From Oligoflexia bacterium (GTDB taxonomy: Bacteria; Bdellovibrionota; Bdellovibrionia; JABDDW01), in the NCBI GenBank assembly GCA_034439615.1, contig JAWXAT010000028.1, positions 1 to 62,704 of the forward strand: a stretch of 62,704 bases of DNA. The letters run 5' to 3'. Each line of letters begins with the position of its first letter. The first letter of the stretch is position 1. The translations under genes and the position numbers were made by a program. This document shows, in pieces, positions 1 to 62,704 of the stretch. The notes under the pieces were generated by a model. It searched no databases and was not told the origin of the DNA. It was given only the letters and a program-made list of their open reading frames with translations.

Positions 1-170
1 CCCAACACCAACACCAACACCAACACCAACACCAACACCAACACCAACACCAACACCAACACCAACACCAACACCAACACCAACACCAAAACCAACACCA
101 ACACCAAAACCAACACCAACACCAACACCAAAACCAACACCAACACCAACACCAACACCAACACCAAAAA
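1..170. repeat. CCAACA hexanucleotide tandem repeat
   Basis: The window opens inside a head-to-tail array of the hexamer CCAACA, about 28 units long; four units read CCAAAA instead. All three plus-strand frames stay open through it (Pro-Thr, Asn-Thr or Gln-His dipeptides). A unit change would not shift any frame. The array may continue outside the window. Confidence 0.95.
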
Positions 171-223
171 CACGCACCACTCACCAGTGCCACGACCAAA
201 TCCTCAAGTTGGAACCGCCGTAA
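2..223 (+). CDS. Possible 3' end of a Pro-Thr repeat protein (partial)
   Basis: The frame starting at base 2 reads as a Pro-Thr repeat with occasional Lys, followed by a short unique tail ending ILKLEPP and TAA at 221-223. It has no start in the window. The frame starting at base 1 is open to TAA at 238-240 and is an equal candidate, so the coding frame, if any, is not decided. Pro/Thr spacers are common in cell-surface and periplasm-spanning proteins, but no domain is visible here. Confidence 0.2.
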   Translation, partial: PTPTPTPTPTPTPTPTPTPTPTPTPTPTPKPTPTPKPTPTPTPKPTPTPTPTPTPKTRTTHQCHDQILKLEPP

Positions 224-339
224 ATAGTCACAGCACGTAATTATTATCGAGCCTTACCCTGCGGAAGGGGCGTTGTTTTCTTTTAAGCTAGGTCTGTACT
301 TTGCTCTTATTGGCATTGTCACAAACTGAGGTACGTATT

Positions 340-2040
340 TTGAAACTTTTGCTTATTAGTTTATTTTGTCTACAGTTGTCAGTGCAAGCACTTGCGCACA
401 CAGCGTCTCCAGGTGAGAAGCTTGGTGTTGGTGCGGGCCCTGAGAAATTGATTGCCACTCATATCTTATCAGGCGCTAAAGAGCGTCTCACATTTAAAAT
501 TTTTGAAAGTTACACTCATGGAAATAGTGAACGTCAACTTCGTTATGAGTTAGAAGAATCTCGAACTCTTTTAATGGACACACACATTTCAGTTTTGATC
601 GGGCGAGACCTTGATTTTGATGGTTTCATGGACACTTGGTTTCCGTTAACTGTAAATGACGTCCCATTCTCAGTCACCAGCTGGACAACTTATTTCCCCT
701 CGCAATCATCAGGAACATCAAAATCAATTGATCGTGTTTCTAAAAGAAAAGACGGTTGGGATGCGGCTTTTTCGTTAATGCATGAATTAGGAATTCATAA
801 TCGAAGTATGACGCAATTAGTTTTTGATTCTATTCCTTCAATTGCTTTTATCTCAGACTCATTGAATTCAGGTTTTAAAGACGGTCTTTTAGCAAGACAG
901 CTTAATGTATTAAGCCTAGAAAAACGCGTTGCAAATTTAATAAAAGAAGAAAAAATTGATGGCCATGAGCAGTTAGCATTATATCAAGCCATTTCAAACG
1001 AATGGATGGCCATCGCTGATGATATTTCAAATATTGGATTGCCCGATGCCTATAAGGGTGTTGCAGGAGATATGAGTTTTCAATTTCTTGGTGGAGTAAT
1101 TCTTAAAAGTATTTCGCTACTAGGCCCTGTTTTAAAACCTGTTTTTTCTAAAATGTCCATAATCGCAATGGCACCGCTTTTAAAAACTTCAACCGGTCGA
1201 GCGCTTTATTCACGTTGTGCTGCATATTATGCCAGTGTTAATTTAGCACGAGAGCAAGCTGCAGCACGTTTAGCACGCATAAAATCAGGACAAGCTATTG
1301 TTGCTCGTTATGCTGCCACTCGCGGAGCAACTATTTCTACACTTAAACGTGTACATTTATATAATCAAGCCATCATCGCAAGACAAGTCACCGCAAAAGT
1401 TCTGCAAGCTTGGTGGGCAGACAAAGGTTACGTAGCTTTTAATTTTTCTATTCAAACGGCGATTGAGGCTCAAGATCATTGGGATGAAATCAAAGACCCA
1501 AATCCATTTAAGATCGCTCAGAATATTTGGAATAATCGTGAGATGAGACAAAATCTATTATTTATGTTTTCAGAAACAAATATGCAGACGGTTGTTCATA
1601 CAAGCATGGGTAGAAATATGAAAAGCTACGTCACTTGCTTTTTCTTATCTATGGGTAATTCTGTTGCAACTAATATTTGGATTAAAAAAGAAAGTGATCC
1701 AGGCCGTATCGCAGGGGATACTCTTTGGGAAACTACCATTGGCAACGGTCAAACTTTAGCAGATGGGGTCGTAAGACAACATGCTAAAGAACTCGCTAAG
1801 CAAACAGGCAATAGTAAATTCAGACTTCTTGGATACGCATTTGTAGTGATTGATCAATCGGCTGGATATCTTGGATATAATAAATGGACTGGCGCTTATG
1901 AAGATTATAGACGGCGTCAAAAAGAAAAACTTCCAAAACTTGAACAATCAAAAATTCAAGATCAAATGCCCATTACTTCTGATGCGGCCCGACATCTTGA
2001 GCCGATGCTCATCCCTATAATGGTTCCAGCAGGAATTTGA
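340..2040 (+). CDS. Secreted protein of unknown function
   Basis: I do not recognise a family. The start is placed at TTG 340 because GAGG lies about nine bases upstream and translation from there begins with a clear signal peptide (MKLLLISLFCLQ... ending AxA at ALA before HTASPG). The longer frame from TTG 301 has no such support. The mature protein (about 547 residues) has an early Asp-rich turn, DLDFDGFMD, resembling a calcium-binding DxDxDG loop, then a mostly helical Ala/Arg-rich middle (around residues 285-360). A similarly exported, unrelated-looking small protein follows 66 bases downstream and may be cotranscribed. Confidence 0.75.
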   Translation: MKLLLISLFCLQLSVQALAHTASPGEKLGVGAGPEKLIATHILSGAKERLTFKIFESYTHGNSERQLRYELEESRTLLMDTHISVLIGRDLDFDGFMDTWFPLTVNDVPFSVTSWTTYFPSQSSGTSKSIDRVSKRKDGWDAAFSLMHELGIHNRSMTQLVFDSIPSIAFISDSLNSGFKDGLLARQLNVLSLEKRVANLIKEEKIDGHEQLALYQAISNEWMAIADDISNIGLPDAYKGVAGDMSFQFLGGVILKSISLLGPVLKPVFSKMSIIAMAPLLKTSTGRALYSRCAAYYASVNLAREQAAARLARIKSGQAIVARYAATRGATISTLKRVHLYNQAIIARQVTAKVLQAWWADKGYVAFNFSIQTAIEAQDHWDEIKDPNPFKIAQNIWNNREMRQNLLFMFSETNMQTVVHTSMGRNMKSYVTCFFLSMGNSVATNIWIKKESDPGRIAGDTLWETTIGNGQTLADGVVRQHAKELAKQTGNSKFRLLGYAFVVIDQSAGYLGYNKWTGAYEDYRRRQKEKLPKLEQSKIQDQMPITSDAARHLEPMLIPIMVPAGI

Positions 2041-2106
2041 TTATTTACTAGCTTGGAAATTAGTAGCTCATTAGTATTATGCTTACTAAATTAATGAGGG
2101 GGCGTT

Positions 2107-2781
2107 ATGAAGCTATTGAGTTTGATAATTATCATGTCTGGTTTGATTTCTTCAAACACTCAGGCTCAAGTATGTGGTGAGAATGAGCCGGCCTATTGTA
2201 CACCTCAAGTTTTTAGATCACTCGAAAAACCTATTACAGATAGAATTTTGCGTGCTCATGTTTTTAAAGTAGGGCAAGTAACTTTAGCGGGTCTTGCAAT
2301 CGGGGTTTCAAGTGCAAATAGCGTTAAAAATCTTGCAATGCAAAATTCTACAGCAAGTGATCAAGAAGGTTATTGTACTTGGTATGTGAATCGCGGAAAT
2401 GTTTTTGCATGGTGGAATTTTAATTATAAATATTTGCCACATCCAAGTAGTCAGGCTTCTGAGCAAATAATTTCTCAATACATGAGTTTAGCAGCTCCAC
2501 TTTTTGATCAAGGGATGAATAATTTTGTGACATGTGCCCAAAAACATCGCTACATTTCAGTTGGCTGCAATGGAATGAAACACCGAGGTCCCACACTCTT
2601 TGGAATGCTCCTTGCCTACAGTGGTTGCAAAGCTTCAAATGCTACAGCCATTGTTAATGAATTTTGGGGTCTTAATGGCGTAGCACCTGAAGTAAGGCTT
2701 GCCATTATTGAAGCAGCCTCACGTTTAGGTAAAGCCAATCAAACACAAAGTTGTCGTCTAAGACAGATGCTGGAAAATTAA
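2107..2781 (+). CDS. Small secreted Cys-containing protein, unknown function
   Basis: It encodes 224 residues with an N-terminal signal peptide (hydrophobic MKLLSLIIIMSGLI, probable cleavage after TQAQ). The mature part carries several cysteines (VCGENEP, YCTPQ, YCTWY, TCAQK, GCNGM, GCKAS, SCRLRQ), suggesting disulphides in the periplasm or outside the cell. A strong GAGGGGG ribosome-binding site precedes the ATG. Its stop codon overlaps the stop region of the convergent polysaccharide deacetylase by four bases, so no separate terminator lies between them. No known domain was recognised. Confidence 0.75.
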   Translation: MKLLSLIIIMSGLISSNTQAQVCGENEPAYCTPQVFRSLEKPITDRILRAHVFKVGQVTLAGLAIGVSSANSVKNLAMQNSTASDQEGYCTWYVNRGNVFAWWNFNYKYLPHPSSQASEQIISQYMSLAAPLFDQGMNNFVTCAQKHRYISVGCNGMKHRGPTLFGMLLAYSGCKASNATAIVNEFWGLNGVAPEVRLAIIEAASRLGKANQTQSCRLRQMLEN

Positions 2782-3830
2782 AGTGCTCTGAGTCTAATAC
2801 TTCCTGGTGGATCAATTCGTGTCATTTTTTGAGCTTTAAGAGCATCATAGATTGTGACGATGCGATAGCCTTCAACTATGAGTCTTGGAATTATAATTTC
2901 TAAGGCTTTATAGGTTTGGGGATGTATCTCATGAAATAAAATTATCCCACGATTTCCGTACATACCTAATTGTTTAAAAACACGATTTGTAATACTCACT
3001 GGATTTTTATCAGACCAATCAAGTGAATCAATAAGCCACATGGCGTGATTAAGGCGATTTGGTCTACACTCAGAACCTCGACATGTCTGGCTAACAGTAT
3101 TTGCTAAAATTAGATCAAGTACGCGTTTGTCTCTAGAACCATAAGGTGTTCTAAGAAATTCAGGAGCCTGTAGTACTCGATTAAGATCAAAACCTTGGGC
3201 AAAATGATTTCGATAAAACTGATTAAGTGAATCTATGCCACCCATTACTGATAATAAAATATTTTGGGTGTTATCAATTTGAGCATTGATAGAAGCATCA
3301 CTGAGATTTTTAAAGTTTTGATGACTCCAGCTATGATTTGCTAAAAGAAATCCCCTGGAGTGAAGTTCTTGGCTTACATGAGGGTATGCTTTTATATTTC
3401 TTCCAACTTGAAAAAAAGTCCCGTCAATACGATTTCGTTCTAAAAGATTAGCCATCGCAATAGTAAGGGTAGGGTGGGGGCCATCATCAAATGTTAAAAC
3501 AACTTCTTTAGTTTGAAGTTCTTTTCCTGTGAGTTCGTTCGTTGCGTAATAGTTGAGTTCTTGATCATTAAAACAGGCGCGATCGCGGCCCTTGAGTATT
3601 CGCTTTACCTGCGCATAATCACCATTTCTTTCTGCCTTTTTAAGTGCATAGAGGTCAAGTAACCCTTCATGAAGAGCTTTTGCATTTCCAGTGATGATGT
3701 GGGCATCAACGAGATCTCTCATGGCGTTTACTTCTGCTGAAATGACTTCTGTTTCGGGTAAGTATGTCGGCTCAGCAAAAGCTGTGTTGTTTAAAAGTAT
3801 AAGGCTAAAAAAGCTTAAAAGAAATTTCAT
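2778..3830 (-). CDS. Polysaccharide deacetylase (NodB-homology, CE4 family)
   Basis: This is an exported metal-dependent deacetylase, probably acting on N-acetylated glycans such as peptidoglycan or chitin oligomers. All five NodB motifs are present: TFDDGP at residues 113-118, the metal histidines in NHSWSH (166 and 170), RTPYG at 227-231, DSLDW at 268-272 and FHEIH at 299-303, so it should be active. A signal peptide ends at TAFA (about residue 19). Residues 20-105 before the catalytic domain are a helical extension of unknown role. GGGGGAT precedes the ATG. Substrate cannot be read from the sequence; peptidoglycan deacetylation in the Bdellovibrio manner is an inference. Confidence 0.92.
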   Translation of the reverse strand: MKFLLSFFSLILLNNTAFAEPTYLPETEVISAEVNAMRDLVDAHIITGNAKALHEGLLDLYALKKAERNGDYAQVKRILKGRDRACFNDQELNYYATNELTGKELQTKEVVLTFDDGPHPTLTIAMANLLERNRIDGTFFQVGRNIKAYPHVSQELHSRGFLLANHSWSHQNFKNLSDASINAQIDNTQNILLSVMGGIDSLNQFYRNHFAQGFDLNRVLQAPEFLRTPYGSRDKRVLDLILANTVSQTCRGSECRPNRLNHAMWLIDSLDWSDKNPVSITNRVFKQLGMYGNRGIILFHEIHPQTYKALEIIIPRLIVEGYRIVTIYDALKAQKMTRIDPPGSIRLRAL

Positions 3831-3915
3831 GGATCCCCCGATTGACTTACCCAGGGTGAACTAATAGCAAAATTACTAGTCTTGCAAGTGAAATGGTCTG
3901 TGACTTCTTAGAGCA

Positions 3916-3943
3916 TTGACATCAACCTAAATCGCGACATAAT
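3916..3943 (+). promoter_or_regulatory. Predicted sigma-70 promoter for the E1 alpha/E1 beta operon
   Basis: A perfect -35 TTGACA (3916-3921) is followed after 16 bases by CATAAT (3938-3943), with the first ATG at 3975. A GGGAGA ribosome-binding site follows. The spacing and distance to the start fit a housekeeping promoter. Confidence 0.6.
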
Positions 3944-3974
3944 AGGCCGTTATCGACTTATAGGGAGAGTAAAA

Positions 3975-4967
3975 ATGGCCGTCGCTAGAAAACCACCTTT
4001 GCTTGAGATCTATGAACTCATGGTCAAATCGCGTGTTTTAGAAGAACGCCTTATTAAAATTTATAAATCAGGTGAAGGGTTTTTCTGGATCGGCGGACCC
4101 GGTCAGGAAGCTTTTGACGTAACTCTGGGCATGCTTCTTAAAAAGGGGCAAGGCCTTGATTATGACTGGTTTCATGGGCATTACCGATCAACCCCAGTGC
4201 TTATTGCAATGGGATTAGAAATGATTGACTCCGTTAGGATGATGAAAAACCTTGCGACCGATAAATCTTCTCATGGTCGCAATTTTTGCAATCACTATGC
4301 GATTCCAGAGTGGAACGTTGCACCCATTTCATCACCCATTGAAGTTCAATATTCCATTGCCTTAGGGACTGCCCTTGCACAAAAACAACATGGGGGTAGT
4401 GGTATTACTGTGGTAACCGGTGGAGACGCTGGAACCGCAGAATCTGATTTCGCATCGTGTCTAGTTTGGGCGAGTCGGCCTCTAGAGGAACTTCCAATGC
4501 TCATCCTAGTGCAAGATAATCATTGGGGTATTTCAACACCCTATGAAGGCCAACATGGTGAAAAAAATATCGCCGATCGTGGAAAAGCTTTTGGAATAAA
4601 AACTGCCGTTATTGATGGTAACGATGTTGAAGAATCTTGGAATGCTTTGAGCGAGGCATTTGCATATATTAGAAAAGAAAAAAAGCCCTATTTACTTCAA
4701 GCAAATGTATCAAGACTGTATGGTCATTCATCTGCATCTGGAGCCAATTTTGTTACTCAAGAAGCAGATTGCATTAAAATTTTAGAGCAAAAACTAGTTA
4801 AACAAAAACTGCTAACTGAAAGTAAAATCAAAGAAATCTGGGATAAGTATCAAGATGAAAGCATGAAGGCACTTAACCAGGCTCGAACAGAACCTGCGCC
4901 TACGGCTGAGTCAATTTGGGAATATGTTTATGCAGATAACGAAAACGCTGATTGGAGAAAATTTTAA
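3975..4967 (+). CDS. Thiamine diphosphate-dependent 2-oxoacid dehydrogenase, E1 alpha subunit
   Basis: This is the E1 alpha subunit (330 residues) of a pyruvate- or branched-chain-2-oxoacid-dehydrogenase-type enzyme, which decarboxylates a 2-oxoacid on thiamine diphosphate. Supporting features are the GGPGQEAF block near the N-terminus, a TPP-binding region beginning GGDAGTAESDF and ending VQDNHWGISTP, and a C-terminal YLLQANVSRLYGHSS segment. The canonical TPP motif GDG reads GDA here, while the downstream Asn is kept. It pairs with the E1 beta gene five bases downstream. No E2 lipoyl transferase or E3 gene follows, so the substrate complex cannot be assigned. Confidence 0.88.
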   Translation: MAVARKPPLLEIYELMVKSRVLEERLIKIYKSGEGFFWIGGPGQEAFDVTLGMLLKKGQGLDYDWFHGHYRSTPVLIAMGLEMIDSVRMMKNLATDKSSHGRNFCNHYAIPEWNVAPISSPIEVQYSIALGTALAQKQHGGSGITVVTGGDAGTAESDFASCLVWASRPLEELPMLILVQDNHWGISTPYEGQHGEKNIADRGKAFGIKTAVIDGNDVEESWNALSEAFAYIRKEKKPYLLQANVSRLYGHSSASGANFVTQEADCIKILEQKLVKQKLLTESKIKEIWDKYQDESMKALNQARTEPAPTAESIWEYVYADNENADWRKF

Positions 4968-4972
4968 AGCTT

Positions 4973-6028
4973 ATGGCAAACATGGCACAAGCAATTCGAA
5001 TGGCGCTCCACTACGGTGAAGAAAATCTCGGTGTTAAAAACATTTTTGGCCAAGACGTAGGCCCTCCATTGGGTGGTGTTTTTACTGCAACCCAAGGTTT
5101 AAAAACCACCTGGAATACTCCACTCGATGAACGTGGAATCATCGGCATGGCTATTGGCCTTGCGATGGCGGGGAGTCGGTGTGTTGCTGAGATTCAGTTT
5201 TGCGATTATATTTTTAATACCATTGATCTTTTAAAAATTGGTGGAAACACCTGCTGGGCAACTTATGGTCAGTTTCCTATTGCTATGACTGTTATGACGC
5301 CTGTGGGTTCTGGTATTCGAGGTTCACTCTATCATAGTCATAGTTTTGATTCTTGGGCAACGCGACTTCCTGGTTGGAAAATTGTCATGCCCTCAAATAG
5401 TCTTGATGCCTATGGTCTTTTGATTTCTGCGATGAAAGAAAATAATCCGGTATTGTTTCTTAAACCCAAAGCACTTTTACGTGTGAGAGGTGATGAGCTT
5501 ATACCTGGTGAACCTGAAAATGAAAAAGATCTTAAAAACATGATAGATGCTCCATTAGGAGATCGATCAAAATGGAAACCACAATGGCCAAAGGTTACTG
5601 ATTTTAGTGTGCCCATTGGGCAAGGTAAAATCACACGAACGGGTGATCACGCAACTGTAGTGAGTTGGGGTAGGTTATTACCTGTTTGCATGCAAGCAGC
5701 TGAGGAGCTTAGTTCCCAAGGCCATAGCGTTGAAGTGATAGATCTAAGGTCATTGTACCCGTACGATTGGCAAATGATTAAAAATTCTGTCATGAAAACA
5801 AGACGAGTTATATTTGTAAATGAAGACACAGAAATTTCAAATTTTGGTGAACATCTTTTACGACGTACTGTAGAAGAATTATTTTATCATCTTGATGCCA
5901 AGCCAAGAGTGATTGCGGGGAAACATCTTCCAGGAATTGGTTTACACCCAGTCTTAGAAGATAATAGTGTGCCTCAACTTCATCATGTGATTCATGAGCT
6001 TAAAGAATTACTCACAGAAGTTCCTTGA
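4973..6028 (+). CDS. 2-oxoacid dehydrogenase E1 beta subunit
   Basis: This is the partner of the preceding E1 alpha, forming the alpha2-beta2 TPP-dependent decarboxylase. The N-terminal pyrimidine-binding domain shows GQDVGPPLGGVFTATQGL, and the C-terminal transketolase domain shows VVSWGRLLPVCMQAAEEL and VIDLRSLYPYDW, typical of this family. The start is placed at ATG 4973 with GGAG about 15 bases upstream (inside the end of E1 alpha). An upstream TTG at 4952 would overlap E1 alpha, and ATG 4982 is another possibility. A bidirectional hairpin terminator lies about 60 bases after the stop, so the unit contains only the two E1 genes. Confidence 0.88.
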   Translation: MANMAQAIRMALHYGEENLGVKNIFGQDVGPPLGGVFTATQGLKTTWNTPLDERGIIGMAIGLAMAGSRCVAEIQFCDYIFNTIDLLKIGGNTCWATYGQFPIAMTVMTPVGSGIRGSLYHSHSFDSWATRLPGWKIVMPSNSLDAYGLLISAMKENNPVLFLKPKALLRVRGDELIPGEPENEKDLKNMIDAPLGDRSKWKPQWPKVTDFSVPIGQGKITRTGDHATVVSWGRLLPVCMQAAEELSSQGHSVEVIDLRSLYPYDWQMIKNSVMKTRRVIFVNEDTEISNFGEHLLRRTVEELFYHLDAKPRVIAGKHLPGIGLHPVLEDNSVPQLHHVIHELKELLTEVP

Positions 6029-6087
6029 AATATTAAAGTAATTATTCAAAGGTGAAGTTCAGTATCACTTAAAGTAATCTACAAAAT

Positions 6088-6113
6088 AAAAAGCCGCACA
6101 ATGTGCGGCTTTT
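6088..6113. terminator. Bidirectional rho-independent terminator
   Basis: The sequence reads as AAAAAGCCGCAC, loop AAT, GTGCGGCTTTT: a perfect GC-rich stem flanked by A-run and T-run on either side. It can stop transcripts from both the E1 operon (plus) and the SWIB gene (minus). Confidence 0.88.
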
Positions 6114-6138
6114 ATAAACTCTATCTTTAAGAGTTAAA

Positions 6139-6429
6139 TCAGCTGAGGTGTTTGCTTACATATTTGGTCATTTCAAACATGCTTACTTGTTTTTTGCCGC
6201 CAAAAATAGGCTTCAAGTTCTCATCAGCATTGATCATGCGACGGTTTTTTGCATCTTGTAGGCCGTGCTTTTTGATGTATACCCACAATTTTTTAACAAC
6301 TTCAGTGCGGGGAAGGTCTTTTGAACCAACAACTTCAGCTAATAATGAGCTGGGTGTTAATGGTTTCATGAACGCTCCGCCAGCTTTTCTTTTTACGGGC
6401 TTCTTTGCAACTTTTTTCTTAGCAGCCAT
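6139..6429 (-). CDS. SWIB/MDM2-domain protein with basic tail
   Basis: This is a 96-residue protein. Residues 1-20 are Lys/Ala/Arg rich (AAKKKVAKKPVKRK), like a histone-H1 tail. Residues 22-95 form a SWIB domain: LTPSSLLAEVVG, RTEVVKKLWVYIKKHGLQD and a C-terminal MFEMTKYVSKHL. Bacterial SWIB proteins of this size occur in Chlamydia and Bdellovibrio-like bacteria and are thought to act in chromatin or DNA topology; the exact role is unknown. An AAGGAG site precedes the ATG. The gene is monocistronic, ending at the shared terminator. Confidence 0.93.
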   Translation of the reverse strand: MAAKKKVAKKPVKRKAGGAFMKPLTPSSLLAEVVGSKDLPRTEVVKKLWVYIKKHGLQDAKNRRMINADENLKPIFGGKKQVSMFEMTKYVSKHLS

Positions 6430-6639
6430 TTTTGAGCTCCTTTTATTGACGTCCGAGTAATAAGGACGCCGCGGTTAATTATTCTTATTTTGCATCTACT
6501 ATGAAACAGCCTTATCGGACGTCGTGCAAGCATAAAATTGTGTTTCTCGAGGTATTTCCGAGGGAAAATGACCAAAATGACTGGTTTTTACGAGGGGAAT
6601 TGACTTTTTCTCGAGAGGAAATCAGATTTTGGTACTTTT
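6430..6639. other. Intergenic leader of the SWIB gene
   Basis: There are about 210 bases between the PilZ gene end and the SWIB start. Two TTTCTCGAG blocks occur (near 6542 and 6608), the first followed by GTATTTCCGAGGG. No convincing ORF, RNA or terminator is visible. Confidence 0.4.
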
Positions 6640-7251
6640 TTAGCGATTTTGTTTCTCAATTACTTTATTAAAAAAGCCTTCAGCCCAGTCAGCTTTCTGT
6701 CGCGGGCGTTTAATATCAATCATTGTTAAGATGTAATACGTTCCCCAAGCAAGTCCACCTAAAAGTACGAAGCTAATAATTACCGAGGCAAAATTTTGGT
6801 AAAGCCAGGTTTGCCTGATGTTAAAATTAAAAAATGGGTTACGCGAGTGCTTTTGTGATTCAAGATTTTGAAATGCGCTCCTAAGGCTTTGTGCTAACGT
6901 GCGTCGATAGGCTAGAGGCATGTTTAAAAATGACACGCCTACTTTTACGGTATCGGGAAACTTTGCCCAGTGGGCATTTTGAGTTGGTTCCTCGATGCGA
7001 GCTACACGCCCTGTACATGCGATTTGGTATCCTGGCATTGGAGAGAAATCCATTTTTATAATTTCACCAATACGAGGCGCAATTTTAATTGCAGTTGTAA
7101 ATGACACACCTGATTCTGAAATATCAAAGATTTGAGTGGTACTGATTCGTTTGTTTCGAGGTGAAGCAAAGCGGATGATCTTGTGTTCTTTGCGAGCGTA
7201 TCGATAGCGTCTCGCAGCTCTTCTACTTGTTTTTAAAACCGGTGTACCCAT
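6640..7251 (-). CDS. PilZ-domain protein with C-terminal membrane segment
   Basis: It encodes 203 residues. The N-terminal half looks like PilZ: an Arg-rich start (RRAARRYRYARK), the DISESGVSF loop matching (D/N)xSxxG, and a final strand KVGVSFLN. PilZ domains bind cyclic di-GMP; the arginine element here is irregularly spaced, so binding is plausible but unproven. Around residues 155-178 lies one hydrophobic membrane segment (SVIISFVLLGGLAWGTYYIL), followed by a short charged tail. A signal-responsive inner-membrane adaptor is the likely type. AGAGGT precedes the ATG. Confidence 0.75.
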   Translation of the reverse strand: MGTPVLKTSRRAARRYRYARKEHKIIRFASPRNKRISTTQIFDISESGVSFTTAIKIAPRIGEIIKMDFSPMPGYQIACTGRVARIEEPTQNAHWAKFPDTVKVGVSFLNMPLAYRRTLAQSLRSAFQNLESQKHSRNPFFNFNIRQTWLYQNFASVIISFVLLGGLAWGTYYILTMIDIKRPRQKADWAEGFFNKVIEKQNR

Positions 7252-7325
7252 GAATTACCTCTTCTACTAGGCTTTTCGGTACCAAGGTCGTAAAACTAAA
7301 AGTATGAATGTTTTAAAAAATGACT

Positions 7326-7359
7326 AAAAAATAGGCAGAATCTAAAAGATTCTGCCTAT
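7326..7359 (-). terminator. Terminator of the glutamine synthetase gene
   Basis: A 13-bp perfect stem (ATAGGCAGAATCT and its complement) with a 3-base loop lies 18 bases after the stop. On the minus strand it runs directly into TTTTT, a standard rho-independent terminator. Confidence 0.85.
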
Positions 7360-7376
7360 CATGTCTTTTCAAATGA

Positions 7377-9623
7377 TTATGATAAAGCGCTGGTAAATAA
7401 CATTTCGCGGTACTTCGGAAGTGGCCATAATTCATCAGCAACTAAGCGCTCTGCATGATCACAGGCATCGCGCAGTTTAGCCGCACTTGGAACTGCGTTG
7501 GTTGCGATAAATTTCATCTTTTGTGATTCATCATGGCCTTCACGGCTTTTAGTGATGAGTGCTTCTAAATCATCAAGGCCCGTTAAAACTTCTTCAAAAA
7601 CATGTTCTAAAGTTTTTAGACGTTCTGAATGGACCTTTTTTAAAGACGCATTGGTAATAGCTGAGTTAGTGGCTTGAAGCTGTCTCAGTTGTTTCTCAAT
7701 TGCTGGAATCACATGACTCGTTGTGAGTTCACTTAATGTCATAAGCTCAATCTCAAGAGTCTTCACGTATCTTTCAACAGCAATATGATAACGACTTGCG
7801 ATCTCTTCTGTTGAGAGCACTTTTTGTTCTGATAAAAAAGCTGTGGCTTTTGTGTCTTTAAAGACTTCAAGCGCTTCAGCTGAAGTATTCAAAATTGGAA
7901 GGCCCCGTTTTTTAGCTTCTTTACGCCATTCTTCAGAGTAACCATTTCCTTCAAAGCGGATGTTTTTTGTTTCTTTAACATACTCTCTGATCATCTCCAT
8001 GACCGCTTCGTCACGAGTTGGTTTTTTCTTAAGCAGCTCTTTTAAACGACTGCTTGCTTCTTTAAATGACTGCGCAACCGCGGCGTTGAGAATAGACATC
8101 GGTACGGCCACGTTCGCAGAGGAACCAACGGCTCTAAATTCAAATTTATTCCCCGTGAATGCAAAGGGGCTGGTGCGATTACGATCAGTATAGTCTTTAG
8201 AAATATTAGGAACTTTACTCACACCTAGATCGATGAGTTGACTTTCAGTGGCTTGAGCAACTTCACCAGCTTCAATGCTATCTAAAATTTCACCAAGTAA
8301 ACTGCCTAAGAACACAGAAATAATCGCTGGCGGCGCTTCATTTGCACCGAGTCTGTGATCATTACCCGGGGTAGCAATGGAGGCTCTAATTACAGCTGAA
8401 TTATCATTAACCGCTTTAAGTATAATCGATAATACGGCTAAAAATCTTAAGTTTTGGTGAGGTGTGATTCCTGGTTCAAGCAAGTTCTCACCCTTGTCAT
8501 TACTCATTGACCAGTTATTGTGTTTTCCTGATCCGTTGATTCCGGCAAAAGGTTTTTCATGCAGTAAACACACAAGGCCATGGCGAAGAGCAGTTCGTCT
8601 GATAACTTCCATACTTAAAAGATTGTGGTCTGTTGAGATATTTACGTCTTCAAATATGGGAGCTAATTCATATTGGGCGGGAGCAACTTCATTGTGACGG
8701 GTCTTAATGGGGATCCCTAATTTATAAAGTTCAAACTCAGCTTCTTGCATGAAATTTAAAATTCGACGTGGGATTGATCCGAAATAATGATCTTCAAGTT
8801 GTTGACCACGTGTTGAAGGGGAGCCTAAAAGTGTGCGACCTGTCATGATAAGATCGGGTCTGAGAGCGACATAGTTTTTATCTATGAGAAAATATTCTTG
8901 TTCAGCGCCCAAAGTTGCAGTGATGCGTTTAACATCGACATCGCCAATGAGCTTTAAAAACTCACAAGCTTCATTTGATAGGGCTTCAACTGATCTTAAA
9001 AGTGGAGTTTTATTATCTAAAGCTTGGCCGTGGTAACCGACAAACACAGTAGGAATACAAAGTGTTTTTCCGCCTTCATCTTCGATGATAAATAATGGAG
9101 AGCTGGGATCCCAGGCCGTATAACCTCGAGCTTCAAATGTGGATCTCATTCCGCCAGAAGGAAAACTTGAGGCATCAGGTTCACCTTGAATAAGTTGCCC
9201 CCCAGTGAAACGCTCAATGACTCTTAGTTCTGAGTGATGATTGTATTGAATGGTTATAAACGCATCATGTTTTTCAGCTGTGAGGCCAGTCATGGGTTGA
9301 AACCAGTGGCAAAAGTGAGTTGCCCCTTTACTTACGGCCCATTCTTTAATGGCTGTGGCGATTGATTCAGCTGTTTCTTTTTGAAGTTTTTTGCCTTTAT
9401 CAAGTGTGGCAAGTAAACCTTGATATGCATCTTTTGGAAGTTTTTCGCGCATGTGAGCAAGGCCAAATGTGTTTATACCAAAGTATTCCGATATGGGTGC
9501 CGGTTTACCATTAGCAGAGGTCATCTTTTCAATCTTTCTTTGTGGTGAATTTATTGCTGATTTAAGTGCTGTGAAACGTTCCGATGAGGGCGAGGATTCA
9601 GGGCCAAGGCCAGTGGTCTCCAT
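7377..9623 (-). CDS. glnN: Type III glutamine synthetase
   Basis: It catalyses ATP-dependent amidation of glutamate with ammonia. The length (748 residues) and motifs fit the GSIII class rather than GSI/GSII: LGAEQEYFLI near 238-247, NEVAPAQYE at 311-319 and the ATP/glutamate region KPFAGINGSGKHNN at 357-370. The C-terminal 200 residues are the helical GSIII extension. The ATG at 9623 has AAAGGA upstream; an internal ATG at residue 34 is less likely. It stands alone between a leader with repeated TCTAAGA boxes and its own terminator. I see no GSI adenylylation site, as expected for the class. Confidence 0.95.
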   Translation of the reverse strand: METTGLGPESSPSSERFTALKSAINSPQRKIEKMTSANGKPAPISEYFGINTFGLAHMREKLPKDAYQGLLATLDKGKKLQKETAESIATAIKEWAVSKGATHFCHWFQPMTGLTAEKHDAFITIQYNHHSELRVIERFTGGQLIQGEPDASSFPSGGMRSTFEARGYTAWDPSSPLFIIEDEGGKTLCIPTVFVGYHGQALDNKTPLLRSVEALSNEACEFLKLIGDVDVKRITATLGAEQEYFLIDKNYVALRPDLIMTGRTLLGSPSTRGQQLEDHYFGSIPRRILNFMQEAEFELYKLGIPIKTRHNEVAPAQYELAPIFEDVNISTDHNLLSMEVIRRTALRHGLVCLLHEKPFAGINGSGKHNNWSMSNDKGENLLEPGITPHQNLRFLAVLSIILKAVNDNSAVIRASIATPGNDHRLGANEAPPAIISVFLGSLLGEILDSIEAGEVAQATESQLIDLGVSKVPNISKDYTDRNRTSPFAFTGNKFEFRAVGSSANVAVPMSILNAAVAQSFKEASSRLKELLKKKPTRDEAVMEMIREYVKETKNIRFEGNGYSEEWRKEAKKRGLPILNTSAEALEVFKDTKATAFLSEQKVLSTEEIASRYHIAVERYVKTLEIELMTLSELTTSHVIPAIEKQLRQLQATNSAITNASLKKVHSERLKTLEHVFEEVLTGLDDLEALITKSREGHDESQKMKFIATNAVPSAAKLRDACDHAERLVADELWPLPKYREMLFTSALS

Positions 9624-9664
9624 AGGAGGTATCCTTTCAGTTGAGATCTCATAGAATCAAAAAC

Positions 9665-9716
9665 TCTAAGAAATCAGTTTAACGTCTTTACATCTCTAAG
9701 AATTACCACTCTTAGA
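9665..9716. promoter_or_regulatory. TCTAAGA boxes upstream of glutamine synthetase
   Basis: Three boxes lie in the 5' region: TCTAAGA at 9665 and 9695, and the inverted TCTTAGA at 9710-9716. The last two form an inverted repeat with an 8-base spacer. This resembles an operator for a dimeric regulator; the factor is unknown. Confidence 0.35.
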
Positions 9717-9777
9717 AATGAAATCTTCTTGAGCTAAGTATGTCGAGGCTGGCTTTTGAGGTCAAGTGGTGAATATT

Positions 9778-10224
9778 TTATTTTGAATGAAGGATCCCTT
9801 TCATCACCATGTGATGTCCTGCATTAGTACAAATGTAGGGGTAATCACCAGCCGGAGGGGCTGTGAAGGTGATGGTGTCTTGGCCACCGGGTTCTACTAA
9901 GCGGGTGTGGGCTAGAACTGCTGGATCATCAGGAACAAATTGTTTTGCCTTGCCGACTTTGATTCCAGCAAGACCAATATCATTCTCTTTACCTTTTTGT
10001 GTGAGCAGCCAATTATGTTCAAGTGTCGTTGAAGGGTTTTTAAAAATAAGTGTTACTTTTTCGCCAGCTTTTACGGTGAGTTCTGTTTTATCAAACTGCA
10101 TGGATTCGCCGATTACAGAAAGTGTTGGGGTATTATTGATGCTGTTAGCTGCGTTATTATCTGATTTTTTTGTACATGAAGTAATGGCCAAAAAAGTAAT
10201 TAATATAAGTGTGATTTTTTGCAT
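9778..10224 (-). CDS. Azurin/auracyanin-like cupredoxin lipoprotein
   Basis: This is a small blue copper protein tethered by a lipobox (LAITSC, Cys17). The mature cupredoxin fold spans residues 40-148. Type I copper ligands are visible as His70 (LEHNW) and Cys132, His137, Met141 in the spacing C-x4-H-x3-M, as in azurin and auracyanin. Such proteins carry electrons in the periplasm; auracyanin is a known partner of alternative complex III. Since the ACIII/caa3 operon lies nearby on the same strand, a shuttle role is a reasonable inference. The gene has its own predicted promoter. Confidence 0.88.
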   Translation of the reverse strand: MQKITLILITFLAITSCTKKSDNNAANSINNTPTLSVIGESMQFDKTELTVKAGEKVTLIFKNPSTTLEHNWLLTQKGKENDIGLAGIKVGKAKQFVPDDPAVLAHTRLVEPGGQDTITFTAPPAGDYPYICTNAGHHMVMKGILHSK

Positions 10225-10258
10225 AAAAAGTCCTCTTTGAAAATGAATTGCTATGTCT

Positions 10259-10287
10259 TATTTATGTCGGCAAAAGGGACAAGTCAA
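10259..10287 (-). promoter_or_regulatory. Predicted promoter of the cupredoxin gene
   Basis: On the minus strand TTGACT (10287-10282) is separated by 17 bases from TAAATA (10264-10259), about 35 bases before the start codon. Confidence 0.45.
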
Positions 10288-10289
10288 CA

Positions 10290-10341
10290 GTGTCACAGTG
10301 TCACGCAGTGTAAAATAGTTCCCCTTTAAGTCATAGTGTCA
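10290..10341 (-). promoter_or_regulatory. Repeated TGACAC motifs upstream of the cupredoxin gene
   Basis: On the minus strand TGACAC occurs at 10295-10290, 10303-10298 and 10341-10336, just upstream of the predicted cupredoxin promoter. The same hexamer is doubled upstream of the sco/cox genes. A shared respiratory regulator is possible. Confidence 0.35.
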
Positions 10342-10476
10342 AAAAAAAATGACTGCTAAATCTAAAAAATAGCCTTCAAATGTAGTAAAGGCCTAGCTAA
10401 TACACAAAGCAGTGGCATTGGGGTTGCTACTAATCCTAAACATACAGTTAGCCGGTTAGCAGTATTAGGAGCATTT

Positions 10477-11535
10477 GTGCCATCAGTAGTGTTGTCAATT
10501 TTAGTAATACTTATAACCTTAATTACAATGCTGGCTTCGCCAAAGTCTCAGGCTGGAATTAAAAACAAATTTTGTATTTTTATATTTGAAGTATTAAATT
10601 CTGATAAAGCACAGCTCTATAAATTTAAAGAAATTCAAGAGATGTATTTATCAAATGCAGAGATACTTCATAAAAATCATAAGCCAATCATTATGCGACG
10701 TAATGAGCTGCATCTTGATCAAAGACTGTTTTCTTTGACAAGTTTCGGCATAAAACCAAATCAAAGTGAAAGAGAATATAATATTGAATTACTGAATGCT
10801 CAGGCAGAACTTGAGTTTAGTAGATATATAGGTTTAGCCCTAGAACTTGATGGTTTTAATGCTCATATGGATTCTTTAAATGAATCATATAATAAAGTTA
10901 AACATCTTATACCTCATGCGACCATTGAGCCTGATTTTCATAGATCGGGGTATCTCTACAGTGAAATTCATCAAACAGTTAAATTAATTAGTGCAAATGA
11001 ATCAGAAATGAAAGTGTCAGAAAAAGAAATTGCTGGAATTTTAAAAAGTTTAACTAACGAAGTAGAGCATAATGGGCGTGATCTAAATGTTGATAAAAGA
11101 GACTCTGATGAAGTTGTTCGAGAGATAATTTCTCGTGCGCGTATCTATGACTATAGTGTCTCTGAATATTTATTAGAGGTTAGCTATGATTTAAATATGT
11201 TTAAACGATTTATTGATAACACTCAAAAAGAATTAATAAAAATCAAATCAATAAAAGCTGATTCATATAAAGAGATAGAAGCAAAAGCTATTAGTAAAAA
11301 AGATTTTTTATTAAGATTAGCTTTTTTTCAAAAACAGTTGGCGAGCTTAGAGCTTAGGCATTTTGTATTGCGGCTATCTACATATTTTGAGTTTATTGAT
11401 AAATCAGTTGCCGCTAATTTAAAAATAAAAGGACAAATTCCAAAAAATAAGGTCTCTGAATTTCAAAAACTACTTAAACAATATAAAGCTAAAAGCATTG
11501 AATTTACCCAGACAATGCTGGATCTTCCGATTTAA
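10477..11535 (+). CDS. Exported coiled-coil protein, unknown function
   Basis: It encodes 352 residues with GTG start and AGGAG five bases upstream. Residues 1-26 are a signal peptide or membrane anchor (SVVLSILVILITLITML... KSQA). The rest is charged and helix-rich with long Lys/Glu/Leu stretches (for example residues 60-130 and 240-300), suggesting coiled coil in the periplasm. Base composition is more A+T-rich than the respiratory genes beside it. No known domain was recognised. It is convergent with the coxD fusion gene. Confidence 0.7.
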   Translation: MPSVVLSILVILITLITMLASPKSQAGIKNKFCIFIFEVLNSDKAQLYKFKEIQEMYLSNAEILHKNHKPIIMRRNELHLDQRLFSLTSFGIKPNQSEREYNIELLNAQAELEFSRYIGLALELDGFNAHMDSLNESYNKVKHLIPHATIEPDFHRSGYLYSEIHQTVKLISANESEMKVSEKEIAGILKSLTNEVEHNGRDLNVDKRDSDEVVREIISRARIYDYSVSEYLLEVSYDLNMFKRFIDNTQKELIKIKSIKADSYKEIEAKAISKKDFLLRLAFFQKQLASLELRHFVLRLSTYFEFIDKSVAANLKIKGQIPKNKVSEFQKLLKQYKAKSIEFTQTMLDLPI

Positions 11536-11561
11536 AAATAATCTAAAGTAATGCTTTTGCT

Positions 11562-12662
11562 TTATTTTGTCGTCAAAAGTTTCACATAGGCGTGAAGATC
11601 TGACCACTCTTGATTTGAGAAATTTGACATTCCTGGCATCCCGCTACCTGGAAAACCGTGAGAGACTACATTTACAAATGCTCCACGATCTCCAACCCAA
11701 GAACCTTGTGCATCTACCCAGCTTTTAGAAATAAACTGCACAGGTGGGTTAAGGCCAATATTAACCACAGGTGCACCCATTGCACTTAAGCCGTGGCACT
11801 GAGCGCATTGCTGGCTAAATATCTTTGCCCCTGGGTGATTTGGGCTTCTTACTTCTTGCTCAGGAAATGGAACCTGATCACGCTCTGCCATGTTTTCTAA
11901 TACAACATCAATGTGAGCTGTTTGTTGAACTTTCTCAACAACACTTGAGCCGCCTAAAAGGCCGGCCGCTTTTAAATCTTCATCTGTATCAGCTGGAGTT
12001 TTTGGAGATAGACTACGCACGTAGTGAACGAGTGCATAACGATCTTCAGCAGATAAACCCGCATATGCAGCCATGCCTGTGCCGGGGGATCCTTTAGTAA
12101 TTGTCGTAAACACACGTGTGGGGGATGCGCCAAATTTCCAAATGCCACTAGTGAAATCACGTGGTTTTGGATTCAGTGCAGCAGCAGCGGCTCCATCACC
12201 TTGACCGTTAGCTCCGTGACAAGTAGCACATTGAACAGCATAGAGTGTTTTGCCTTTTGCTATTTGATCTGGAGTAGAAATTCTTAGTTTATTGAGAACA
12301 TCAGGCCCTGCTACAGCAGCCGCATTTGCACTTGTGTCTATTTGTAGTGGAGCTACATTGGGTCTGAATAAAAGATCACTTGCAGTGATGATAATAAAAA
12401 TCGCTAGAAAAACAAACGAACATAAAAAAGTGACTTTGTTAAATAGGTTGTCATATTTGAGCTGCATGAAAATCGCTATGACAAGACCTGCTTTAAGTGT
12501 CGCAATGCCCATTGCGACAACCATGTTAAACATTCCAAAATCAAACAAAGATGTTACAACTGTTAATATCGTAAGGCCTATAAGTCCTGCAAAGACCTTA
12601 TGATATAAGGGAAATGGTGTTACATGGTGTTTATGTTCGTCATGATTATGATTGTCGCTCAT
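11562..12662 (-). CDS. Cytochrome c oxidase subunit IV fused to two cytochrome c domains
   Basis: It encodes 366 residues. Residues 1-105 are a prokaryotic COX4 (CoxD/CtaF-type) module with a His-rich N-terminus and three membrane segments. Two class I cytochrome c domains follow on the periplasmic side, with CATCH at 145-149 and CAQCH at 286-290. Each has a downstream Met candidate axial ligand (GTGMAAY and GSGMPGM). The start is taken at ATG 12662, with GGATGAGA upstream; a TTG 12 bases earlier overlaps coxC and its own RBS. As the last gene of the cox cluster it likely adds extra electron-entry haems to the caa3 oxidase. Separate subunit IV is the usual arrangement, so this fusion is notable. 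Confidence 0.88.
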   Translation of the reverse strand: MSDNHNHDEHKHHVTPFPLYHKVFAGLIGLTILTVVTSLFDFGMFNMVVAMGIATLKAGLVIAIFMQLKYDNLFNKVTFLCSFVFLAIFIIITASDLLFRPNVAPLQIDTSANAAAVAGPDVLNKLRISTPDQIAKGKTLYAVQCATCHGANGQGDGAAAAALNPKPRDFTSGIWKFGASPTRVFTTITKGSPGTGMAAYAGLSAEDRYALVHYVRSLSPKTPADTDEDLKAAGLLGGSSVVEKVQQTAHIDVVLENMAERDQVPFPEQEVRSPNHPGAKIFSQQCAQCHGLSAMGAPVVNIGLNPPVQFISKSWVDAQGSWVGDRGAFVNVVSHGFPGSGMPGMSNFSNQEWSDLHAYVKLLTTK

Positions 12663-12666
12663 GATC

Positions 12667-13335
12667 TCATCCAATCAGATAAAGTAGTGGGAACAAATAA
12701 ATCCAAATTAAGTCTACTAAATGCCAAAATAATGCGGTTAATTCAACCGGTGTAAAATAATTCTCGTTAAAATCGCCTCGCCTTGTGCGCCACAAAACCC
12801 AAGCGATAATACCCATACCAATAGTGACGTGAATTCCGTGAAGACCCGTCATCATAAAATAGAGTGAGAAAAATAAACCCGGATTAGCTGATTCAAAGCC
12901 TTTAAACGTAAAATATTTTGCAGTTAAAAGACCTTCGTGAAATTTATGTGAATACTCAAAATATTTTACCACCATAAAAGTGGCCGCACACGCCAAGGTG
13001 ATCCAGAGCATTTGCACCGCACGTTTACGATTATTACGCTGAACATACCCTACAGCTTTTGCCATCGTGAGACTGCTCAAAAGTAAAACGATCGTATTTA
13101 AGCCACCAAGCCATTTATTTAAATGGAGACTGGCTTCGTGAAACATCTCAGGGTTAAGTGCTCGAAACATTACATAAGCCACAAATAAAACGCCAAATGT
13201 CAAAACCTCTGTGACTAGAAATAGCCACATTCCAAATTTTGAAGCGTCAAATTCATGAAATGCACTTTGAAAGTGATGAGGAATAACGTGATTTGTTCCC
13301 TCAACGACATGAGGCTTGTGTTCGTCAGAACTCAT
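12667..13335 (-). CDS. coxC: Cytochrome c oxidase subunit III
   Basis: It encodes 222 residues and five membrane segments, the short caa3-type subunit III. Family hallmarks are KFGMWLFLVTEVLTFG near residue 35, LLLSSLTMAKAV, and the C-terminal FYFTxVELTALFWHLVDLIWIYLFPLLY-like segment with GLHGIHVTIG. It stabilises subunit I in the inner membrane. Its ATG overlaps the coxA stop by four bases, so translation is coupled. Confidence 0.94.
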   Translation of the reverse strand: MSSDEHKPHVVEGTNHVIPHHFQSAFHEFDASKFGMWLFLVTEVLTFGVLFVAYVMFRALNPEMFHEASLHLNKWLGGLNTIVLLLSSLTMAKAVGYVQRNNRKRAVQMLWITLACAATFMVVKYFEYSHKFHEGLLTAKYFTFKGFESANPGLFFSLYFMMTGLHGIHVTIGMGIIAWVLWRTRRGDFNENYFTPVELTALFWHLVDLIWIYLFPLLYLIG

Positions 13336-14948
13336 GAATGTCCTCCATGTGCTGGTGGTGTTCCATACGGATAGGGTTCTGTAATGATTGGATCAGAAAT
13401 AAAATTTTCAGTTGGAGGAGGTGATGAAATTGTCCATTCAAGAGATTTTGCTCCCCATGGATTCATCGGTGCCTTTTTTCCACGTTTTAGTGAATAAAAT
13501 AAAATTCCCATCGTGAGTAAGAAGCTTAAGGCGATAAACCAAGAACCTACTGTTGAGACAATGTGAAGTGGTTGATATCTTGGCATGTAATCAAAATAAC
13601 GTCGTGGCATGCCTAGATTACCTAAAATAAATTGCGAACCAAACGTTACGTTAAAACCGATAAACATGATTGCTGCACTTATGCGACCTAATTTCTCATT
13701 ATACATGACCCCAAACATCTTAGGCCACCAGTAGTAAAGGCCACCAAACATCGCCATGACTGTGCCACCCATCATGACGTAATGAAAATGGGCCACTACA
13801 AAGTATGTGTCATGGAGATGTACTGAAACTGAAAGTGCTATGTGAAAAAGGCCTGTCAAACCGCCAATTGAAAACATGAAGATAAAACACATGGCGTAGA
13901 GCATGGGTGTATCCCAAGAGACTTGGCCTTTGTACATGGTTACAACCCAGTTGATGATCTTAATTGCTGTGGGTACACCAATGATGATTGTCGCAACTGA
14001 GAAGAGCATGCTGGCTAAATAAGATTGGCCACTTACGAACATATGGTGACCCCAAACAATAAAACTAGCAAAAGCGATAGCTAAACTTGAATACGCAATT
14101 GGCTTGTAGCCAAAAATTGTTTTTTTAGAAAATGCAGGAATAATTTCTGAAATAATAGCCATTCCTGGAACAATCATAATGTAAACAGCAGGATGAGAAT
14201 AAAACCAAAAGAAATGCTGAAACAAAATTGGATCCCCACCAAGTGTAGGGTCAAAAAAACCAATACCAAACACACGTTCCATTACAAGAAGTATAACGGT
14301 TAATGCAATAACGGGTGTTGCGATAACTTGAATGATTGCTGTTGCGTAAATGCCCCAGATAAATAAAGGCAACTTATGAAATGTTAAACCAGGAGCTCTC
14401 ATTTTATGAACAGTCGCAATAAAATTTAACCCTGTTAAAATAGAGGAGAAACCCATGACAAACACACCTGTGGCCATAAGTATGACCGCTGTACTTGTGC
14501 GAATACTGTAAGGTGTGTAGAAGGTCCAACCCGTGTCTACTCCGCCAGCGACGATTGATATAACTGCAAGTAGTGCTCCAGCCCATAAAATATAATAACT
14601 TAGTAAATTTAATCTCGGAAATGCGACGTCTTTTGCGCCGATCATAATCGGAAGTAAAAAGTTTCCAAAAGCTGCAGGCACGTTTGGAATGATAAACATA
14701 AAGACCATTATCGCGCCATGAAGAGTGAATGCGATATTGTATTGATTAGGGTCCATGATTGTCTTGGTAGGTGTGAGATGCTCAATTCTAATGAGTAGAG
14801 CGAAAATGCCACCACAAGCGAAGAAAAACAAAGTCGTAAATAGATACATAATGCCGATGCGTTTATGATCTAAGGTATAGAGCCACGACTTAATGCCTTT
14901 TTCTGCATTAAGATAATTTATTTCACCACCACTTACTTGGCTAGACAT
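13332..14948 (-). CDS. coxA: caa3-type cytochrome c oxidase subunit I
   Basis: This is the catalytic haem-copper subunit that reduces oxygen and pumps protons; it has 538 residues and about 12 membrane segments. Haem and CuB ligands are visible: His77 (TLHG), His252 in YSHPAVY, the His301-His302 pair, and the HLHDTYFVVAHFHYV block. The position that is Glu in GHPEV of A1 oxidases is Ala here, preceded by Tyr250-Ser251. That YSHP signature marks the A2 subfamily known from Thermus and Rhodothermus caa3 enzymes. Confidence 0.96.
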   Translation of the reverse strand: MSSQVSGGEINYLNAEKGIKSWLYTLDHKRIGIMYLFTTLFFFACGGIFALLIRIEHLTPTKTIMDPNQYNIAFTLHGAIMVFMFIIPNVPAAFGNFLLPIMIGAKDVAFPRLNLLSYYILWAGALLAVISIVAGGVDTGWTFYTPYSIRTSTAVILMATGVFVMGFSSILTGLNFIATVHKMRAPGLTFHKLPLFIWGIYATAIIQVIATPVIALTVILLVMERVFGIGFFDPTLGGDPILFQHFFWFYSHPAVYIMIVPGMAIISEIIPAFSKKTIFGYKPIAYSSLAIAFASFIVWGHHMFVSGQSYLASMLFSVATIIIGVPTAIKIINWVVTMYKGQVSWDTPMLYAMCFIFMFSIGGLTGLFHIALSVSVHLHDTYFVVAHFHYVMMGGTVMAMFGGLYYWWPKMFGVMYNEKLGRISAAIMFIGFNVTFGSQFILGNLGMPRRYFDYMPRYQPLHIVSTVGSWFIALSFLLTMGILFYSLKRGKKAPMNPWGAKSLEWTISSPPPTENFISDPIITEPYPYGTPPAHGGHS

Positions 14949-14958
14949 CGTTGACTCC

Positions 14959-15915
14959 CTATTTTGATACTGGGCTTAATGTTTTTAAATAAGCCACAAT
15001 TGCATTGATTTCACCTTCATTAAGTAAGCCTTGAAAAGTAGGCATCACTGGGCGAAACCCCTTAACTACTTGACCCGCAGGATTTAATATTGAATTACGT
15101 AAATAATTTTCATCAGCCGTTACCGTTTCACCTGTAGCGAGCTGAACTTTTTTGTTATAGACCGCATTTAAAGCGGGGCCAGCTTTTGATTCAGTGCCAT
15201 TGACTGAATGACAAGCGACGCAATTTCTTTTTTCAAAAAGTTTTTTACCAAGATCTGAAATATTAACTTTTTGCGGATCAACACCCCTGAGCCAAGCTTT
15301 GAATTGTTCTTGTTCTAAAACAATTACTTTTCCTAGCATATTTGAATGAGCGGTACCGCAATACTCTGTACACATGATTTCATGTTCCCCTACATCGGGA
15401 GCTTCAAACCAAAGTGTTGTGTACATACCAGGTACGATGTCTTGTTTGAGTCTAAAATTGGGAACGTAAAATGAATGCAAAACATCAGGTGAGCCCATAA
15501 TGAGTTTTACGGGCATGCCTTTAGGAATATAGAGATCATTGGTTGTAGTTTTACCATTTTGATAAGTAAACTCCCACATCCATTGTTTACCAGTGACACT
15601 GATTTCATAGGCATTATCTGGAATTGCGTAAATTTCATTAAAGCCAATAAGACCCCAAATAAAAATTACGAGAAAAATGGCACCCAAAACAGCTGACACA
15701 ACCCATTCAAATAAAGGGTGACCTTCAATGTAGGGAACTTCACGATCATGATTTGTTTTTCGGTATTTCCAGCCAAAATAAAGCATGGCTGCAATTGTGG
15801 GCACGAGCATAAATACGCTAGCCCAATAAATAAAATCGTATAGCAGATCTATCTTCGGTGCCATCGTAGACGATTGGGGAAGATAAAATTTCAGCTGACG
15901 AATAAAATCCATCAT
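14959..15915 (-). CDS. coxB: Cytochrome c oxidase subunit II with fused cytochrome c (caa3 type)
   Basis: It encodes 318 residues. Two membrane segments (about 30-48 and 70-92) are followed by the periplasmic CuA domain, with ligands His147, Cys182, Glu184, Cys186, His190 and Met193. A C-terminal cytochrome c domain has CVACH at 232-236, which makes the enzyme caa3 type. There is no lipobox or cleavable signal peptide. Its ATG overlaps the sco stop (TAATG), indicating coupling. Electrons should pass from the c haem to CuA and then to subunit I. Confidence 0.95.
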   Translation of the reverse strand: MMDFIRQLKFYLPQSSTMAPKIDLLYDFIYWASVFMLVPTIAAMLYFGWKYRKTNHDREVPYIEGHPLFEWVVSAVLGAIFLVIFIWGLIGFNEIYAIPDNAYEISVTGKQWMWEFTYQNGKTTTNDLYIPKGMPVKLIMGSPDVLHSFYVPNFRLKQDIVPGMYTTLWFEAPDVGEHEIMCTEYCGTAHSNMLGKVIVLEQEQFKAWLRGVDPQKVNISDLGKKLFEKRNCVACHSVNGTESKAGPALNAVYNKKVQLATGETVTADENYLRNSILNPAGQVVKGFRPVMPTFQGLLNEGEINAIVAYLKTLSPVSK

Positions 15916-16829
15916 TACGGTGACCCCTTTTGTGCGCTAACTATTTCTAACGAACGGGCTTTTTGTTTTCGTTCTCTTGACCATAATCTTCCTAGAAAAA
16001 TCCCAAATAATAATAATGTGAGTATTCCTCCGCCGGTCATGATTCGAGATGCGAGCAGAACATACTTTTTTGTAGTAACGTCATAATAAAAGCAAAACAA
16101 CATGATGCGGTCAACAAATGTACCGATTTTTCCGTTACTAGCTTCAAGTAAGGCCATTTTCACATCACGTGGTTGATACTGAATTCCGTAGAGGTATCTA
16201 GATATTTTACCTTCTGGGGTGAGTAAAAAAATGGCAGAGCCGTGTGCGAATTGTTTTGTCTCTTCAACCCATTTGTAACGAAATCCAATTTGTTGAGTGA
16301 GGGCTGTGATCTGGGGTTGTTTGCCAACTAAAAAATGCCATCCTGATTCAGTTCCAGCAATTCCATATTCTTTAAGATAGGCCTTTTTTTTCTCGCTCGC
16401 AAGTTGAGGAGTTTCAGAGGGATCAATGCTGACAGCTATAACTTCAAATTTTTCGCCAGGCTTAAGATCTACTTTTTTAAGTGAGTCAGTGATGCCATTT
16501 AAAACAAAAGTGCAAATATTAGGACATCCAAAATACACAAGTGCTAAAAGCACTGGTTTTTGGGGAGTGAAATAACTTTTAAGTTGAACTGATTTTCCTG
16601 ATTCATCTTGGAAGGTGAGGTTGAGATCAATATTTTGACCGCGATGTTCGTCTATTCCGATGTCTTTAAGTTCGTTAGGTAATTTGTCAGCTGTTAATTT
16701 TGTATGTCCGATTTCATTTTTACCGAAGTCTGAATAGGCAGTAGAAAAAGATAAAAGCACAACCATCAATGCTTGAGAGCAAACGGGTATCAGATGTCGT
16801 TTTTTCACCTTCGGTTGCACACGTAACAT
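15915..16829 (-). CDS. SCO1/SenC-family copper chaperone
   Basis: It is a periplasmic thioredoxin-like protein that delivers copper to the CuA site of the adjacent coxB. The CxxxC pair is Cys102/Cys106 (GCPNIC) and the distal ligand is His196 (QFAHGS). An N-terminal signal segment and a second hydrophobic segment near the C-terminus (MTGGGILTLLLFGIFLG) anchor it; the C-terminal anchor is an addition seen in the ACIII-linked SCO proteins. It is the first gene of the sco-coxBACD unit, with a doubled TGACAC motif upstream. Confidence 0.93.
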   Translation of the reverse strand: MLRVQPKVKKRHLIPVCSQALMVVLLSFSTAYSDFGKNEIGHTKLTADKLPNELKDIGIDEHRGQNIDLNLTFQDESGKSVQLKSYFTPQKPVLLALVYFGCPNICTFVLNGITDSLKKVDLKPGEKFEVIAVSIDPSETPQLASEKKKAYLKEYGIAGTESGWHFLVGKQPQITALTQQIGFRYKWVEETKQFAHGSAIFLLTPEGKISRYLYGIQYQPRDVKMALLEASNGKIGTFVDRIMLFCFYYDVTTKKYVLLASRIMTGGGILTLLLFGIFLGRLWSRERKQKARSLEIVSAQKGSP

Positions 16830-16898
16830 GATGCTATTTCTTCAAAACCTCGGTTTATGATTATTATGTAAGATCAAGTAAACACTATTAGAATGAAG

Positions 16899-16911
16899 TG
16901 TCAGTGTCAAA
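16899..16911 (-). promoter_or_regulatory. Doubled TGACAC motif and possible -35 upstream of sco/cox
   Basis: On the minus strand the sequence reads TTTTTGACACTGACAC: a TTGACA (16911-16906) and two TGACAC copies (16910-16905, 16904-16899), about 75 bases before the sco start. No well-spaced -10 is certain. Confidence 0.35.
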
Positions 16912-16915
16912 AAAA

Positions 16916-17419
16916 TTACTTCTTTTTTCGACAGAATCCAAAGTCACAAAACCCTGAACAGCAGTCGTTATTTGTTGCGCAGATGTTCCCGATATCGACG
17001 TTACAATTGTTGGGTCCTGAACATTTTTTAAAATGGCAATTCTTGCTTTGGCAGTCTAGGTTGTTACTGCAAGTAAGACCAATTCCTTTTGCGACAAAAG
17101 GAGTCGGATTTAAGCTAGGTGAGCTTTCCGGAGTAGCCAATCTTGCTGCTTGTATGACTCCACGGCCAAAAGCAGTTACTTTACCCTCTTTAAATTGAAC
17201 ATAGCGGCCATCAAGTTGGTTATAATTCCAAGATTCAACACCATTATTTAGTTCTCTTAAATCTGGTTCGCCTAAGAGTTGTGAAACTTTCTCAACAGGC
17301 ATTTGTGCTTGGAGTTGATTAAAGCGCGTATCAAATTTGGGTAAAGACGTAGAACAGCTCAAAAATGAACTTATACAAAAAATGAGTATCCATAGATTTT
17401 TATACTGTTGTGGGGCCAT
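16916..17419 (-). CDS. Lipoprotein with BamE-like domain and Cys-rich tail
   Basis: It encodes 167 residues. The lipobox is FLSC near residue 22. Residues 33-85 resemble the SmpA/BamE fold (MPVEKVSQLLGEPD, then SWNYNQLDGRYVQF). The C-terminal 52 residues hold ten cysteines, including a CC pair, in a compact disulphide pattern like the Cys-rich tails of myxobacterial surface lipoproteins. The gene starts 20 bases inside the end of ctaB, so it is probably coupled to the haem-synthesis genes. Function is unknown; a role in oxidase or outer-membrane assembly is only a guess from position. Confidence 0.72.
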   Translation of the reverse strand: MAPQQYKNLWILIFCISSFLSCSTSLPKFDTRFNQLQAQMPVEKVSQLLGEPDLRELNNGVESWNYNQLDGRYVQFKEGKVTAFGRGVIQAARLATPESSPSLNPTPFVAKGIGLTCSNNLDCQSKNCHFKKCSGPNNCNVDIGNICATNNDCCSGFCDFGFCRKKK

Positions 17420-18281
17420 GTGTTAAAGATCCGATAATAAGTAAAACAAAAAGAGCTAATAGATAGACTATTGAATATCCAAATAAAGCGTAGGCTGATT
17501 TGTCAGTCTTTTTTTGATAAAGCACGATGGCTTGACGGATAAAAGCGATTCCTAAGAGTAAACTTCCAATCAAATATGTGAGCCCACCAGCATTAACTAA
17601 AACAGGCAAAAGTGTAAGTGGAATGAGTAATATTGAATAAATAAGGATCTCTAATCTTGTTCTATTATCCCCGGCAACTACCGGCAGCATGGGGACTTTA
17701 GCGTTTTTATAATCTTCTTTCATCACAAGTGCTAAGGCCCAAAAATGTGGAGGTGTCCACATAAAGATAATGAGAAATAAAATCCAAGCGAGAAATGAAA
17801 TTTGACCTGTTGCAGCAGCCCAGCCCATAAGAGGAGCTGTGGCACCAGCTGCTCCACCAATTACGATGTTATAGGGAGTGCGTCTTTTGAGATAGAGGGT
17901 GTAAATTCCAACATAAAATACAATGGTAAATACGCCTAATATTGCTGAGAGAGGGTTTGCGATCCAGAGAAGTAAACCCGTGGCAACGGCACCTAAAATT
18001 AATCCAAACCAAAGAGCATGAATGGGCTTAATTTTTTTAAGGGGAAGAGATCGTCTTTTACGTGTTCGAGTCATGATCTCGTCGATGTCACGGTCAAAGT
18101 ACATATTTAAGGCATTCGCTGAGCACGCTGTAAGTGTAATGCCCATAAAAACCAAAAATAATTTTAATGGATCGGAAAGTAAACTGCCCTCAACAACCAT
18201 GGCGGTTAAACCCGTAAGGCTAAAAAGCAATACGATTGTTGGTTTGGTTAGATTAACGTAGCTGGAAATGACGGATTTCAT
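17400..18281 (-). CDS. ctaB: Protoheme IX farnesyltransferase (haem O synthase)
   Basis: It transfers a farnesyl group to haem B, the first step to haem A for the oxidase. The UbiA-family aspartate motif is NMYFDRDIDEIMTRT near residue 62, followed by KRRSLPL. A second polar loop contains KEDYKNAKVPMLPVVAG. About nine membrane segments and 293 residues are typical. The 5' end overlaps ctaA by 29 bases and the 3' end overlaps the Cys-rich lipoprotein. Confidence 0.95.
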   Translation of the reverse strand: MKSVISSYVNLTKPTIVLLFSLTGLTAMVVEGSLLSDPLKLFLVFMGITLTACSANALNMYFDRDIDEIMTRTRKRRSLPLKKIKPIHALWFGLILGAVATGLLLWIANPLSAILGVFTIVFYVGIYTLYLKRRTPYNIVIGGAAGATAPLMGWAAATGQISFLAWILFLIIFMWTPPHFWALALVMKEDYKNAKVPMLPVVAGDNRTRLEILIYSILLIPLTLLPVLVNAGGLTYLIGSLLLGIAFIRQAIVLYQKKTDKSAYALFGYSIVYLLALFVLLIIGSLTHGPTTV

Positions 18282-19215
18282 ATGTGCACATCACTATCAG
18301 GGCAAAGAGGGCTTCAGCAACTACTAAATGGGCAACGCTTAAAGCTACGGGTAGAAGAAAAAGCACATTCCCAATACCGAGAGAGATCTGAATAATCAGA
18401 AGTGCAACTACGCCAATGGTTTTATTATGAATATGTTTAGGTAATTCTGTGTTTTTCAGCGATTTATAAGCAAAACCTAAGACAATGATAAAAGTGAATA
18501 GAGCACCTAGTCTGTGAAGGATCTGAATTCCTATGATTCCATCTAGCCCTGGCCACCACATTCCATGACATGTTGGAAAGTCAGGGCAAGCAACACCTGC
18601 GTAGTTACTGGCAACCATGCCACCTAAAATAATCTGAATATATACGGCAATACTTGCACCTATTGCGATACGCCAAGTTCCTGAGGGATCTTCGCGTTTA
18701 CGATCGCGAGCAATGGTGAACAAATGAGGCTGATCACCAAAGCGGTGAGCGCGTAAGGTCATTATGAGAACAATCAGAAAATAAAGAGTCCCTGCCGCTA
18801 AATGAAGAGTAACAATTTCTGATTTTAAAAGTTTTAAGACCGTGAGGCCGCCTAAAATTACTTGGCTTATAAGTAAGGTCAAAGCAAGTAGTGAAAGTTG
18901 GCCGAGCATCGAGCGTAGGCGCTTGTCTTTGGCGATTAAAATCGAAATAAAAAGTGTTAATAGACTAATGAGGCCAGCAAAAACACGGTGAAAATATTCT
19001 GCAAAAATCTGAACATCAAAATGAGGAATAATTTTATCATGACATAGTGGCCAATCTGGGCAAGCAAGACCTGCGTCTAAATTTCTGACGAGTCCACCAA
19101 CTGCGATGAGAAAAAATATTAAAACTGATAAAAGTTTAAGAAGCCACGAAATAGAACTTTTTGTGTTGCCGGTTTGACTTTCAATGTTTTTATCTGAAAC
19201 TTCTAATGTGCTCAT
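18253..19215 (-). CDS. ctaA: Haem A synthase (COX15/CtaA family)
   Basis: It oxidises the haem O methyl group to give haem A. It encodes 320 residues with about eight membrane segments arranged as two related halves. Conserved histidines are in EYFHRVFAG, LHLAAG, LHRLGALF and VAHLVVAEAL, and the paired loops CPDWPLCH and CPDFPTCH each hold a Cys pair, as in two-Cys-loop CtaA proteins. It overlaps actF by four bases and ctaB by 29. Confidence 0.93.
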   Translation of the reverse strand: MSTLEVSDKNIESQTGNTKSSISWLLKLLSVLIFFLIAVGGLVRNLDAGLACPDWPLCHDKIIPHFDVQIFAEYFHRVFAGLISLLTLFISILIAKDKRLRSMLGQLSLLALTLLISQVILGGLTVLKLLKSEIVTLHLAAGTLYFLIVLIMTLRAHRFGDQPHLFTIARDRKREDPSGTWRIAIGASIAVYIQIILGGMVASNYAGVACPDFPTCHGMWWPGLDGIIGIQILHRLGALFTFIIVLGFAYKSLKNTELPKHIHNKTIGVVALLIIQISLGIGNVLFLLPVALSVAHLVVAEALFALIVMCTYEIRHFQLR

Positions 19216-20390
19216 TGATGTAAGTGCAATGCCTCATGCACCCTAGGATCTTTTTGGGGTTGAATGGGATTACGACTTAAAAAGTTTGTAACTTGTAATC
19301 CAAATAAGCCCAAGAAACCTAAGAAGATTCCAATTTCAAAAACTGGAACAAACGGTTTAGCTGAGTAATTCGGCATGACCATCCAGAAAATATCAATCCA
19401 GTTAGCTACTAAGATGAGATATGCAAATTTAATATTTCGATTTGCATCGCGTTTAGCTTCACGTGGAAGAAGTCCAAGAAATGGCACGACGAATTTTAAA
19501 AAGATAATACTATAAGCGACAATACACCAGCCGCCCTCATAGCGTTTGAGATAATAAGAGGTTTCTTCTGGCATGTTTGCATACCAAATGAGCATGAACT
19601 CACAAAATGCGATGTATGCGTAAAATACGACAAACGCGAACATCAAAAGCCCTGTGTTTTGAATGTGATTTTCATTAACAGTGTTGCCGAAATATCCAAG
19701 GCGCTTCATTTTGATCAGTACAACGTTGGTCATTGCCAGAGTGGTTAAAAATAAAGTGGCAAAACAGCGTACACCAAACATGGTGCTATACCAAAGTGGA
19801 TCTAACGACATGATTAAATCAACACTGACAAAAGTGAAGAGGAGTGCAAATAAAGGAATAAAAATAGCAGAATATTTCACATTTTGACGAGTGAGTTCAA
19901 TATCTCCAGTTTGATCTTGTTTAAGAGAGTTTCGAATAAGTTTTCCGCCTACGAAATACCAAACAGCAAATAAAAGAGCTACGCGAATAATAAAAAAAGG
20001 AAGATTTAAGTAAGCTTGTTTCATATGAAGAAGTTGGGCGTGATGTTCTCCACCTTCGCCATGTGGCGCGTGATGTTGAAGCCATTCATAAACATGACTG
20101 CTGCCAAATAAAACCGGTAAAAATAAAATCGCAGCAGCCGGTAGCCAAGAATAAAAAGACTCAGGTATGCGTCTAACTGTGGCGCTCCAACCTGCATTAG
20201 TTAAATGTTGAGTCGCTGAAAAAAAACATCCGCCAAGCCCAAGGCATAAGAAAAAATAGTAATTCATGATGTAGCCGTGCCAAGCGCGATTGGGGTCTCT
20301 AAAATAGGCGACAGCAAAGCTAAGAACTCCAATGGCAATGAAAGCGCCACAAATATTTTTAAACTTGGTACTCACATTGAGCGTTTTCAT
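19212..20390 (-). CDS. actF: Alternative complex III subunit ActF (NrfD-like)
   Basis: This is a membrane quinone-site subunit of the ACIII quinol:cytochrome c/cupredoxin oxidoreductase. It encodes 392 residues with about ten membrane segments, an N-terminal FRDPNRAWHGYIMNYYFFL region and a loop rich in His (HHAPHGEGGEHHAQLLHM). It follows actE with a four-base overlap, in the canonical act order. Confidence 0.92.
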   Translation of the reverse strand: MKTLNVSTKFKNICGAFIAIGVLSFAVAYFRDPNRAWHGYIMNYYFFLCLGLGGCFFSATQHLTNAGWSATVRRIPESFYSWLPAAAILFLPVLFGSSHVYEWLQHHAPHGEGGEHHAQLLHMKQAYLNLPFFIIRVALLFAVWYFVGGKLIRNSLKQDQTGDIELTRQNVKYSAIFIPLFALLFTFVSVDLIMSLDPLWYSTMFGVRCFATLFLTTLAMTNVVLIKMKRLGYFGNTVNENHIQNTGLLMFAFVVFYAYIAFCEFMLIWYANMPEETSYYLKRYEGGWCIVAYSIIFLKFVVPFLGLLPREAKRDANRNIKFAYLILVANWIDIFWMVMPNYSAKPFVPVFEIGIFLGFLGLFGLQVTNFLSRNPIQPQKDPRVHEALHLHQ

Positions 20391-20962
20391 TTTTTCTGAT
20401 CTCCACTGGCTGGCAAGTCTTCAGGTTGAGGATTTGCAGCGCGTTGCAGGGCACGAATATAATGTGCAACAGCCCAACGATCTTCAGGTGCAACTTGTAC
20501 GGCATAACTGGGCATCAAATTTTGTCCACGGGTGATGACGTGAAAAATATGTCCGTCGGGCCATTTTTGAATTTTATCACTAAGCAGTGTTGGTGGACGT
20601 GGATAAGGTGGAACAACTGATCCTTGCCCATCTCCTTTTGCGCCATGGCAGACAATACAATATGTGTTAAATACTTTTTGGCCGCGTTCAAGAACTTGTT
20701 TTGTTCTCACTAATGGATTTATGAGAGTGCGCCCTGCTTTATCGCCTTCGTTTGCAGCAAAATGATAAGGCTGAAAACCTCTTGGAATTGTACCGGCAGG
20801 AGGCACACGAGCTGCGGCTCCGTCTTTTGAGTTTAGATCTTCTTTTTGAGCTTTGAAATGGGTGCTGCTGTACATATCAGGCATGAATTCCCACTCAGGC
20901 TTTGTTTTTTCGCATGCAATAAGTGCGAAAGCTAAAATAGAAACAGTAATTATTTTTATCAT
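20387..20962 (-). CDS. actE: Alternative complex III subunit ActE, monohaem cytochrome c lipoprotein
   Basis: It encodes 191 residues with lipobox LIAC (Cys near 16) and one haem site CIVCH around residue 103, followed by a Met-containing GQNLMPSYA segment. It accepts electrons from the ActA/ActB side and delivers them to the oxidase. It is translationally coupled on both sides by four-base overlaps. Confidence 0.93.
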   Translation of the reverse strand: MIKIITVSILAFALIACEKTKPEWEFMPDMYSSTHFKAQKEDLNSKDGAAARVPPAGTIPRGFQPYHFAANEGDKAGRTLINPLVRTKQVLERGQKVFNTYCIVCHGAKGDGQGSVVPPYPRPPTLLSDKIQKWPDGHIFHVITRGQNLMPSYAVQVAPEDRWAVAHYIRALQRAANPQPEDLPASGDQKK

Positions 20963-21480
20963 TCGCTCACCACTGTCACTTCTTCAGGATGTAATCCCTT
21001 TAAAAATTGAGTGACGTCATTTTCGTTAAATGATTCTTCGTTTGAAGGTACAAAAAGTACAAATTTATCTTTTGTAATATCTGGATGCAAAATCTTTGCT
21101 TTTAAGTTTGGTAAGCCGCAAATAAAAAATAAGGCTCCAACAGTTGCTAATCCAGCAAACAATACAGTGAGTTCAAATATAATGGGTACAAATGCTGGAA
21201 GTGAGAAAAAGGGCTTACCACCGATATTGATTGGCCAATCAACTGCAGAGGTCCAACCTTGGAGTGCAACCGCTGAGCAAAAGCCTGTTGCACCTGCGAA
21301 AAAAGTAACCCACGGGAGAAAAGATCTTTTAAGACCCATGGCATCGTCCATACCGTGAACAGGGTAGGGAGTAAAAACATCGTATTTTTTATATTTCTTT
21401 TGTTCACGAGCAGCGCGCGCTGCTTTCATGATGTCACTTTCATTTTTAAAAACGGCGATAACGCCTAATGATTTACCCAT
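20959..21480 (-). CDS. actD: Alternative complex III subunit ActD (DUF3341)
   Basis: It encodes 173 residues, two membrane segments (about 60-80 and 105-130) and a cytoplasmic ferredoxin-like N-terminal part ([17 protein letters not shown]). ATG 21480 is preferred to the GTG at 21501 because GGAGG lies between them, seven bases before the ATG. The start overlaps the actC stop by eight bases. Confidence 0.92.
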
Positions 21481-22861
21481 GGTGATCCTCCGTTTTTCCA
21501 CGTCCTACGTGCATAACACCTTTGATCTCTGACATCGCAATCACTGGAAGCAGACGGCAGAAAAGTAAGAACAATGTGAAAAACAAACCAAAACTACCGA
21601 TGGTAACACCCCAATCCCACATGGTGGGTCGATAATATCGCCATGAAGAGGGTAAGAAATCAGAGTTTAGTGAAGTGACTACGATTACAAATCGCTCATA
21701 CCACATTCCGATATTTACTAAGATTGAGATGATAAACATGAGTTTAATACTTCTTCTAAAACGCTTTATCCAAAAAAGTTGTGGCCATAAAACGTTACAA
21801 GTTATCATTGTCCAATACGACCAAGCATAGGGCCCCATGGCTCTTTGAATAAAAATAAATCTCTCGTAGGGATTACCACTATACCATGCCATGAAAAATT
21901 CAGACGCATAAGCATAACCAACTATAGTACCTGTCAGTAGAATTATTTTATTCATAGCTTCAAGATGACTTACGGTTATGTAGTCTTGAAGATTAAAAAC
22001 TTCCCGTGAAATTACTAGAAGTGTAACAACCATTGCAAAGCCTGAAAAAATAGCGCCTGCAACAAAGTAAGGTGGAAATATCGTTGTATGCCAACCTGGT
22101 AAGAGTGAAACGGCAAAGTCAAAACTTACGATGGTATGAACTGAAAGTACGAGCGGTGTAGAGAGTCCTGCTAAGAGTAAGTATGCTGTTTCGTAATGAG
22201 ACCAGTGACGGTTACTTCCGCGCCACCCTAAACTGAGGGTTCCGTAAGCAAGTTTTCGCCATTTGTTTTTTGCTCTATCACGAATCGAAGCTAAATCTGG
22301 AATCAAACCCACATACCAAAATACAGCTGAAATAGTGAGGTAAGTTGATACAGCAAAGACGTCCCAAAGCAGAGGTGATCGAAAGTTCACCCATAGTGGA
22401 CCACGGTCATTTGGGTATGGAAACAGCCAAAACGCAAGCCATGGGCGCCCCACGTGAATCAACGGAAAAATACCTGCCGTCATAACTGCAAAGATCGTCA
22501 TGGCTTCTGCAGATCGATTAACAGCTGTGCGCCATTTTTGTCTGAACAAAAATAAAATTGCAGAGATAAGGGTTCCAGCGTGACCTATGCCAATCCAAAA
22601 TACGAAATTGATGATGAACACACCCCAATCAACTGTATTTTGAATTCCTAAATTTCCAAGACCATTATAGATGACATACCCAATACATGAAAAACCACCG
22701 ACAAGTGCTGTAAGTGCTAATCCAAATGCTACATACCATTTTTTTGTCGGAAAACTTTCTAAAGGTCTTGCAACGTCATCGTTGACGTCGGCCATGGTTT
22801 TACCGCCACTAACGAGTGGCTCACGATCAAGAACAACTGACCCGCTTAAGCTTGTACTCAT
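21473..22861 (-). CDS. actC: Alternative complex III subunit ActC (NrfD/PsrC family)
   Basis: This is the quinol-oxidising membrane subunit, a homologue of polysulphide reductase PsrC. It encodes 462 residues with about ten membrane segments. Signature stretches include the helix [18 protein letters not shown], ending near the loop [16 protein letters not shown], and the later [16 protein letters not shown] segment. It overlaps actB by four bases. Confidence 0.94.
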
Positions 22862-25800
22862 AGTTGCTCCACGTTTCTAATCTTGGTCATGTACGTGACT
22901 GAGGGCCTTGTGTTGAGTTCTTCAAGCACATGATAACCACGTGGGTCTTTTGCGGCTAAGGTCACAAGACTCGTGCTGTCATTAATGTTACCAAACACGA
23001 TAGCATCTGCTGGGCAGCTTTGTTGACAAGCAGTTTTAAGTTCACCATCTTTTACAGATCGGCTCATATCTTTTGCTGTGTTTTTAACTTCGGTGATTCG
23101 TTGAATGCAAAACGTACATTTTTCCATGACTCCACGGCTACGAATCGTAACCTCTGGATTTTGTGCAAGTGTCATTGGGTAGCGCGTCTGACCTGAGTAG
23201 TTATAATCAAACCAATTAAATCTTCTAACTTTATAAGGGCAATTGTTAGCGCAGTAACGTGTTCCTACACAGCGATTATAAATTTGTTGATTAAGACCTT
23301 CATCAGAATGCGCGGTTGCTATAACCGGGCAAACTGTTTCACAAGGTGCGTTTTCACAGTGCTGACAAAGCATGAGCTGATGCACAGTTTGTGGGTTATC
23401 AGGTGTGCCTGTGTAATAACGATCCACTCTGATCCAATGCATGATTCTGCCCCGTGAGACGTTTTCTTTTCCGACGACAGGAACATTGTTTTCAGATTGG
23501 CAGCCAATGACGCAAGCTCCGCAGCCCGTGCATGAGTTCAGATCAATAGCCATTGCCCAGCGATAGCCTTTGTATTCATGGCCTGACCAAACGGTGGTCA
23601 ATTTCTCATGATGCTCGTTACCTGCATTTGATTTTTCTTGGTATTTTTTAAGCGTTGCTTCTTTAACATGGGGGCGACCTTGCAGGCTGCTCTGTTCTTG
23701 AACAATGGCGATTAAATGTTTTGCGCCGGTTTTTTTCAAAGCCACTTTATGACCTGACAAAACGGGCAAGTCTTTGCTCATTGTTAAAGCAAACATATTT
23801 TTACCAATTTTACTTCCCACAAGGCCTGCATTTTCACGACCGTAACCAAGGGCCACGGCAATTACTTTATTGTGAAGACCGGGTTGTACATGTGCAGGTA
23901 GTTCAATGGTTTTATCACCGATTGTGAGTTTAACAATATCGCCTAGAACAAGATGCATTTCTTCAGCCGCTTGAGGTGAAACTGAAGCGTAGTTGTCCCA
24001 CGTGATTCTTGAAACTGGATCAGGCATTTCTTGGAGCCAAGGATTATTGCTGGTGGCGCCGTCATACATTGAAACTTTTGAATAAAGAGCAATTTCAAAA
24101 CCATTGGCGCTAATTGCCTTTGGCAAATTTGAAGTCAGAGCTGAAGATTTAAAACTACGAGCAGATGAATTTTTACTGCGATTGCTGTTCTTAGCAACCA
24201 TATCAACAACACCGTCTCGAAGTGCACTTTCCCAAAAAATTTCAAAACCCACAGATGTACCAACTTCTTTAAAAACAGTTTCACGCCAGTTGGTTTGTAC
24301 ATAAGCATGAAAATCTTGATAACTAACAAGTTTGCCAATGCCAAGAGCACCCATTTTATTAAAGGCTAAAAGTGAATCTTCAAATGATCTTGTATTATAA
24401 ATCGGTCTAATTGTGGGTTGAGTAAGACTATATACACCCTTTTGTGCTTGAGCATCGCCCCAGCTTTCAAGTTTATGATTATCAGGGCAGATAAAATCAG
24501 CAAGTACGGCTGATTCATCAATGTGAGAGCTAAAACTTACAACTAAACCCACTTTTTTCGCTGCTGCTAAAAAACCTAATTCTTGAGGCAAATTATAAGC
24601 TGGATTTGAATTGTAGATAAATAGTGCATCTACGCTTCCTGCGTTCATTTCTTTTACAAGTTTTTTAACTTCTGAAAAACTTCCCTTAGCTTGCAGTGAG
24701 GGGGATATATTGTAATCTACGGTGACGCCGTCATTTTGTAATATTGAATTTAAAAGATCTACCGCTACTTGTAAGCTTAATGCGTTCTCAGTTTGACTCT
24801 GTGGTGAACCTGAAATGACAAGTGATTTACCTTTAGCCTTTGAAAGTGCAAGGGCAGCTTTTTTAATGCTTGAAACGTTAAATCCACAAGCCATTGCGAC
24901 ACTCTCAGGGCTATAATTCTTAAGCGCTTCAACAACAGATGCGTCAGCAGAGGCTGCTTTAAGATTAATAATTAATTCATATGCAAGGGCAAGGGCAACG
25001 TGTGCTCCGTCTGTTGGGCGAATGGGTGTGCGTTCATCAGAGTTTGTGCCTGTTAAACTCATTGTTGATTCAAATACGATGAGTTTGGCCATTTTTTTAT
25101 GGTTCGCATCTACTTTTCTATTTTTAGAAAATTGCTTAGTGAATTCCACTGGTGAAATCAATGTTCCTAAAAAATCGCCATCAATAGAAACAATGACTGA
25201 AGCTTCATCAAAACGATAACGAGGAAGAATTTTTGTTCCGTAACTGAGTTCTTGGCTTGCGATCACGTTATCTAAATTAATAGGGTCATACGAAACGAGT
25301 TCGCCATTTTTAAAACCACTTAAAAATTCTTCAATGAGCTTATTGGTAGAAGGGCTATTAATTGTGCTTGATAAAATACGCACGCGACCTGAACCATTTT
25401 TTATTGCTTTTAATTTATCAGAAATTTTTCTATCGATTGCGTCCCATTGACCAGCTGAAGTTGCAAGTGAACCGCGCTGAAGTTCTGAGGGTGATCGCAG
25501 GCGGTCAGGATCATAGAGATTTAAAATTGAAGCTTGGCCGCGAGCACACAAACCACCTTTATTAATGGGGTGATCAGGGTTTCCTTCAATTTTTATGGGG
25601 CGTCCTTCGCGAGTTTTTACTAATGTGCCACAACCTGTTGAGCACTCACCACATGTGGATGCGTAGTAATTTGCAACACCAAATGTGACTTCTTCTGGCT
25701 GATTAACGTAGGGCAAAATTTTATGCATGGGTTTTTGATAACAAGCGGTACTTGCAAGGGCAGTACTTGCAGCCATGAGTTTCATAAAATCACGACGGCT

Positions 25801-25938
25801 TGTACCGTCAGTTTCTTCAGTTACGCCGTCTCTAATGGGTGAGGATGTAAATTCTTGATTCGCTTTCTCAATAAAGCCAGGCTCGTTGTGGTATTCTTCG
25901 AGACTTCCCCAGTATTTGCGTTCGGTGTGTTGTTCCAT
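22858..25938 (-). CDS. actB: Alternative complex III subunit ActB (Mo-oxidoreductase-like plus Fe-S domain)
   Basis: This is the large periplasmic subunit. The N-terminal part has a Tat-like stretch ([13 protein letters not shown]), then a domain homologous to molybdopterin oxidoreductases with a retained CGECSTGC plus CARG cysteine set. The C-terminal 270 residues are a four-cluster ferredoxin module: [35 protein letters not shown] and CTFCIQ with CQQSC. In characterised ACIII the first domain lacks the molybdenum cofactor. ATG 25938 is chosen (AGGAG upstream); the longer frame overlaps actA by 67 bases. Confidence 0.95.
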
Positions 25939-25952
25939 TTTCGTTTTGTCTC

Positions 25953-26483
25953 CTACCGATGACATGTGTCGCACGAGGTGGGTGCGTTGTATTGAGGTTG
26001 TCTGTGACAATTCACACACCAGCCCATGGTTAATGGTGCGTATTGCTTAACTGTGTCCATATTTTGAACTTCACCATGACATGTTTGGCACTTCACACCA
26101 CGGGCAATATGACGTTTGTGGTTGAAGTAAGTAAATTCAGGAAGATCATGCACTTTGATCCAAGGAATTGGTTTTCCTTGTTCATAGCTTTCCGTGAGCT
26201 TCTTAATGTGGGGGCTATCGGTCTTGACCATTTTGTGACAGTTCATGCAGACGTTCATGGCAGGGACTGTGGCATGCCGTGATTTCTCTACAGAAACGTG
26301 ACAATACATACAGGGAATTTGATATTTGCCTGCATGGGTCTTGTGACTGAATGGAAGCGGTTGGGCTGGCGCATAGCCTTGGTTTTTTGCTGGTGAGATT
26401 GCGAAAACAAAACCACCAACAATAAAGCACAAGACGAGGACAGCGACGATGATTTTCGACGTAATGGGACTGTTCGGTGCCAT
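25953..26483 (-). CDS. actA: Alternative complex III subunit ActA, pentahaem cytochrome c
   Basis: It encodes 176 residues, one N-terminal membrane anchor (about 10-30) and exactly five CxxCH haem sites at residues 58, 79, 132, 156 and 171, the family's diagnostic number. His residues at 47, 50, 70 and 122-125 are candidate distal ligands. It is the first gene of the act operon; its start lies 57 bases from a divergent small ORF, so the promoter must be in that gap. Confidence 0.95.
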   Translation of the reverse strand: MAPNSPITSKIIVAVLVLCFIVGGFVFAISPAKNQGYAPAQPLPFSHKTHAGKYQIPCMYCHVSVEKSRHATVPAMNVCMNCHKMVKTDSPHIKKLTESYEQGKPIPWIKVHDLPEFTYFNHKRHIARGVKCQTCHGEVQNMDTVKQYAPLTMGWCVNCHRQPQYNAPTSCDTCHR

Positions 26484-26540
26484 AGATGTTACTTAAGCCC
26501 TTATTTCTACTGTTGTTAGAACCGAGTACTTAATTTATAT

Positions 26541-26819
26541 ATGAGAAACATGGCACAAGATAAAGATGAAATCAAAATTATTCCTGCACGATCGATCAGC
26601 CGAGAAAATATGAGACGAGATCTCATGGCTGAGCGACCGGTATTGGAAGTAAAAAATCAGCCGGAGAAGGATAATGGAGAGAAAAAAATTGCGCGCAGGA
26701 ATTTATTCAAACAGCTGATTCCATTATCTGGTAAGGCTTTGGTGGATTTTATGCGTGAAACTTCAATGTCATCAGAAGATGTCTCAACTGGTATTTCAAA
26801 TATAAAGAAGTCTGACTAA
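26541..26819 (+). CDS. Small charged protein, unknown function
   Basis: It encodes 92 residues (or 89 from the ATG at 26550), divergent from actA. It is rich in Lys/Glu/Arg, with a C-terminal amphipathic part RRNLFKQLIPLSGKALVDFM. No signal peptide or domain is evident. The presence of a hairpin terminator exactly at its stop codon supports a real transcript, and its divergent position suggests possible coregulation with the act operon. I do not recognise it. Confidence 0.5.
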   Translation: MRNMAQDKDEIKIIPARSISRENMRRDLMAERPVLEVKNQPEKDNGEKKIARRNLFKQLIPLSGKALVDFMRETSMSSEDVSTGISNIKKSD

Positions 26820-26835
26820 ATCAGTCGGTTTTGTT
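26812..26835 (+). terminator. Terminator overlapping the stop of the small divergent gene
   Basis: Stem CTGACT / AGTCGG (one G-T pair) with loop AAATC, followed by TTTTGTTTT. The TAA stop begins in the 5' arm of the stem and ends in the loop. Confidence 0.65.
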
Positions 26836-26965
26836 TTACGCTAATTTCGGTTTGTTGGGTATATGGGTATAACAGTGGCTAATGCTGCGCGTTAGTTTGA
26901 ATGTGTTATCGTTGTCGTTGAACTGATCAGCTGTGAAAGATCCGCGAGTTTTACGATCTTAATTC

Positions 26966-27928
26966 CTAAGCATTGATAAATTTGTTCATATGTTTAAATC
27001 CAAAGCTATTGATAGCAGCCCTCTGATTATGAGCTTTGCAAAGAAGTCGTAAGTTTTCAGCGCAAGTTTTTCCACCAAGAACAATGGGTGAAATATGATC
27101 GTACTCTAAAAAATAACGTGACTCGCACTTGGGGTATGTACATTTACCTTTGTCTCTTTGCCAAACGAAGATTTTAAGTTGTTGCGGGATATATCGACTA
27201 ATACTCATATTAGAATTTGGTATGTCATTTTGGGTTCGAACCTCCGGCGCCGGAGGTGGTGGTGCGTTAAGATTTTCTGGTTTTTTATTTTCTTTTTTTG
27301 CTTTGATTGGTTTTAGCGCGGGATCGAATTTTTTGAGCGCAATATCCGCCAATTCATTAATCAGTTCACTATCTGTCATATTGGGATTTTTATGACTCAT
27401 GAGCGCTTTTAGCTTATCGAGTTTTTCTAGTACCACTTCGTCGAGCACAACTTTTAATTCAGTCTTATCTTTCGTAAGTACACGTCTTTTTTCTTGAGGT
27501 ATGGAATTTGGAGAAATAGCAACTAAAGTCTGAATGCATTCACGAGTGGATTTATTTTCAAGCTTTGCAAGGAGCCCAATTTTTTGATCTAAGGAATATG
27601 GTTTTCCAGATTTCTTTTCATGTCTAAAAAAGGTTTGGGCTTGGGCAACGGATGAAAGATTGAGTTCACCTGATAAAATTTTGATTTCAATTTCAGGGAT
27701 AAGTTTCATTGCTCGCATGGTGTCGACTCGCCTCTGCGCAGCTCCCTCTGTATATTTTAATGTCTTCACGCAATAGGCATGAAGAGAGGAGTATTCTTTG
27801 GAGTAAAGTCTTCGCCTTTCGGCTTCATCTAACAGATGAAGCACTTTTGTTTGTGCGAGATTTTCTTCTCGCACAGCAGATTTGAGTTCGGTTTCTAATT
27901 CAAAGTCAGATAATTTTTTAAGATCCAT
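26966..27928 (-). CDS. HNH endonuclease-domain protein
   Basis: It encodes 320 residues. The N-terminal 200 residues are helical and charged, of the DUF222-like type usually preceding HNH nucleases. A Pro-rich linker (APPPPAPEV) follows. The C-terminal 70 residues carry the HNH nuclease: CTYPKCESRYFLEYDHI, then NLRLLCKAHNQR, with two Cys pairs positioned to hold structural zinc. A GGGGG site precedes the ATG. Such genes are often multicopy and mobile. An 18-bp perfect palindrome falls in the linker-coding region. Confidence 0.88.
   Translation of the reverse strand: MDLKKLSDFELETELKSAVREENLAQTKVLHLLDEAERRRLYSKEYSSLHAYCVKTLKYTEGAAQRRVDTMRAMKLIPEIEIKILSGELNLSSVAQAQTFFRHEKKSGKPYSLDQKIGLLAKLENKSTRECIQTLVAISPNSIPQEKRRVLTKDKTELKVVLDEVVLEKLDKLKALMSHKNPNMTDSELINELADIALKKFDPALKPIKAKKENKKPENLNAPPPPAPEVRTQNDIPNSNMSISRYIPQQLKIFVWQRDKGKCTYPKCESRYFLEYDHISPIVLGGKTCAENLRLLCKAHNQRAAINSFGFKHMNKFINA
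27240..27257. repeat. 18-bp perfect GC-rich palindrome inside the HNH gene
   Basis: ACCTCCGGCGCCGGAGGT is self-complementary and far more GC-rich than its surroundings. It encodes part of the Pro-rich linker. Confidence 0.85.
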
Positions 27929-28260
27929 AAAACCCCCATTTGAATGAGATTTATAACGCAGCTTTTTAGAATCAAATTTTTCGCATTTAAAAGGGGTGAG
28001 TGAGTTCTAAAAAATAAATTGCTTCCCCTCAAAAAATAAAGAGTTAAAACACAGCTAGTGTAATATTAGAACGTCTCAAGTGCTAGTTTGGTTAAGTTTC
28101 GAAAGTGAAATGAATTTTCAGAATTACTGCGAAAAGCGTGTCAAATTATAATTCAAATAAATCGAAATAATTATCATTTAACTTTGGGTGATAAGTATTG
28201 TGAATATAAATTAATTTTGAAGTGAGGTTTGCGAAAAGCTAAGCAGTGTTTCTGCAGCAC
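27929..28260. other. A+T-rich intergenic region
   Basis: There are 332 bases between the HNH gene start and the ccsA stop. The HNH promoter must lie here, but no convincing -35/-10 pair, ORF, RNA or terminator could be picked out. A weak AGTG...CACT hairpin lies just after ccsA (near 28243-28260). Confidence 0.5.
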
Positions 28261-29877
28261 TCAGGTCTTCGCTTTTTTCAAAACTTTTCGATGCTGATAG
28301 CCTGCTATTGCTACATACAAAAGTTGAACCGCAAGGACTGATCCGACGTAACCTACGCCGCCACCGCCAAAACCATAGCTATGAAGGCCAACGCCTAACA
28401 CGAAATTTACTCCGTACCATGCCATGATGACTCCAGAAAATGCGACAACTGAAGCAGCGATAGTGCCAAAGGCTTTGAGCCAACCAGAAAAACGGCCGTG
28501 TAAAACAGCGAGATAAAAGAGATCAGCAATGAGTGCCCAAGTTTCTTTTGGATCCCAACCCCAAAAACGGCCCCAAGAATAATCAGCCCAAACTCCACCT
28601 AAGATAGTACCCGCTGTGAGCAGTAATACTCCAACTTGAATGGATCGATAAACATACAAGCTTAGGGCATTTATTTTTTCTTTGTTCTGAGTTTCAACTC
28701 CCCGAACATAATAACTTAAAGCAATGTTTCCGATTCCTGTGGCTAAGGCAAAGGCTGCATAACTTAAAGTAATAGTTAACACATGTATCGTAAGCCAGTA
28801 ATTACTGCGAAGTACGGGCTCTAGAGGCCTAATGCTTTGATCTAAAACAGCAGGTGCGGCATCTCCAATGATCAGGCAAAGTGTTGCCATGGCACTAGCA
28901 GCAAGGCCGATGTATTTTCTTTTGTAAATTAATTCAAAAATCACACCTATGACTATGCAACCTAGAGCAACCCAAATAACTGATTCATACATATTTGAAA
29001 CAGGGGGGCGGCCAGCGATCCAGCATCTTAATGCAAAGCCAAAAATGTGTACGAGGGTTCCGGCAAAACAAAGTGCTAGAGCAAAATACCAGGGGGCTTT
29101 CTTGGTTGAACTTAAAGAATAAGTAAATGCTGCGATTGCGAGTAAATAGAAAATATATGCGATTCGAAAGGGATGATATTTGTTGTAGATAAGCTCCATT
29201 TTTATTTCTGAATATTGAGGGTAACTCTGAGGAGCTTGTAGTTTTGTAGCTTGTGCAAATTCTTTAACAGCATTTACAAAAAGTGTGTCGTCTTTTTTAG
29301 CGATGGCTGCGTAATAATTATTAGCAATATTATTAAATGCTTGTTGCAGCTCACCTTTGATATCAGAGATGGGGAGCCAATCAGGGCTCAATGCTTGAGG
29401 AACAAGCCTGATGTTTCTTCCTGCAATGATTTCTTGATAGGATTGTAATTGATTATTAAGTCGATTAACGGCTGTATAATAATTGTCTAATTTTTTCTTT
29501 TCTTTTTGAAGATGCATTAGCTCTGTAAAAATATTCGGAAGCTTTGTGTTTTTAATTACATCCTGAGGGCTCAAATAGCTCTGGGTCTCAGGCATATCTA
29601 AATCTTTTTTAAGCTGGAGATGTTTTATTTGAATAAATTTTTGGTTAAGCCATTGATCTGGGAAAAACAGCCATGCCATTACAAGTTCAGTAGCGTTTTT
29701 GCCTTCGTATTTTTGAGTGCCTGTGATGAGTTGAACGTTTTCTTTTGCAAATGTATCAAAGGGTTTAACTCTTCCACCATCTTGAATGGGTAAAGATTCA
29801 AATTCAGTAACATCAAGAGCTTGGCTTTGAGGTGTTAGCAAAAGAAGTGTACTAAAAATAATGTGTTTAAGTTTCAT
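28261..29877 (-). CDS. ccsA: System II cytochrome c assembly protein CcsA
   Basis: This inner-membrane protein handles haem for attachment to apocytochromes c. It encodes 538 residues. A signal-like N-terminus is followed by about 200 periplasmic residues, then about eight membrane segments with the haem-binding WWD motif (WGRFWGWDPKETWAL). Conserved histidines appear in WLTIHVLTITLS, LHGRFSG and LHSYGFGGG. It follows ccsB after three bases. It would mature ActA, ActE, CoxB and the CoxD fusion. Confidence 0.92.
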   Translation of the reverse strand: MKLKHIIFSTLLLLTPQSQALDVTEFESLPIQDGGRVKPFDTFAKENVQLITGTQKYEGKNATELVMAWLFFPDQWLNQKFIQIKHLQLKKDLDMPETQSYLSPQDVIKNTKLPNIFTELMHLQKEKKKLDNYYTAVNRLNNQLQSYQEIIAGRNIRLVPQALSPDWLPISDIKGELQQAFNNIANNYYAAIAKKDDTLFVNAVKEFAQATKLQAPQSYPQYSEIKMELIYNKYHPFRIAYIFYLLAIAAFTYSLSSTKKAPWYFALALCFAGTLVHIFGFALRCWIAGRPPVSNMYESVIWVALGCIVIGVIFELIYKRKYIGLAASAMATLCLIIGDAAPAVLDQSIRPLEPVLRSNYWLTIHVLTITLSYAAFALATGIGNIALSYYVRGVETQNKEKINALSLYVYRSIQVGVLLLTAGTILGGVWADYSWGRFWGWDPKETWALIADLFYLAVLHGRFSGWLKAFGTIAASVVAFSGVIMAWYGVNFVLGVGLHSYGFGGGGVGYVGSVLAVQLLYVAIAGYQHRKVLKKAKT

Positions 29878-29880
29878 TGT

Positions 29881-31284
29881 TTAAACTTTCTTTTTTCTGG
29901 TCCAACGAGGTTTCCAGTAAAACATGATCATAATGCCTAGGCATATACAAATGGAACCTAAGTATTTAATCCTGCGCCCTGGGTCATAGTTCACCGAGAA
30001 TACGGAGACTGTGGGCTCGCCACGTTCATTGAGTTCATAGCTTGATTGATAAAGGGTGAAGTCTTTATTATGAAGGGGTTCATTCATTGAGATCACTATT
30101 TCTTGTTTTGAATCAACCAAGACAGTACTTTCGTAGCTCATGGGTAAATGACTTCCACCATAGGTCGCTAATTTAAATTTTTTCAAATTGAGTTGAAAAC
30201 CTAGATTAAATTTTCGATGGGTGAAGTTAACCCAGTATTTTGTTTGAGCACCTTTTATTTCATGGGGATTACCTAGTTCAAACCAAGATTTTTTATTTCC
30301 GATTTGAGCTTCAATGGCTTGGGTATGGTTTTCATTTCCACGTTCTGCATCTACGAATCCAGCATCAACCTCAGCACTGGGGAAATATTTTTCGACTTTG
30401 AATTTTAGATTCATCCAGCCTGTGTCGTAATCTTTTCCGGGTTCAACAATTCCAGAAGCTACTGGCTTTACTTGTCTCATTGAATAAATTGTGTAACGTA
30501 AGCTTAAAGTTTTTGGATCTTGAACAAGTAGAATTTGATTTTTTCCTACTTCAGGTTTTGGTTCATTTCCTTTGATAAATGAAACAGTGGCCGGGCCCAA
30601 ATCATAAAATGGTGGAATTTGATTATCAAGGCCAAGCCATTCATTGACGTTTACGCGTTCATTATAGAGCTTAAATAAAACAGCAGGCATTGAGGCTTTA
30701 CTCTCTGAGGCTTTTACTTCAATGCGTCTTACGGCTTTGGCAATGTAGCGAGTCACTTTAATAACATCGTCATCAACAAGTTTAAAAGTGTAGTCATTTT
30801 TCTCAGGCGTTTTACGATCAAAATCAACCGGGCTTTGTAAAAGTAGTGCGAAAGGTCGTCCATCAAAACTCTGATACACCTGAAATTCAGCTTCAGGCAC
30901 CATAAAGCTATCAGCGGTTTCTGATATTGAAAGGGGCAGTGACCCATCAAGCCCTTTTTGTTGAGTAATAAAGGAGCCCAAAAGTAGGGTGATTATACCT
31001 GAGTGGGTAATGACAAAACCTACGTGGTTTTTCTTCCAGGGCATGCGATCAATTGCAGCGCAAGTGAGATTGATGATGAGTAAGCAAAGTTCTAAACTCA
31101 TAAACCAGCTTTTATAGATTACTCTTTGCGCTTGGGCTGTGCCGTGCTCAGCCTCATAGAAGGTTCCATAGGCTAATATAGCGGCTAACGTGATCATGAT
31201 TATGACCGCGAGTTTGATTGAGGAGAGGAAATCAAAAATGTAATGACCAAGTTTTTTCATAGGTGTTTTCACTAACTTAAGCAC
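29881..31284 (-). CDS. ccsB: System II cytochrome c assembly protein CcsB (ResB/Ccs1)
   Basis: This is the partner of CcsA in the synthetase complex. It encodes 467 residues: three membrane segments in the first 110 residues (FLSSIKLAVIIMITLAAILAYGT, SWFMSLELCLLIINLTC, VGFVITHSGIITLLLGS), a large periplasmic domain, and a last membrane segment near the C-terminus. Start is uncertain: the frame opens at GTG 31284, with GTG 31272 and ATG 31260 (MKKLGHYIF) as alternatives; none has a strong RBS. Confidence 0.88.
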   Translation of the reverse strand: MLKLVKTPMKKLGHYIFDFLSSIKLAVIIMITLAAILAYGTFYEAEHGTAQAQRVIYKSWFMSLELCLLIINLTCAAIDRMPWKKNHVGFVITHSGIITLLLGSFITQQKGLDGSLPLSISETADSFMVPEAEFQVYQSFDGRPFALLLQSPVDFDRKTPEKNDYTFKLVDDDVIKVTRYIAKAVRRIEVKASESKASMPAVLFKLYNERVNVNEWLGLDNQIPPFYDLGPATVSFIKGNEPKPEVGKNQILLVQDPKTLSLRYTIYSMRQVKPVASGIVEPGKDYDTGWMNLKFKVEKYFPSAEVDAGFVDAERGNENHTQAIEAQIGNKKSWFELGNPHEIKGAQTKYWVNFTHRKFNLGFQLNLKKFKLATYGGSHLPMSYESTVLVDSKQEIVISMNEPLHNKDFTLYQSSYELNERGEPTVSVFSVNYDPGRRIKYLGSICICLGIMIMFYWKPRWTRKKKV

Positions 31285-31333
31285 AACTGTGGGTTCATAG
31301 AAAGCACTAAAAATGGGCCTAAGCCTAGGTCTA

Positions 31334-31363
31334 GCTTTTATTAAAGTAAAGCTTTAATAAAGC
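31334..31363. promoter_or_regulatory. Inverted repeat between ccsB and a PilZ gene
   Basis: GCTTTTATTAAAG, five-base spacer TAAAG, CTTTAATAAAGC: near-perfect 12-bp arms with one bulged base. It sits between two divergent starts, so it could be an operator or leader hairpin. Confidence 0.45.
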
Positions 31364-31378
31364 CGAAAAGAGACATGT

Positions 31379-31828
31379 ATGAAGAAGAAGACAACTGCCC
31401 AGAGCCGTAGGGTGCATACAGATCGTAAAACCGTTACTGAGACTTTTGCCGTAAATGTAAAAGACATTTCTACTGGTGAGGTCTATTTCAATCGCGCAAG
31501 CATTGTTGATGTGAGTCACACCGGTCTTTTATTGCACGTAAAACGAGGAGATGTTGCAGCAGTTTCTTTACGTTCAACATTAACTTTTTCATGTATCCAT
31601 CAAGCGAGCATTGGTTTTACCATTGAAATCATGGACACCTATATTGAGGGTGTAGTGACGCGCACTAAACCCATTGGCAAAGGTGATTTTATCTGTGCCG
31701 TTGATTTTAGAGATGATGCACCTGAGTATTGGCGTCAATGCTTAGTTGATCTTTTACCAGACCAAGACTCAGATGATGTGTCATATCCCGCTAGCGATGA
31801 TTCTTCAGAAGAATCAAACGAAGACTGA
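31379..31828 (+). CDS. PilZ-domain protein
   Basis: It encodes 149 residues, soluble. The PilZ core includes the DVSHTGLLLHV loop matching (D/N)xSxxG near residue 44, a central YIEGVVTRTKPIG strand pair, and FICAVDFRDD. The N-terminal Arg stretch is SRRVHTDRK, an irregular version of the c-di-GMP RxxxR element. The C-terminal tail is acidic and Ser-rich. AGAGA lies upstream of the ATG. It is divergent from ccsB and convergent with the OPT gene. Confidence 0.72.
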   Translation: MKKKTTAQSRRVHTDRKTVTETFAVNVKDISTGEVYFNRASIVDVSHTGLLLHVKRGDVAAVSLRSTLTFSCIHQASIGFTIEIMDTYIEGVVTRTKPIGKGDFICAVDFRDDAPEYWRQCLVDLLPDQDSDDVSYPASDDSSEESNED

Positions 31829-31833
31829 TTAGT

Positions 31834-33993
31834 TTACTTTCTTCCTGGCTTTAAGATCTTCTCTCTACCAACCAAATAGACAAAACCCATCAGTGAAAAG
31901 AATATCAAATAGGCGAGGCCATCACTTGAGGCAAGACCTGGTAAAACCTTACTCATATCAAGTGAAGACGTCCAATTTTCATTGAGCGATAAAATAGCTA
32001 TACCGATACCTGCAATTGAGCCCCCGGCGATGAGTCCTGATGAAAGTAAAATGCCGGCTTGGCTTTCTGAGTCTTTAGCAGCTTTACGTTTACCCATTTT
32101 ATCTACGAGCCATCGCACAAAACCACCAAAGAAAATTGGAGCTGAGGCGGCAAGTGGTAAATACACACCCACTGCAAAGGGGAGTGAGGCGATGCCGCAG
32201 AATTCTAATACAACGGCGATAAATACGCCCAGAAGTACTAAGCTCCAGGGGAGTTTTTGAGTTAAAATTCCATCAATAATTAAAGACATAAGGCGTGCTT
32301 TTGGAGCTTCATATTTTTGAACAGAAGTTCCATCATCACGTTTTTGCAAAACTCCATTAATGCCTGGGTCAACTAAGTAAACTATTTGACCAGAACCATC
32401 GACAAGATATTTTCCGGCAGGGACTTCGCCACGTGGTTCAGGCAATTGTAGAACGTGATATTCATTTGAATCGTTTTTGCCTTCAGGCCCACCAACTTTT
32501 TCAAGTGTGGGAAGTTCTGAGATATTAAATTGCTGACCAGGGAAACTCTTTTTTGCATAAATAGTTGAGGCATCATTGAGAAGTAAAAGAGTGTAACCAA
32601 TAACAATAGCTGAAGTAAGGGCTCCAATAAGTAAACCAATTTGTTGTGCTCTTGGTGTGGCACCTACCAGGTAACCTGTTTTTAAATCTTGGGAAGTGGT
32701 TCCACCATTAGAGGCTGCGATACATACGATGGCAGCAATACTTAAAGCTGTCACACGGTAATCAACACCAACCCAACCGATCATAACAAAAATAAGACAT
32801 GTCAAAAGTAATGTTGCTACAGTCATGCCTGAAATTGGATTTGAAGAAGAACCAATTTCACCTGTGAGTCGAGAAGAAACCGTAACAAATAAAAAACCAA
32901 ATACCACAATTAAAAGGGCACCTAAAAGATTCACTTTTAGTGCAGGAGCTGCCCATATCGCCAAAACAAGAAGTAATACTCCTCCTAAAACGACATTCAT
33001 TGGGATATCAAGCTCAGTACGTCGAGTTGAAGTTGTTTTTACACCTGATTTTTTTAAAGACTTTAATCCTGCGCCAAAAGATCTAACGATTACTGGCAAA
33101 CTTTGAAAGAGACTAATGATTCCACCTGCAGCCACTGCACCTGCGCCGATGTATAAAACGTAGGAACGCCAGATTTCATGAACAGACATTTCAGATATTA
33201 GTTTTGTGGCAGGGTAAAGGGGAGTTGTAAGCCCACTGCCAAATAGAACAATTGCAGGGGATAATACAAAAGATGATAATATTCCACCTGCCACCATGAT
33301 GCAGGCAATGCGAGGGCCAATGATGTATCCAACGCCTAATAATTCAGGTGAAACTTCTGTGGCAAAAGATGAACCCTTATACCAGGTGAGTGTTTTTTCT
33401 GGGACATCTTTCCAGAGTTTCATTCCGACGTTTGCAATTTTATAAAATAAGCCTAAGAAAAAACCTGTGAAAACAGTTTTTGCACTTGTGCCACCCTCTT
33501 CGCCAACAATCAAAACTTCAGCGCAAGCGGTACCTTCGGGGTAAACTAATTCTTTATGTCCACGAACAATGAGTGCCCAACGAAGTGGAATCATCATTAG
33601 TACACCAAGTAGACCTCCAAGAATTGAGACCAACATGATGCGTGTGATTTCCATATTATAACCAAGAATCAAAAGTGCTGGCATGGTAACTGCCACACCA
33701 AATGCTATGGATTCACCTGCTGAACCTGTTGTCATTACGATGTTATTTTCTAAAATAGTCGCGCGACGTATTCCAAACGCCTTTGAAATCGCTCTAAATA
33801 TTGTAATTGAGAGAACAGCTACAGGAATCGATGCACTCACAGTCATGCCGACTTTAAGAGCTAAATAAAGAGAAGAAGCTCCAAAGATTATACCTAAAAC
33901 CACACCAATTAAGATCGGTAGTAATGTGAGTTCGGGTATATTTTTACTATCTGAAATATAGGGCTTATGCTCTGTGACTTCTGACTGTGACAC
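31834..33993 (-). CDS. OPT-family oligopeptide transporter
   Basis: It encodes 719 residues, about 15 membrane segments. N-terminal ELTLLPILIGVVLGIIFGASSLYLALKVG and the later NNIVMTTGSAGESIAFG and GGTTSQDLKTGYLVGATP segments are typical of bacterial OPT transporters that import peptides or metal chelates by proton symport. A soluble insert lies near residues 500-570. The start is GTG 33993 with GGAGG eight bases upstream; the TTG at 34008 would lie over the RBS. Confidence 0.9.
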   Translation of the reverse strand: MSQSEVTEHKPYISDSKNIPELTLLPILIGVVLGIIFGASSLYLALKVGMTVSASIPVAVLSITIFRAISKAFGIRRATILENNIVMTTGSAGESIAFGVAVTMPALLILGYNMEITRIMLVSILGGLLGVLMMIPLRWALIVRGHKELVYPEGTACAEVLIVGEEGGTSAKTVFTGFFLGLFYKIANVGMKLWKDVPEKTLTWYKGSSFATEVSPELLGVGYIIGPRIACIMVAGGILSSFVLSPAIVLFGSGLTTPLYPATKLISEMSVHEIWRSYVLYIGAGAVAAGGIISLFQSLPVIVRSFGAGLKSLKKSGVKTTSTRRTELDIPMNVVLGGVLLLVLAIWAAPALKVNLLGALLIVVFGFLFVTVSSRLTGEIGSSSNPISGMTVATLLLTCLIFVMIGWVGVDYRVTALSIAAIVCIAASNGGTTSQDLKTGYLVGATPRAQQIGLLIGALTSAIVIGYTLLLLNDASTIYAKKSFPGQQFNISELPTLEKVGGPEGKNDSNEYHVLQLPEPRGEVPAGKYLVDGSGQIVYLVDPGINGVLQKRDDGTSVQKYEAPKARLMSLIIDGILTQKLPWSLVLLGVFIAVVLEFCGIASLPFAVGVYLPLAASAPIFFGGFVRWLVDKMGKRKAAKDSESQAGILLSSGLIAGGSIAGIGIAILSLNENWTSSLDMSKVLPGLASSDGLAYLIFFSLMGFVYLVGREKILKPGRK

Positions 33994-34047
33994 TAAAAAA
34001 ACCTCCAATTAAAGCGAATTGCTCTAAGTAGGATGGAATCTGCCTGA

Positions 34048-36129
34048 TTATTTCAAAGCTTTCAATTTAATTGCACAATGACTAAAGCCCAAATCAAATT
34101 TTTTGAGTTTTTTAAGCGTTTGATCTTTAGCCACTGGGGCTTGAGGAGGCGATTTCTTAACAGGCTTTTCATATCTATCGGCCATGCCCGAAGTTGCGCT
34201 TTCAATTGGAGGATTTTGACTTATTGTTAAATCTTCATACGCTTGGTCAACAACGGGTATAAGTTGTCTTAAATTTTCACGAGCGGCGACTACCACGGGT
34301 AAGGTTGTATTTGGTTGTGTAATTAAAAGAAGCTTTTCAACTACCGACCCTAGAATTTCTGGTTTAGCATTTAAATTTTTATTTTTTTCTAAGCCCAAAC
34401 CAATGGCTAGTACTAGAGGGTTTTCTTTTAGAGCAGTGAGGCGTGATTGATACCCTTGAAGAATTTGAGCTTTCTTTTTAACAGATTTAATTATTTTAAG
34501 TTCATGTGTTCTTTGATTTAGCAAAACTTGTTTTTGCGCTAAGTAAAAGTCAAGAGCGTCACGAAGGTATTGATTTTTATCAATGTCAGAAGTTTCATTA
34601 ATTGATTTTACTATAGCAAACGATAAATACATTCGTGTTGTTGCTAAATCAGTCATCGATGTTTGAAGGCCTGATTGTTTAGTTTTAATGTGATCACTTA
34701 TTTGGTTTTGCAATTTCATATCTAGTTTACTAAATTCTTCATTCATCGATTTAAGACCAAGTCGGATACTATTTTCTTGTCTACTGATTTCGTCATGTAA
34801 AACGATCAGACGTAAAAAAGGATTCTTAATAGCAATAATATCAACTGATCGGCCGTAATAAATATCATTGAGTGCTCTGATTTTTGCATTTGGGTGGCTT
34901 GCCCTGGCATTTCCGCCAATGATTTCTAATCTTTTAGCCTCTGGGTTTTTTGTGTAAAATTCATTTACAGCGGCTTGTGCTGCTTTTATAAGATTATCAA
35001 GTTCTGCTTTTTGTTCAGCTCCAGCGAAATCTAAAAACATTGCTGCGGCGTCTTTGGCAGTGATCCCAGGGACAGTTAAACCAAAGCGATCAGAGCTTGT
35101 CTCTTGCTCACGACTCATGGCTGCTAAAGTTAGTAAAAGATGTTCGGTGAAAAAATTGGCATCAATTTTAAGAGCAGGATTGTCTAAATTAATTTTGAGA
35201 CTAATGTAAAAATCTACAATTCTTTCTGGAACTTCCATTCTTTCTAAACAGGTAATTACAGCATCTAAATAGTCGTTAATTAAACTATTTGCGAATTCAG
35301 GGTTCTTTTCAGCTGCAGCATCTAATTCTTGAGACATTTGCTCAAAAGCTTTGATGAATAAATTTCTTTTTAGTTTCTGGATACTATTAACTTGTGCAGA
35401 AGCTTGGGGTTTTTCATCTAATTCAAGAGTTTCAAATGCACGCTTCCAGTAAATATCCATAGCGTTTTTATTTTTTTCGCGATTGCTAGCCCTTAAGTTT
35501 TCAAATTGAGATACATCCCCAGCTTCATTGTCAACGAAGAGCTTCATGAGAAGCATGTTCATTGCTACCATTTTAATTCTTTGGAGTACGTGTTCGCTGA
35601 CGATGTGACCTAATTCGTGGCCGATAACTGATTTTAATTTAGCAGGTGATGCAGAATTGTTTAATCCAGTGAAGACAACAACCACAGATTGATCTTTAGA
35701 AAAAGCCATGGTGTAGGCATTTATGGCACCTGGGGCTACGTATACGCGCATATTTTTAATTTGTTTTTCGCTGTAACCAAATGATCTAGCTGTATCTACT
35801 GTCATTTTTCGAATCTCTGAATAAACAGTGTCAGTAGCCTCATGCATATCTAGGAGGCCTTCATTGATTGCGTCTTTAATGCTATCAGTAGCGAGTGTTT
35901 CAAGTAGTGGGATTACTTTTTCCAGAATTGGATTATTATTAAGCGCATTATGCATGATGACGTCAGTATCTGTTCTTAAGAGAGACATTTGAGCTTGTGT
36001 ATAAACAACACCTAATTGTGGAGACTCCATTAATGTTTCTAGAATTTTAGTTGGGGTATGGTTTGGATTTTTTTGTATTACTTCTGATGCGTTAACAGTG
36101 AGAGATAATAGGATTATGAATGATAACAT
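34048..36129 (-). CDS. M48-family metalloprotease, exported
   Basis: It encodes 693 residues with signal peptide (MLSFIILLSLTVNAS). The zinc site HELGH is at about residues 171-175, and a probable third ligand is the Glu in QETSSDRFGL, the M48 pattern. Outside the peptidase domain the protein is long, helical and unfamiliar; the C-terminal 250 residues are Lys/Leu-rich. GAGGGGG six bases before ATG 36129 decides the start over an upstream ATG at 36219. A periplasmic quality-control role, as for BepA-type M48 proteins, is inferred. Confidence 0.85.
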   Translation of the reverse strand: MLSFIILLSLTVNASEVIQKNPNHTPTKILETLMESPQLGVVYTQAQMSLLRTDTDVIMHNALNNNPILEKVIPLLETLATDSIKDAINEGLLDMHEATDTVYSEIRKMTVDTARSFGYSEKQIKNMRVYVAPGAINAYTMAFSKDQSVVVVFTGLNNSASPAKLKSVIGHELGHIVSEHVLQRIKMVAMNMLLMKLFVDNEAGDVSQFENLRASNREKNKNAMDIYWKRAFETLELDEKPQASAQVNSIQKLKRNLFIKAFEQMSQELDAAAEKNPEFANSLINDYLDAVITCLERMEVPERIVDFYISLKINLDNPALKIDANFFTEHLLLTLAAMSREQETSSDRFGLTVPGITAKDAAAMFLDFAGAEQKAELDNLIKAAQAAVNEFYTKNPEAKRLEIIGGNARASHPNAKIRALNDIYYGRSVDIIAIKNPFLRLIVLHDEISRQENSIRLGLKSMNEEFSKLDMKLQNQISDHIKTKQSGLQTSMTDLATTRMYLSFAIVKSINETSDIDKNQYLRDALDFYLAQKQVLLNQRTHELKIIKSVKKKAQILQGYQSRLTALKENPLVLAIGLGLEKNKNLNAKPEILGSVVEKLLLITQPNTTLPVVVAARENLRQLIPVVDQAYEDLTISQNPPIESATSGMADRYEKPVKKSPPQAPVAKDQTLKKLKKFDLGFSHCAIKLKALK

Positions 36130-36309
36130 TAACTTCCCCCTCGTAATTCTGGTGATGTGTACGACCAGGATTTTCCCCAGCTCTGCTCGTTTAACGTATA
36201 TATAGATAGCAAAGTACATGCCTACAGATTATTTAAGAAATTAACGAGATAGATGAGATCTTGTGTCGCTAGCTGTATCTGTAATTTTTATTACAATTGT
36301 AAATAATTC

Positions 36310-38133
36310 TTAGCTTTCGATGTGCTTGGTTGAAGAGATGATTCTATTTCGTGCGCAATAGGCGAAGAAAAGATGGCGTTCTTCGTGTTTAACATAGACA
36401 GTTTTAATTCCAAATTTCAAAAGCTTTGAGAGATTATTTTGTGTGATAATGTCGTTTTTCTTTAAATACAAAATGAATTTATCATTTTTTGGTAAATGGA
36501 GATAAAGATCAAAAAGTAGTTCTGAATCTCCGACGATATACGAGCCAAGTGAAATGCTGTCTACCTTTGAATTGTTATTATCAGTTGCAATGGGAATTTC
36601 TGAAATAGGTAAAAAAGCTACTGCATATTTATCGGCTTTATGAGTTGCTGTGATAATAAATTCTGCTTCACCTTCACGCCATTTTACAAAATCAATAGCT
36701 GGTACAGCAAATTGCATGGTAACTGCAGGCTTGATGGGTTCACCATAGTCTTTCATTTTTGTTTGGATAAGTTTAAATACTTGCTCTACCCATTCTTGAT
36801 TGGGTTTGTCAGTGGCTGAGAAAAATATAAGGTAGCCTCTGTAGCGAGATGTCTTAATTTGAATTGCTAATATATTTGTGAATAGCCCTATTTCTATGGG
36901 GATTACACTGGTAGCGATCGCGTAAAGATCAAAGGAATCTCTAACTGATTGAACAAGAATCGATTGTTTTTCTTTGGTAACATAAGTTTGAACATTACTT
37001 ACCGTATCATTTTTAAAATATTTTTTTGTTTGAGGCGATCTCTCATTTGTATCATTAAGATTATTTGCTTCAGTATTTTCTTCAAAATCAGAAACTTCGT
37101 TAAAGTCTGGATTTACTTCAGCGTCTGTCGCGTTGGTGTTATCTGAAAATTCGTTTAGTACTGACGGGTCTATGTCATCATTTCGATCAGCTGTTAGCGG
37201 TGCAAATACAGGACTCAGCTCAATAGATTCTTCATCTTCAGTTTTAGATGCGTCGAATAATTCATTCTTAAGTGATTCAATATCTTTACCTAAATTAAGA
37301 TCAACGGGGGATGAATCTTCGGTAATGATAGTCGAACTTTGTAATGCTACTAACGATTGCGCACTCAAGTCACCTTGCTTCATAATGGAAGTATCGTTAT
37401 CTATCCCATCCCAAGATTTTGATTCTTTGTTATAAACGGGTATTTGAGCACCTTTAAAATAATATACATCTTTTGAATTGTCTTGATTTGTACTTGTTCC
37501 TCGCCACATGTGACATTGATCAGGGCTTGATGAACCATCTATTGCTTTTTCCCACACGGTATCGGGCGGCACATCTACATTATGAATTTCAATGGGATTC
37601 TCATTATTAGTAATTGGTGTAGATTTTGATGATGCACTGTTAGCCAATGCTGCGGCTTTTGAAGCTGCACTAGCTGTCGCTTTATTAAGCTTGTCTTCGG
37701 CTGATTTTTTGGCACGTAAAAGTGATTGTACGCGCATGTGGATCCCGGGGCCACTTACTGGAGCTAGGAGTGTGTTTTCAATACCGCTACTCATGAGGGT
37801 ATTAGCTGTTCGGTTATTATTATCTTCTGCAAAAGAAATACAAATGAGTTTAAACTTTTGTGTAAAGAGTTTGTAAGCTTTTTGAATATCAGTGAGTTTT
37901 AAATTCCAACTAATAAGTACTACATGTGGTTTAGTTGTTTGAATTTTTTTAAGTGCCTCAACAATATGATTAACCACAATTACTTGATAACCACGACGCT
38001 TAAGAAAAGAGACTCCTCCGCTGAGAATTTTTGAATTGTTGATGACTATCAAAATACGTACTTGTTGCGATTCTTTTAGAGATTTCACTCCATCTTGATT
38101 AGTCTCTTGATTGTTTTTTGCGGTGTCAGACAC
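36310..38133 (-). CDS. Protein with degenerate receiver domain and unknown C-terminal part
   Basis: It encodes 607 residues. Residues 25-140 look like a CheY-type receiver (VRILIVINNS, PHVVLISWNLKLTD, LLAPVSGPG), but the phosphoacceptor Asp is Ser and the conserved Lys is Ala, so phosphorylation is unlikely. An Ala/Ser-rich linker and acidic low-complexity stretch (residues 270-380) follow. The C-terminal 220 residues form a folded domain I do not recognise. The start GTG has AAGGA six bases upstream. Probable protein-protein signalling output. Confidence 0.65.
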   Translation of the reverse strand: MSDTAKNNQETNQDGVKSLKESQQVRILIVINNSKILSGGVSFLKRRGYQVIVVNHIVEALKKIQTTKPHVVLISWNLKLTDIQKAYKLFTQKFKLICISFAEDNNNRTANTLMSSGIENTLLAPVSGPGIHMRVQSLLRAKKSAEDKLNKATASAASKAAALANSASSKSTPITNNENPIEIHNVDVPPDTVWEKAIDGSSSPDQCHMWRGTSTNQDNSKDVYYFKGAQIPVYNKESKSWDGIDNDTSIMKQGDLSAQSLVALQSSTIITEDSSPVDLNLGKDIESLKNELFDASKTEDEESIELSPVFAPLTADRNDDIDPSVLNEFSDNTNATDAEVNPDFNEVSDFEENTEANNLNDTNERSPQTKKYFKNDTVSNVQTYVTKEKQSILVQSVRDSFDLYAIATSVIPIEIGLFTNILAIQIKTSRYRGYLIFFSATDKPNQEWVEQVFKLIQTKMKDYGEPIKPAVTMQFAVPAIDFVKWREGEAEFIITATHKADKYAVAFLPISEIPIATDNNNSKVDSISLGSYIVGDSELLFDLYLHLPKNDKFILYLKKNDIITQNNLSKLLKFGIKTVYVKHEERHLFFAYCARNRIISSTKHIES

Positions 38134-38231
38134 GTGTGTTCCTTAAGCCCAAAAGGTGCTCAATCATTTTTCGGCTTTTACTGGCGATTTCTATACTTTA
38201 TGCGAACTATTTAAATGATTATTTTAAATAG

Positions 38232-39206
38232 TTATTTGATCGATCGGTAAAGAAATTGATGAATCAGAAGTGCGGCAAGCTGAGTAGTTTTCAAGGAGCT
38301 ATCAAGTGGCGGGGAGACTTCATAAATGCCAACAACAGTGGGCTTATAAAGGGATATAAGACTTTGCCAAAGAATCAAAAACTGATTTGCATCGATGCCT
38401 GTCGGAAAGACTTGGCTAGCTCCTGGTGCATCGGAAGATTTAAAACCATCGATATCAATACTCACTGCTAGTCGATGGTCGGGTGTGATAACTTTAAAAG
38501 TTTCAGCTGAGATAAATTCTAAGAGTGATTTCCCACTGTTTAAAATATCATCTAGCGTGATTATTTTTGCATTTTTTTCTTTTGCCCATTTCAGATGATC
38601 TCGAGAATTACACCAATCTTGAATTCCGATTTCGTAAAAATCTATTTGTTTATGAAATTCATTGAGTAATCGATAAAAAGGTGTGCCGCTATTAAACCCT
38701 AATGTATCGGGTCTGACATCTAAATGGGCATCAAAATTTAAAACTAAAGGGCGTAAGCCTTGGGAAATTGTGTGTTCGCAAAATGCGGCCATATCAGAAA
38801 ATCCGTAATCATGACCTCCTCCTAGAGTGATCACGCGAGCTTCTTTTTTTAAAAGCTCAGATACAGTTTTACGTGCACGTTCATGATTTTCTTTTAAACT
38901 ATTTGTGTTTTTAAGATCGCCTAAATCAAGTAAACGCAATGTTTTGGATGATGAAATACTTTGAGTCATTTTATAAAGTACACGTCTGATTTCTATTGGT
39001 GCAAGGGCTGCACCGAGTCTGCCTCCATTTAGTTTTATGCCTTCCTCGTCAGGGTATCCAAGTATGACAGAGGCCTCATTGAGAGTAGCTGTTTTAGTGA
39101 AATGCTCAGTGCAATCGCTGACGCGTAAATCATGTTTGTCATTTTTAGAAACAAAGAGGGTGTCTTGTGATTTTTCAAACCAAGAAATAATATCTAAATC
39201 AGACAT
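38232..39206 (-). CDS. Arginase/agmatinase/formimidoylglutamase-family hydrolase
   Basis: This is a binuclear manganese ureohydrolase. Metal motifs are GGGHD at 129-133, DAHLD at 159-163 and SIDIDG with Asp251/Asp253; 324 residues is typical. The NGGRLGAALAP segment near residue 60 is more like formimidoylglutamases than arginases, but no other hut gene is nearby, so the substrate is open. ATG 39206 is six bases from GAGG; the adjacent ATG 39209 is too close. It overlaps the M42-like peptidase gene by eight bases, suggesting one amino-acid or peptide catabolic unit. Confidence 0.88.
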   Translation of the reverse strand: MSDLDIISWFEKSQDTLFVSKNDKHDLRVSDCTEHFTKTATLNEASVILGYPDEEGIKLNGGRLGAALAPIEIRRVLYKMTQSISSSKTLRLLDLGDLKNTNSLKENHERARKTVSELLKKEARVITLGGGHDYGFSDMAAFCEHTISQGLRPLVLNFDAHLDVRPDTLGFNSGTPFYRLLNEFHKQIDFYEIGIQDWCNSRDHLKWAKEKNAKIITLDDILNSGKSLLEFISAETFKVITPDHRLAVSIDIDGFKSSDAPGASQVFPTGIDANQFLILWQSLISLYKPTVVGIYEVSPPLDSSLKTTQLAALLIHQFLYRSIK

Positions 39207-40338
39207 CATTGCCTCTTTTGTTAAATTTTATTTTTTGAGACAAAAGAGGTCGGTCATTTTTAAACCCTGATGCCATAGCATTAATAAAATCTCTCATTGG
39301 ATCGATTTTTTTCTCTAAGTTTTTGTAAAATTGCACGCATATTTCTACTGCACCTAAAACATCGCGTATATCAATGAATTCAGCGCCTGGTTTTAGGTTT
39401 GCTCTTTGATTGTGATAGTTACCTAACGGGACCGCGATTCCTGCCGCTTTGATATGATGAAGGTTAAATGCAGTTGCTTCGCAAGTTCCTCCGTTCATAA
39501 TGCGTCTTTGAAAATTTATCTTGGGATTAATTTTTTTAAGTTCTGTGCACGCAAGATCCAAAAGACTTGTCACGCGGTTGTCAAACAATGTTCTTTTATC
39601 ACCAAGTCTAATGACGGGCCCACTTCCAATTCTCGCACCTTCAAGTTGTCGACTTGCCTCTAGTGAGATTACCGTGTTTTCATGACCGAGAATGTTTTGG
39701 TAAATGATTCCAAGGGCACCTTTAAAACCTGTTTCTTCAGCTCTAGTAAAAACACCTAAAATATTTTTACGCTGTGATGAATTAAGTCGAGCAAAAGTTG
39801 CTAAAATAATTGTAACACCAGCTAGATCATCTGCTGCTCTTGAAAATACGCGGTGTTTTTTTTGTTGAAAACCAGGAAATGCAAATGCCCCAAAACAAGT
39901 ATCGTCAACTTGATTTTTTGCATTAGTAAGTTGAATTTTAAAAGTATCTTTTTTTTGGCCTTCAAATTTTTTTGATAAAATTTTTCCATAAAAAACTTTA
40001 TTAGGCAAAAGTGGATTGTAAATCGCGACTTTTGCATTATGAGTTTTTGGAGGAACGCCTCCAAACCACTGGGCGCGCCACTGAGTCTTGGTGATTTTTT
40101 TTATCAAATGAAAACCAGGATGATCAGTGTGTGCCATCAAGGCAACTTTTTTAGATTTTTTAAGCGTTTGGGGTTTTGAAACTCCAGCGATGATGTTTCC
40201 CCATTTATCGATAAAATACGGAACTTTTAATCGATTCAGTTCTTTTTCAACGTATTGCAAAACCCAGTTTTCGCGGTACGGAGCCGTGGGGTTATCAAAA
40301 ACTTCTTTTAAAACTCGTTCAACAGATTTTATGATCAC
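39199..40338 (-). CDS. M42-like zinc aminopeptidase (MH clan)
   Basis: It encodes 379 residues. Visible metal and catalytic blocks are HTDHPGF (first His/Asp), RAADDLAG, RAEETGFKGALG with the catalytic Glu pair, ISLEASR, and the distal GNYHNQR histidine. The region between residues 90 and 150 is the non-catalytic insert. Assignment to M42 rather than M20 or M28 is based on overall order and is moderately sure. The GTG start has AGGGGG upstream. It is followed by the ureohydrolase gene. Confidence 0.8.
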   Translation of the reverse strand: MIIKSVERVLKEVFDNPTAPYRENWVLQYVEKELNRLKVPYFIDKWGNIIAGVSKPQTLKKSKKVALMAHTDHPGFHLIKKITKTQWRAQWFGGVPPKTHNAKVAIYNPLLPNKVFYGKILSKKFEGQKKDTFKIQLTNAKNQVDDTCFGAFAFPGFQQKKHRVFSRAADDLAGVTIILATFARLNSSQRKNILGVFTRAEETGFKGALGIIYQNILGHENTVISLEASRQLEGARIGSGPVIRLGDKRTLFDNRVTSLLDLACTELKKINPKINFQRRIMNGGTCEATAFNLHHIKAAGIAVPLGNYHNQRANLKPGAEFIDIRDVLGAVEICVQFYKNLEKKIDPMRDFINAMASGFKNDRPLLSQKIKFNKRGNDV

Positions 40339-40350
40339 AAATTATGCCCC

Positions 40351-41175
40351 CTAGGGTTTACAACTTAATGACTTTGGTAGAATGAGCATTTTTTCAAAAA
40401 AAGTCAGTTGTTGCGTTTTCTCAAGTACTGCTGAACCCTTATTTTTAATTTTCCTTAAAATTCGAGCCGTAGTTAATGAAACCACAGTAGCTGCGTATTG
40501 ACTTCCATCTTTTTCCAATAAGTTAATACCGCGCCAAGCAACTGCATTGAAATTCTCAGCAGTTTGCACGACCTTATCTAAAGTCTTTGAGGTAACTTGT
40601 CCGTTTTCAAGCCAAGTTTGTGGAACATAAGTTTTGTTTGCTTTTTGATCTAAGTTAATTTGAGCTGCAATTCGCGAAAGCTCAAGAGCGATTCCTAAAC
40701 TATCAGCTTCATGCAGTGGTACTTGGTCATGAGCTAAAATCATTGAATAAATTTGGGTAATGCAGCCTTTGGCATAATGACAGTATTCGATGAGATTAAT
40801 TTCTTCTAGAGGCTGCTTAAAATATTCGCTTAAATGAACCCCAGTTAGAAAATCATTGAAAAATTTTTCTGGAATTTCATAACGCGAAATCGCCTGCTCA
40901 AGGGCAGGTTCTATGGCGTGATTAAAATACTTACGATCATGTTTATAGGCTCGTTTGATGATATCTTCGCATTTTTTAAAGTGCATTTGTTTTTGCCCAG
41001 GTGTGTGGGTGTTTTTCATACCATGGGTAGTAATCATGGTGAATGCGTGAGTTGCGTAGAGGGCCTGACGTTTTGCTTCGGGCAAAAACCTAAATAGATA
41101 GTAAAATGATTTAGAATAATGCTGCGTTATTTTACTGCAGACTTGATGGCTATGTTTATAATCTATTGAGTTCAT
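40351..41175 (-). CDS. Squalene/phytoene-synthase-like protein lacking both Asp-rich motifs
   Basis: It encodes 274 residues, all-helical. The N-terminal HYSKSFYYLFRFLPEAKRQ and ALYATHAF match the trans-prenyl-transferase SQS_PSY fold. But the first DxxxD site is replaced by TMITTHGMKN and the second by INLDQKANKTYVP, where active enzymes bind magnesium-diphosphate. The later LGIALELSRIAAQ and KTYVPQTWL segments otherwise align well. A non-catalytic or changed-chemistry homologue is likely. No isoprenoid genes are nearby. Confidence 0.75.
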   Translation of the reverse strand: MNSIDYKHSHQVCSKITQHYSKSFYYLFRFLPEAKRQALYATHAFTMITTHGMKNTHTPGQKQMHFKKCEDIIKRAYKHDRKYFNHAIEPALEQAISRYEIPEKFFNDFLTGVHLSEYFKQPLEEINLIEYCHYAKGCITQIYSMILAHDQVPLHEADSLGIALELSRIAAQINLDQKANKTYVPQTWLENGQVTSKTLDKVVQTAENFNAVAWRGINLLEKDGSQYAATVVSLTTARILRKIKNKGSAVLEKTQQLTFFEKMLILPKSLSCKP

Positions 41176-41205
41176 TTATTATTTTTAATCTATGGAGGCA
41201 TTGTT

Positions 41206-42162
41206 TTGCCAAGTAAAAGTACGAAGGTTCAATATCTTTCTATTTTAGGCTTGTTTGTGGCCACAATGGCTTGGGGGGCGAGCTTTTTCTTGGTTAAAAC
41301 GGCCACAATGCAGGTAGGTATTTGGCCGTTTTTATGGTGGCGGTTTTTATGTTCCGTAATTTTAATTGCCATGATGTTTCCTAAACGCCTTTTAGCAAGT
41401 AAGCCCCCTGTCATGAGAGCGGGTGCAGTTGTAGGAGGTTTACTTTTTGGGGCTATCTGGACACAAACCTTGGGCCTTCAATATACAACTGCTGGAAGAT
41501 CAGGTTTTATCACGGCACTGTATGTTCCTTTAACGCCCCTTATTGCATGGATTATATGGAAACAAAAAATAACTTTTAAACAAACCCTGGTAATGATTTT
41601 TGCACTTTTTGGACTCTATGTGCTTACACAGGGTGAGAATCTCGTCACAGGTTTTTTTGATTGGTTTAATACAATAAACACAGGTGATGCCTGGACAATA
41701 CTTACAGCCCTTATCTGTGCACTTCATATTTTGGCGGTTGAGTATTATTCAAGGCGTGAGGCCGACAGTATTAACTTAGGGATTTGGCAATTTATTTGGT
41801 GTGCGATATGTGCTGGTGGAATTTCTTTATGGAGTTCTCATAAAACTGAAGATGTCTGGAACATTCTAAGTTGGTCACAAGAACCCCTATTGGCACTTTT
41901 TGTAACCGTCGTGTTTTCAACATGTTTTGGGTTTACAATGCAAATTATATGTCAAAAAACCATTGGGTCACTTAAGGCCGCATTGATTTTTGCACTTGAG
42001 GCGCCCTTTGCTATTATGTTTGCATTTTTGTTCATCGGTGAAAAAATGGGTACTCAAGAAGCAGTTGGCGCTTTAATTGTTTTTTTAACTAGTATCATTC
42101 CCGAGTCTTGGCTTATTAAGACACATAAATCGAAGGAGATAATTGTTCATGGCCCACTTTGA
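41206..42162 (+). CDS. EamA/DMT-family transporter
   Basis: It encodes 318 residues with ten membrane segments in two EamA repeats. The first repeat begins LFVATMAWGASFFLVKTA and the second ends FALEAPFAIMFAFLFIGEKM, a family signature. Probably a metabolite exporter of the inner membrane; substrate unknown. The TTG start is eight bases after GGAGG. It overlaps the next gene by 14 bases. Confidence 0.9.
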   Translation: MPSKSTKVQYLSILGLFVATMAWGASFFLVKTATMQVGIWPFLWWRFLCSVILIAMMFPKRLLASKPPVMRAGAVVGGLLFGAIWTQTLGLQYTTAGRSGFITALYVPLTPLIAWIIWKQKITFKQTLVMIFALFGLYVLTQGENLVTGFFDWFNTINTGDAWTILTALICALHILAVEYYSRREADSINLGIWQFIWCAICAGGISLWSSHKTEDVWNILSWSQEPLLALFVTVVFSTCFGFTMQIICQKTIGSLKAALIFALEAPFAIMFAFLFIGEKMGTQEAVGALIVFLTSIIPESWLIKTHKSKEIIVHGPL

Positions 42163-42613
42163 GTTTTCATCTGTACTTCCGTTTCCACGAGCCGATGTTT
42201 TTGAGTTTTCCACCGACCCTGAAAATCTCTCAAAAATTATGGTCGATTTTAAAATCGAAGCCACATCCCCCATAACTAAACTTAAAAAAGGTATCGAATA
42301 TGAAATGCGGATCTCTCGATTTGGCATTTCTGTAATTTGGGGAGTTGTCATTGAAGAGTTGATTCAAAATGAGCTTTTTCGTGACAGACAAAGTCACGGG
42401 CCATTCTCACTTTGGGTTCATACACATAAATTTGAAGATCATGGGCATGGTACATTGCTTACGGAACTTATTGAGTATGATTTAGCTTTTGGCATACTTG
42501 GTAAATTGGCTGACGATTTATTTATTAAAAGAGAACTCCAAAAACTTTTTGAATCTCGGCATGCAAAAACATTAGAGCTTTTAACTCAAGTGAAAAATAA
42601 AAAAAATAAATAG
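42149..42613 (+). CDS. SRPBCC (START-like) ligand-binding protein
   Basis: It encodes 154 residues. FEFSSVLPFPRADVFEFSTDPENLSKI is the usual start of the SRPBCC / polyketide-cyclase-like fold, followed by beta strands and a C-terminal helix. These proteins hold hydrophobic ligands. ATG 42149 has AAGGAGAT upstream and is chosen over TTG 42143. The gene begins within the transporter gene and ends one base from the convergent MFS gene. Confidence 0.8.
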   Translation: MAHFEFSSVLPFPRADVFEFSTDPENLSKIMVDFKIEATSPITKLKKGIEYEMRISRFGISVIWGVVIEELIQNELFRDRQSHGPFSLWVHTHKFEDHGHGTLLTELIEYDLAFGILGKLADDLFIKRELQKLFESRHAKTLELLTQVKNKKNK

Positions 42614-42614
42614 A

Positions 42615-43961
42615 TTATTTTTTCTTAGTTTTTCTTTTTCCATAAACCACAAGCTTTGATGTCATTCCCATTGCAGATTTAAACCCAGTGGCTTTTAAGA
42701 AAACTTCACTAGCTTTCACCGGAGCAATAACTCTCACTTCTTCAAGTTTTTGCCCAAAGAGTAGAAGTGCTAAAATGCGTAATATTCCACTAATGATGAA
42801 AACTATAATAAATGGATTCATGCTTTGTGGGTGCCACTGAAAAATCGCAGCCCCAATAAGACCGCCTAATAATCCAAAACTTGCGACTAAGATATTTAGA
42901 TAACTTGTAATTTGTGTACGTTCATTGGGCTTAGTTGCGTCGAGTAAAAAAATGAAAGTTGATATTTCATATCCCGCCCAAACAAATCCTGTGAATGCTT
43001 GTGATAAGAATAAATAAATTGGTTTTTGAGTGATAAGCCATGGGATTAAGTTAAAAGCCATGAGTGTGCCGCAGATATTTAGAATTTTTCGTGCACCGAG
43101 TTTGTCACACATCTCACCCCAAAAGGGGAATGTGATAAATTTTGTAAGTGCAGTGGCGCTAATAATTGCTGTGTAAGTGAGGTAATCGATTTTATACTCA
43201 CGAATCATGAGTGGCGTAAAATAAGCAGCTGACACAAACACTGCCAAATTAAGCATGCACATGTAGAGTATAAGCATTCCAAAATTTTGCTTTGGCAGAT
43301 CTTTTAAAAATTTAAAAAAGCCTTGAGGGTGTGCTGCTGGTTCATGATGTGGAGGGTCATTCTTTTTTGTGAGATAAATTAAACTAATTATTCTTGAACC
43401 AAGGGCTAGAGCAAAAAGTATGGCAAAGCCTTCTAGCTCCTTTGATTGCTCTTTAAAATAACGAAGTATAAAGCCTGCAACCGTCATTGAACCAAAAGTG
43501 CCGATAGTGACGATTCGATTTCGTCTACCAAAGTAGAGACCACGTTGTTGTGGGGTGACTAAATCGCCCATCCAGCTGTTCCAAACGGGGCCGATAATGG
43601 CGTTGGAAGCGAAGTAAAGACATACAAGTAGAATGTAAATTTCTAGTCGTAAACTAGTAAAATAATAGGCTAAAAAGAGGGGTATAAGTGTTATGAGTTG
43701 AGTGAAAACGCCAAAACATACGATGTTTCTTCTAGACGCAATTCGTTTTTCAAGTGACACCGTAGCAAATTGAGAAATACCGGCTAAAAAGGGCGGAACA
43801 CTCGTTAACAGGCCGATTTGGAAATTATTAGCCCCCAAAAAAAGTGCGTAGGCAGAAAAGTAAGTTTCGCTAAAACCCACCATACAACTGTAGAAAAACC
43901 CATCATAAATCGAATAGACTAAGCTTTTCACCCTAGCTTTATAGGAAGATTGATGACGCAA
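42615..43961 (-). CDS. MFS transporter
   Basis: It encodes 448 residues and 12 membrane segments. The loop GDLVTPQQRGLYFGRRNR between helices 4 and 5 and the FWGEMCDKLGARK loop between helices 7 and 8 are MFS signatures. Substrate unknown. The TTG start at 43961 has GGAG seven bases upstream; both lie inside the coding region of the divergent gene. A later GTG at 43931 is possible but without RBS. Confidence 0.85.
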   Translation of the reverse strand: MRHQSSYKARVKSLVYSIYDGFFYSCMVGFSETYFSAYALFLGANNFQIGLLTSVPPFLAGISQFATVSLEKRIASRRNIVCFGVFTQLITLIPLFLAYYFTSLRLEIYILLVCLYFASNAIIGPVWNSWMGDLVTPQQRGLYFGRRNRIVTIGTFGSMTVAGFILRYFKEQSKELEGFAILFALALGSRIISLIYLTKKNDPPHHEPAAHPQGFFKFLKDLPKQNFGMLILYMCMLNLAVFVSAAYFTPLMIREYKIDYLTYTAIISATALTKFITFPFWGEMCDKLGARKILNICGTLMAFNLIPWLITQKPIYLFLSQAFTGFVWAGYEISTFIFLLDATKPNERTQITSYLNILVASFGLLGGLIGAAIFQWHPQSMNPFIIVFIISGILRILALLLFGQKLEEVRVIAPVKASEVFLKATGFKSAMGMTSKLVVYGKRKTKKK

Positions 43962-45032
43962 AAACTGACTCCAAAAAGTGTTCCGATTTATGGGGGAAAA
44001 CCAATTCCTTATTCTCTAAAACCTGTGATTTTGACTAAGGAGGCCTCTTTATTTATTGAAACATCTTTAACTGAAATTCTCAAACAAGTTGAAGATTTTA
44101 CGACTCAAGCTTTAAAAGATAAAAAAACTTTGGTGCAACTGGGTTTACCTGGCGACCTAGACCCTAGGCCAACTCCTTTAGGTCTTCACATACCTTTTGC
44201 GCGGTTTGATTTTTTATTTGATGGTACCAATCTTAATATCATTGAGCTCAATACCGACGGAACAAGCGGTTATAACACCACAGAATGGGTTGCAGAGGCT
44301 GCGGGCTTAAAACCTGAAGAAAACCCTAATCATGGATTGTCAGATAAACTTCTAGACGCACTTTTAGAGCATAAGCCTCAAGCAAAAGAAGTGGTTTTAG
44401 CAGATTTTCCACATCTTAATACTTCTTGGGAGCAAGATGATCTTATTGAGCGCTGGAAACAACGCATCTCTTGTCATCGTGCTGACCCCAAACTTAAAAG
44501 CTGGAAGAACAATGCGATTATTTATCGACGTGTCTTGAGCTGGCAATTAAGAAGCCAACCTGCAAGGGCAAAGGCGATGCTTGATGATTGGAAAGCTCAA
44601 AATGTAACTACACTTGGCGGGTGGTCTAGTGATGTGGGTATGAGTAAAGCTTGGCCAAGTTTTGTGAAACCAAAACATTGCCCTGAAACTCAGATTATCG
44701 ATATGAACCTAGTTAAAAAAATGCAAAATGAAAAAGAAAAATGGGTTCTCAAAGGGGCTTTAAGCTTTTCTGGTCAGTCAGTTATTCGAGGTATCGATTT
44801 GCCAGATGACCGCTGGAAAAATTGTCTGCTTCAAGTACTCGCTGAAACCGAAGCTAAAAGACCCTGGATCGCACAACAAAGAATTAATCTACCATTGTAT
44901 GAAGACAAACCCACTGAATACGGAATGTTTTTTCTAAACGGTAAGCCCAGTGGTTATATGTGCCGGTGGGGTCATTCAGAAGTTTTATCTGATACATCTA
45001 CAGAAGTTTTTAGAGCGGTGAAGATTGTTTAA
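43953..45032 (+). CDS. Circularly permuted ATP-grasp-like protein, unknown function
   Basis: It encodes 359 residues. The block PFARFDFLFDG ... IIELNTDGTSG resembles the Arg/Glu/Asn motif of circularly permuted ATP-grasp ligases. WVLKGALSFSGQSVIRG and RPWIAQQRINLPLYE could supply nucleotide-binding and Mg sites. Members of the class make peptide-like bonds; the substrate here is unknown. ATG 43953 follows AGGA by six bases. The assignment is tentative. Confidence 0.5.
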   Translation: MTQKLTPKSVPIYGGKPIPYSLKPVILTKEASLFIETSLTEILKQVEDFTTQALKDKKTLVQLGLPGDLDPRPTPLGLHIPFARFDFLFDGTNLNIIELNTDGTSGYNTTEWVAEAAGLKPEENPNHGLSDKLLDALLEHKPQAKEVVLADFPHLNTSWEQDDLIERWKQRISCHRADPKLKSWKNNAIIYRRVLSWQLRSQPARAKAMLDDWKAQNVTTLGGWSSDVGMSKAWPSFVKPKHCPETQIIDMNLVKKMQNEKEKWVLKGALSFSGQSVIRGIDLPDDRWKNCLLQVLAETEAKRPWIAQQRINLPLYEDKPTEYGMFFLNGKPSGYMCRWGHSEVLSDTSTEVFRAVKIV

Positions 45033-45081
45033 ATTTTAGTAATTTCACCTGAGATAAGGTCAATATAGGAAAAGAACCCAG

Positions 45082-45330
45082 TTAGCCAATATTAGATTTA
45101 TTCTCTTTAAGCCAAGCGATGATTTCATCAGATTCAAGCATGGGTTTGCCATCGACAACTAAGCAGGGTACTTGCTCATCATCATTAATGGCTAAAAGCC
45201 TGTCTCCTGCAGCTGGGTCTTCTAACGTATCATACATCGCGATCTTATCTTTGAGCCCTAATTCATTAATGGCCTTAATAACTCGTTTGCAATATGGACA
45301 TGATTCGAAATGATAGAGTTCAAGTTTCAT
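45082..45330 (-). CDS. Glutaredoxin-family protein
   Basis: It encodes 82 residues. YHFESCPYCKRV gives the CPYC redox site at 11-14, and QVPCLVVDG supplies the cis-proline loop. ESDEIIAWL is the C-terminal helix typical of glutaredoxins and GST N-domains. Thiol-disulphide exchange in the cytoplasm is the expected role. Confidence 0.92.
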   Translation of the reverse strand: MKLELYHFESCPYCKRVIKAINELGLKDKIAMYDTLEDPAAGDRLLAINDDEQVPCLVVDGKPMLESDEIIAWLKENKSNIG

Positions 45331-45396
45331 AGGCTTAATGTGTACATGTAACTTGCAGTTGGCAAGGAGAATATTATTGGTAGGCGATAAAAAAAT

Positions 45397-46044
45397 TTAA
45401 GGAAGTGCTATAAAGTCTTGTAACGACTTTGCAATTAAAGTTGGGTTTTTTAGCATTTCAATCTCAATTGTTGATGTGGGTGTTACGCCATAGTCATGCC
45501 CCGGAAAAACTCGGGTGGTGGCTGGTAATTTTTTAAGTTTTTGCAGACTTAAAAATAAATCACTATCACTGCCTCCGGGCAAATCAGTTCTCCCACATTG
45601 CCCAACAAAAAGGGTATCACCACTTAAAAGTTGATCATCAATAAGATAACAACATCCACCTTCTGTATGCCCTGGTGTATGAAGGGCACGCACCAATATT
45701 TCACCAACTTGAAATTCTTCGTGATCTTTTAAAGGTTTATGAAGAGGAATTTGAGCACTTTGTAACCTTTGTTTTTCAAATTCATGGGCTACTACTTTGG
45801 CATTAGGAAGTATTTTTAGCATTTCAGGAAACCCTCCAGCGTGATCTGAGTGGCCGTGTGTAGCAATGAGATATTTGATTTCTGGAGGATGTTGCGGGTT
45901 AAAGCTATTCACCCATTTTATGACACGATCAAATTCAAACGCTGAATCAACAAGGGCCGCTGTATTTGTTTTAGAACAGTAAATGAGATAACAAAAGTTT
46001 TTCTCAGGCCCAATGAGTAATGAATGAATATTTGCGCGTAACAT
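45397..46044 (-). CDS. Metallo-beta-lactamase-fold hydrolase (glyoxalase II-like)
   Basis: It encodes 215 residues. The zinc motif HGHSDH occupies residues 63-68, followed by HTPGHTEGGCCYL and LSGDTLFVGQCGRTD. The pattern fits hydroxyacylglutathione hydrolase or a related thioesterase. It shares strand and direction with queG, ending a short run. Confidence 0.9.
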   Translation of the reverse strand: MLRANIHSLLIGPEKNFCYLIYCSKTNTAALVDSAFEFDRVIKWVNSFNPQHPPEIKYLIATHGHSDHAGGFPEMLKILPNAKVVAHEFEKQRLQSAQIPLHKPLKDHEEFQVGEILVRALHTPGHTEGGCCYLIDDQLLSGDTLFVGQCGRTDLPGGSDSDLFLSLQKLKKLPATTRVFPGHDYGVTPTSTIEIEMLKNPTLIAKSLQDFIALP

Positions 46045-46051
46045 AAGTTTA

Positions 46052-47014
46052 TTATCCTTCTAAATTTTCTAAAACAGTAAAAGCATTTCGCTTAAGATGT
46101 GGGGGTTTGGCTCGATTTAATGAAGTATTTTGGACATCTTTTTTTAAATCGCTATCCGTTGTTTTAAGTAATGATCTTAAATCAATTAATCCCGATTCTT
46201 TTTGCGGTGAAAGCTGTTGGGTTCTTCTTGATTTTTGATTCCACGGGCAGACATCTTGGCAAATATCACAGCCAAAAAAATTCGTACCAAAATTTTTTGA
46301 CAATTCTTTTGGAGGTTCTTCGTTAACTTCAATTGTCCAATAACTAATGCATTTTTTGGCGTCAAGTTTGTGAGGAGCCACTAAAGCTTTTGTGGGGCAG
46401 GCATCTAAACATTTTGTGCAAGTTCCGCAATGATCCATCACTGGCTTATCTTGTGGCAATGAAAGGGTTGTGAGGATTTCACTTAAGAAAACAAAACTTC
46501 CAAATTCTTGATTGATGAGACATGTGTTTTTGCCTATCCAACCAAGCCCTGATCTTTGGGCAACGTCACGTTCAAGCACTGCTTTTGTATCAACGCAGCT
46601 TAAAAACCCATGAGTTGGATACATCATTTTTAGTTCACTTATTAATTTTTGATGCCTAGCCTCAATTTCAAAATGATAGTCAGTGCCTCGAGCGTAACGT
46701 GCGATCCAGCCTTTTTTATCTTTTTTAAACTCGTCTTTGAGATCAATACTCAGCGGTTCTTGAGTGTCATAGTTGAGAATAAATGAAATCCAAGATTTTG
46801 CATTATGAAGTAAAAGCTGTGGGTTTGATTTTCTCTCTTGATGCCTGGCCAAATAGCTCATTGACCCATGTTGCCCCTCAGCAATCCATTTTTCGTAATA
46901 ATCCATCGTTGAAGGGCGTGTAGCTGACGTGAAGGCTACTTCATCAAAGTATTTACGACCCAGAATTTTGATCTGGTCAGCTGTAGAGATGGACATTTCA
47001 TCAAGAGCATTCAT
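46052..47014 (-). CDS. queG: Epoxyqueuosine reductase
   Basis: It catalyses the last step of queuosine synthesis in tRNA. It carries two [4Fe-4S] sets: CGTCTKCLDACP and CDICQDVCPW, with a cobalamin-binding IGKNTCLI segment before them. The C-terminal HEAT extension of E. coli QueG is short or absent. The start is uncertain: ATG 47014 (used) or ATG 46996; the longest frame to 47092 would overlap the divergent nucleotidyltransferase gene by 63 bases and is unlikely. Confidence 0.9.
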   Translation of the reverse strand: MNALDEMSISTADQIKILGRKYFDEVAFTSATRPSTMDYYEKWIAEGQHGSMSYLARHQERKSNPQLLLHNAKSWISFILNYDTQEPLSIDLKDEFKKDKKGWIARYARGTDYHFEIEARHQKLISELKMMYPTHGFLSCVDTKAVLERDVAQRSGLGWIGKNTCLINQEFGSFVFLSEILTTLSLPQDKPVMDHCGTCTKCLDACPTKALVAPHKLDAKKCISYWTIEVNEEPPKELSKNFGTNFFGCDICQDVCPWNQKSRRTQQLSPQKESGLIDLRSLLKTTDSDLKKDVQNTSLNRAKPPHLKRNAFTVLENLEG

Positions 47015-47029
47015 AAAATAGTCTATAAT

Positions 47030-48238
47030 ATGGAAATCTTTAAAAAACACCCTCAATGGAATGATGTGAAAAAAATCTGTACCAAGCTGCATGGAAATGG
47101 CTATACGGCCTGGCTTGCAGGCGGATGTGTACGAGATGGGCTTTTAGGCATCATGCCCAAAGACTTTGATATCGCAACAAATGCTCGGCCTAAAAAAGTC
47201 GAAAGTTTCTTCAATAAGACAGTTGATGTTGGTAAAGCCTTTGGGGTGATTAGAGTCATTGAGGCTTCAGGAGATATTGAAGTCGCAACATTTAGAAAAG
47301 ATGGTTCATATACCGACGGGCGGCGCCCTGATTCAGTTGAACTAGCGACACCTCAAGAAGATGCTAAACGTCGTGATTTTACTATAAACGCACTTTTTTA
47401 CGATATTTTTGAAGGTGAAGTTCATGACTTTGTAAATGGAATGGTTGATCTAAAGTCACGAATCATTAGAACAGTTGGGTTACCTGAAGATCGTTTTTTA
47501 GAAGATAAATTAAGAATCATACGGGCAGTTCGTTTTGTGTCCCAGCTTGATTTTCAATTAGATAAGTCTACTTATGACGTCATCACAAAATTTTCACAAA
47601 CTATAACAACAGTGAGTTGGGAACGCATAAGTGATGAATTAGAAAAGTTACTTTCCGGAATAAGACCAGATCGAGGCCTTGAGCTTTTACAAGATTCTGG
47701 TTTGTTAGACGTTATATTTCCTGAACTCATATATGACTCTAAGATCGTCGATTATTTGAAAAACACTACAGGTGATTCTGACCAAGTAATTCTAGGTTGG
47801 TTATTTTTATTCTCTTTGATTCAAAATGCTGATGATCATGCTAAAATATTTAAACGACTTAAATTTTCTAATGAAAAAGCACAAAGCATTGCGACAACTC
47901 TAGAAATTGCGACGAGTCTGCTTATTTTTGATCGATTAAATACACCAGATAAAAAGAAAACCGCTGCTGAAAATAGAACTGAAACTGCAATCAAGTTTTT
48001 AGATATTCAAAATAAGATTCAACCTGAAATACTTCAATACGTGAAAGCGAATCGTATACTTCCCAAACCTCTTATTGAGGCGGCTGATTTGATGTCTTTG
48101 GGCTTAAAACCAGGAAAAACCTTAGGTGAATCACTTCAAAAGGCATTTGATGCGCAACTTGAGAATGAGTTTACTCATAAAGGGGAGATCCTCACCTGGA
48201 TAAAGCAGAATTTAATAGTTAAACCGCCTGATAATTGA
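47030..48238 (+). CDS. CCA-adding / poly(A) polymerase family nucleotidyltransferase
   Basis: It encodes 402 residues. The class II NTP-transferase head has AGGCVRDGLLG and the catalytic DFDIAT, then RRDFTINALFYD, DLKSRIIRTVG, and the EDKLRIIRAVRF signature. CCA addition and poly(A) tailing cannot be told apart from sequence alone. TATAAT directly abuts the ATG and no RBS is visible, so the mRNA start or the codon may lie elsewhere. Confidence 0.9.
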   Translation: MEIFKKHPQWNDVKKICTKLHGNGYTAWLAGGCVRDGLLGIMPKDFDIATNARPKKVESFFNKTVDVGKAFGVIRVIEASGDIEVATFRKDGSYTDGRRPDSVELATPQEDAKRRDFTINALFYDIFEGEVHDFVNGMVDLKSRIIRTVGLPEDRFLEDKLRIIRAVRFVSQLDFQLDKSTYDVITKFSQTITTVSWERISDELEKLLSGIRPDRGLELLQDSGLLDVIFPELIYDSKIVDYLKNTTGDSDQVILGWLFLFSLIQNADDHAKIFKRLKFSNEKAQSIATTLEIATSLLIFDRLNTPDKKKTAAENRTETAIKFLDIQNKIQPEILQYVKANRILPKPLIEAADLMSLGLKPGKTLGESLQKAFDAQLENEFTHKGEILTWIKQNLIVKPPDN

Positions 48239-48314
48239 GCATTCCTGAAATATTTTCTATTGCTGATTTGATATCGATCTCGCATACTTGATTTAATAAA
48301 TTAAAGAGGAACTT

Positions 48315-48791
48315 GTGCATTATCAGACTAAAATATTTAGCCTAATTGCGTTATTAGCATTGAATATTTCATGCTTTCAAAGCCCTGTGCCCCAAGGTTT
48401 TAACGCGGGCAAAAAAACCGGTGATGTTTTTTTGATTATAAAACCCATTGCACCCTCTATAAATTGCGGATTTGTTTACTCAGGCAATAATAAAGATTTT
48501 GAAGTCTTATCCTATACCCTCTTGAAATTAAAAAAAGATGACCAAACAGGCGAGTATAACGCACTTGAAGAAGTTAGATTTAAGCGAATGCGCGTCGATG
48601 CAGTACGGGCTAAATTTAAAGCCAACAAAGAATTAAAAACTGATTACGTACTTTATGAAAAACAATTGTTTCTCGATATACTTCAAGAGAATGAAAAACT
48701 ACTCACTGATATTCCACTTATCGAACCAAAAAATGAGTTTTCTTTACTGATTAAATATCATGGAAATTCACTAGAAAAGTGCCTGGAATAA
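48315..48791 (+). CDS. Lipoprotein, unknown function
   Basis: It encodes 158 residues. The lipobox is LNISC (Cys near 20) after a short hydrophobic segment. The rest is charged, with a run of beta-like segments and no known domain. The GTG start follows AGAGGAA. It lies between the nucleotidyltransferase and the VWA lipoprotein; its own transcription unit is unclear. Confidence 0.7.
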   Translation: MHYQTKIFSLIALLALNISCFQSPVPQGFNAGKKTGDVFLIIKPIAPSINCGFVYSGNNKDFEVLSYTLLKLKKDDQTGEYNALEEVRFKRMRVDAVRAKFKANKELKTDYVLYEKQLFLDILQENEKLLTDIPLIEPKNEFSLLIKYHGNSLEKCLE

Positions 48792-48964
48792 AGTTTTGCT
48801 CAAAAAAGTGCTTCGAATAAAACTTCCCAAGTTTTGTGTCTCAAATAAAGTTTATGAAAAGCGTTTAATTTAAATACAAAATATTCTAATTATACAAATT
48901 TTCTTAATATAGACCTCTATCTAGCGCTGTTATCACATTGAATTTAATCTGAATTTAACTTTAC

Positions 48965-48976
48965 AGACCATGGTCT
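48965..48976. promoter_or_regulatory. 12-bp palindrome upstream of the VWA gene
   Basis: AGACCATGGTCT is a perfect palindrome about 60 bases before the VWA-gene start. It may be an operator; chance cannot be excluded. Confidence 0.3.
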
Positions 48977-49036
48977 TTTGGGCATGGCCATTGCTTTACT
49001 TTAAGAAAGGGGAAGTTCATTCAAACGGGGGTAATA

Positions 49037-50665
49037 ATGAAGTATCTCGTATTCGTGGTAAGTGTTGGTTTCGCATTTGGTTGCAGTGATGCAAGACTTG
49101 CCAAACAAATTCAAGCCGCATCAGTTAAAAGTGAGGGCTATTTTTGTACTCAAGCGCCACAAATTAGTAATGGCATAACAAAATTCATGTTCGTCATTGA
49201 TAAATCAGGTAGTAACGTGGACACAGACCCCGGCAATGCAAAACGCGCTGATAACATCGAACGTTTTTTTAACAGCCCCGCTAGTAGTCCGAGACGTGAT
49301 AATCCTAATATTGCCTGGGGCTACATTGCCTTTGCTGGTAGTTCAGCCACTGCATTTATTAATGACGGCAATGATCAAAATCCTACATTTGTTGGAGTAC
49401 CAAATAACATTGCGGCTATGAATAATGCTTTGGCACTTCAACGTGGCCCTGACAACGACCTAACACCTTATCGTGCTGCAATTGCATTAACTAAAAAAGC
49501 CATCATCAATGACCAAGCACTTCACCCAAATGAAACTCATAACTATGTTGTATTTTTCGTTTCTGACGGTCGACCAACTGATTATGGAGCTGAAGGCCCT
49601 GCAGGGGCTGATGCTTTTAGCGATGTTGATGATCTCGTGAATACGATTCCGGGAAAAATAACTTTCAGCACTGCCTATTATGGTGCTTTTGACCCGGCAA
49701 CTGCCGATGGTTTAAAACAAATGGCAGAACATGGACACGGTAAATTCGTTGATACCAATGCAATGCCTGATTTTGAAATCGATGATTTGCTCAATAATGC
49801 AGGTGCGCACGCAGACACCTATCAGGTGAATAAGATTTTAGTCTACAATCTAAACAGTGCAGTTTGTTTAGATAAAAAAAGAATTTCACTTGATTCAGAT
49901 GCCGATGGTTTATGTGATGATGACGAAACCTATACAACAAAAACAGATCCACAAAATCGCTTTTCAAAAGGTGACGGGTACGGAGATTATTTCCATTATA
50001 TTTCCAAAGTAACTGGAGGGTCTTTACCTGTTTGTTATGATCGCACTGATGAAGACTTTGATCTTCTAACAGCATGTGAAGAGCTCTACATGTATAATGA
50101 GCATCCCACTGGAACAAAATTAAACCGAGCTGATGCGAAAAATCCTGATACTGATTTCGATTGGTTTATCGATGGTATTGAGTATCTTATGCTTAAAAAT
50201 CGTTCATCAGCACTTGATATGTTTAATGTTTTTAAAAGCTATGATGGTGAACCCGTGAATGCGGGTGAGCAAATCACCCAACATCGTAATCCCTTATTTT
50301 ATGATTACAATATGGCACCAACAGAGATGTACGACACACGTATTGAGTTTGATAAATATAATGATCAGGGTCAAAGTTGTTATCGATTTAAACAAGATAA
50401 TCTTAAATTATTTCACACTAAGTCTGTTAGTGCACAAAACTCACTAGGGCCTTTGTATGCGCATAAAGAGTGGGATAATACAGTACTAATTTATTACATT
50501 CAAAGTCTTGAAAAAGACCCTACAGGTGCTGGTTATTATGCGTACAGCGTTCAAACTTTGAGTGGAAACCCTGGTACAATAAAACGATTGGGCCGTGACA
50601 GTGGGCTTCAAGTACGTGATGGTACTTTTACACTTTATCAAATACCGGAGCCAGCAAAGCCATGA
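49037..50665 (+). CDS. VWA-domain lipoprotein, CglB-like
   Basis: It encodes 542 residues. The lipobox ends at Cys16 (GFAFGC). A von Willebrand A domain (about 48-265) has the MIDAS motif D55-x-S57-x-S59. It is followed by an Asp-rich calcium-binding stretch (LDSDADGLCDDDE, then DTDFDWFIDG) like thrombospondin type 3. In Myxococcus, CglB is an outer-membrane VWA lipoprotein adhesin of the gliding machinery, and the motor genes nearby support the same role here; homology to CglB itself is inferred from domains and context. GGGGGT precedes the ATG. Its stop overlaps the next start (ATGA). Confidence 0.8.
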   Translation: MKYLVFVVSVGFAFGCSDARLAKQIQAASVKSEGYFCTQAPQISNGITKFMFVIDKSGSNVDTDPGNAKRADNIERFFNSPASSPRRDNPNIAWGYIAFAGSSATAFINDGNDQNPTFVGVPNNIAAMNNALALQRGPDNDLTPYRAAIALTKKAIINDQALHPNETHNYVVFFVSDGRPTDYGAEGPAGADAFSDVDDLVNTIPGKITFSTAYYGAFDPATADGLKQMAEHGHGKFVDTNAMPDFEIDDLLNNAGAHADTYQVNKILVYNLNSAVCLDKKRISLDSDADGLCDDDETYTTKTDPQNRFSKGDGYGDYFHYISKVTGGSLPVCYDRTDEDFDLLTACEELYMYNEHPTGTKLNRADAKNPDTDFDWFIDGIEYLMLKNRSSALDMFNVFKSYDGEPVNAGEQITQHRNPLFYDYNMAPTEMYDTRIEFDKYNDQGQSCYRFKQDNLKLFHTKSVSAQNSLGPLYAHKEWDNTVLIYYIQSLEKDPTGAGYYAYSVQTLSGNPGTIKRLGRDSGLQVRDGTFTLYQIPEPAKP

Positions 50666-50841
50666 AGACCAGCAAAACCATGAAGACCAGCAAAGCCATG
50701 AAGACCAGCAAAACCATGAAGACCAGCAAAACCATGAAGACCAGCAAAGCCATGAAGACCAGCAAAACCATGAAGACCAGCAAAGCCATGAAGACCAGCA
50801 AAACCATGAAGACCAGCAAAGCTATGAAGGTCAACAAAACA
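50650..50841 (+). repeat. 18-bp tandem repeat encoding MKTSK(T/A)
   Basis: The unit is ATGAAGACCAGCAAARCC, with R being A or G. Nine near-perfect copies and one diverged copy run from 50662, with a partial unit before it that forms the last codons of the VWA gene. Each unit has an in-frame ATG for the downstream gene and a TGA for the upstream frame. No frame has a stop inside the array in the downstream frame. Confidence 0.95.
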
Positions 50842-51171
50842 TTTTTGTCTTACAATTCTGTTAAAAAAGCCCTCATATCAGGTGTTAGATTTCTCAAAAC
50901 ATTAGGAATGTCCCAGAGCAAGTTTATTGGCAAGACTGTGTTCGTGCTCTTGATCTTGTTTATTCTACCGTTGGAATCAGCTCATGCACAAACAAAGGCT
51001 CGACTTGATCTAGATGATATGATGATCAAAGGCGAGCTGCATAACGATGATCGCCTCATGATTCTTGCTCGTCAAAAAAATGAAATGAAAAATTTTATAA
51101 AATTTCGCACAAGTTTTCGAGAAGAAATGCTTCAAGAACTACCTGTACCTAAAGCCCGCCGTCGCTATTAG
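50662..51171 (+). CDS. Small exported protein with repeat-encoded N-terminus, possible GltF/CglF type
   Basis: If translated from 50662, it has 169 residues: ten 6-residue repeats, then a linker, then a signal peptide (KTVFVLLILFILPLESAHAQ) and a 51-residue mature part. That part contains LDDMMIKGELHNDD and a C-terminal FRTSFREEMLQEL, a pattern that I associate with small proteins beside deltaproteobacterial gliding genes. Initiation could be at any of ten repeated ATGs or at 50908 just before the signal peptide. The ATGA overlap with the VWA gene suggests translational coupling. Confidence 0.6.
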   Translation: MKTSKTMKTSKAMKTSKTMKTSKTMKTSKAMKTSKTMKTSKAMKTSKTMKTSKAMKVNKTFLSYNSVKKALISGVRFLKTLGMSQSKFIGKTVFVLLILFILPLESAHAQTKARLDLDDMMIKGELHNDDRLMILARQKNEMKNFIKFRTSFREEMLQELPVPKARRRY

Positions 51172-51175
51172 AGCC

Positions 51176-51192
51176 TGTCTAAACTTTAGACA
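51176..51192. promoter_or_regulatory. 17-bp inverted repeat TGTCTAAA-C-TTTAGACA
   Basis: A perfect 8-bp inverted repeat with a one-base centre lies just after the small exported gene. No T-run follows, so a terminator is unlikely. TTTAGACA also occurs in the leader of the TolQ-type gene. Confidence 0.45.
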
Positions 51193-51335
51193 CCTGATTT
51201 TACTCTAAGCACAGAGATGTGGTGAGTGTAATTGTACTGCCTTATGCGTGGTCTAGATTTCGCAATTTGAATCTACAGAACATACTCAAACATACGAATG
51301 CCAGTACGCCTGAATTTGATTGAAGTGGGAGTTAT

Positions 51336-52421
51336 ATGAAAACCGATGTTGTTACTTTGATAGAACTACCAAAATTTAGAAAATATGCATGGTTAAGATC
51401 GGGTACCGCATTATTAAGGTCAGGCGTATTGTCAAAATCTCTGAGCACATTAAAAGTTTTCAGTATGTTTTGTGTTCTGACAATATCAGTCAATAGCCTG
51501 GCAATGAATGACGAAACCAAAACAATTGCAGATTTAGTAGATGATACTCCCACATACTCTATTGAACGCGTTCGGGCACTTATGAATTTGCGTACTACTT
51601 TAGCGTCAGAAGGTGTTGCTCCGAATAAAATCGCGGCATTTATAAAAGAAGTTGAAATTGGCCTTGATACAAAAAATACTTCTCCCAACATGAACAGCTC
51701 ATTAAGACAAAACATCCCATTAGAAAAAATAGCAAATGCTCAAAAGTCATTAAATGGGGCAAGCTTTTATAAAAAATATATAAGCCGAGATCACACTTTG
51801 ATGGGTAAAATGCAAGAACTTGTTAGACAAGCAAGAAGTTCCTCGATCAAACCTCTTGCCGCAGCAGCTGTTGCAACTGGCGTCATTGCTGGAGGCTTAT
51901 ACTATGTGAAAGATTATTTAACTCCCGAGGGGCGACGTTTAATTGCTGAAAAAAAGCGCCTTGAAGCAAAATTGAAATCAGAAGAACTTAATCGTAGAAT
52001 GCCTGGAAATTTAGAAAAATTCAAAAATTCAGATGTTGCAAAATTGGCCAACGTGCTTCTTGCTACACAGGATTACGATTATTTCGTAAGCCAGTTCTTT
52101 TCAAGTCCAACATCTGTAGCAAAGATCAAACAAACTCTTTTCGACAAGTATCCCTATGACGACCTTTGTAATTTAGACGCTCGTTTTGTCATTGAAGATC
52201 TTTTTCTCTGGGATGCTGATCTAACAGTGAGTAACAGAATCACCGTTCAGCCAAACTCATTGGCAAGAAAACGTTATAAAGAATTAGCAGCTCAAAATTT
52301 TGTAATTAGTGAATGTAAATTGGCGAAAAATTATTTTATCAAGTCATCTGACACTACAACCGACATAATTACTGCCAAAACATCTGCTACTGGTACTGCC
52401 TCCAGCTCACGAGCAAATTAG
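51336..52421 (+). CDS. Membrane-anchored/exported protein, unknown function
   Basis: It encodes 361 residues. The N-terminus has a long basic stretch and a hydrophobic segment (FSMFCVLTISVNSLA) consistent with a signal peptide. A second hydrophobic segment (KPLAAAAVATGVIAGGLYYV) lies near the middle. The C-terminal half is charged and helical with two Cys. Good GGGAG RBS. I recognise no family. The last codons (SSSRAN) are partly duplicated about 120 bases further on. Confidence 0.65.
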   Translation: MKTDVVTLIELPKFRKYAWLRSGTALLRSGVLSKSLSTLKVFSMFCVLTISVNSLAMNDETKTIADLVDDTPTYSIERVRALMNLRTTLASEGVAPNKIAAFIKEVEIGLDTKNTSPNMNSSLRQNIPLEKIANAQKSLNGASFYKKYISRDHTLMGKMQELVRQARSSSIKPLAAAAVATGVIAGGLYYVKDYLTPEGRRLIAEKKRLEAKLKSEELNRRMPGNLEKFKNSDVAKLANVLLATQDYDYFVSQFFSSPTSVAKIKQTLFDKYPYDDLCNLDARFVIEDLFLWDADLTVSNRITVQPNSLARKRYKELAAQNFVISECKLAKNYFIKSSDTTTDIITAKTSATGTASSSRAN

Positions 52422-52539
52422 AGAACACAGGGAATGGCAGAGAACACAGGGAACCTTCTGGGGTACAGCAAGCTCGCTGAATAACGCCAGAGTACGCCAC
52501 GTTTAGTTTCCGGTTTCCCCCACAGCTTACGAGCAAATT
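52403..52539. repeat. Imperfect copies: gene 3' end and a 15-base doublet
   Basis: CAGCTCACGAGCAAATT at 52403-52419 recurs as CAGCTTACGAGCAAATT at 52523-52539 (16/17). Between them AGAGAACACAGGGAA is repeated at 52420-52434 and 52439-52453. The first copy codes for the end of the preceding gene. Confidence 0.75.
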
Positions 52540-52542
52540 GTG

Positions 52543-52665
52543 ATACTGCAACGATTTGATTACCCTTCAATTACATGATTTCTATACTGCAACGATTTGA
52601 TTACCCTTCAATTACATGATTTCTATACTGCAACGATTTGATTACCCTTCAATTACATGATTTCT
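52543..52665. repeat. Three perfect 41-bp tandem repeats
   Basis: The unit starts ATACTGCAACGATTTGATTA and ends ATGATTTCT; copies begin at 52543, 52584 and 52625. All three are identical and there are no spacers. They lie in the 422-base gap between the unknown exported gene and the transposase-like gene; the remainder of that gap shows no ORF. Confidence 0.95.
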
Positions 52666-52843
52666 ACAATTCACATAATATGACATTGCCCCACTGTTTT
52701 TATTGATTTCCGTAAAAATTCTAATAGTATGCGAACAACTCGAAAGGGGTAATTCAGGGTCGTGTTATCCAAGGTTGATTAAAGGTCGTATAATTCATAG
52801 ATCAAGATACATATTGTAAATATTTGAGGCGAAATAACAATTT

Positions 52844-53434
52844 ATGAAGAAAATCTTGAAGCAACTCACATTTGAAAAAACTAAAACTTTTGCTGATTTT
52901 AATGACAGGGTAGAACATGGAGGGTCTACACGTATTGGCAAACGTAAACTTTATCGGCCGTTTAATTCAAAAAAAGCAATTCATCTTGTTTTAAGATCGA
53001 CAAAGGCTCATGGTCAGTGGTCGATGCTCAAGAAACGTAACGAAAATACAATTTCACGACTCATATATTCTTCAGCAGCGAAGAATATGATTAACATTCA
53101 TAAATTTGCAAATTCTGGCAACCATTTGCACGTTTTACTTAAGGCCCCATCTAAGAAAGCGTTTCAAAAATTTCTAAGAACCATAACAGGGCTTATTGCT
53201 AGACATGTGATGAATGCTCGCAGAGGCTATGCAAAAGGAAAATTTTGGAATTCACTCGCATATACAAAAATGATTCTAAGCATGCACCAATTTAAGAATA
53301 CGGCGAACTACATCTGGAAAAACGCATTGGAAGGGTGGGGAATCATTCCACCGCGATCACAGGCATTAGGTCGCGTTAAAATTAATTTTTTAATCGATGA
53401 TTGGTTGCAACAAAATCGAATTTACGATGGCTAA
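52844..53434 (+). CDS. REP-associated tyrosine transposase-like protein (IS200/Y1 HUH family)
   Basis: It encodes 196 residues. The HUH motif is HLH at residues 94-96 (SGNHLHVLLK), and Tyr156 in NTANYIWKN is the likely nucleophile. The N-terminal KAIHLVLRSTK and the FKNTANYIWKNALEGW block are typical of RAYT/Y1_Tnp proteins that cut single-stranded DNA. No matching terminal REP palindromes were identified, so mobility is not shown; it may be domesticated. It lies within a cluster of short duplications. Confidence 0.82.
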   Translation: MKKILKQLTFEKTKTFADFNDRVEHGGSTRIGKRKLYRPFNSKKAIHLVLRSTKAHGQWSMLKKRNENTISRLIYSSAAKNMINIHKFANSGNHLHVLLKAPSKKAFQKFLRTITGLIARHVMNARRGYAKGKFWNSLAYTKMILSMHQFKNTANYIWKNALEGWGIIPPRSQALGRVKINFLIDDWLQQNRIYDG

Positions 53435-53776
53435 CGCAGCTGAAGTGGTGAGAAAGAATGAAGACAGAGGAAGTTGAAAAAAAGAAGGGACCGCAGGAAG
53501 ATGAAAGAGGTGAGAAAGAATGAAGGCAGAGAAGAAAAGGCCGAGAACTGAAGGGATGAGAAAGAGAGGCAAGTAGTAGTAAAAAAGAAGCCAAGCCAAA
53601 TCAGATCAGTTCAGATCAGATCGAAGAATAAGAAAACCGGGGGAGGATTAGCTCGAAGAATACGAAAGAAAAAGTAGAAGAAAGAAGGGGAATTCACAAT
53701 CAATCGATTTGAACTTCGTATAGTGGGAGTGTAAGTTCTGCGCGCGTAAAACGCAGTACCGGGGGAGGATCAGCCT
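53435..53776. other. Purine-rich intergenic region with internal repeats
   Basis: From about 53440 to 53700 the plus strand is mostly A and G. Two copies of GTGAGAAAGAATGAAG (near 53448 and 53512) and two of CCGGGGGAGGAT (near 53637 and 53759) occur. It ends with a fragment copied from the FHA gene. No credible ORF: the minus-strand frames are low-complexity Ser/Leu/Phe. Confidence 0.6.
53721..53759 (+). repeat. Inverted 39-bp copy of an FHA-gene fragment
   Basis: The 39 bases TAGTGGGAGTGTAAGTTCTG... ending ACGCAGTAC match the complement of 55748-55786, inside the minus-strand FHA/AgmX-type gene, at 38 of 39 positions. The two copies are in opposite orientation and bracket the TolQ-TolR-TolR operon. 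Confidence 0.92.
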
Positions 53777-54349
53777 TTAATTCGTTGATTCAGGTGTTAG
53801 AGGGCTTCCTGCTCCGTCTGCATTGACGGCGAAGTTGATTCCGACCCAACCTTCGCTGATACAGGTTTGCATGACTCGCTTTATGTAAACGAGTGGGGTG
53901 CTTTCATCTGCTTGAATGTTTACACTGCCAGAAAATGGTTGGCCGGGATGAATTGTTTCTTCGATAATTCGAATCTGTTTTAAGGCGTTGGCTAGTTTTG
54001 GTAAATTTTGATCTTTTTCTTCAAGATAGATTGGGTTGTCTCCCACTTTTTCAGTTTCTAAAATTACGCTAGATGCGGTTATCGTAATGAGCGGAGCACT
54101 TTGCAATGGCTTTCCGTAGTTCGCTTGAGGAATCTTGAGATTTTTTTGGATATAAAATACTTCACCCGTTGCAGAAAAATTCATTAATAAAAAAATTACT
54201 AAGACTGTAAACATATCGATCATGCTGGTCAAGGGAAGATCAGCTACGACATTGGCTTTATGATTGGTATTTCGCCTCTCACGTAATTCGTGAAGATCGT
54301 ACTTCGGACGCAAATGATAACCCGGTTTGATGATGAGCTTTTTTTGCAC
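53777..54349 (-). CDS. ExbD/TolR-family motor subunit
   Basis: It encodes 190 residues. One membrane helix near the N-terminus contains the proton-binding Asp (LTSMIDMFTVLVIFLL), and the rest is periplasmic. With the TolQ-type protein and the second TolR-type protein it makes a proton-driven motor; in Myxococcus the equivalent trio is AglRQS. The GTG start lies 50 bases after the preceding gene, in a 38-bp duplication region with only a weak RBS. Confidence 0.88.
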   Translation of the reverse strand: MQKKLIIKPGYHLRPKYDLHELRERRNTNHKANVVADLPLTSMIDMFTVLVIFLLMNFSATGEVFYIQKNLKIPQANYGKPLQSAPLITITASSVILETEKVGDNPIYLEEKDQNLPKLANALKQIRIIEETIHPGQPFSGSVNIQADESTPLVYIKRVMQTCISEGWVGINFAVNADGAGSPLTPESTN

Positions 54350-54352
54350 TCT

Positions 54353-54428
54353 AACACAGCCTTAGTTCGTATTAATTGAAACTTCTCTAAAACACGGCCT
54401 TAGTTCGTATTAATTGAAACTTCTCCAA
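54353..54428. repeat. 38-bp tandem duplication covering a tolR stop codon
   Basis: Positions 54353-54390 and 54391-54428 match at 36 of 38. The second copy holds the last codons and stop of the upstream tolR-type gene; the first is a spare copy in the gap before the next start. Confidence 0.92.
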
Positions 54429-54852
54429 ATAGCTCACTGGTCATGGTGTCCATTAAATGGATCAAATGTTTATAGGGGGCTTGACTATCAGTATTTAAAA
54501 CCAAATCAGATCGGTTGGGATATTTTAGTTTCCACTCAGCAAGTTTTTTCTTAAGTGCTTCGTAATCTGGATTGCCAGTATTGTGTGGGATTTTTACGTT
54601 TGCCGATCCTTCACCAATAAGAAGATGATCTAAAAAGAGCGAAACACTGAGATCGACTTTTTTATCAGGCAAAGCAGTATTGTTCACATTATCTGTTGGG
54701 GCTGAGCCTTGAGTTGAAAGTACTGCAATTTGTTGCCAAACGGCAGTTATCAATAAAAAACAAATCAACGTTGAAAATAAGTCAATAAATGGAACTAAAT
54801 TTAAATCAGCGCTAACACCCTTTTTTCCACCGCCAAGACCACCTGCACTCAT
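54400..54852 (-). CDS. ExbD/TolR-family motor subunit
   Basis: It encodes 150 residues. The membrane helix DLNLVPFIDLFSTLICFLLI carries the conserved Asp near residue 23. The periplasmic domain ends in LMDTMTSELFGEVSIN. It begins seven bases after the TolQ-type gene. Two TolR-type proteins with one TolQ-type protein is the arrangement of AglRQS, not of plain Tol-Pal or Exb. Confidence 0.9.
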   Translation of the reverse strand: MSAGGLGGGKKGVSADLNLVPFIDLFSTLICFLLITAVWQQIAVLSTQGSAPTDNVNNTALPDKKVDLSVSLFLDHLLIGEGSANVKIPHNTGNPDYEALKKKLAEWKLKYPNRSDLVLNTDSQAPYKHLIHLMDTMTSELFGEVSINTN

Positions 54853-54858
54853 CTAGAA

Positions 54859-55506
54859 TTATCTCCTTGTGAATTTATCTCTGTTGGCCAAGATAAAATT
54901 CAAGGTAGCCACTGCGGCCTCATGAATATCATCAACAAGATCTTGAGCTTTTGACTGTAGATATCCGTAAATACCTAAAAGTGGAATAGCTACGATGAGT
55001 CCGAACGCTGTACAATTCATTGCTTCAGCGATTGCTTTTGCAAGCAAGCCGGCCTTTTCACTTGGACTCACATTAGCTACAGCACCAAAGGCGCCGATAA
55101 GACCAACGATGGTTCCGAGTAACCCGATTAAGGTGGAAAGATTTGAAAACATAGCTAACAAACTTGTTCGTTTTTCAATTCGAGGAATTTCACGAAGAGC
55201 CACAGCATCCATGGCTGTTTGAACTTCTTCAGCATCTTTATTACTTGCTACAGCCATCAAACCTGCTTTTACAATTTTTGTAATTGGACTCGATGCTTGA
55301 GAGCAAACGGCAATGGCGCGCTCGAGATTACCCTGTAAAATAAATTGATTGATACGGTTTAAAAAATCATCTTTTTTAACTGTACCAGCTCCGGTGAGAT
55401 ACATGAATCTTTCAATCGTGACAGCAAGTCCAATGAGTGAAACTCCTAAGATCGGCCACATGAAAAATCCACCGTGATGAAACGCTTCTGCTGCTGAACT
55501 TAACAT
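54859..55506 (-). CDS. MotA/TolQ/ExbB-family motor subunit
   Basis: It encodes 215 residues with three membrane helices. The conserved stretch LIGLLGTIVGLIGAFGAV and the AMNCTAFGLIVAIPLLGIYGYL helix are family hallmarks. It forms the ion channel with the two TolR-type proteins. The 117-base leader upstream contains TTTAGAC motifs and may hold its own promoter; it is otherwise coupled to the FHA gene. AglR is the suggested Myxococcus counterpart. Confidence 0.93.
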   Translation of the reverse strand: MLSSAAEAFHHGGFFMWPILGVSLIGLAVTIERFMYLTGAGTVKKDDFLNRINQFILQGNLERAIAVCSQASSPITKIVKAGLMAVASNKDAEEVQTAMDAVALREIPRIEKRTSLLAMFSNLSTLIGLLGTIVGLIGAFGAVANVSPSEKAGLLAKAIAEAMNCTAFGLIVAIPLLGIYGYLQSKAQDLVDDIHEAAVATLNFILANRDKFTRR

Positions 55507-55567
55507 TGTGCCTGCCCCCTTGGCTCATCGATGTGTGAACGATTTAATATTACAAAAAAAGTCTGGA

Positions 55568-55593
55568 TTTAGACAAAGGACTTTAGACTAAAG
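55568..55593. promoter_or_regulatory. TTTAGACA motif and palindrome in the TolQ-gene leader
   Basis: TTTAGACA (55568-55575) is followed by CTTTAGACTAAAG (55581-55593), a 6-1-6 inverted repeat. They resemble the inverted repeat at 51176-51192. The role is unknown. Confidence 0.35.
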
Positions 55594-55623
55594 TGCAAAA
55601 ACTAGACTTAAGTGATTGTAATC

Positions 55624-57741
55624 TTAGAGTCGCCCGAAGGGAAAACCGATGACTGGAGTTGTCGTTTGACCATTTTTAGCTGATGGGAATTTCATACTTG
55701 TGAATACCCCTTTTACACATTCAGCAAGTGCGTCGCCTTGGTTGACAGTACTGCGTTTTACGCGCACAGAACTTACACTCCCACTAGATGAAATATCCCA
55801 TTCAAATTCCATACGCCCTGCAAGGTTTGGATCCATCAGTAGGCTTCGCTCATAACAATGCTGAACTTCGGTGAGATATTTATTAACTACTGCTAATACT
55901 TGGGCACGAGTTAGTCCTTCATATTTTGCATTTTGTGCAAGCTTTGGTTCGCCCACAACAACACCGGCCACACTGCGTGCACCAGCTTTGCCTTTAAGAC
56001 CTTGCACGCCATAACCTTCACCACTACCCACACCGAAGCCTTTTGTTTTCACTGAGCCACCACCCGTAGGTATATTGCCGTGAGTAGAAGGAAGTGTGCC
56101 TGCAAAATTACTTGTATTAACTTTTGTAGGGCCGCCAGCATTTTGATTGATATTAATATTAGCAGGCACTCGCACTTGAGGCGCGTTTGATATTGCACCA
56201 AGCGCTGCTAGCGCACCAAGGGATTCAACTTTTACAGGAGGTGGTTCAGGTGGAGGCGGTTTATTGACCTTGATTGGATACTTATTCGTATTAGCCATAA
56301 CTTTCGGAAGTGGTATTTGTTTTTGAGGAACCTTCACTACAACTTTTTTTGGTTCAGGAATTAAAATGGGTTTAGGTTTTGGTTCCACTTTTTTAACTAT
56401 TTTTTTAGGCTCAGGTTTTTTCTTAGCAATTTCTTTTTTTGGTGGGGGAGTCGGTTTTGGTTTTTCCGGTTTCGGCGTTGGCGTTGGCTTTGGTTTTTCA
56501 ACCAATAATCTTGCAAAACGTTCAGGTACATTTTTTAGTTTTGGAGCAGGTAGCTGTGGAGGATTCGCAAATATGAGCATGGCAACCAATGCGGCATGTA
56601 GAATACCGGAAGTAACAACAGCTTGTTTTACCGCAGTTTCAGCATCAGAGATCCTTTTTGCTACCAGTGGCGTTGATGCTGGTACAAAACGCAGATGAAC
56701 TTTGAGCCCATGTCCGAAATCTACATGTACGATTTCATGATTCGCAGCTCTTAATGTATTTCCAAAACCCGTTGCGCGCAGCTGCCCCGTACTAACAAGA
56801 TCACCCATGGCAATGGCCTCATGACCTCTATTGAGTGAAACATTGATTCCTTGGGGGATAGTAAATTGAATGAAATCATTGGCTACACGGGCGAGCGGCC
56901 ATGGTTCGCGTAAAAGTGGAAGTGGTAAATTACTTTGTGTAGCAGGCCCTACAATAATTGTTTCGCCTACATCAAATTCCTTCACATCATAAACTAAATC
57001 ATGCCAAATAATAACAGCTTCAACACTTCGTACACGCGCTTGAGACAAACCGCTGTGGTACTCAGTTAAGTCAGGTAAAAAATCTCTGGTTGAAACAGGC
57101 GCGAACATCCCCGTTAAAATAGATGGATCTTCTGGAGGGATGATAGGCTTGTGATTATTTTGAATGCCAACCAATGGAACAACACCACGGCCACCCACAC
57201 TCATCGAGGCACTATTTATTCTCGGCTCTAATTGAATTGATTTCGGACGGGTCATGGGGGCATTAAGCTTAGGTGATTGTGGTACTGAAATTGGTTTTTC
57301 TTCTGATAGTCTTTCGGTTTGCAAAAGTTTACTGGCATCAAATGCCTTATTGAAATCTAGTTTTTTTTCAGTCAACAAAGTCGCAACAGTATCAACACTT
57401 TTTTCATGCAGTTCCAGCCCTGTTGATGGCAACACTTCAACTGTTATACGAAGACTTGCGATTTCAAAAGCGAAATCATTTTTGAAATCGTGGCGTTCAA
57501 CTTTCTGACTATCAACCCTGATGCCGTTGCTACTTTTAAGATCAAGAACATACCACTCACCATTTTCTTCAGAAATAGAACAGTGAACACGTGACATAAA
57601 ACTGAATTCAAGGGGAACTTGAAGTGTTTTACTTCGCCCGAAACTAATTGGATATTGCGTAAATACTTGTTCAAATATTTTCTCAGTATTGTTGTGAACA
57701 ATTACGCGCAATGATCTTGATAAATTTTTAAGAATCGACAA
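55624..57741 (-). CDS. FHA-domain protein with AgmX/PglI C-terminal domain, GltG/GltJ-like
   Basis: It encodes 705 residues. Residues 1-105 form an FHA domain with GR at 35-36, S50-R51-x-H53 and N72-G73. A second beta-rich segment lies at 245-330, then one membrane helix around 380-400, a Pro/Lys-rich linker (about 405-510) long enough to span the periplasm, and a C-terminal TonB-like domain starting VNKYLTEVQHCYERSL. This architecture matches GltG of the Myxococcus gliding complex. The TTG start has AGGAG upstream. A 39-bp stretch near the 3' end has an inverted copy outside the gene. Confidence 0.88.
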   Translation of the reverse strand: MSILKNLSRSLRVIVHNNTEKIFEQVFTQYPISFGRSKTLQVPLEFSFMSRVHCSISEENGEWYVLDLKSSNGIRVDSQKVERHDFKNDFAFEIASLRITVEVLPSTGLELHEKSVDTVATLLTEKKLDFNKAFDASKLLQTERLSEEKPISVPQSPKLNAPMTRPKSIQLEPRINSASMSVGGRGVVPLVGIQNNHKPIIPPEDPSILTGMFAPVSTRDFLPDLTEYHSGLSQARVRSVEAVIIWHDLVYDVKEFDVGETIIVGPATQSNLPLPLLREPWPLARVANDFIQFTIPQGINVSLNRGHEAIAMGDLVSTGQLRATGFGNTLRAANHEIVHVDFGHGLKVHLRFVPASTPLVAKRISDAETAVKQAVVTSGILHAALVAMLIFANPPQLPAPKLKNVPERFARLLVEKPKPTPTPKPEKPKPTPPPKKEIAKKKPEPKKIVKKVEPKPKPILIPEPKKVVVKVPQKQIPLPKVMANTNKYPIKVNKPPPPEPPPVKVESLGALAALGAISNAPQVRVPANININQNAGGPTKVNTSNFAGTLPSTHGNIPTGGGSVKTKGFGVGSGEGYGVQGLKGKAGARSVAGVVVGEPKLAQNAKYEGLTRAQVLAVVNKYLTEVQHCYERSLLMDPNLAGRMEFEWDISSSGSVSSVRVKRSTVNQGDALAECVKGVFTSMKFPSAKNGQTTTPVIGFPFGRL

Positions 57742-57800
57742 AGAGTTATCTCCTTCTCTTCTCTAAACTAATCGGCGGATTTACCAAATAAGTTAATGAG

Positions 57801-60800
57801 TTACAGAGAAAGTGCACTTATCCAGGGATGCAAAGTTCCAGACGGACGTCCAGATGCTTTTGCCTTATTTAAATAACTCTGCAGTTTAGTCTTAAAGCCA
57901 AATTGTTGATACATTCCAGCTAGACCATAGAGGGCTAAGGCTGAGCGTGAATTGTGCTGCAAAGCTTGCTTGAATGCAGCTTGAGCTGATTCAAGATCGT
58001 TCATAAACAAAAAGGTCTGGCCTAATTGGGCTTCTGCAGGTGCATAATTAGGTTGAATCTCAAGCGCACGACTCAATATAACTCTTGCCATGGCGTAATC
58101 ACGAACACGCATATAAGCTTCTGCTAACTGCATCAAAAGTTTTACGTCACGAGGTGTATCAAAAAGTTTGCGCCTGATTCCGGCGGCCTCTGGTGGAGTT
58201 GAATCACTTGCTTTGGCCAGAATTTTTTCTTCCACAGATTCATCTACCATCTCGAGTCCTTGGCTTTGACATCCTTTTACAAAACCTGTGAATACTTCAG
58301 ATTTTTCAGCGTTTTGTGTACAAGAACTAAAGTAGTTCTTTGCTTTTTGAATATATGTATTCGATTGCTGAGCAATAAGTTGTTTGTACTGTGTTTTCTG
58401 ACCGTCATTAAGACCAGCAGGAACAGCGGCTCCTTTGATGAATTCTGAAAATTCGAGATTGGCTCTACCTAATTGATAAAGTGCTGCAATTGTCCAACGA
58501 CCATTGCCGAATTTAATTACTTGGTTGAATTGATTAATAAGTTGTGTGAGTTTCGCATTTTTTAATTGAACAAGCTTAGCTTCGTCTTGCCCTGTACCGA
58601 GCCTCATTGCTTGATAATCTTTTAAAGCTTGCGTTGAAAGTAGATAAAGCGAATGAGCTGCCATTTTCTTTTCTTCAAAATTAGAACCAGCCATACCTGA
58701 AGCTTTTGCTAAATAGGGTTTGCTTTGTTCAAATTGTCCTTGGCGATAAAGCGATAATCCTAACCAATAAGTACTTTCAATATTGCCCATAGATTTTGAA
58801 GTTAAAGTCTGTGCTGCTTCGCTCCAAGATTGTGATGATATCTGCTGCTTAGCTACAGCACTAAAGTTATTAAGATCGCGGTAATCTTCTGCAGCCTCTT
58901 TGTAATCACCCATAAGTTCACGCATCGAAGCAGCGTTTTTGAGTAATGACGGCCCAGCTTTATCTTTACGATACTTTCTAGCAAAAGTTTCAAAATATTT
59001 CGCTGCTCGTTTATAATCCGCGGTATTTAAAGCCATTTGACCCATATCACCAACGACTTGCTGCGCGTAACGTGAATCTCCATGTCTTACAAGAAGTTGC
59101 TCGCCAATTTCATAAGCTTGTGTGTCTTTTTTTGCTTTCAAAGAAACAAAAGCTTCATAGAGTGCTTGGTCGCCCAAGCTTGAACCTTTGTACTTCTCAG
59201 CAAAGCCTAAGAGTTTTTTTGCATAATCACGGCTTTTCGGATCACCAGCTGCGCTCTCAATTTTTCGATATTCGGCTTGTTTGATGATATCTGATACGTC
59301 TGCCTTAAACTGTTTATTCGTAATACGCGGATTAGCAACTAATGCTTTTCCGGCTTTAATCATACCTTCGAAGTCTTCTCTTTGATTGTATGAATCTAAA
59401 ATTAAATTTCCAGCAGTCGTCGCCTCTTTGTGATTTGGATAAGCATTGATAAATGAAGTGAAATTCTTAACAGCCCGGTCAAAGAGCCTTTCATCATAAT
59501 ATGTTCTTCCAATGTTAAACATTACCATCGCACTTGCTTTATCACTTGGATAACTCTTTAAGAAAATTTTACCTGTTGCACGAAAGCCATTTCGAGCTTC
59601 AATAAGTTCTAATTTAGAGAGCTTTTCAGGTTCTTTGAGTGCGAACGCAAAACTTTGTATCGCTGAATCCAAAACTTCTTTTTTAGATTGAGCTTTTGGT
59701 TGAGACGTGATTTTTTCATAAAAATAACCAGCACGTGAATACTTTTTAAGAGAAAAATAACTTTCTGCCAAATTAAGCATGAGCGCGTCTGAGTACTTTG
59801 AATTTGGAAATAAAGTTAAGTAATTTTGATACCCATCAATTGCTGCGAGATAATCTTTTTCTTGTTTAGTAAGCTTAGCTGTCTTCTGAAGACGAGTGGT
59901 AATATCACGCAAATAAATTTCAAAATTTTTCTCAATCTTAGTTTTTTCAGCCTGCTTTAAGTCTGTTGAACCTCTTGCTCGAATGAGGGTAATGGTTATT
60001 TCATCGGGCATCATGTCTAGAGGCCAAGATCTTTTAGATTTTCTCAAAACTTCATAAAATCTATCTACGAGCTCAATTCTGAGTTCTAAATCATTTGTAA
60101 TATCAAAGAGTCTAAAAAAGAGTGGGAAGGTTTCTTCAACTTTATTCTTTAATAAAAATCGCTTAATGAGTTTATCCAATACCTTGGCCAATGCTGGCCT
60201 GTTGGGCGCAAGTCGTTCAAAATATTCTAAAGCGTTGGCGCGCCCTGCTTCATGTTGTTTTTCTTCAGAATAGGGCCAAACAAGTGCCAGCAAAGCATCT
60301 CTACGCACATCGCTTTTTTTATAAACGTCCGGAAGTAAATCTGAAGAAATCTTTCCATCAATGATGATCACACCTTCGAAAGCGAGGAGGGCGTCTTTGA
60401 ACCTCTCCATATTGATATAACACCAGCCAGTTTTGTAGCGCGCCAAAGGCATAAATGGATTTTGTGCGCGCCCTAATATTTTTTGATAAACATCTAAAGC
60501 CAATCGAGGGTCTTTTTTCTGTTCTAAAAAATAATCGCCTAAAATGAGTTGTGATTCTTCCCAATACTGAGATTTAGGATACTCCGTTGTTAGTCGTATA
60601 TATGTCTTCACCATATCTTCGACATTGCCCATTTCTGTATACTCGTGAGCCATGTAAAACAATGCTTTGTCTAATATGTCGCTTTTAGGGAACGTCTCTA
60701 AGATACGCTGATAAACTTCAATAGCTTGTTTTTTTGTTTTCTTGCTGTCAGAAAAATCAAGCTCATTAACAGGAGCTCCCGGATTTTCTTGTCGTGTGAT

Positions 60801-61028
60801 TGTGACTTGGTATCGACTTTTTTCGACGTATAATTCAGCTAATACAAAATAAAGTTCAGGCAAGAAGGTAACATCTTTAACAACACGCATTTTGCCACGA
60901 GTGACTTCAATTGATTTATCAATCTTAATCAAATCAGATTTAAGTTCAGAAAGACTCTTTTTCTCTTGAGCAATGGACTCTAATGAAACAAAAACCAAAA
61001 GAATTACGATAAACGATCTTAACTTCAT
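57801..61028 (-). CDS. Large exported TPR protein, GltD/AgmU-like
   Basis: It encodes 1075 residues with a signal peptide (FIVILLVFVSLESIAQ). It is almost wholly TPR-like helical repeats, e.g. AIEVYQRILETFPKSDILDKALFYMAHEY near 125-155 and the well-formed ARVILSRALEIQPNYAPAEAQLGQ near 1000-1030. Large periplasmic TPR proteins next to FHA/TolQR genes are typical of the Glt complex; whether it equals GltD or another TPR member cannot be fixed here. It overlaps the next upstream gene by four bases. Confidence 0.8.
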   Translation of the reverse strand: MKLRSFIVILLVFVSLESIAQEKKSLSELKSDLIKIDKSIEVTRGKMRVVKDVTFLPELYFVLAELYVEKSRYQVTITRQENPGAPVNELDFSDSKKTKKQAIEVYQRILETFPKSDILDKALFYMAHEYTEMGNVEDMVKTYIRLTTEYPKSQYWEESQLILGDYFLEQKKDPRLALDVYQKILGRAQNPFMPLARYKTGWCYINMERFKDALLAFEGVIIIDGKISSDLLPDVYKKSDVRRDALLALVWPYSEEKQHEAGRANALEYFERLAPNRPALAKVLDKLIKRFLLKNKVEETFPLFFRLFDITNDLELRIELVDRFYEVLRKSKRSWPLDMMPDEITITLIRARGSTDLKQAEKTKIEKNFEIYLRDITTRLQKTAKLTKQEKDYLAAIDGYQNYLTLFPNSKYSDALMLNLAESYFSLKKYSRAGYFYEKITSQPKAQSKKEVLDSAIQSFAFALKEPEKLSKLELIEARNGFRATGKIFLKSYPSDKASAMVMFNIGRTYYDERLFDRAVKNFTSFINAYPNHKEATTAGNLILDSYNQREDFEGMIKAGKALVANPRITNKQFKADVSDIIKQAEYRKIESAAGDPKSRDYAKKLLGFAEKYKGSSLGDQALYEAFVSLKAKKDTQAYEIGEQLLVRHGDSRYAQQVVGDMGQMALNTADYKRAAKYFETFARKYRKDKAGPSLLKNAASMRELMGDYKEAAEDYRDLNNFSAVAKQQISSQSWSEAAQTLTSKSMGNIESTYWLGLSLYRQGQFEQSKPYLAKASGMAGSNFEEKKMAAHSLYLLSTQALKDYQAMRLGTGQDEAKLVQLKNAKLTQLINQFNQVIKFGNGRWTIAALYQLGRANLEFSEFIKGAAVPAGLNDGQKTQYKQLIAQQSNTYIQKAKNYFSSCTQNAEKSEVFTGFVKGCQSQGLEMVDESVEEKILAKASDSTPPEAAGIRRKLFDTPRDVKLLMQLAEAYMRVRDYAMARVILSRALEIQPNYAPAEAQLGQTFLFMNDLESAQAAFKQALQHNSRSALALYGLAGMYQQFGFKTKLQSYLNKAKASGRPSGTLHPWISALSL

Positions 61029-62461
61029 TTATCGTCTCCTGATTGTGAGCATCGAGACTCGATAAAAACTTTATAATCTTCTAATTCATCGAGCCAAAAT
61101 TCGCCTGTGCCTGTCCAGTAGATTTTTTCAAAACTAAGATGTGGTATTTCTTCTGGACTGTATTTTAACTCTGAACCTCCTCGGTTAATGCGTAAACTAT
61201 CAAGTCGGGTTTGATAATCGAGAAAATTAAGTTGTTCTTGCCAATCTATTAACTGCTCTGCTGTTTCTCGTGTTTTATCTTGTAAAATCCAATCTAATCT
61301 TTCGTTTACTTCTTTGATTTTGGCTTCATAGCGTTTTTTAACGATTGGATAAAAAAAGTAATCCTCCCAACCAGTGTCATTGAGATTAGCGTATTCAGCT
61401 TTCAAAGAATTTAAGAGATTAACCCATTTTTGAATGCGTTGATCGAGAACAGAAATATTAATAATCATCTGATCTTTTCTGAGATCTTTTCTTTTGTTGA
61501 TTGCGGTCATCGAAGCTTGAAAGCGTTGCTTGAATTCTTTCATTACTTCATAAACTGAATCAAAGTAACAAAGCTCTTTATACATAATCATCTTTAAAAT
61601 GTAAGGCTCTGGAGTGCGCGAAGTATCAAAAATGGGAGCTTCAAGTGCAGCTAAAAGACCAAGTGCTTTTGAATAATCTTTTTCATAATACTTAGCCCAA
61701 GCTCTTTCAATTAGAATAAGCCCTTTTTCTCGAGGATTAAGTTTTACATTCTTAAACAGTGTATAGGCTTTAGCGTGGTCACCTTTTTCAAAAATGAGAC
61801 GCGCCCATTGATGTCCAGCTGCTGACTTGATGTCTTCAGGGGCTGCTTGATTGTTAGCAATTCCAGAGAAACGCTCAATTGCTGAATCAATACGATCGCG
61901 TGCGACTTCACCAAGAGCTGTAAGGTATTTAATTTTGAAATCCCAGTAAGAATCCAAAGTAATTTTTTTAAAGTTTTCTTCGCCCCATTTTGTGAAACCT
62001 CTTAGCATATTGAACATCCCTTGCTCAAAATTCACAAAATCTTGTGTTGCAGGAGGTAACAGGGCATGTTCAATATCAACAACGATTTCACCAATCAATG
62101 AATCTTCATCTACGGGGAATTTTCTAACCGCTTCTTCAACGCCAGACATTGCCAACGCCGCCACTTCAGTGCCTATTTTAGCTTTGATGACCTCGGATTG
62201 AATTCCGGTGGCAGCAAAATTAAATCCCTTTTTTTGCAATGCCATAGCGATCGCTACTTTAGCTTCTGCATTCTCTAATGAATCTTTTTTTGTTGCACGA
62301 TATTGGTCAATGGCAATTTCAATCATATTCTCATAATTTAAATCTTTAAGAGAACTTTCGATTTCTTTCCAGAACTCTGGATTTACAGGTTTGTAAACGG
62401 GTAGTTGCCCTTGGCAAGTTAAGCTAATAAAGAAAATAAAAAGAAAGATTTTAATCTTCAA
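61025..62461 (-). CDS. Exported TPR protein, GltC/GltE-like
   Basis: It encodes 478 residues from TTG 62461, chosen because AGGAGG lies six bases upstream and a signal segment (MKIKIFLFIFFISLTCQGQ) follows; a Cys in that segment might be lipidated, though the lipobox is poor. TPR-like repeats span residues 80-330, and the C-terminus (IYWTGTGEFWLDELEDYKVF) resembles GltC/GltE-type proteins. It overlaps the end of the upstream beta-barrel gene by 11 bases. Confidence 0.75.
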   Translation of the reverse strand: MKIKIFLFIFFISLTCQGQLPVYKPVNPEFWKEIESSLKDLNYENMIEIAIDQYRATKKDSLENAEAKVAIAMALQKKGFNFAATGIQSEVIKAKIGTEVAALAMSGVEEAVRKFPVDEDSLIGEIVVDIEHALLPPATQDFVNFEQGMFNMLRGFTKWGEENFKKITLDSYWDFKIKYLTALGEVARDRIDSAIERFSGIANNQAAPEDIKSAAGHQWARLIFEKGDHAKAYTLFKNVKLNPREKGLILIERAWAKYYEKDYSKALGLLAALEAPIFDTSRTPEPYILKMIMYKELCYFDSVYEVMKEFKQRFQASMTAINKRKDLRKDQMIINISVLDQRIQKWVNLLNSLKAEYANLNDTGWEDYFFYPIVKKRYEAKIKEVNERLDWILQDKTRETAEQLIDWQEQLNFLDYQTRLDSLRINRGGSELKYSPEEIPHLSFEKIYWTGTGEFWLDELEDYKVFIESRCSQSGDDK

Positions 62462-62704
62462 ACTCTTCCTCCTGATTATTTTCTTCATTCTTAGAACCGA
62501 AAATGTAGGCAAGCCCTACAACGAGTGCGAGATTGTTTCTCGTGCTAGAAAGATAGATGTAATTTCTAAAATCAAATTTTAGGGCAAATGAATCACTGAT
62601 GAAATAACGCATGATGAGGCCTACGTCGATACATGTTTTTGAGCCGGATGAGAATTGAGCCACGCCCGCACCAGCAACAAAAGATACTTCGGAGTGAATG
62701 ATAG
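62451..62704 (-). CDS. Outer-membrane beta-barrel protein, C-terminal part (cut by the window edge)
   Basis: The frame is open to the right edge, so this is a partial gene. Visible are 83 residues with alternating beta strands, e.g. HSEVSFVAGAGVAQFS, DVGLIMRYFISDSFALKFDFR and LALVVGLAYIFG, ending in an acidic tail. The pattern matches the myxobacterial-type OMP family found as GltA, GltB and GltH in gliding loci. It is the first visible gene of the minus-strand motility operon. Confidence 0.75.
   Translation of the reverse strand, partial: IIHSEVSFVAGAGVAQFSSGSKTCIDVGLIMRYFISDSFALKFDFRNYIYLSSTRNNLALVVGLAYIFGSKNEENNQEEEFED

Follow-up and report, generated by a model that had tools for sequence, protein, structure and literature searches.

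A 39-bp inverted repeat encloses three genes of a predicted motor operon in the 62,704-nucleotide stretch of DNA analysed here (the window), which comes from a Bdellovibrio-like bacterium. How did such an arrangement arise, and does it serve the organism as a switch? A preliminary description of the sequence had offered two readings, an invertible phase switch for motility and a scar of template switching. The second is the better supported: one of the two arms is embedded in a patchwork of local duplications that is specific to this lineage, and we consider it probable that this arm is an inverted templated insertion that arose by polymerase template switching.

The motor operon

The operon is located on the minus strand and its genes encode, in order, a GltC-like protein, a TPR protein, a GltG-like FHA protein, a TolQ-like protein and two TolR-like proteins.

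61025–62512, minus strand: GltC-like gene (NF033756, E 5.2e-14, below cut-off)
57801–61028, minus strand: TPR-protein gene (profile match), kept beside the FHA gene in relatives
55624–57741, minus strand: GltG-like gene, with an FHA domain (PF00498), a proline-rich linker and an AgmX/PglI C-terminal domain
54859–55506, minus strand: TolQ/ExbB/MotA-like proton channel gene, AglR-like (PF01618)
54400–54852, minus strand: TolR/ExbD-like gene 1 (PF02472)
53777–54349, minus strand: TolR/ExbD-like gene 2, AglS/AglQ-like (PF02472)

Its profile matches assign the operon to the Myxococcus Agl-Glt type (GltC/TPR/GltG/TolQ/TolR/TolR), with a predicted function in this organism. As in the Myxococcus motor (AglRQS with GltC and GltG), an FHA protein with a GltG-type C-terminal domain, a TolQ-like protein, two TolR-like proteins, a TPR protein and a GltC-like protein are encoded in one operon. 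The GltG-like protein matches both PF00498 and, at residues 611–695, the AgmX/PglI model NF033768 above cut-off. Over their full length, however, the GltG and GltC models score below their curated cut-offs (for GltG, NF033760, E is 2.5e-27 and the score 95.7 bits against an equivalog cut-off of 650 bits), which is why we use the names GltG-like and GltC-like. Past the stop codon of the first TolR gene, a 38-bp tandem duplication (54353–54428) provides a second copy of the gene's 3' end.

An inverted repeat with two copies in the genome

The two arms of the repeat are as follows.

53721–53759, plus strand: non-coding arm N, 17 bp past the stop codon of the second TolR gene, the presumed derived copy
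55748–55786, minus strand: coding arm F, codons ~652–665 (SSGSVSSVRVKRST) of the GltG-like FHA protein, the presumed source copy

These are inverted copies identical at 38 of 39 positions, with a separation of 2.03 kb (2,027 bp centre to centre). Comparison of the window against itself recovers them (E = 4e-12) exactly where the preliminary description had placed them, one in non-coding DNA and the other within the FHA gene. It had also said that they bracket TolQ-TolR-TolR, and this is correct; outside the arms lie the GltC-like gene, the TPR gene and the greater part of the FHA gene. Arm F lies inside the NF033768 domain, near its middle. The sole difference between the arms reads GTG/GCG in the coding phase, and since relatives carry both valine and alanine at this position, the mismatch could have originated in either arm.

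Searched against the whole 3.0-Mb genome, the arm sequence turns up only at these two places. Background rates were taken from 703 kb (23% of the genome), comprising the window and 32 other stretches. Apart from the two arms, this sample has a single exact inverted pair (20 nt or longer, within 10 kb), the hairpin of a REP-like element, and no pair of that length whose members are kilobases apart. The remaining distant repeats in the sample are direct, or are members of dispersed families. With only two genomic copies and no comparable pair in 703 kb, the inverted repeat is not a product of chance and stands out as unusual in this genome. No match to the arms was found in viral contigs. An assembly artefact is unlikely, as each arm is embedded in unique sequence and one base distinguishes the two copies.

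Arm N lies in a lineage-specific insert

We compared the window with ten related loci, all from outside its genus; the genomes available for comparison included two of the same family. Scanning GTDB contigs yielded only two relatives, both distant. Most of the related loci found preserve the order FHA-TolQ-TolR-TolR, usually preceded by TPR, and wherever a relative has a complete operon its gene order is that of the window. In one locus (L046) ~6 kb separates FHA from TolQ, and in another (L049) the FHA end alone was recovered. The region of arm F can be aligned across all ten orthologous loci. The preliminary description had proposed looking for the non-coding copy in related strains; arm N is absent from all ten loci, each from outside the genus, and none of the ten has a distant inverted pair of comparable strength.

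The site next to the second TolR gene (TolR2) differs between these lineages. In L043 an unrelated gene of 382 amino acids abuts the TolR2 stop codon, and in L063 the end of a gene homologous to window gene 50662–51171 lies directly against TolR2. In the window that gene sits 2.6 kb from TolR2, and the gap is occupied by an orphan gene (51336–52421), a 41-bp tandem repeat in three copies, a Y1 transposase gene and a spacer. Arm N is thus located within a lineage-specific insert. The Y1 transposase-like gene is absent from the related loci. Features of the insert are listed below.

52543–52666, plus strand: tandem repeat of three perfect 41-bp copies, upstream of the Y1 transposase gene
52844–53434, plus strand: Y1 (IS200/REP-type) transposase-like gene (PF01797, E 1.9e-7; NF047646 and NF033573 below cut-off)
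53435–53776: spacer that separates the Y1 transposase gene from TolR2, a patchwork of short local duplications
53443–53469 and 53505–53531, plus strand: 27-nt direct repeat pair in a purine-rich tract
53636–53652, plus strand: copy 1 of a 17-nt direct repeat, ACCGGGGGAGGATTAGC, from a search for local duplications
53758–53774, plus strand: copy 2 of this repeat, ACCGGGGGAGGATCAGC, sharing 'AC' with the 3' end of arm N

Several other features of the contig are recorded here in their own right. The gap between the operon and a convergent conserved pair of genes (window 51172–53776; L043 3910–5975) contains lineage-specific genes that vary between relatives, as at an insertion hot spot. An 18-bp minisatellite of ~10.6 copies (50651–50840) covers the end of gene 49037–50665 and the start of ORF 50662–51171. 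Relatives have a shorter protein with a signal peptide (L043 3658–3909), so the true start of the window ORF is probably farther downstream. At the contig end, positions 2–167 consist of ~28 copies of the hexanucleotide CCAACA.

A patchwork spacer and a probable template switch

The spacer that carries arm N contains four local duplication pairs, where dinucleotide shuffles predict 0.03. One of these pairs (ACCGGGGGAGGATYAGC, starting at 53636 and 53758) adjoins the 3' end of arm N, with which it shares the 2 nt 'AC'; so short an overlap is weak evidence. The purine fraction of 53450–53689 is 0.81, the top value for any 240-bp segment in the 703-kb sample (the next is 0.73). The 60-nt flanks of the arms align no better than shuffled sequences on both sides (125 of 500 and 203 of 500 shuffles reach the observed score), and the copied piece therefore has abrupt ends.

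We infer that arm N was copied from arm F by a template switch. Arm F is likely to be the source because the C-terminal domain that it encodes is conserved across the ten orthologous loci, and arm N would be the copy because it lies in the lineage-specific insert. In the proposed mechanism, the convergent spacer downstream of the operon would be undergoing replication or repair when the nascent strand switched template to the GltG-like gene ~2 kb away. About 39 nt of that gene would be copied in the opposite orientation before the strand switched back, probably at the 'AC' shared with the flanking direct repeat. The 240-bp purine-rich tract may stall replication forks. Taken together, the spacer duplications, the purine tract and the abrupt arm ends look like the outcome of several template switches at one place.

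Events of this kind are on record. Repeated template switching with inversions has been described in E. coli (PMC3161906); the fork dimension given there, ~1.5 kb, is close to the 2.0-kb arm separation, and we count this in favour of template switching. The locus resembles template-switch or MMBIR-type templated insertions (PMC3161906, PMC7954356, PMC8794818) in its short, abruptly ending inverted copy of a nearby sequence and in its cluster of local duplications, and the apparently derived copy is at a lineage-specific site. In contrast to the short-range events that are usually catalogued, the source here is farther away, at ~2 kb. The 703-kb sample contains no comparable inverted pair elsewhere and so offers no wider tendency of this genome in support of the reading.

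Arm N is most likely without function. Inversion between short repeats may happen at low rates without an invertase, and the arm pair leaves the locus with a small, passive probability of inverting.

Possible pairing within the operon mRNA

The arms are oriented such that the 3' region of an operon mRNA could pair with the gltG-like coding arm over 39 bp and loop out tolQRR, which might guide RNase III cleavage or provide feedback through a small RNA from the 3' end. We regard such a role as very unlikely. The predicted duplex has 39 contiguous pairs and an energy of -77 kcal/mol, and the single mismatch is of the type that keeps a G-U pair; however, that outcome has roughly a one-in-three chance, and it is an assumption that the transcript reaches arm N. 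There is no terminator-like site at the 3' end, a search of Rfam gave no match, and the pairing is not conserved, the arm being absent from relatives. Duplex energies over 300-nt stretches in relatives are uninformative, as summed long interactions swamp one 39-bp helix.

RNAs derived from operon 3' ends and 3' UTRs are known to give feedback autoregulation (PMC7398697). Arm N is similar to the autoregulatory RNAs OppZ and CarZ in that a 3'-end sequence shows complementarity to a gene located upstream in the operon. Unlike those RNAs, it would pair with a coding region along 39 bp without a break, and this pairing is predicted and not conserved. It is very doubtful that such a duplex, by looping out tolQRR, sets the ratio of the GltG-like transducer to the motor proteins, which would make it a regulatory structure born in one template-switch step.

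The adjacent transposase

The Y1/REP-type transposase gene ends 286 bp from arm N, so the enzyme could have moved a single-stranded fragment to this site, or the arm could itself be a REP-like element. Y1 transposases are a family that moves single-stranded elements and are not the usual DNA invertases. Arm N can fold a short CTGCG/CGCAG hairpin; however, this hairpin is no stabler than those in shuffled sequences, and we rejected a hairpin or terminator function for the arm as not significant. REP elements are short, palindromic and multicopy, whereas the arm sequence has two copies, one of them in a conserved coding region. The REP-like family that accompanies another Y1 gene (L069) also has no match to arm N. 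Either origin thus appears decidedly improbable.

Elsewhere in the genome, the REP-like GCACGGCCTTACTT element is present at L069 1094–1146 and 1874–1926 and at L054 5252–5283 and 15601–15680, and on contig C49 a weak Y1 transposase-like match lies between inverted copies of it. A dispersed element of 68 bp with internal palindromes (GGCAATTTGACAACTTTTTGTCAAATT...) is found at L056 11173–11240 and 16252–16319 and has ~5 matches in the 703-kb sample.

A proposed invertible switch

Recombination between the arms would flip tolQ-tolR-tolR, swap the tail of the GltG-like protein and could turn the motor on or off. The arm length of 39 nt, at 38/39 identity, falls within the 10–40 nt range of inverton repeats (PMC11892184). 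The flipped FHA product was predicted correctly in the preliminary description: the frame stays open across the junction and gives 686 rather than 705 amino acids, with the tail ...VKRSTGGGSAFNSLIQVLEGFLLRLH and the ending STGGGSAFNSLIQVLEGFLLRLH. The product also has one V-to-A change inside the arm.

Nevertheless, the proposal of a phase switch for motility is not supported, and we consider it very unlikely. Invertons often have a site-specific recombinase nearby (within ~5 kb), but no match to tyrosine (PF00589), serine (PF00239) or IS110-type (PF01548) recombinases is present on the contig. The recombinases that were found sit on other contigs, and none of the IS110 type was found genome-wide. 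The arms occur once as a pair in the genome. The flip would cut the conserved GltG-type C-terminal domain (residues 611–695) at residue 658, with a loss of about half of it, and would detach tolQRR from the upstream genes and put it on the opposite strand. Relatives with a complete operon share one order and the second arm is found in none of the ten loci from other genera, so the site is not conserved among them; the assembly itself shows only the present orientation. The locus is thus like invertons, including those with intragenic inversions, in having repeats of suitable length around a segment and one arm in a gene, and is unlike them in having neither a nearby invertase nor a conserved site, and in a flipped product short of about half a conserved domain.

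Finally, the match extends loosely to 45 nt (93% identity), as might be left by a larger inverted duplication or inversion that has since been mostly deleted or has diverged. We consider this highly improbable, since the 60-nt flanks align no better than shuffles around a core that is 97% identical.

Implications

A true switch would mean phase variation of a gliding-type motor, and the evidence points elsewhere. The locus cautions against taking an inverted repeat around an operon, on its own, for a switch. In a Bdellovibrio-like bacterium, arm N, as a probable scar of template switching, offers a clear candidate for an inverted templated insertion, with its source ~2 kb away.
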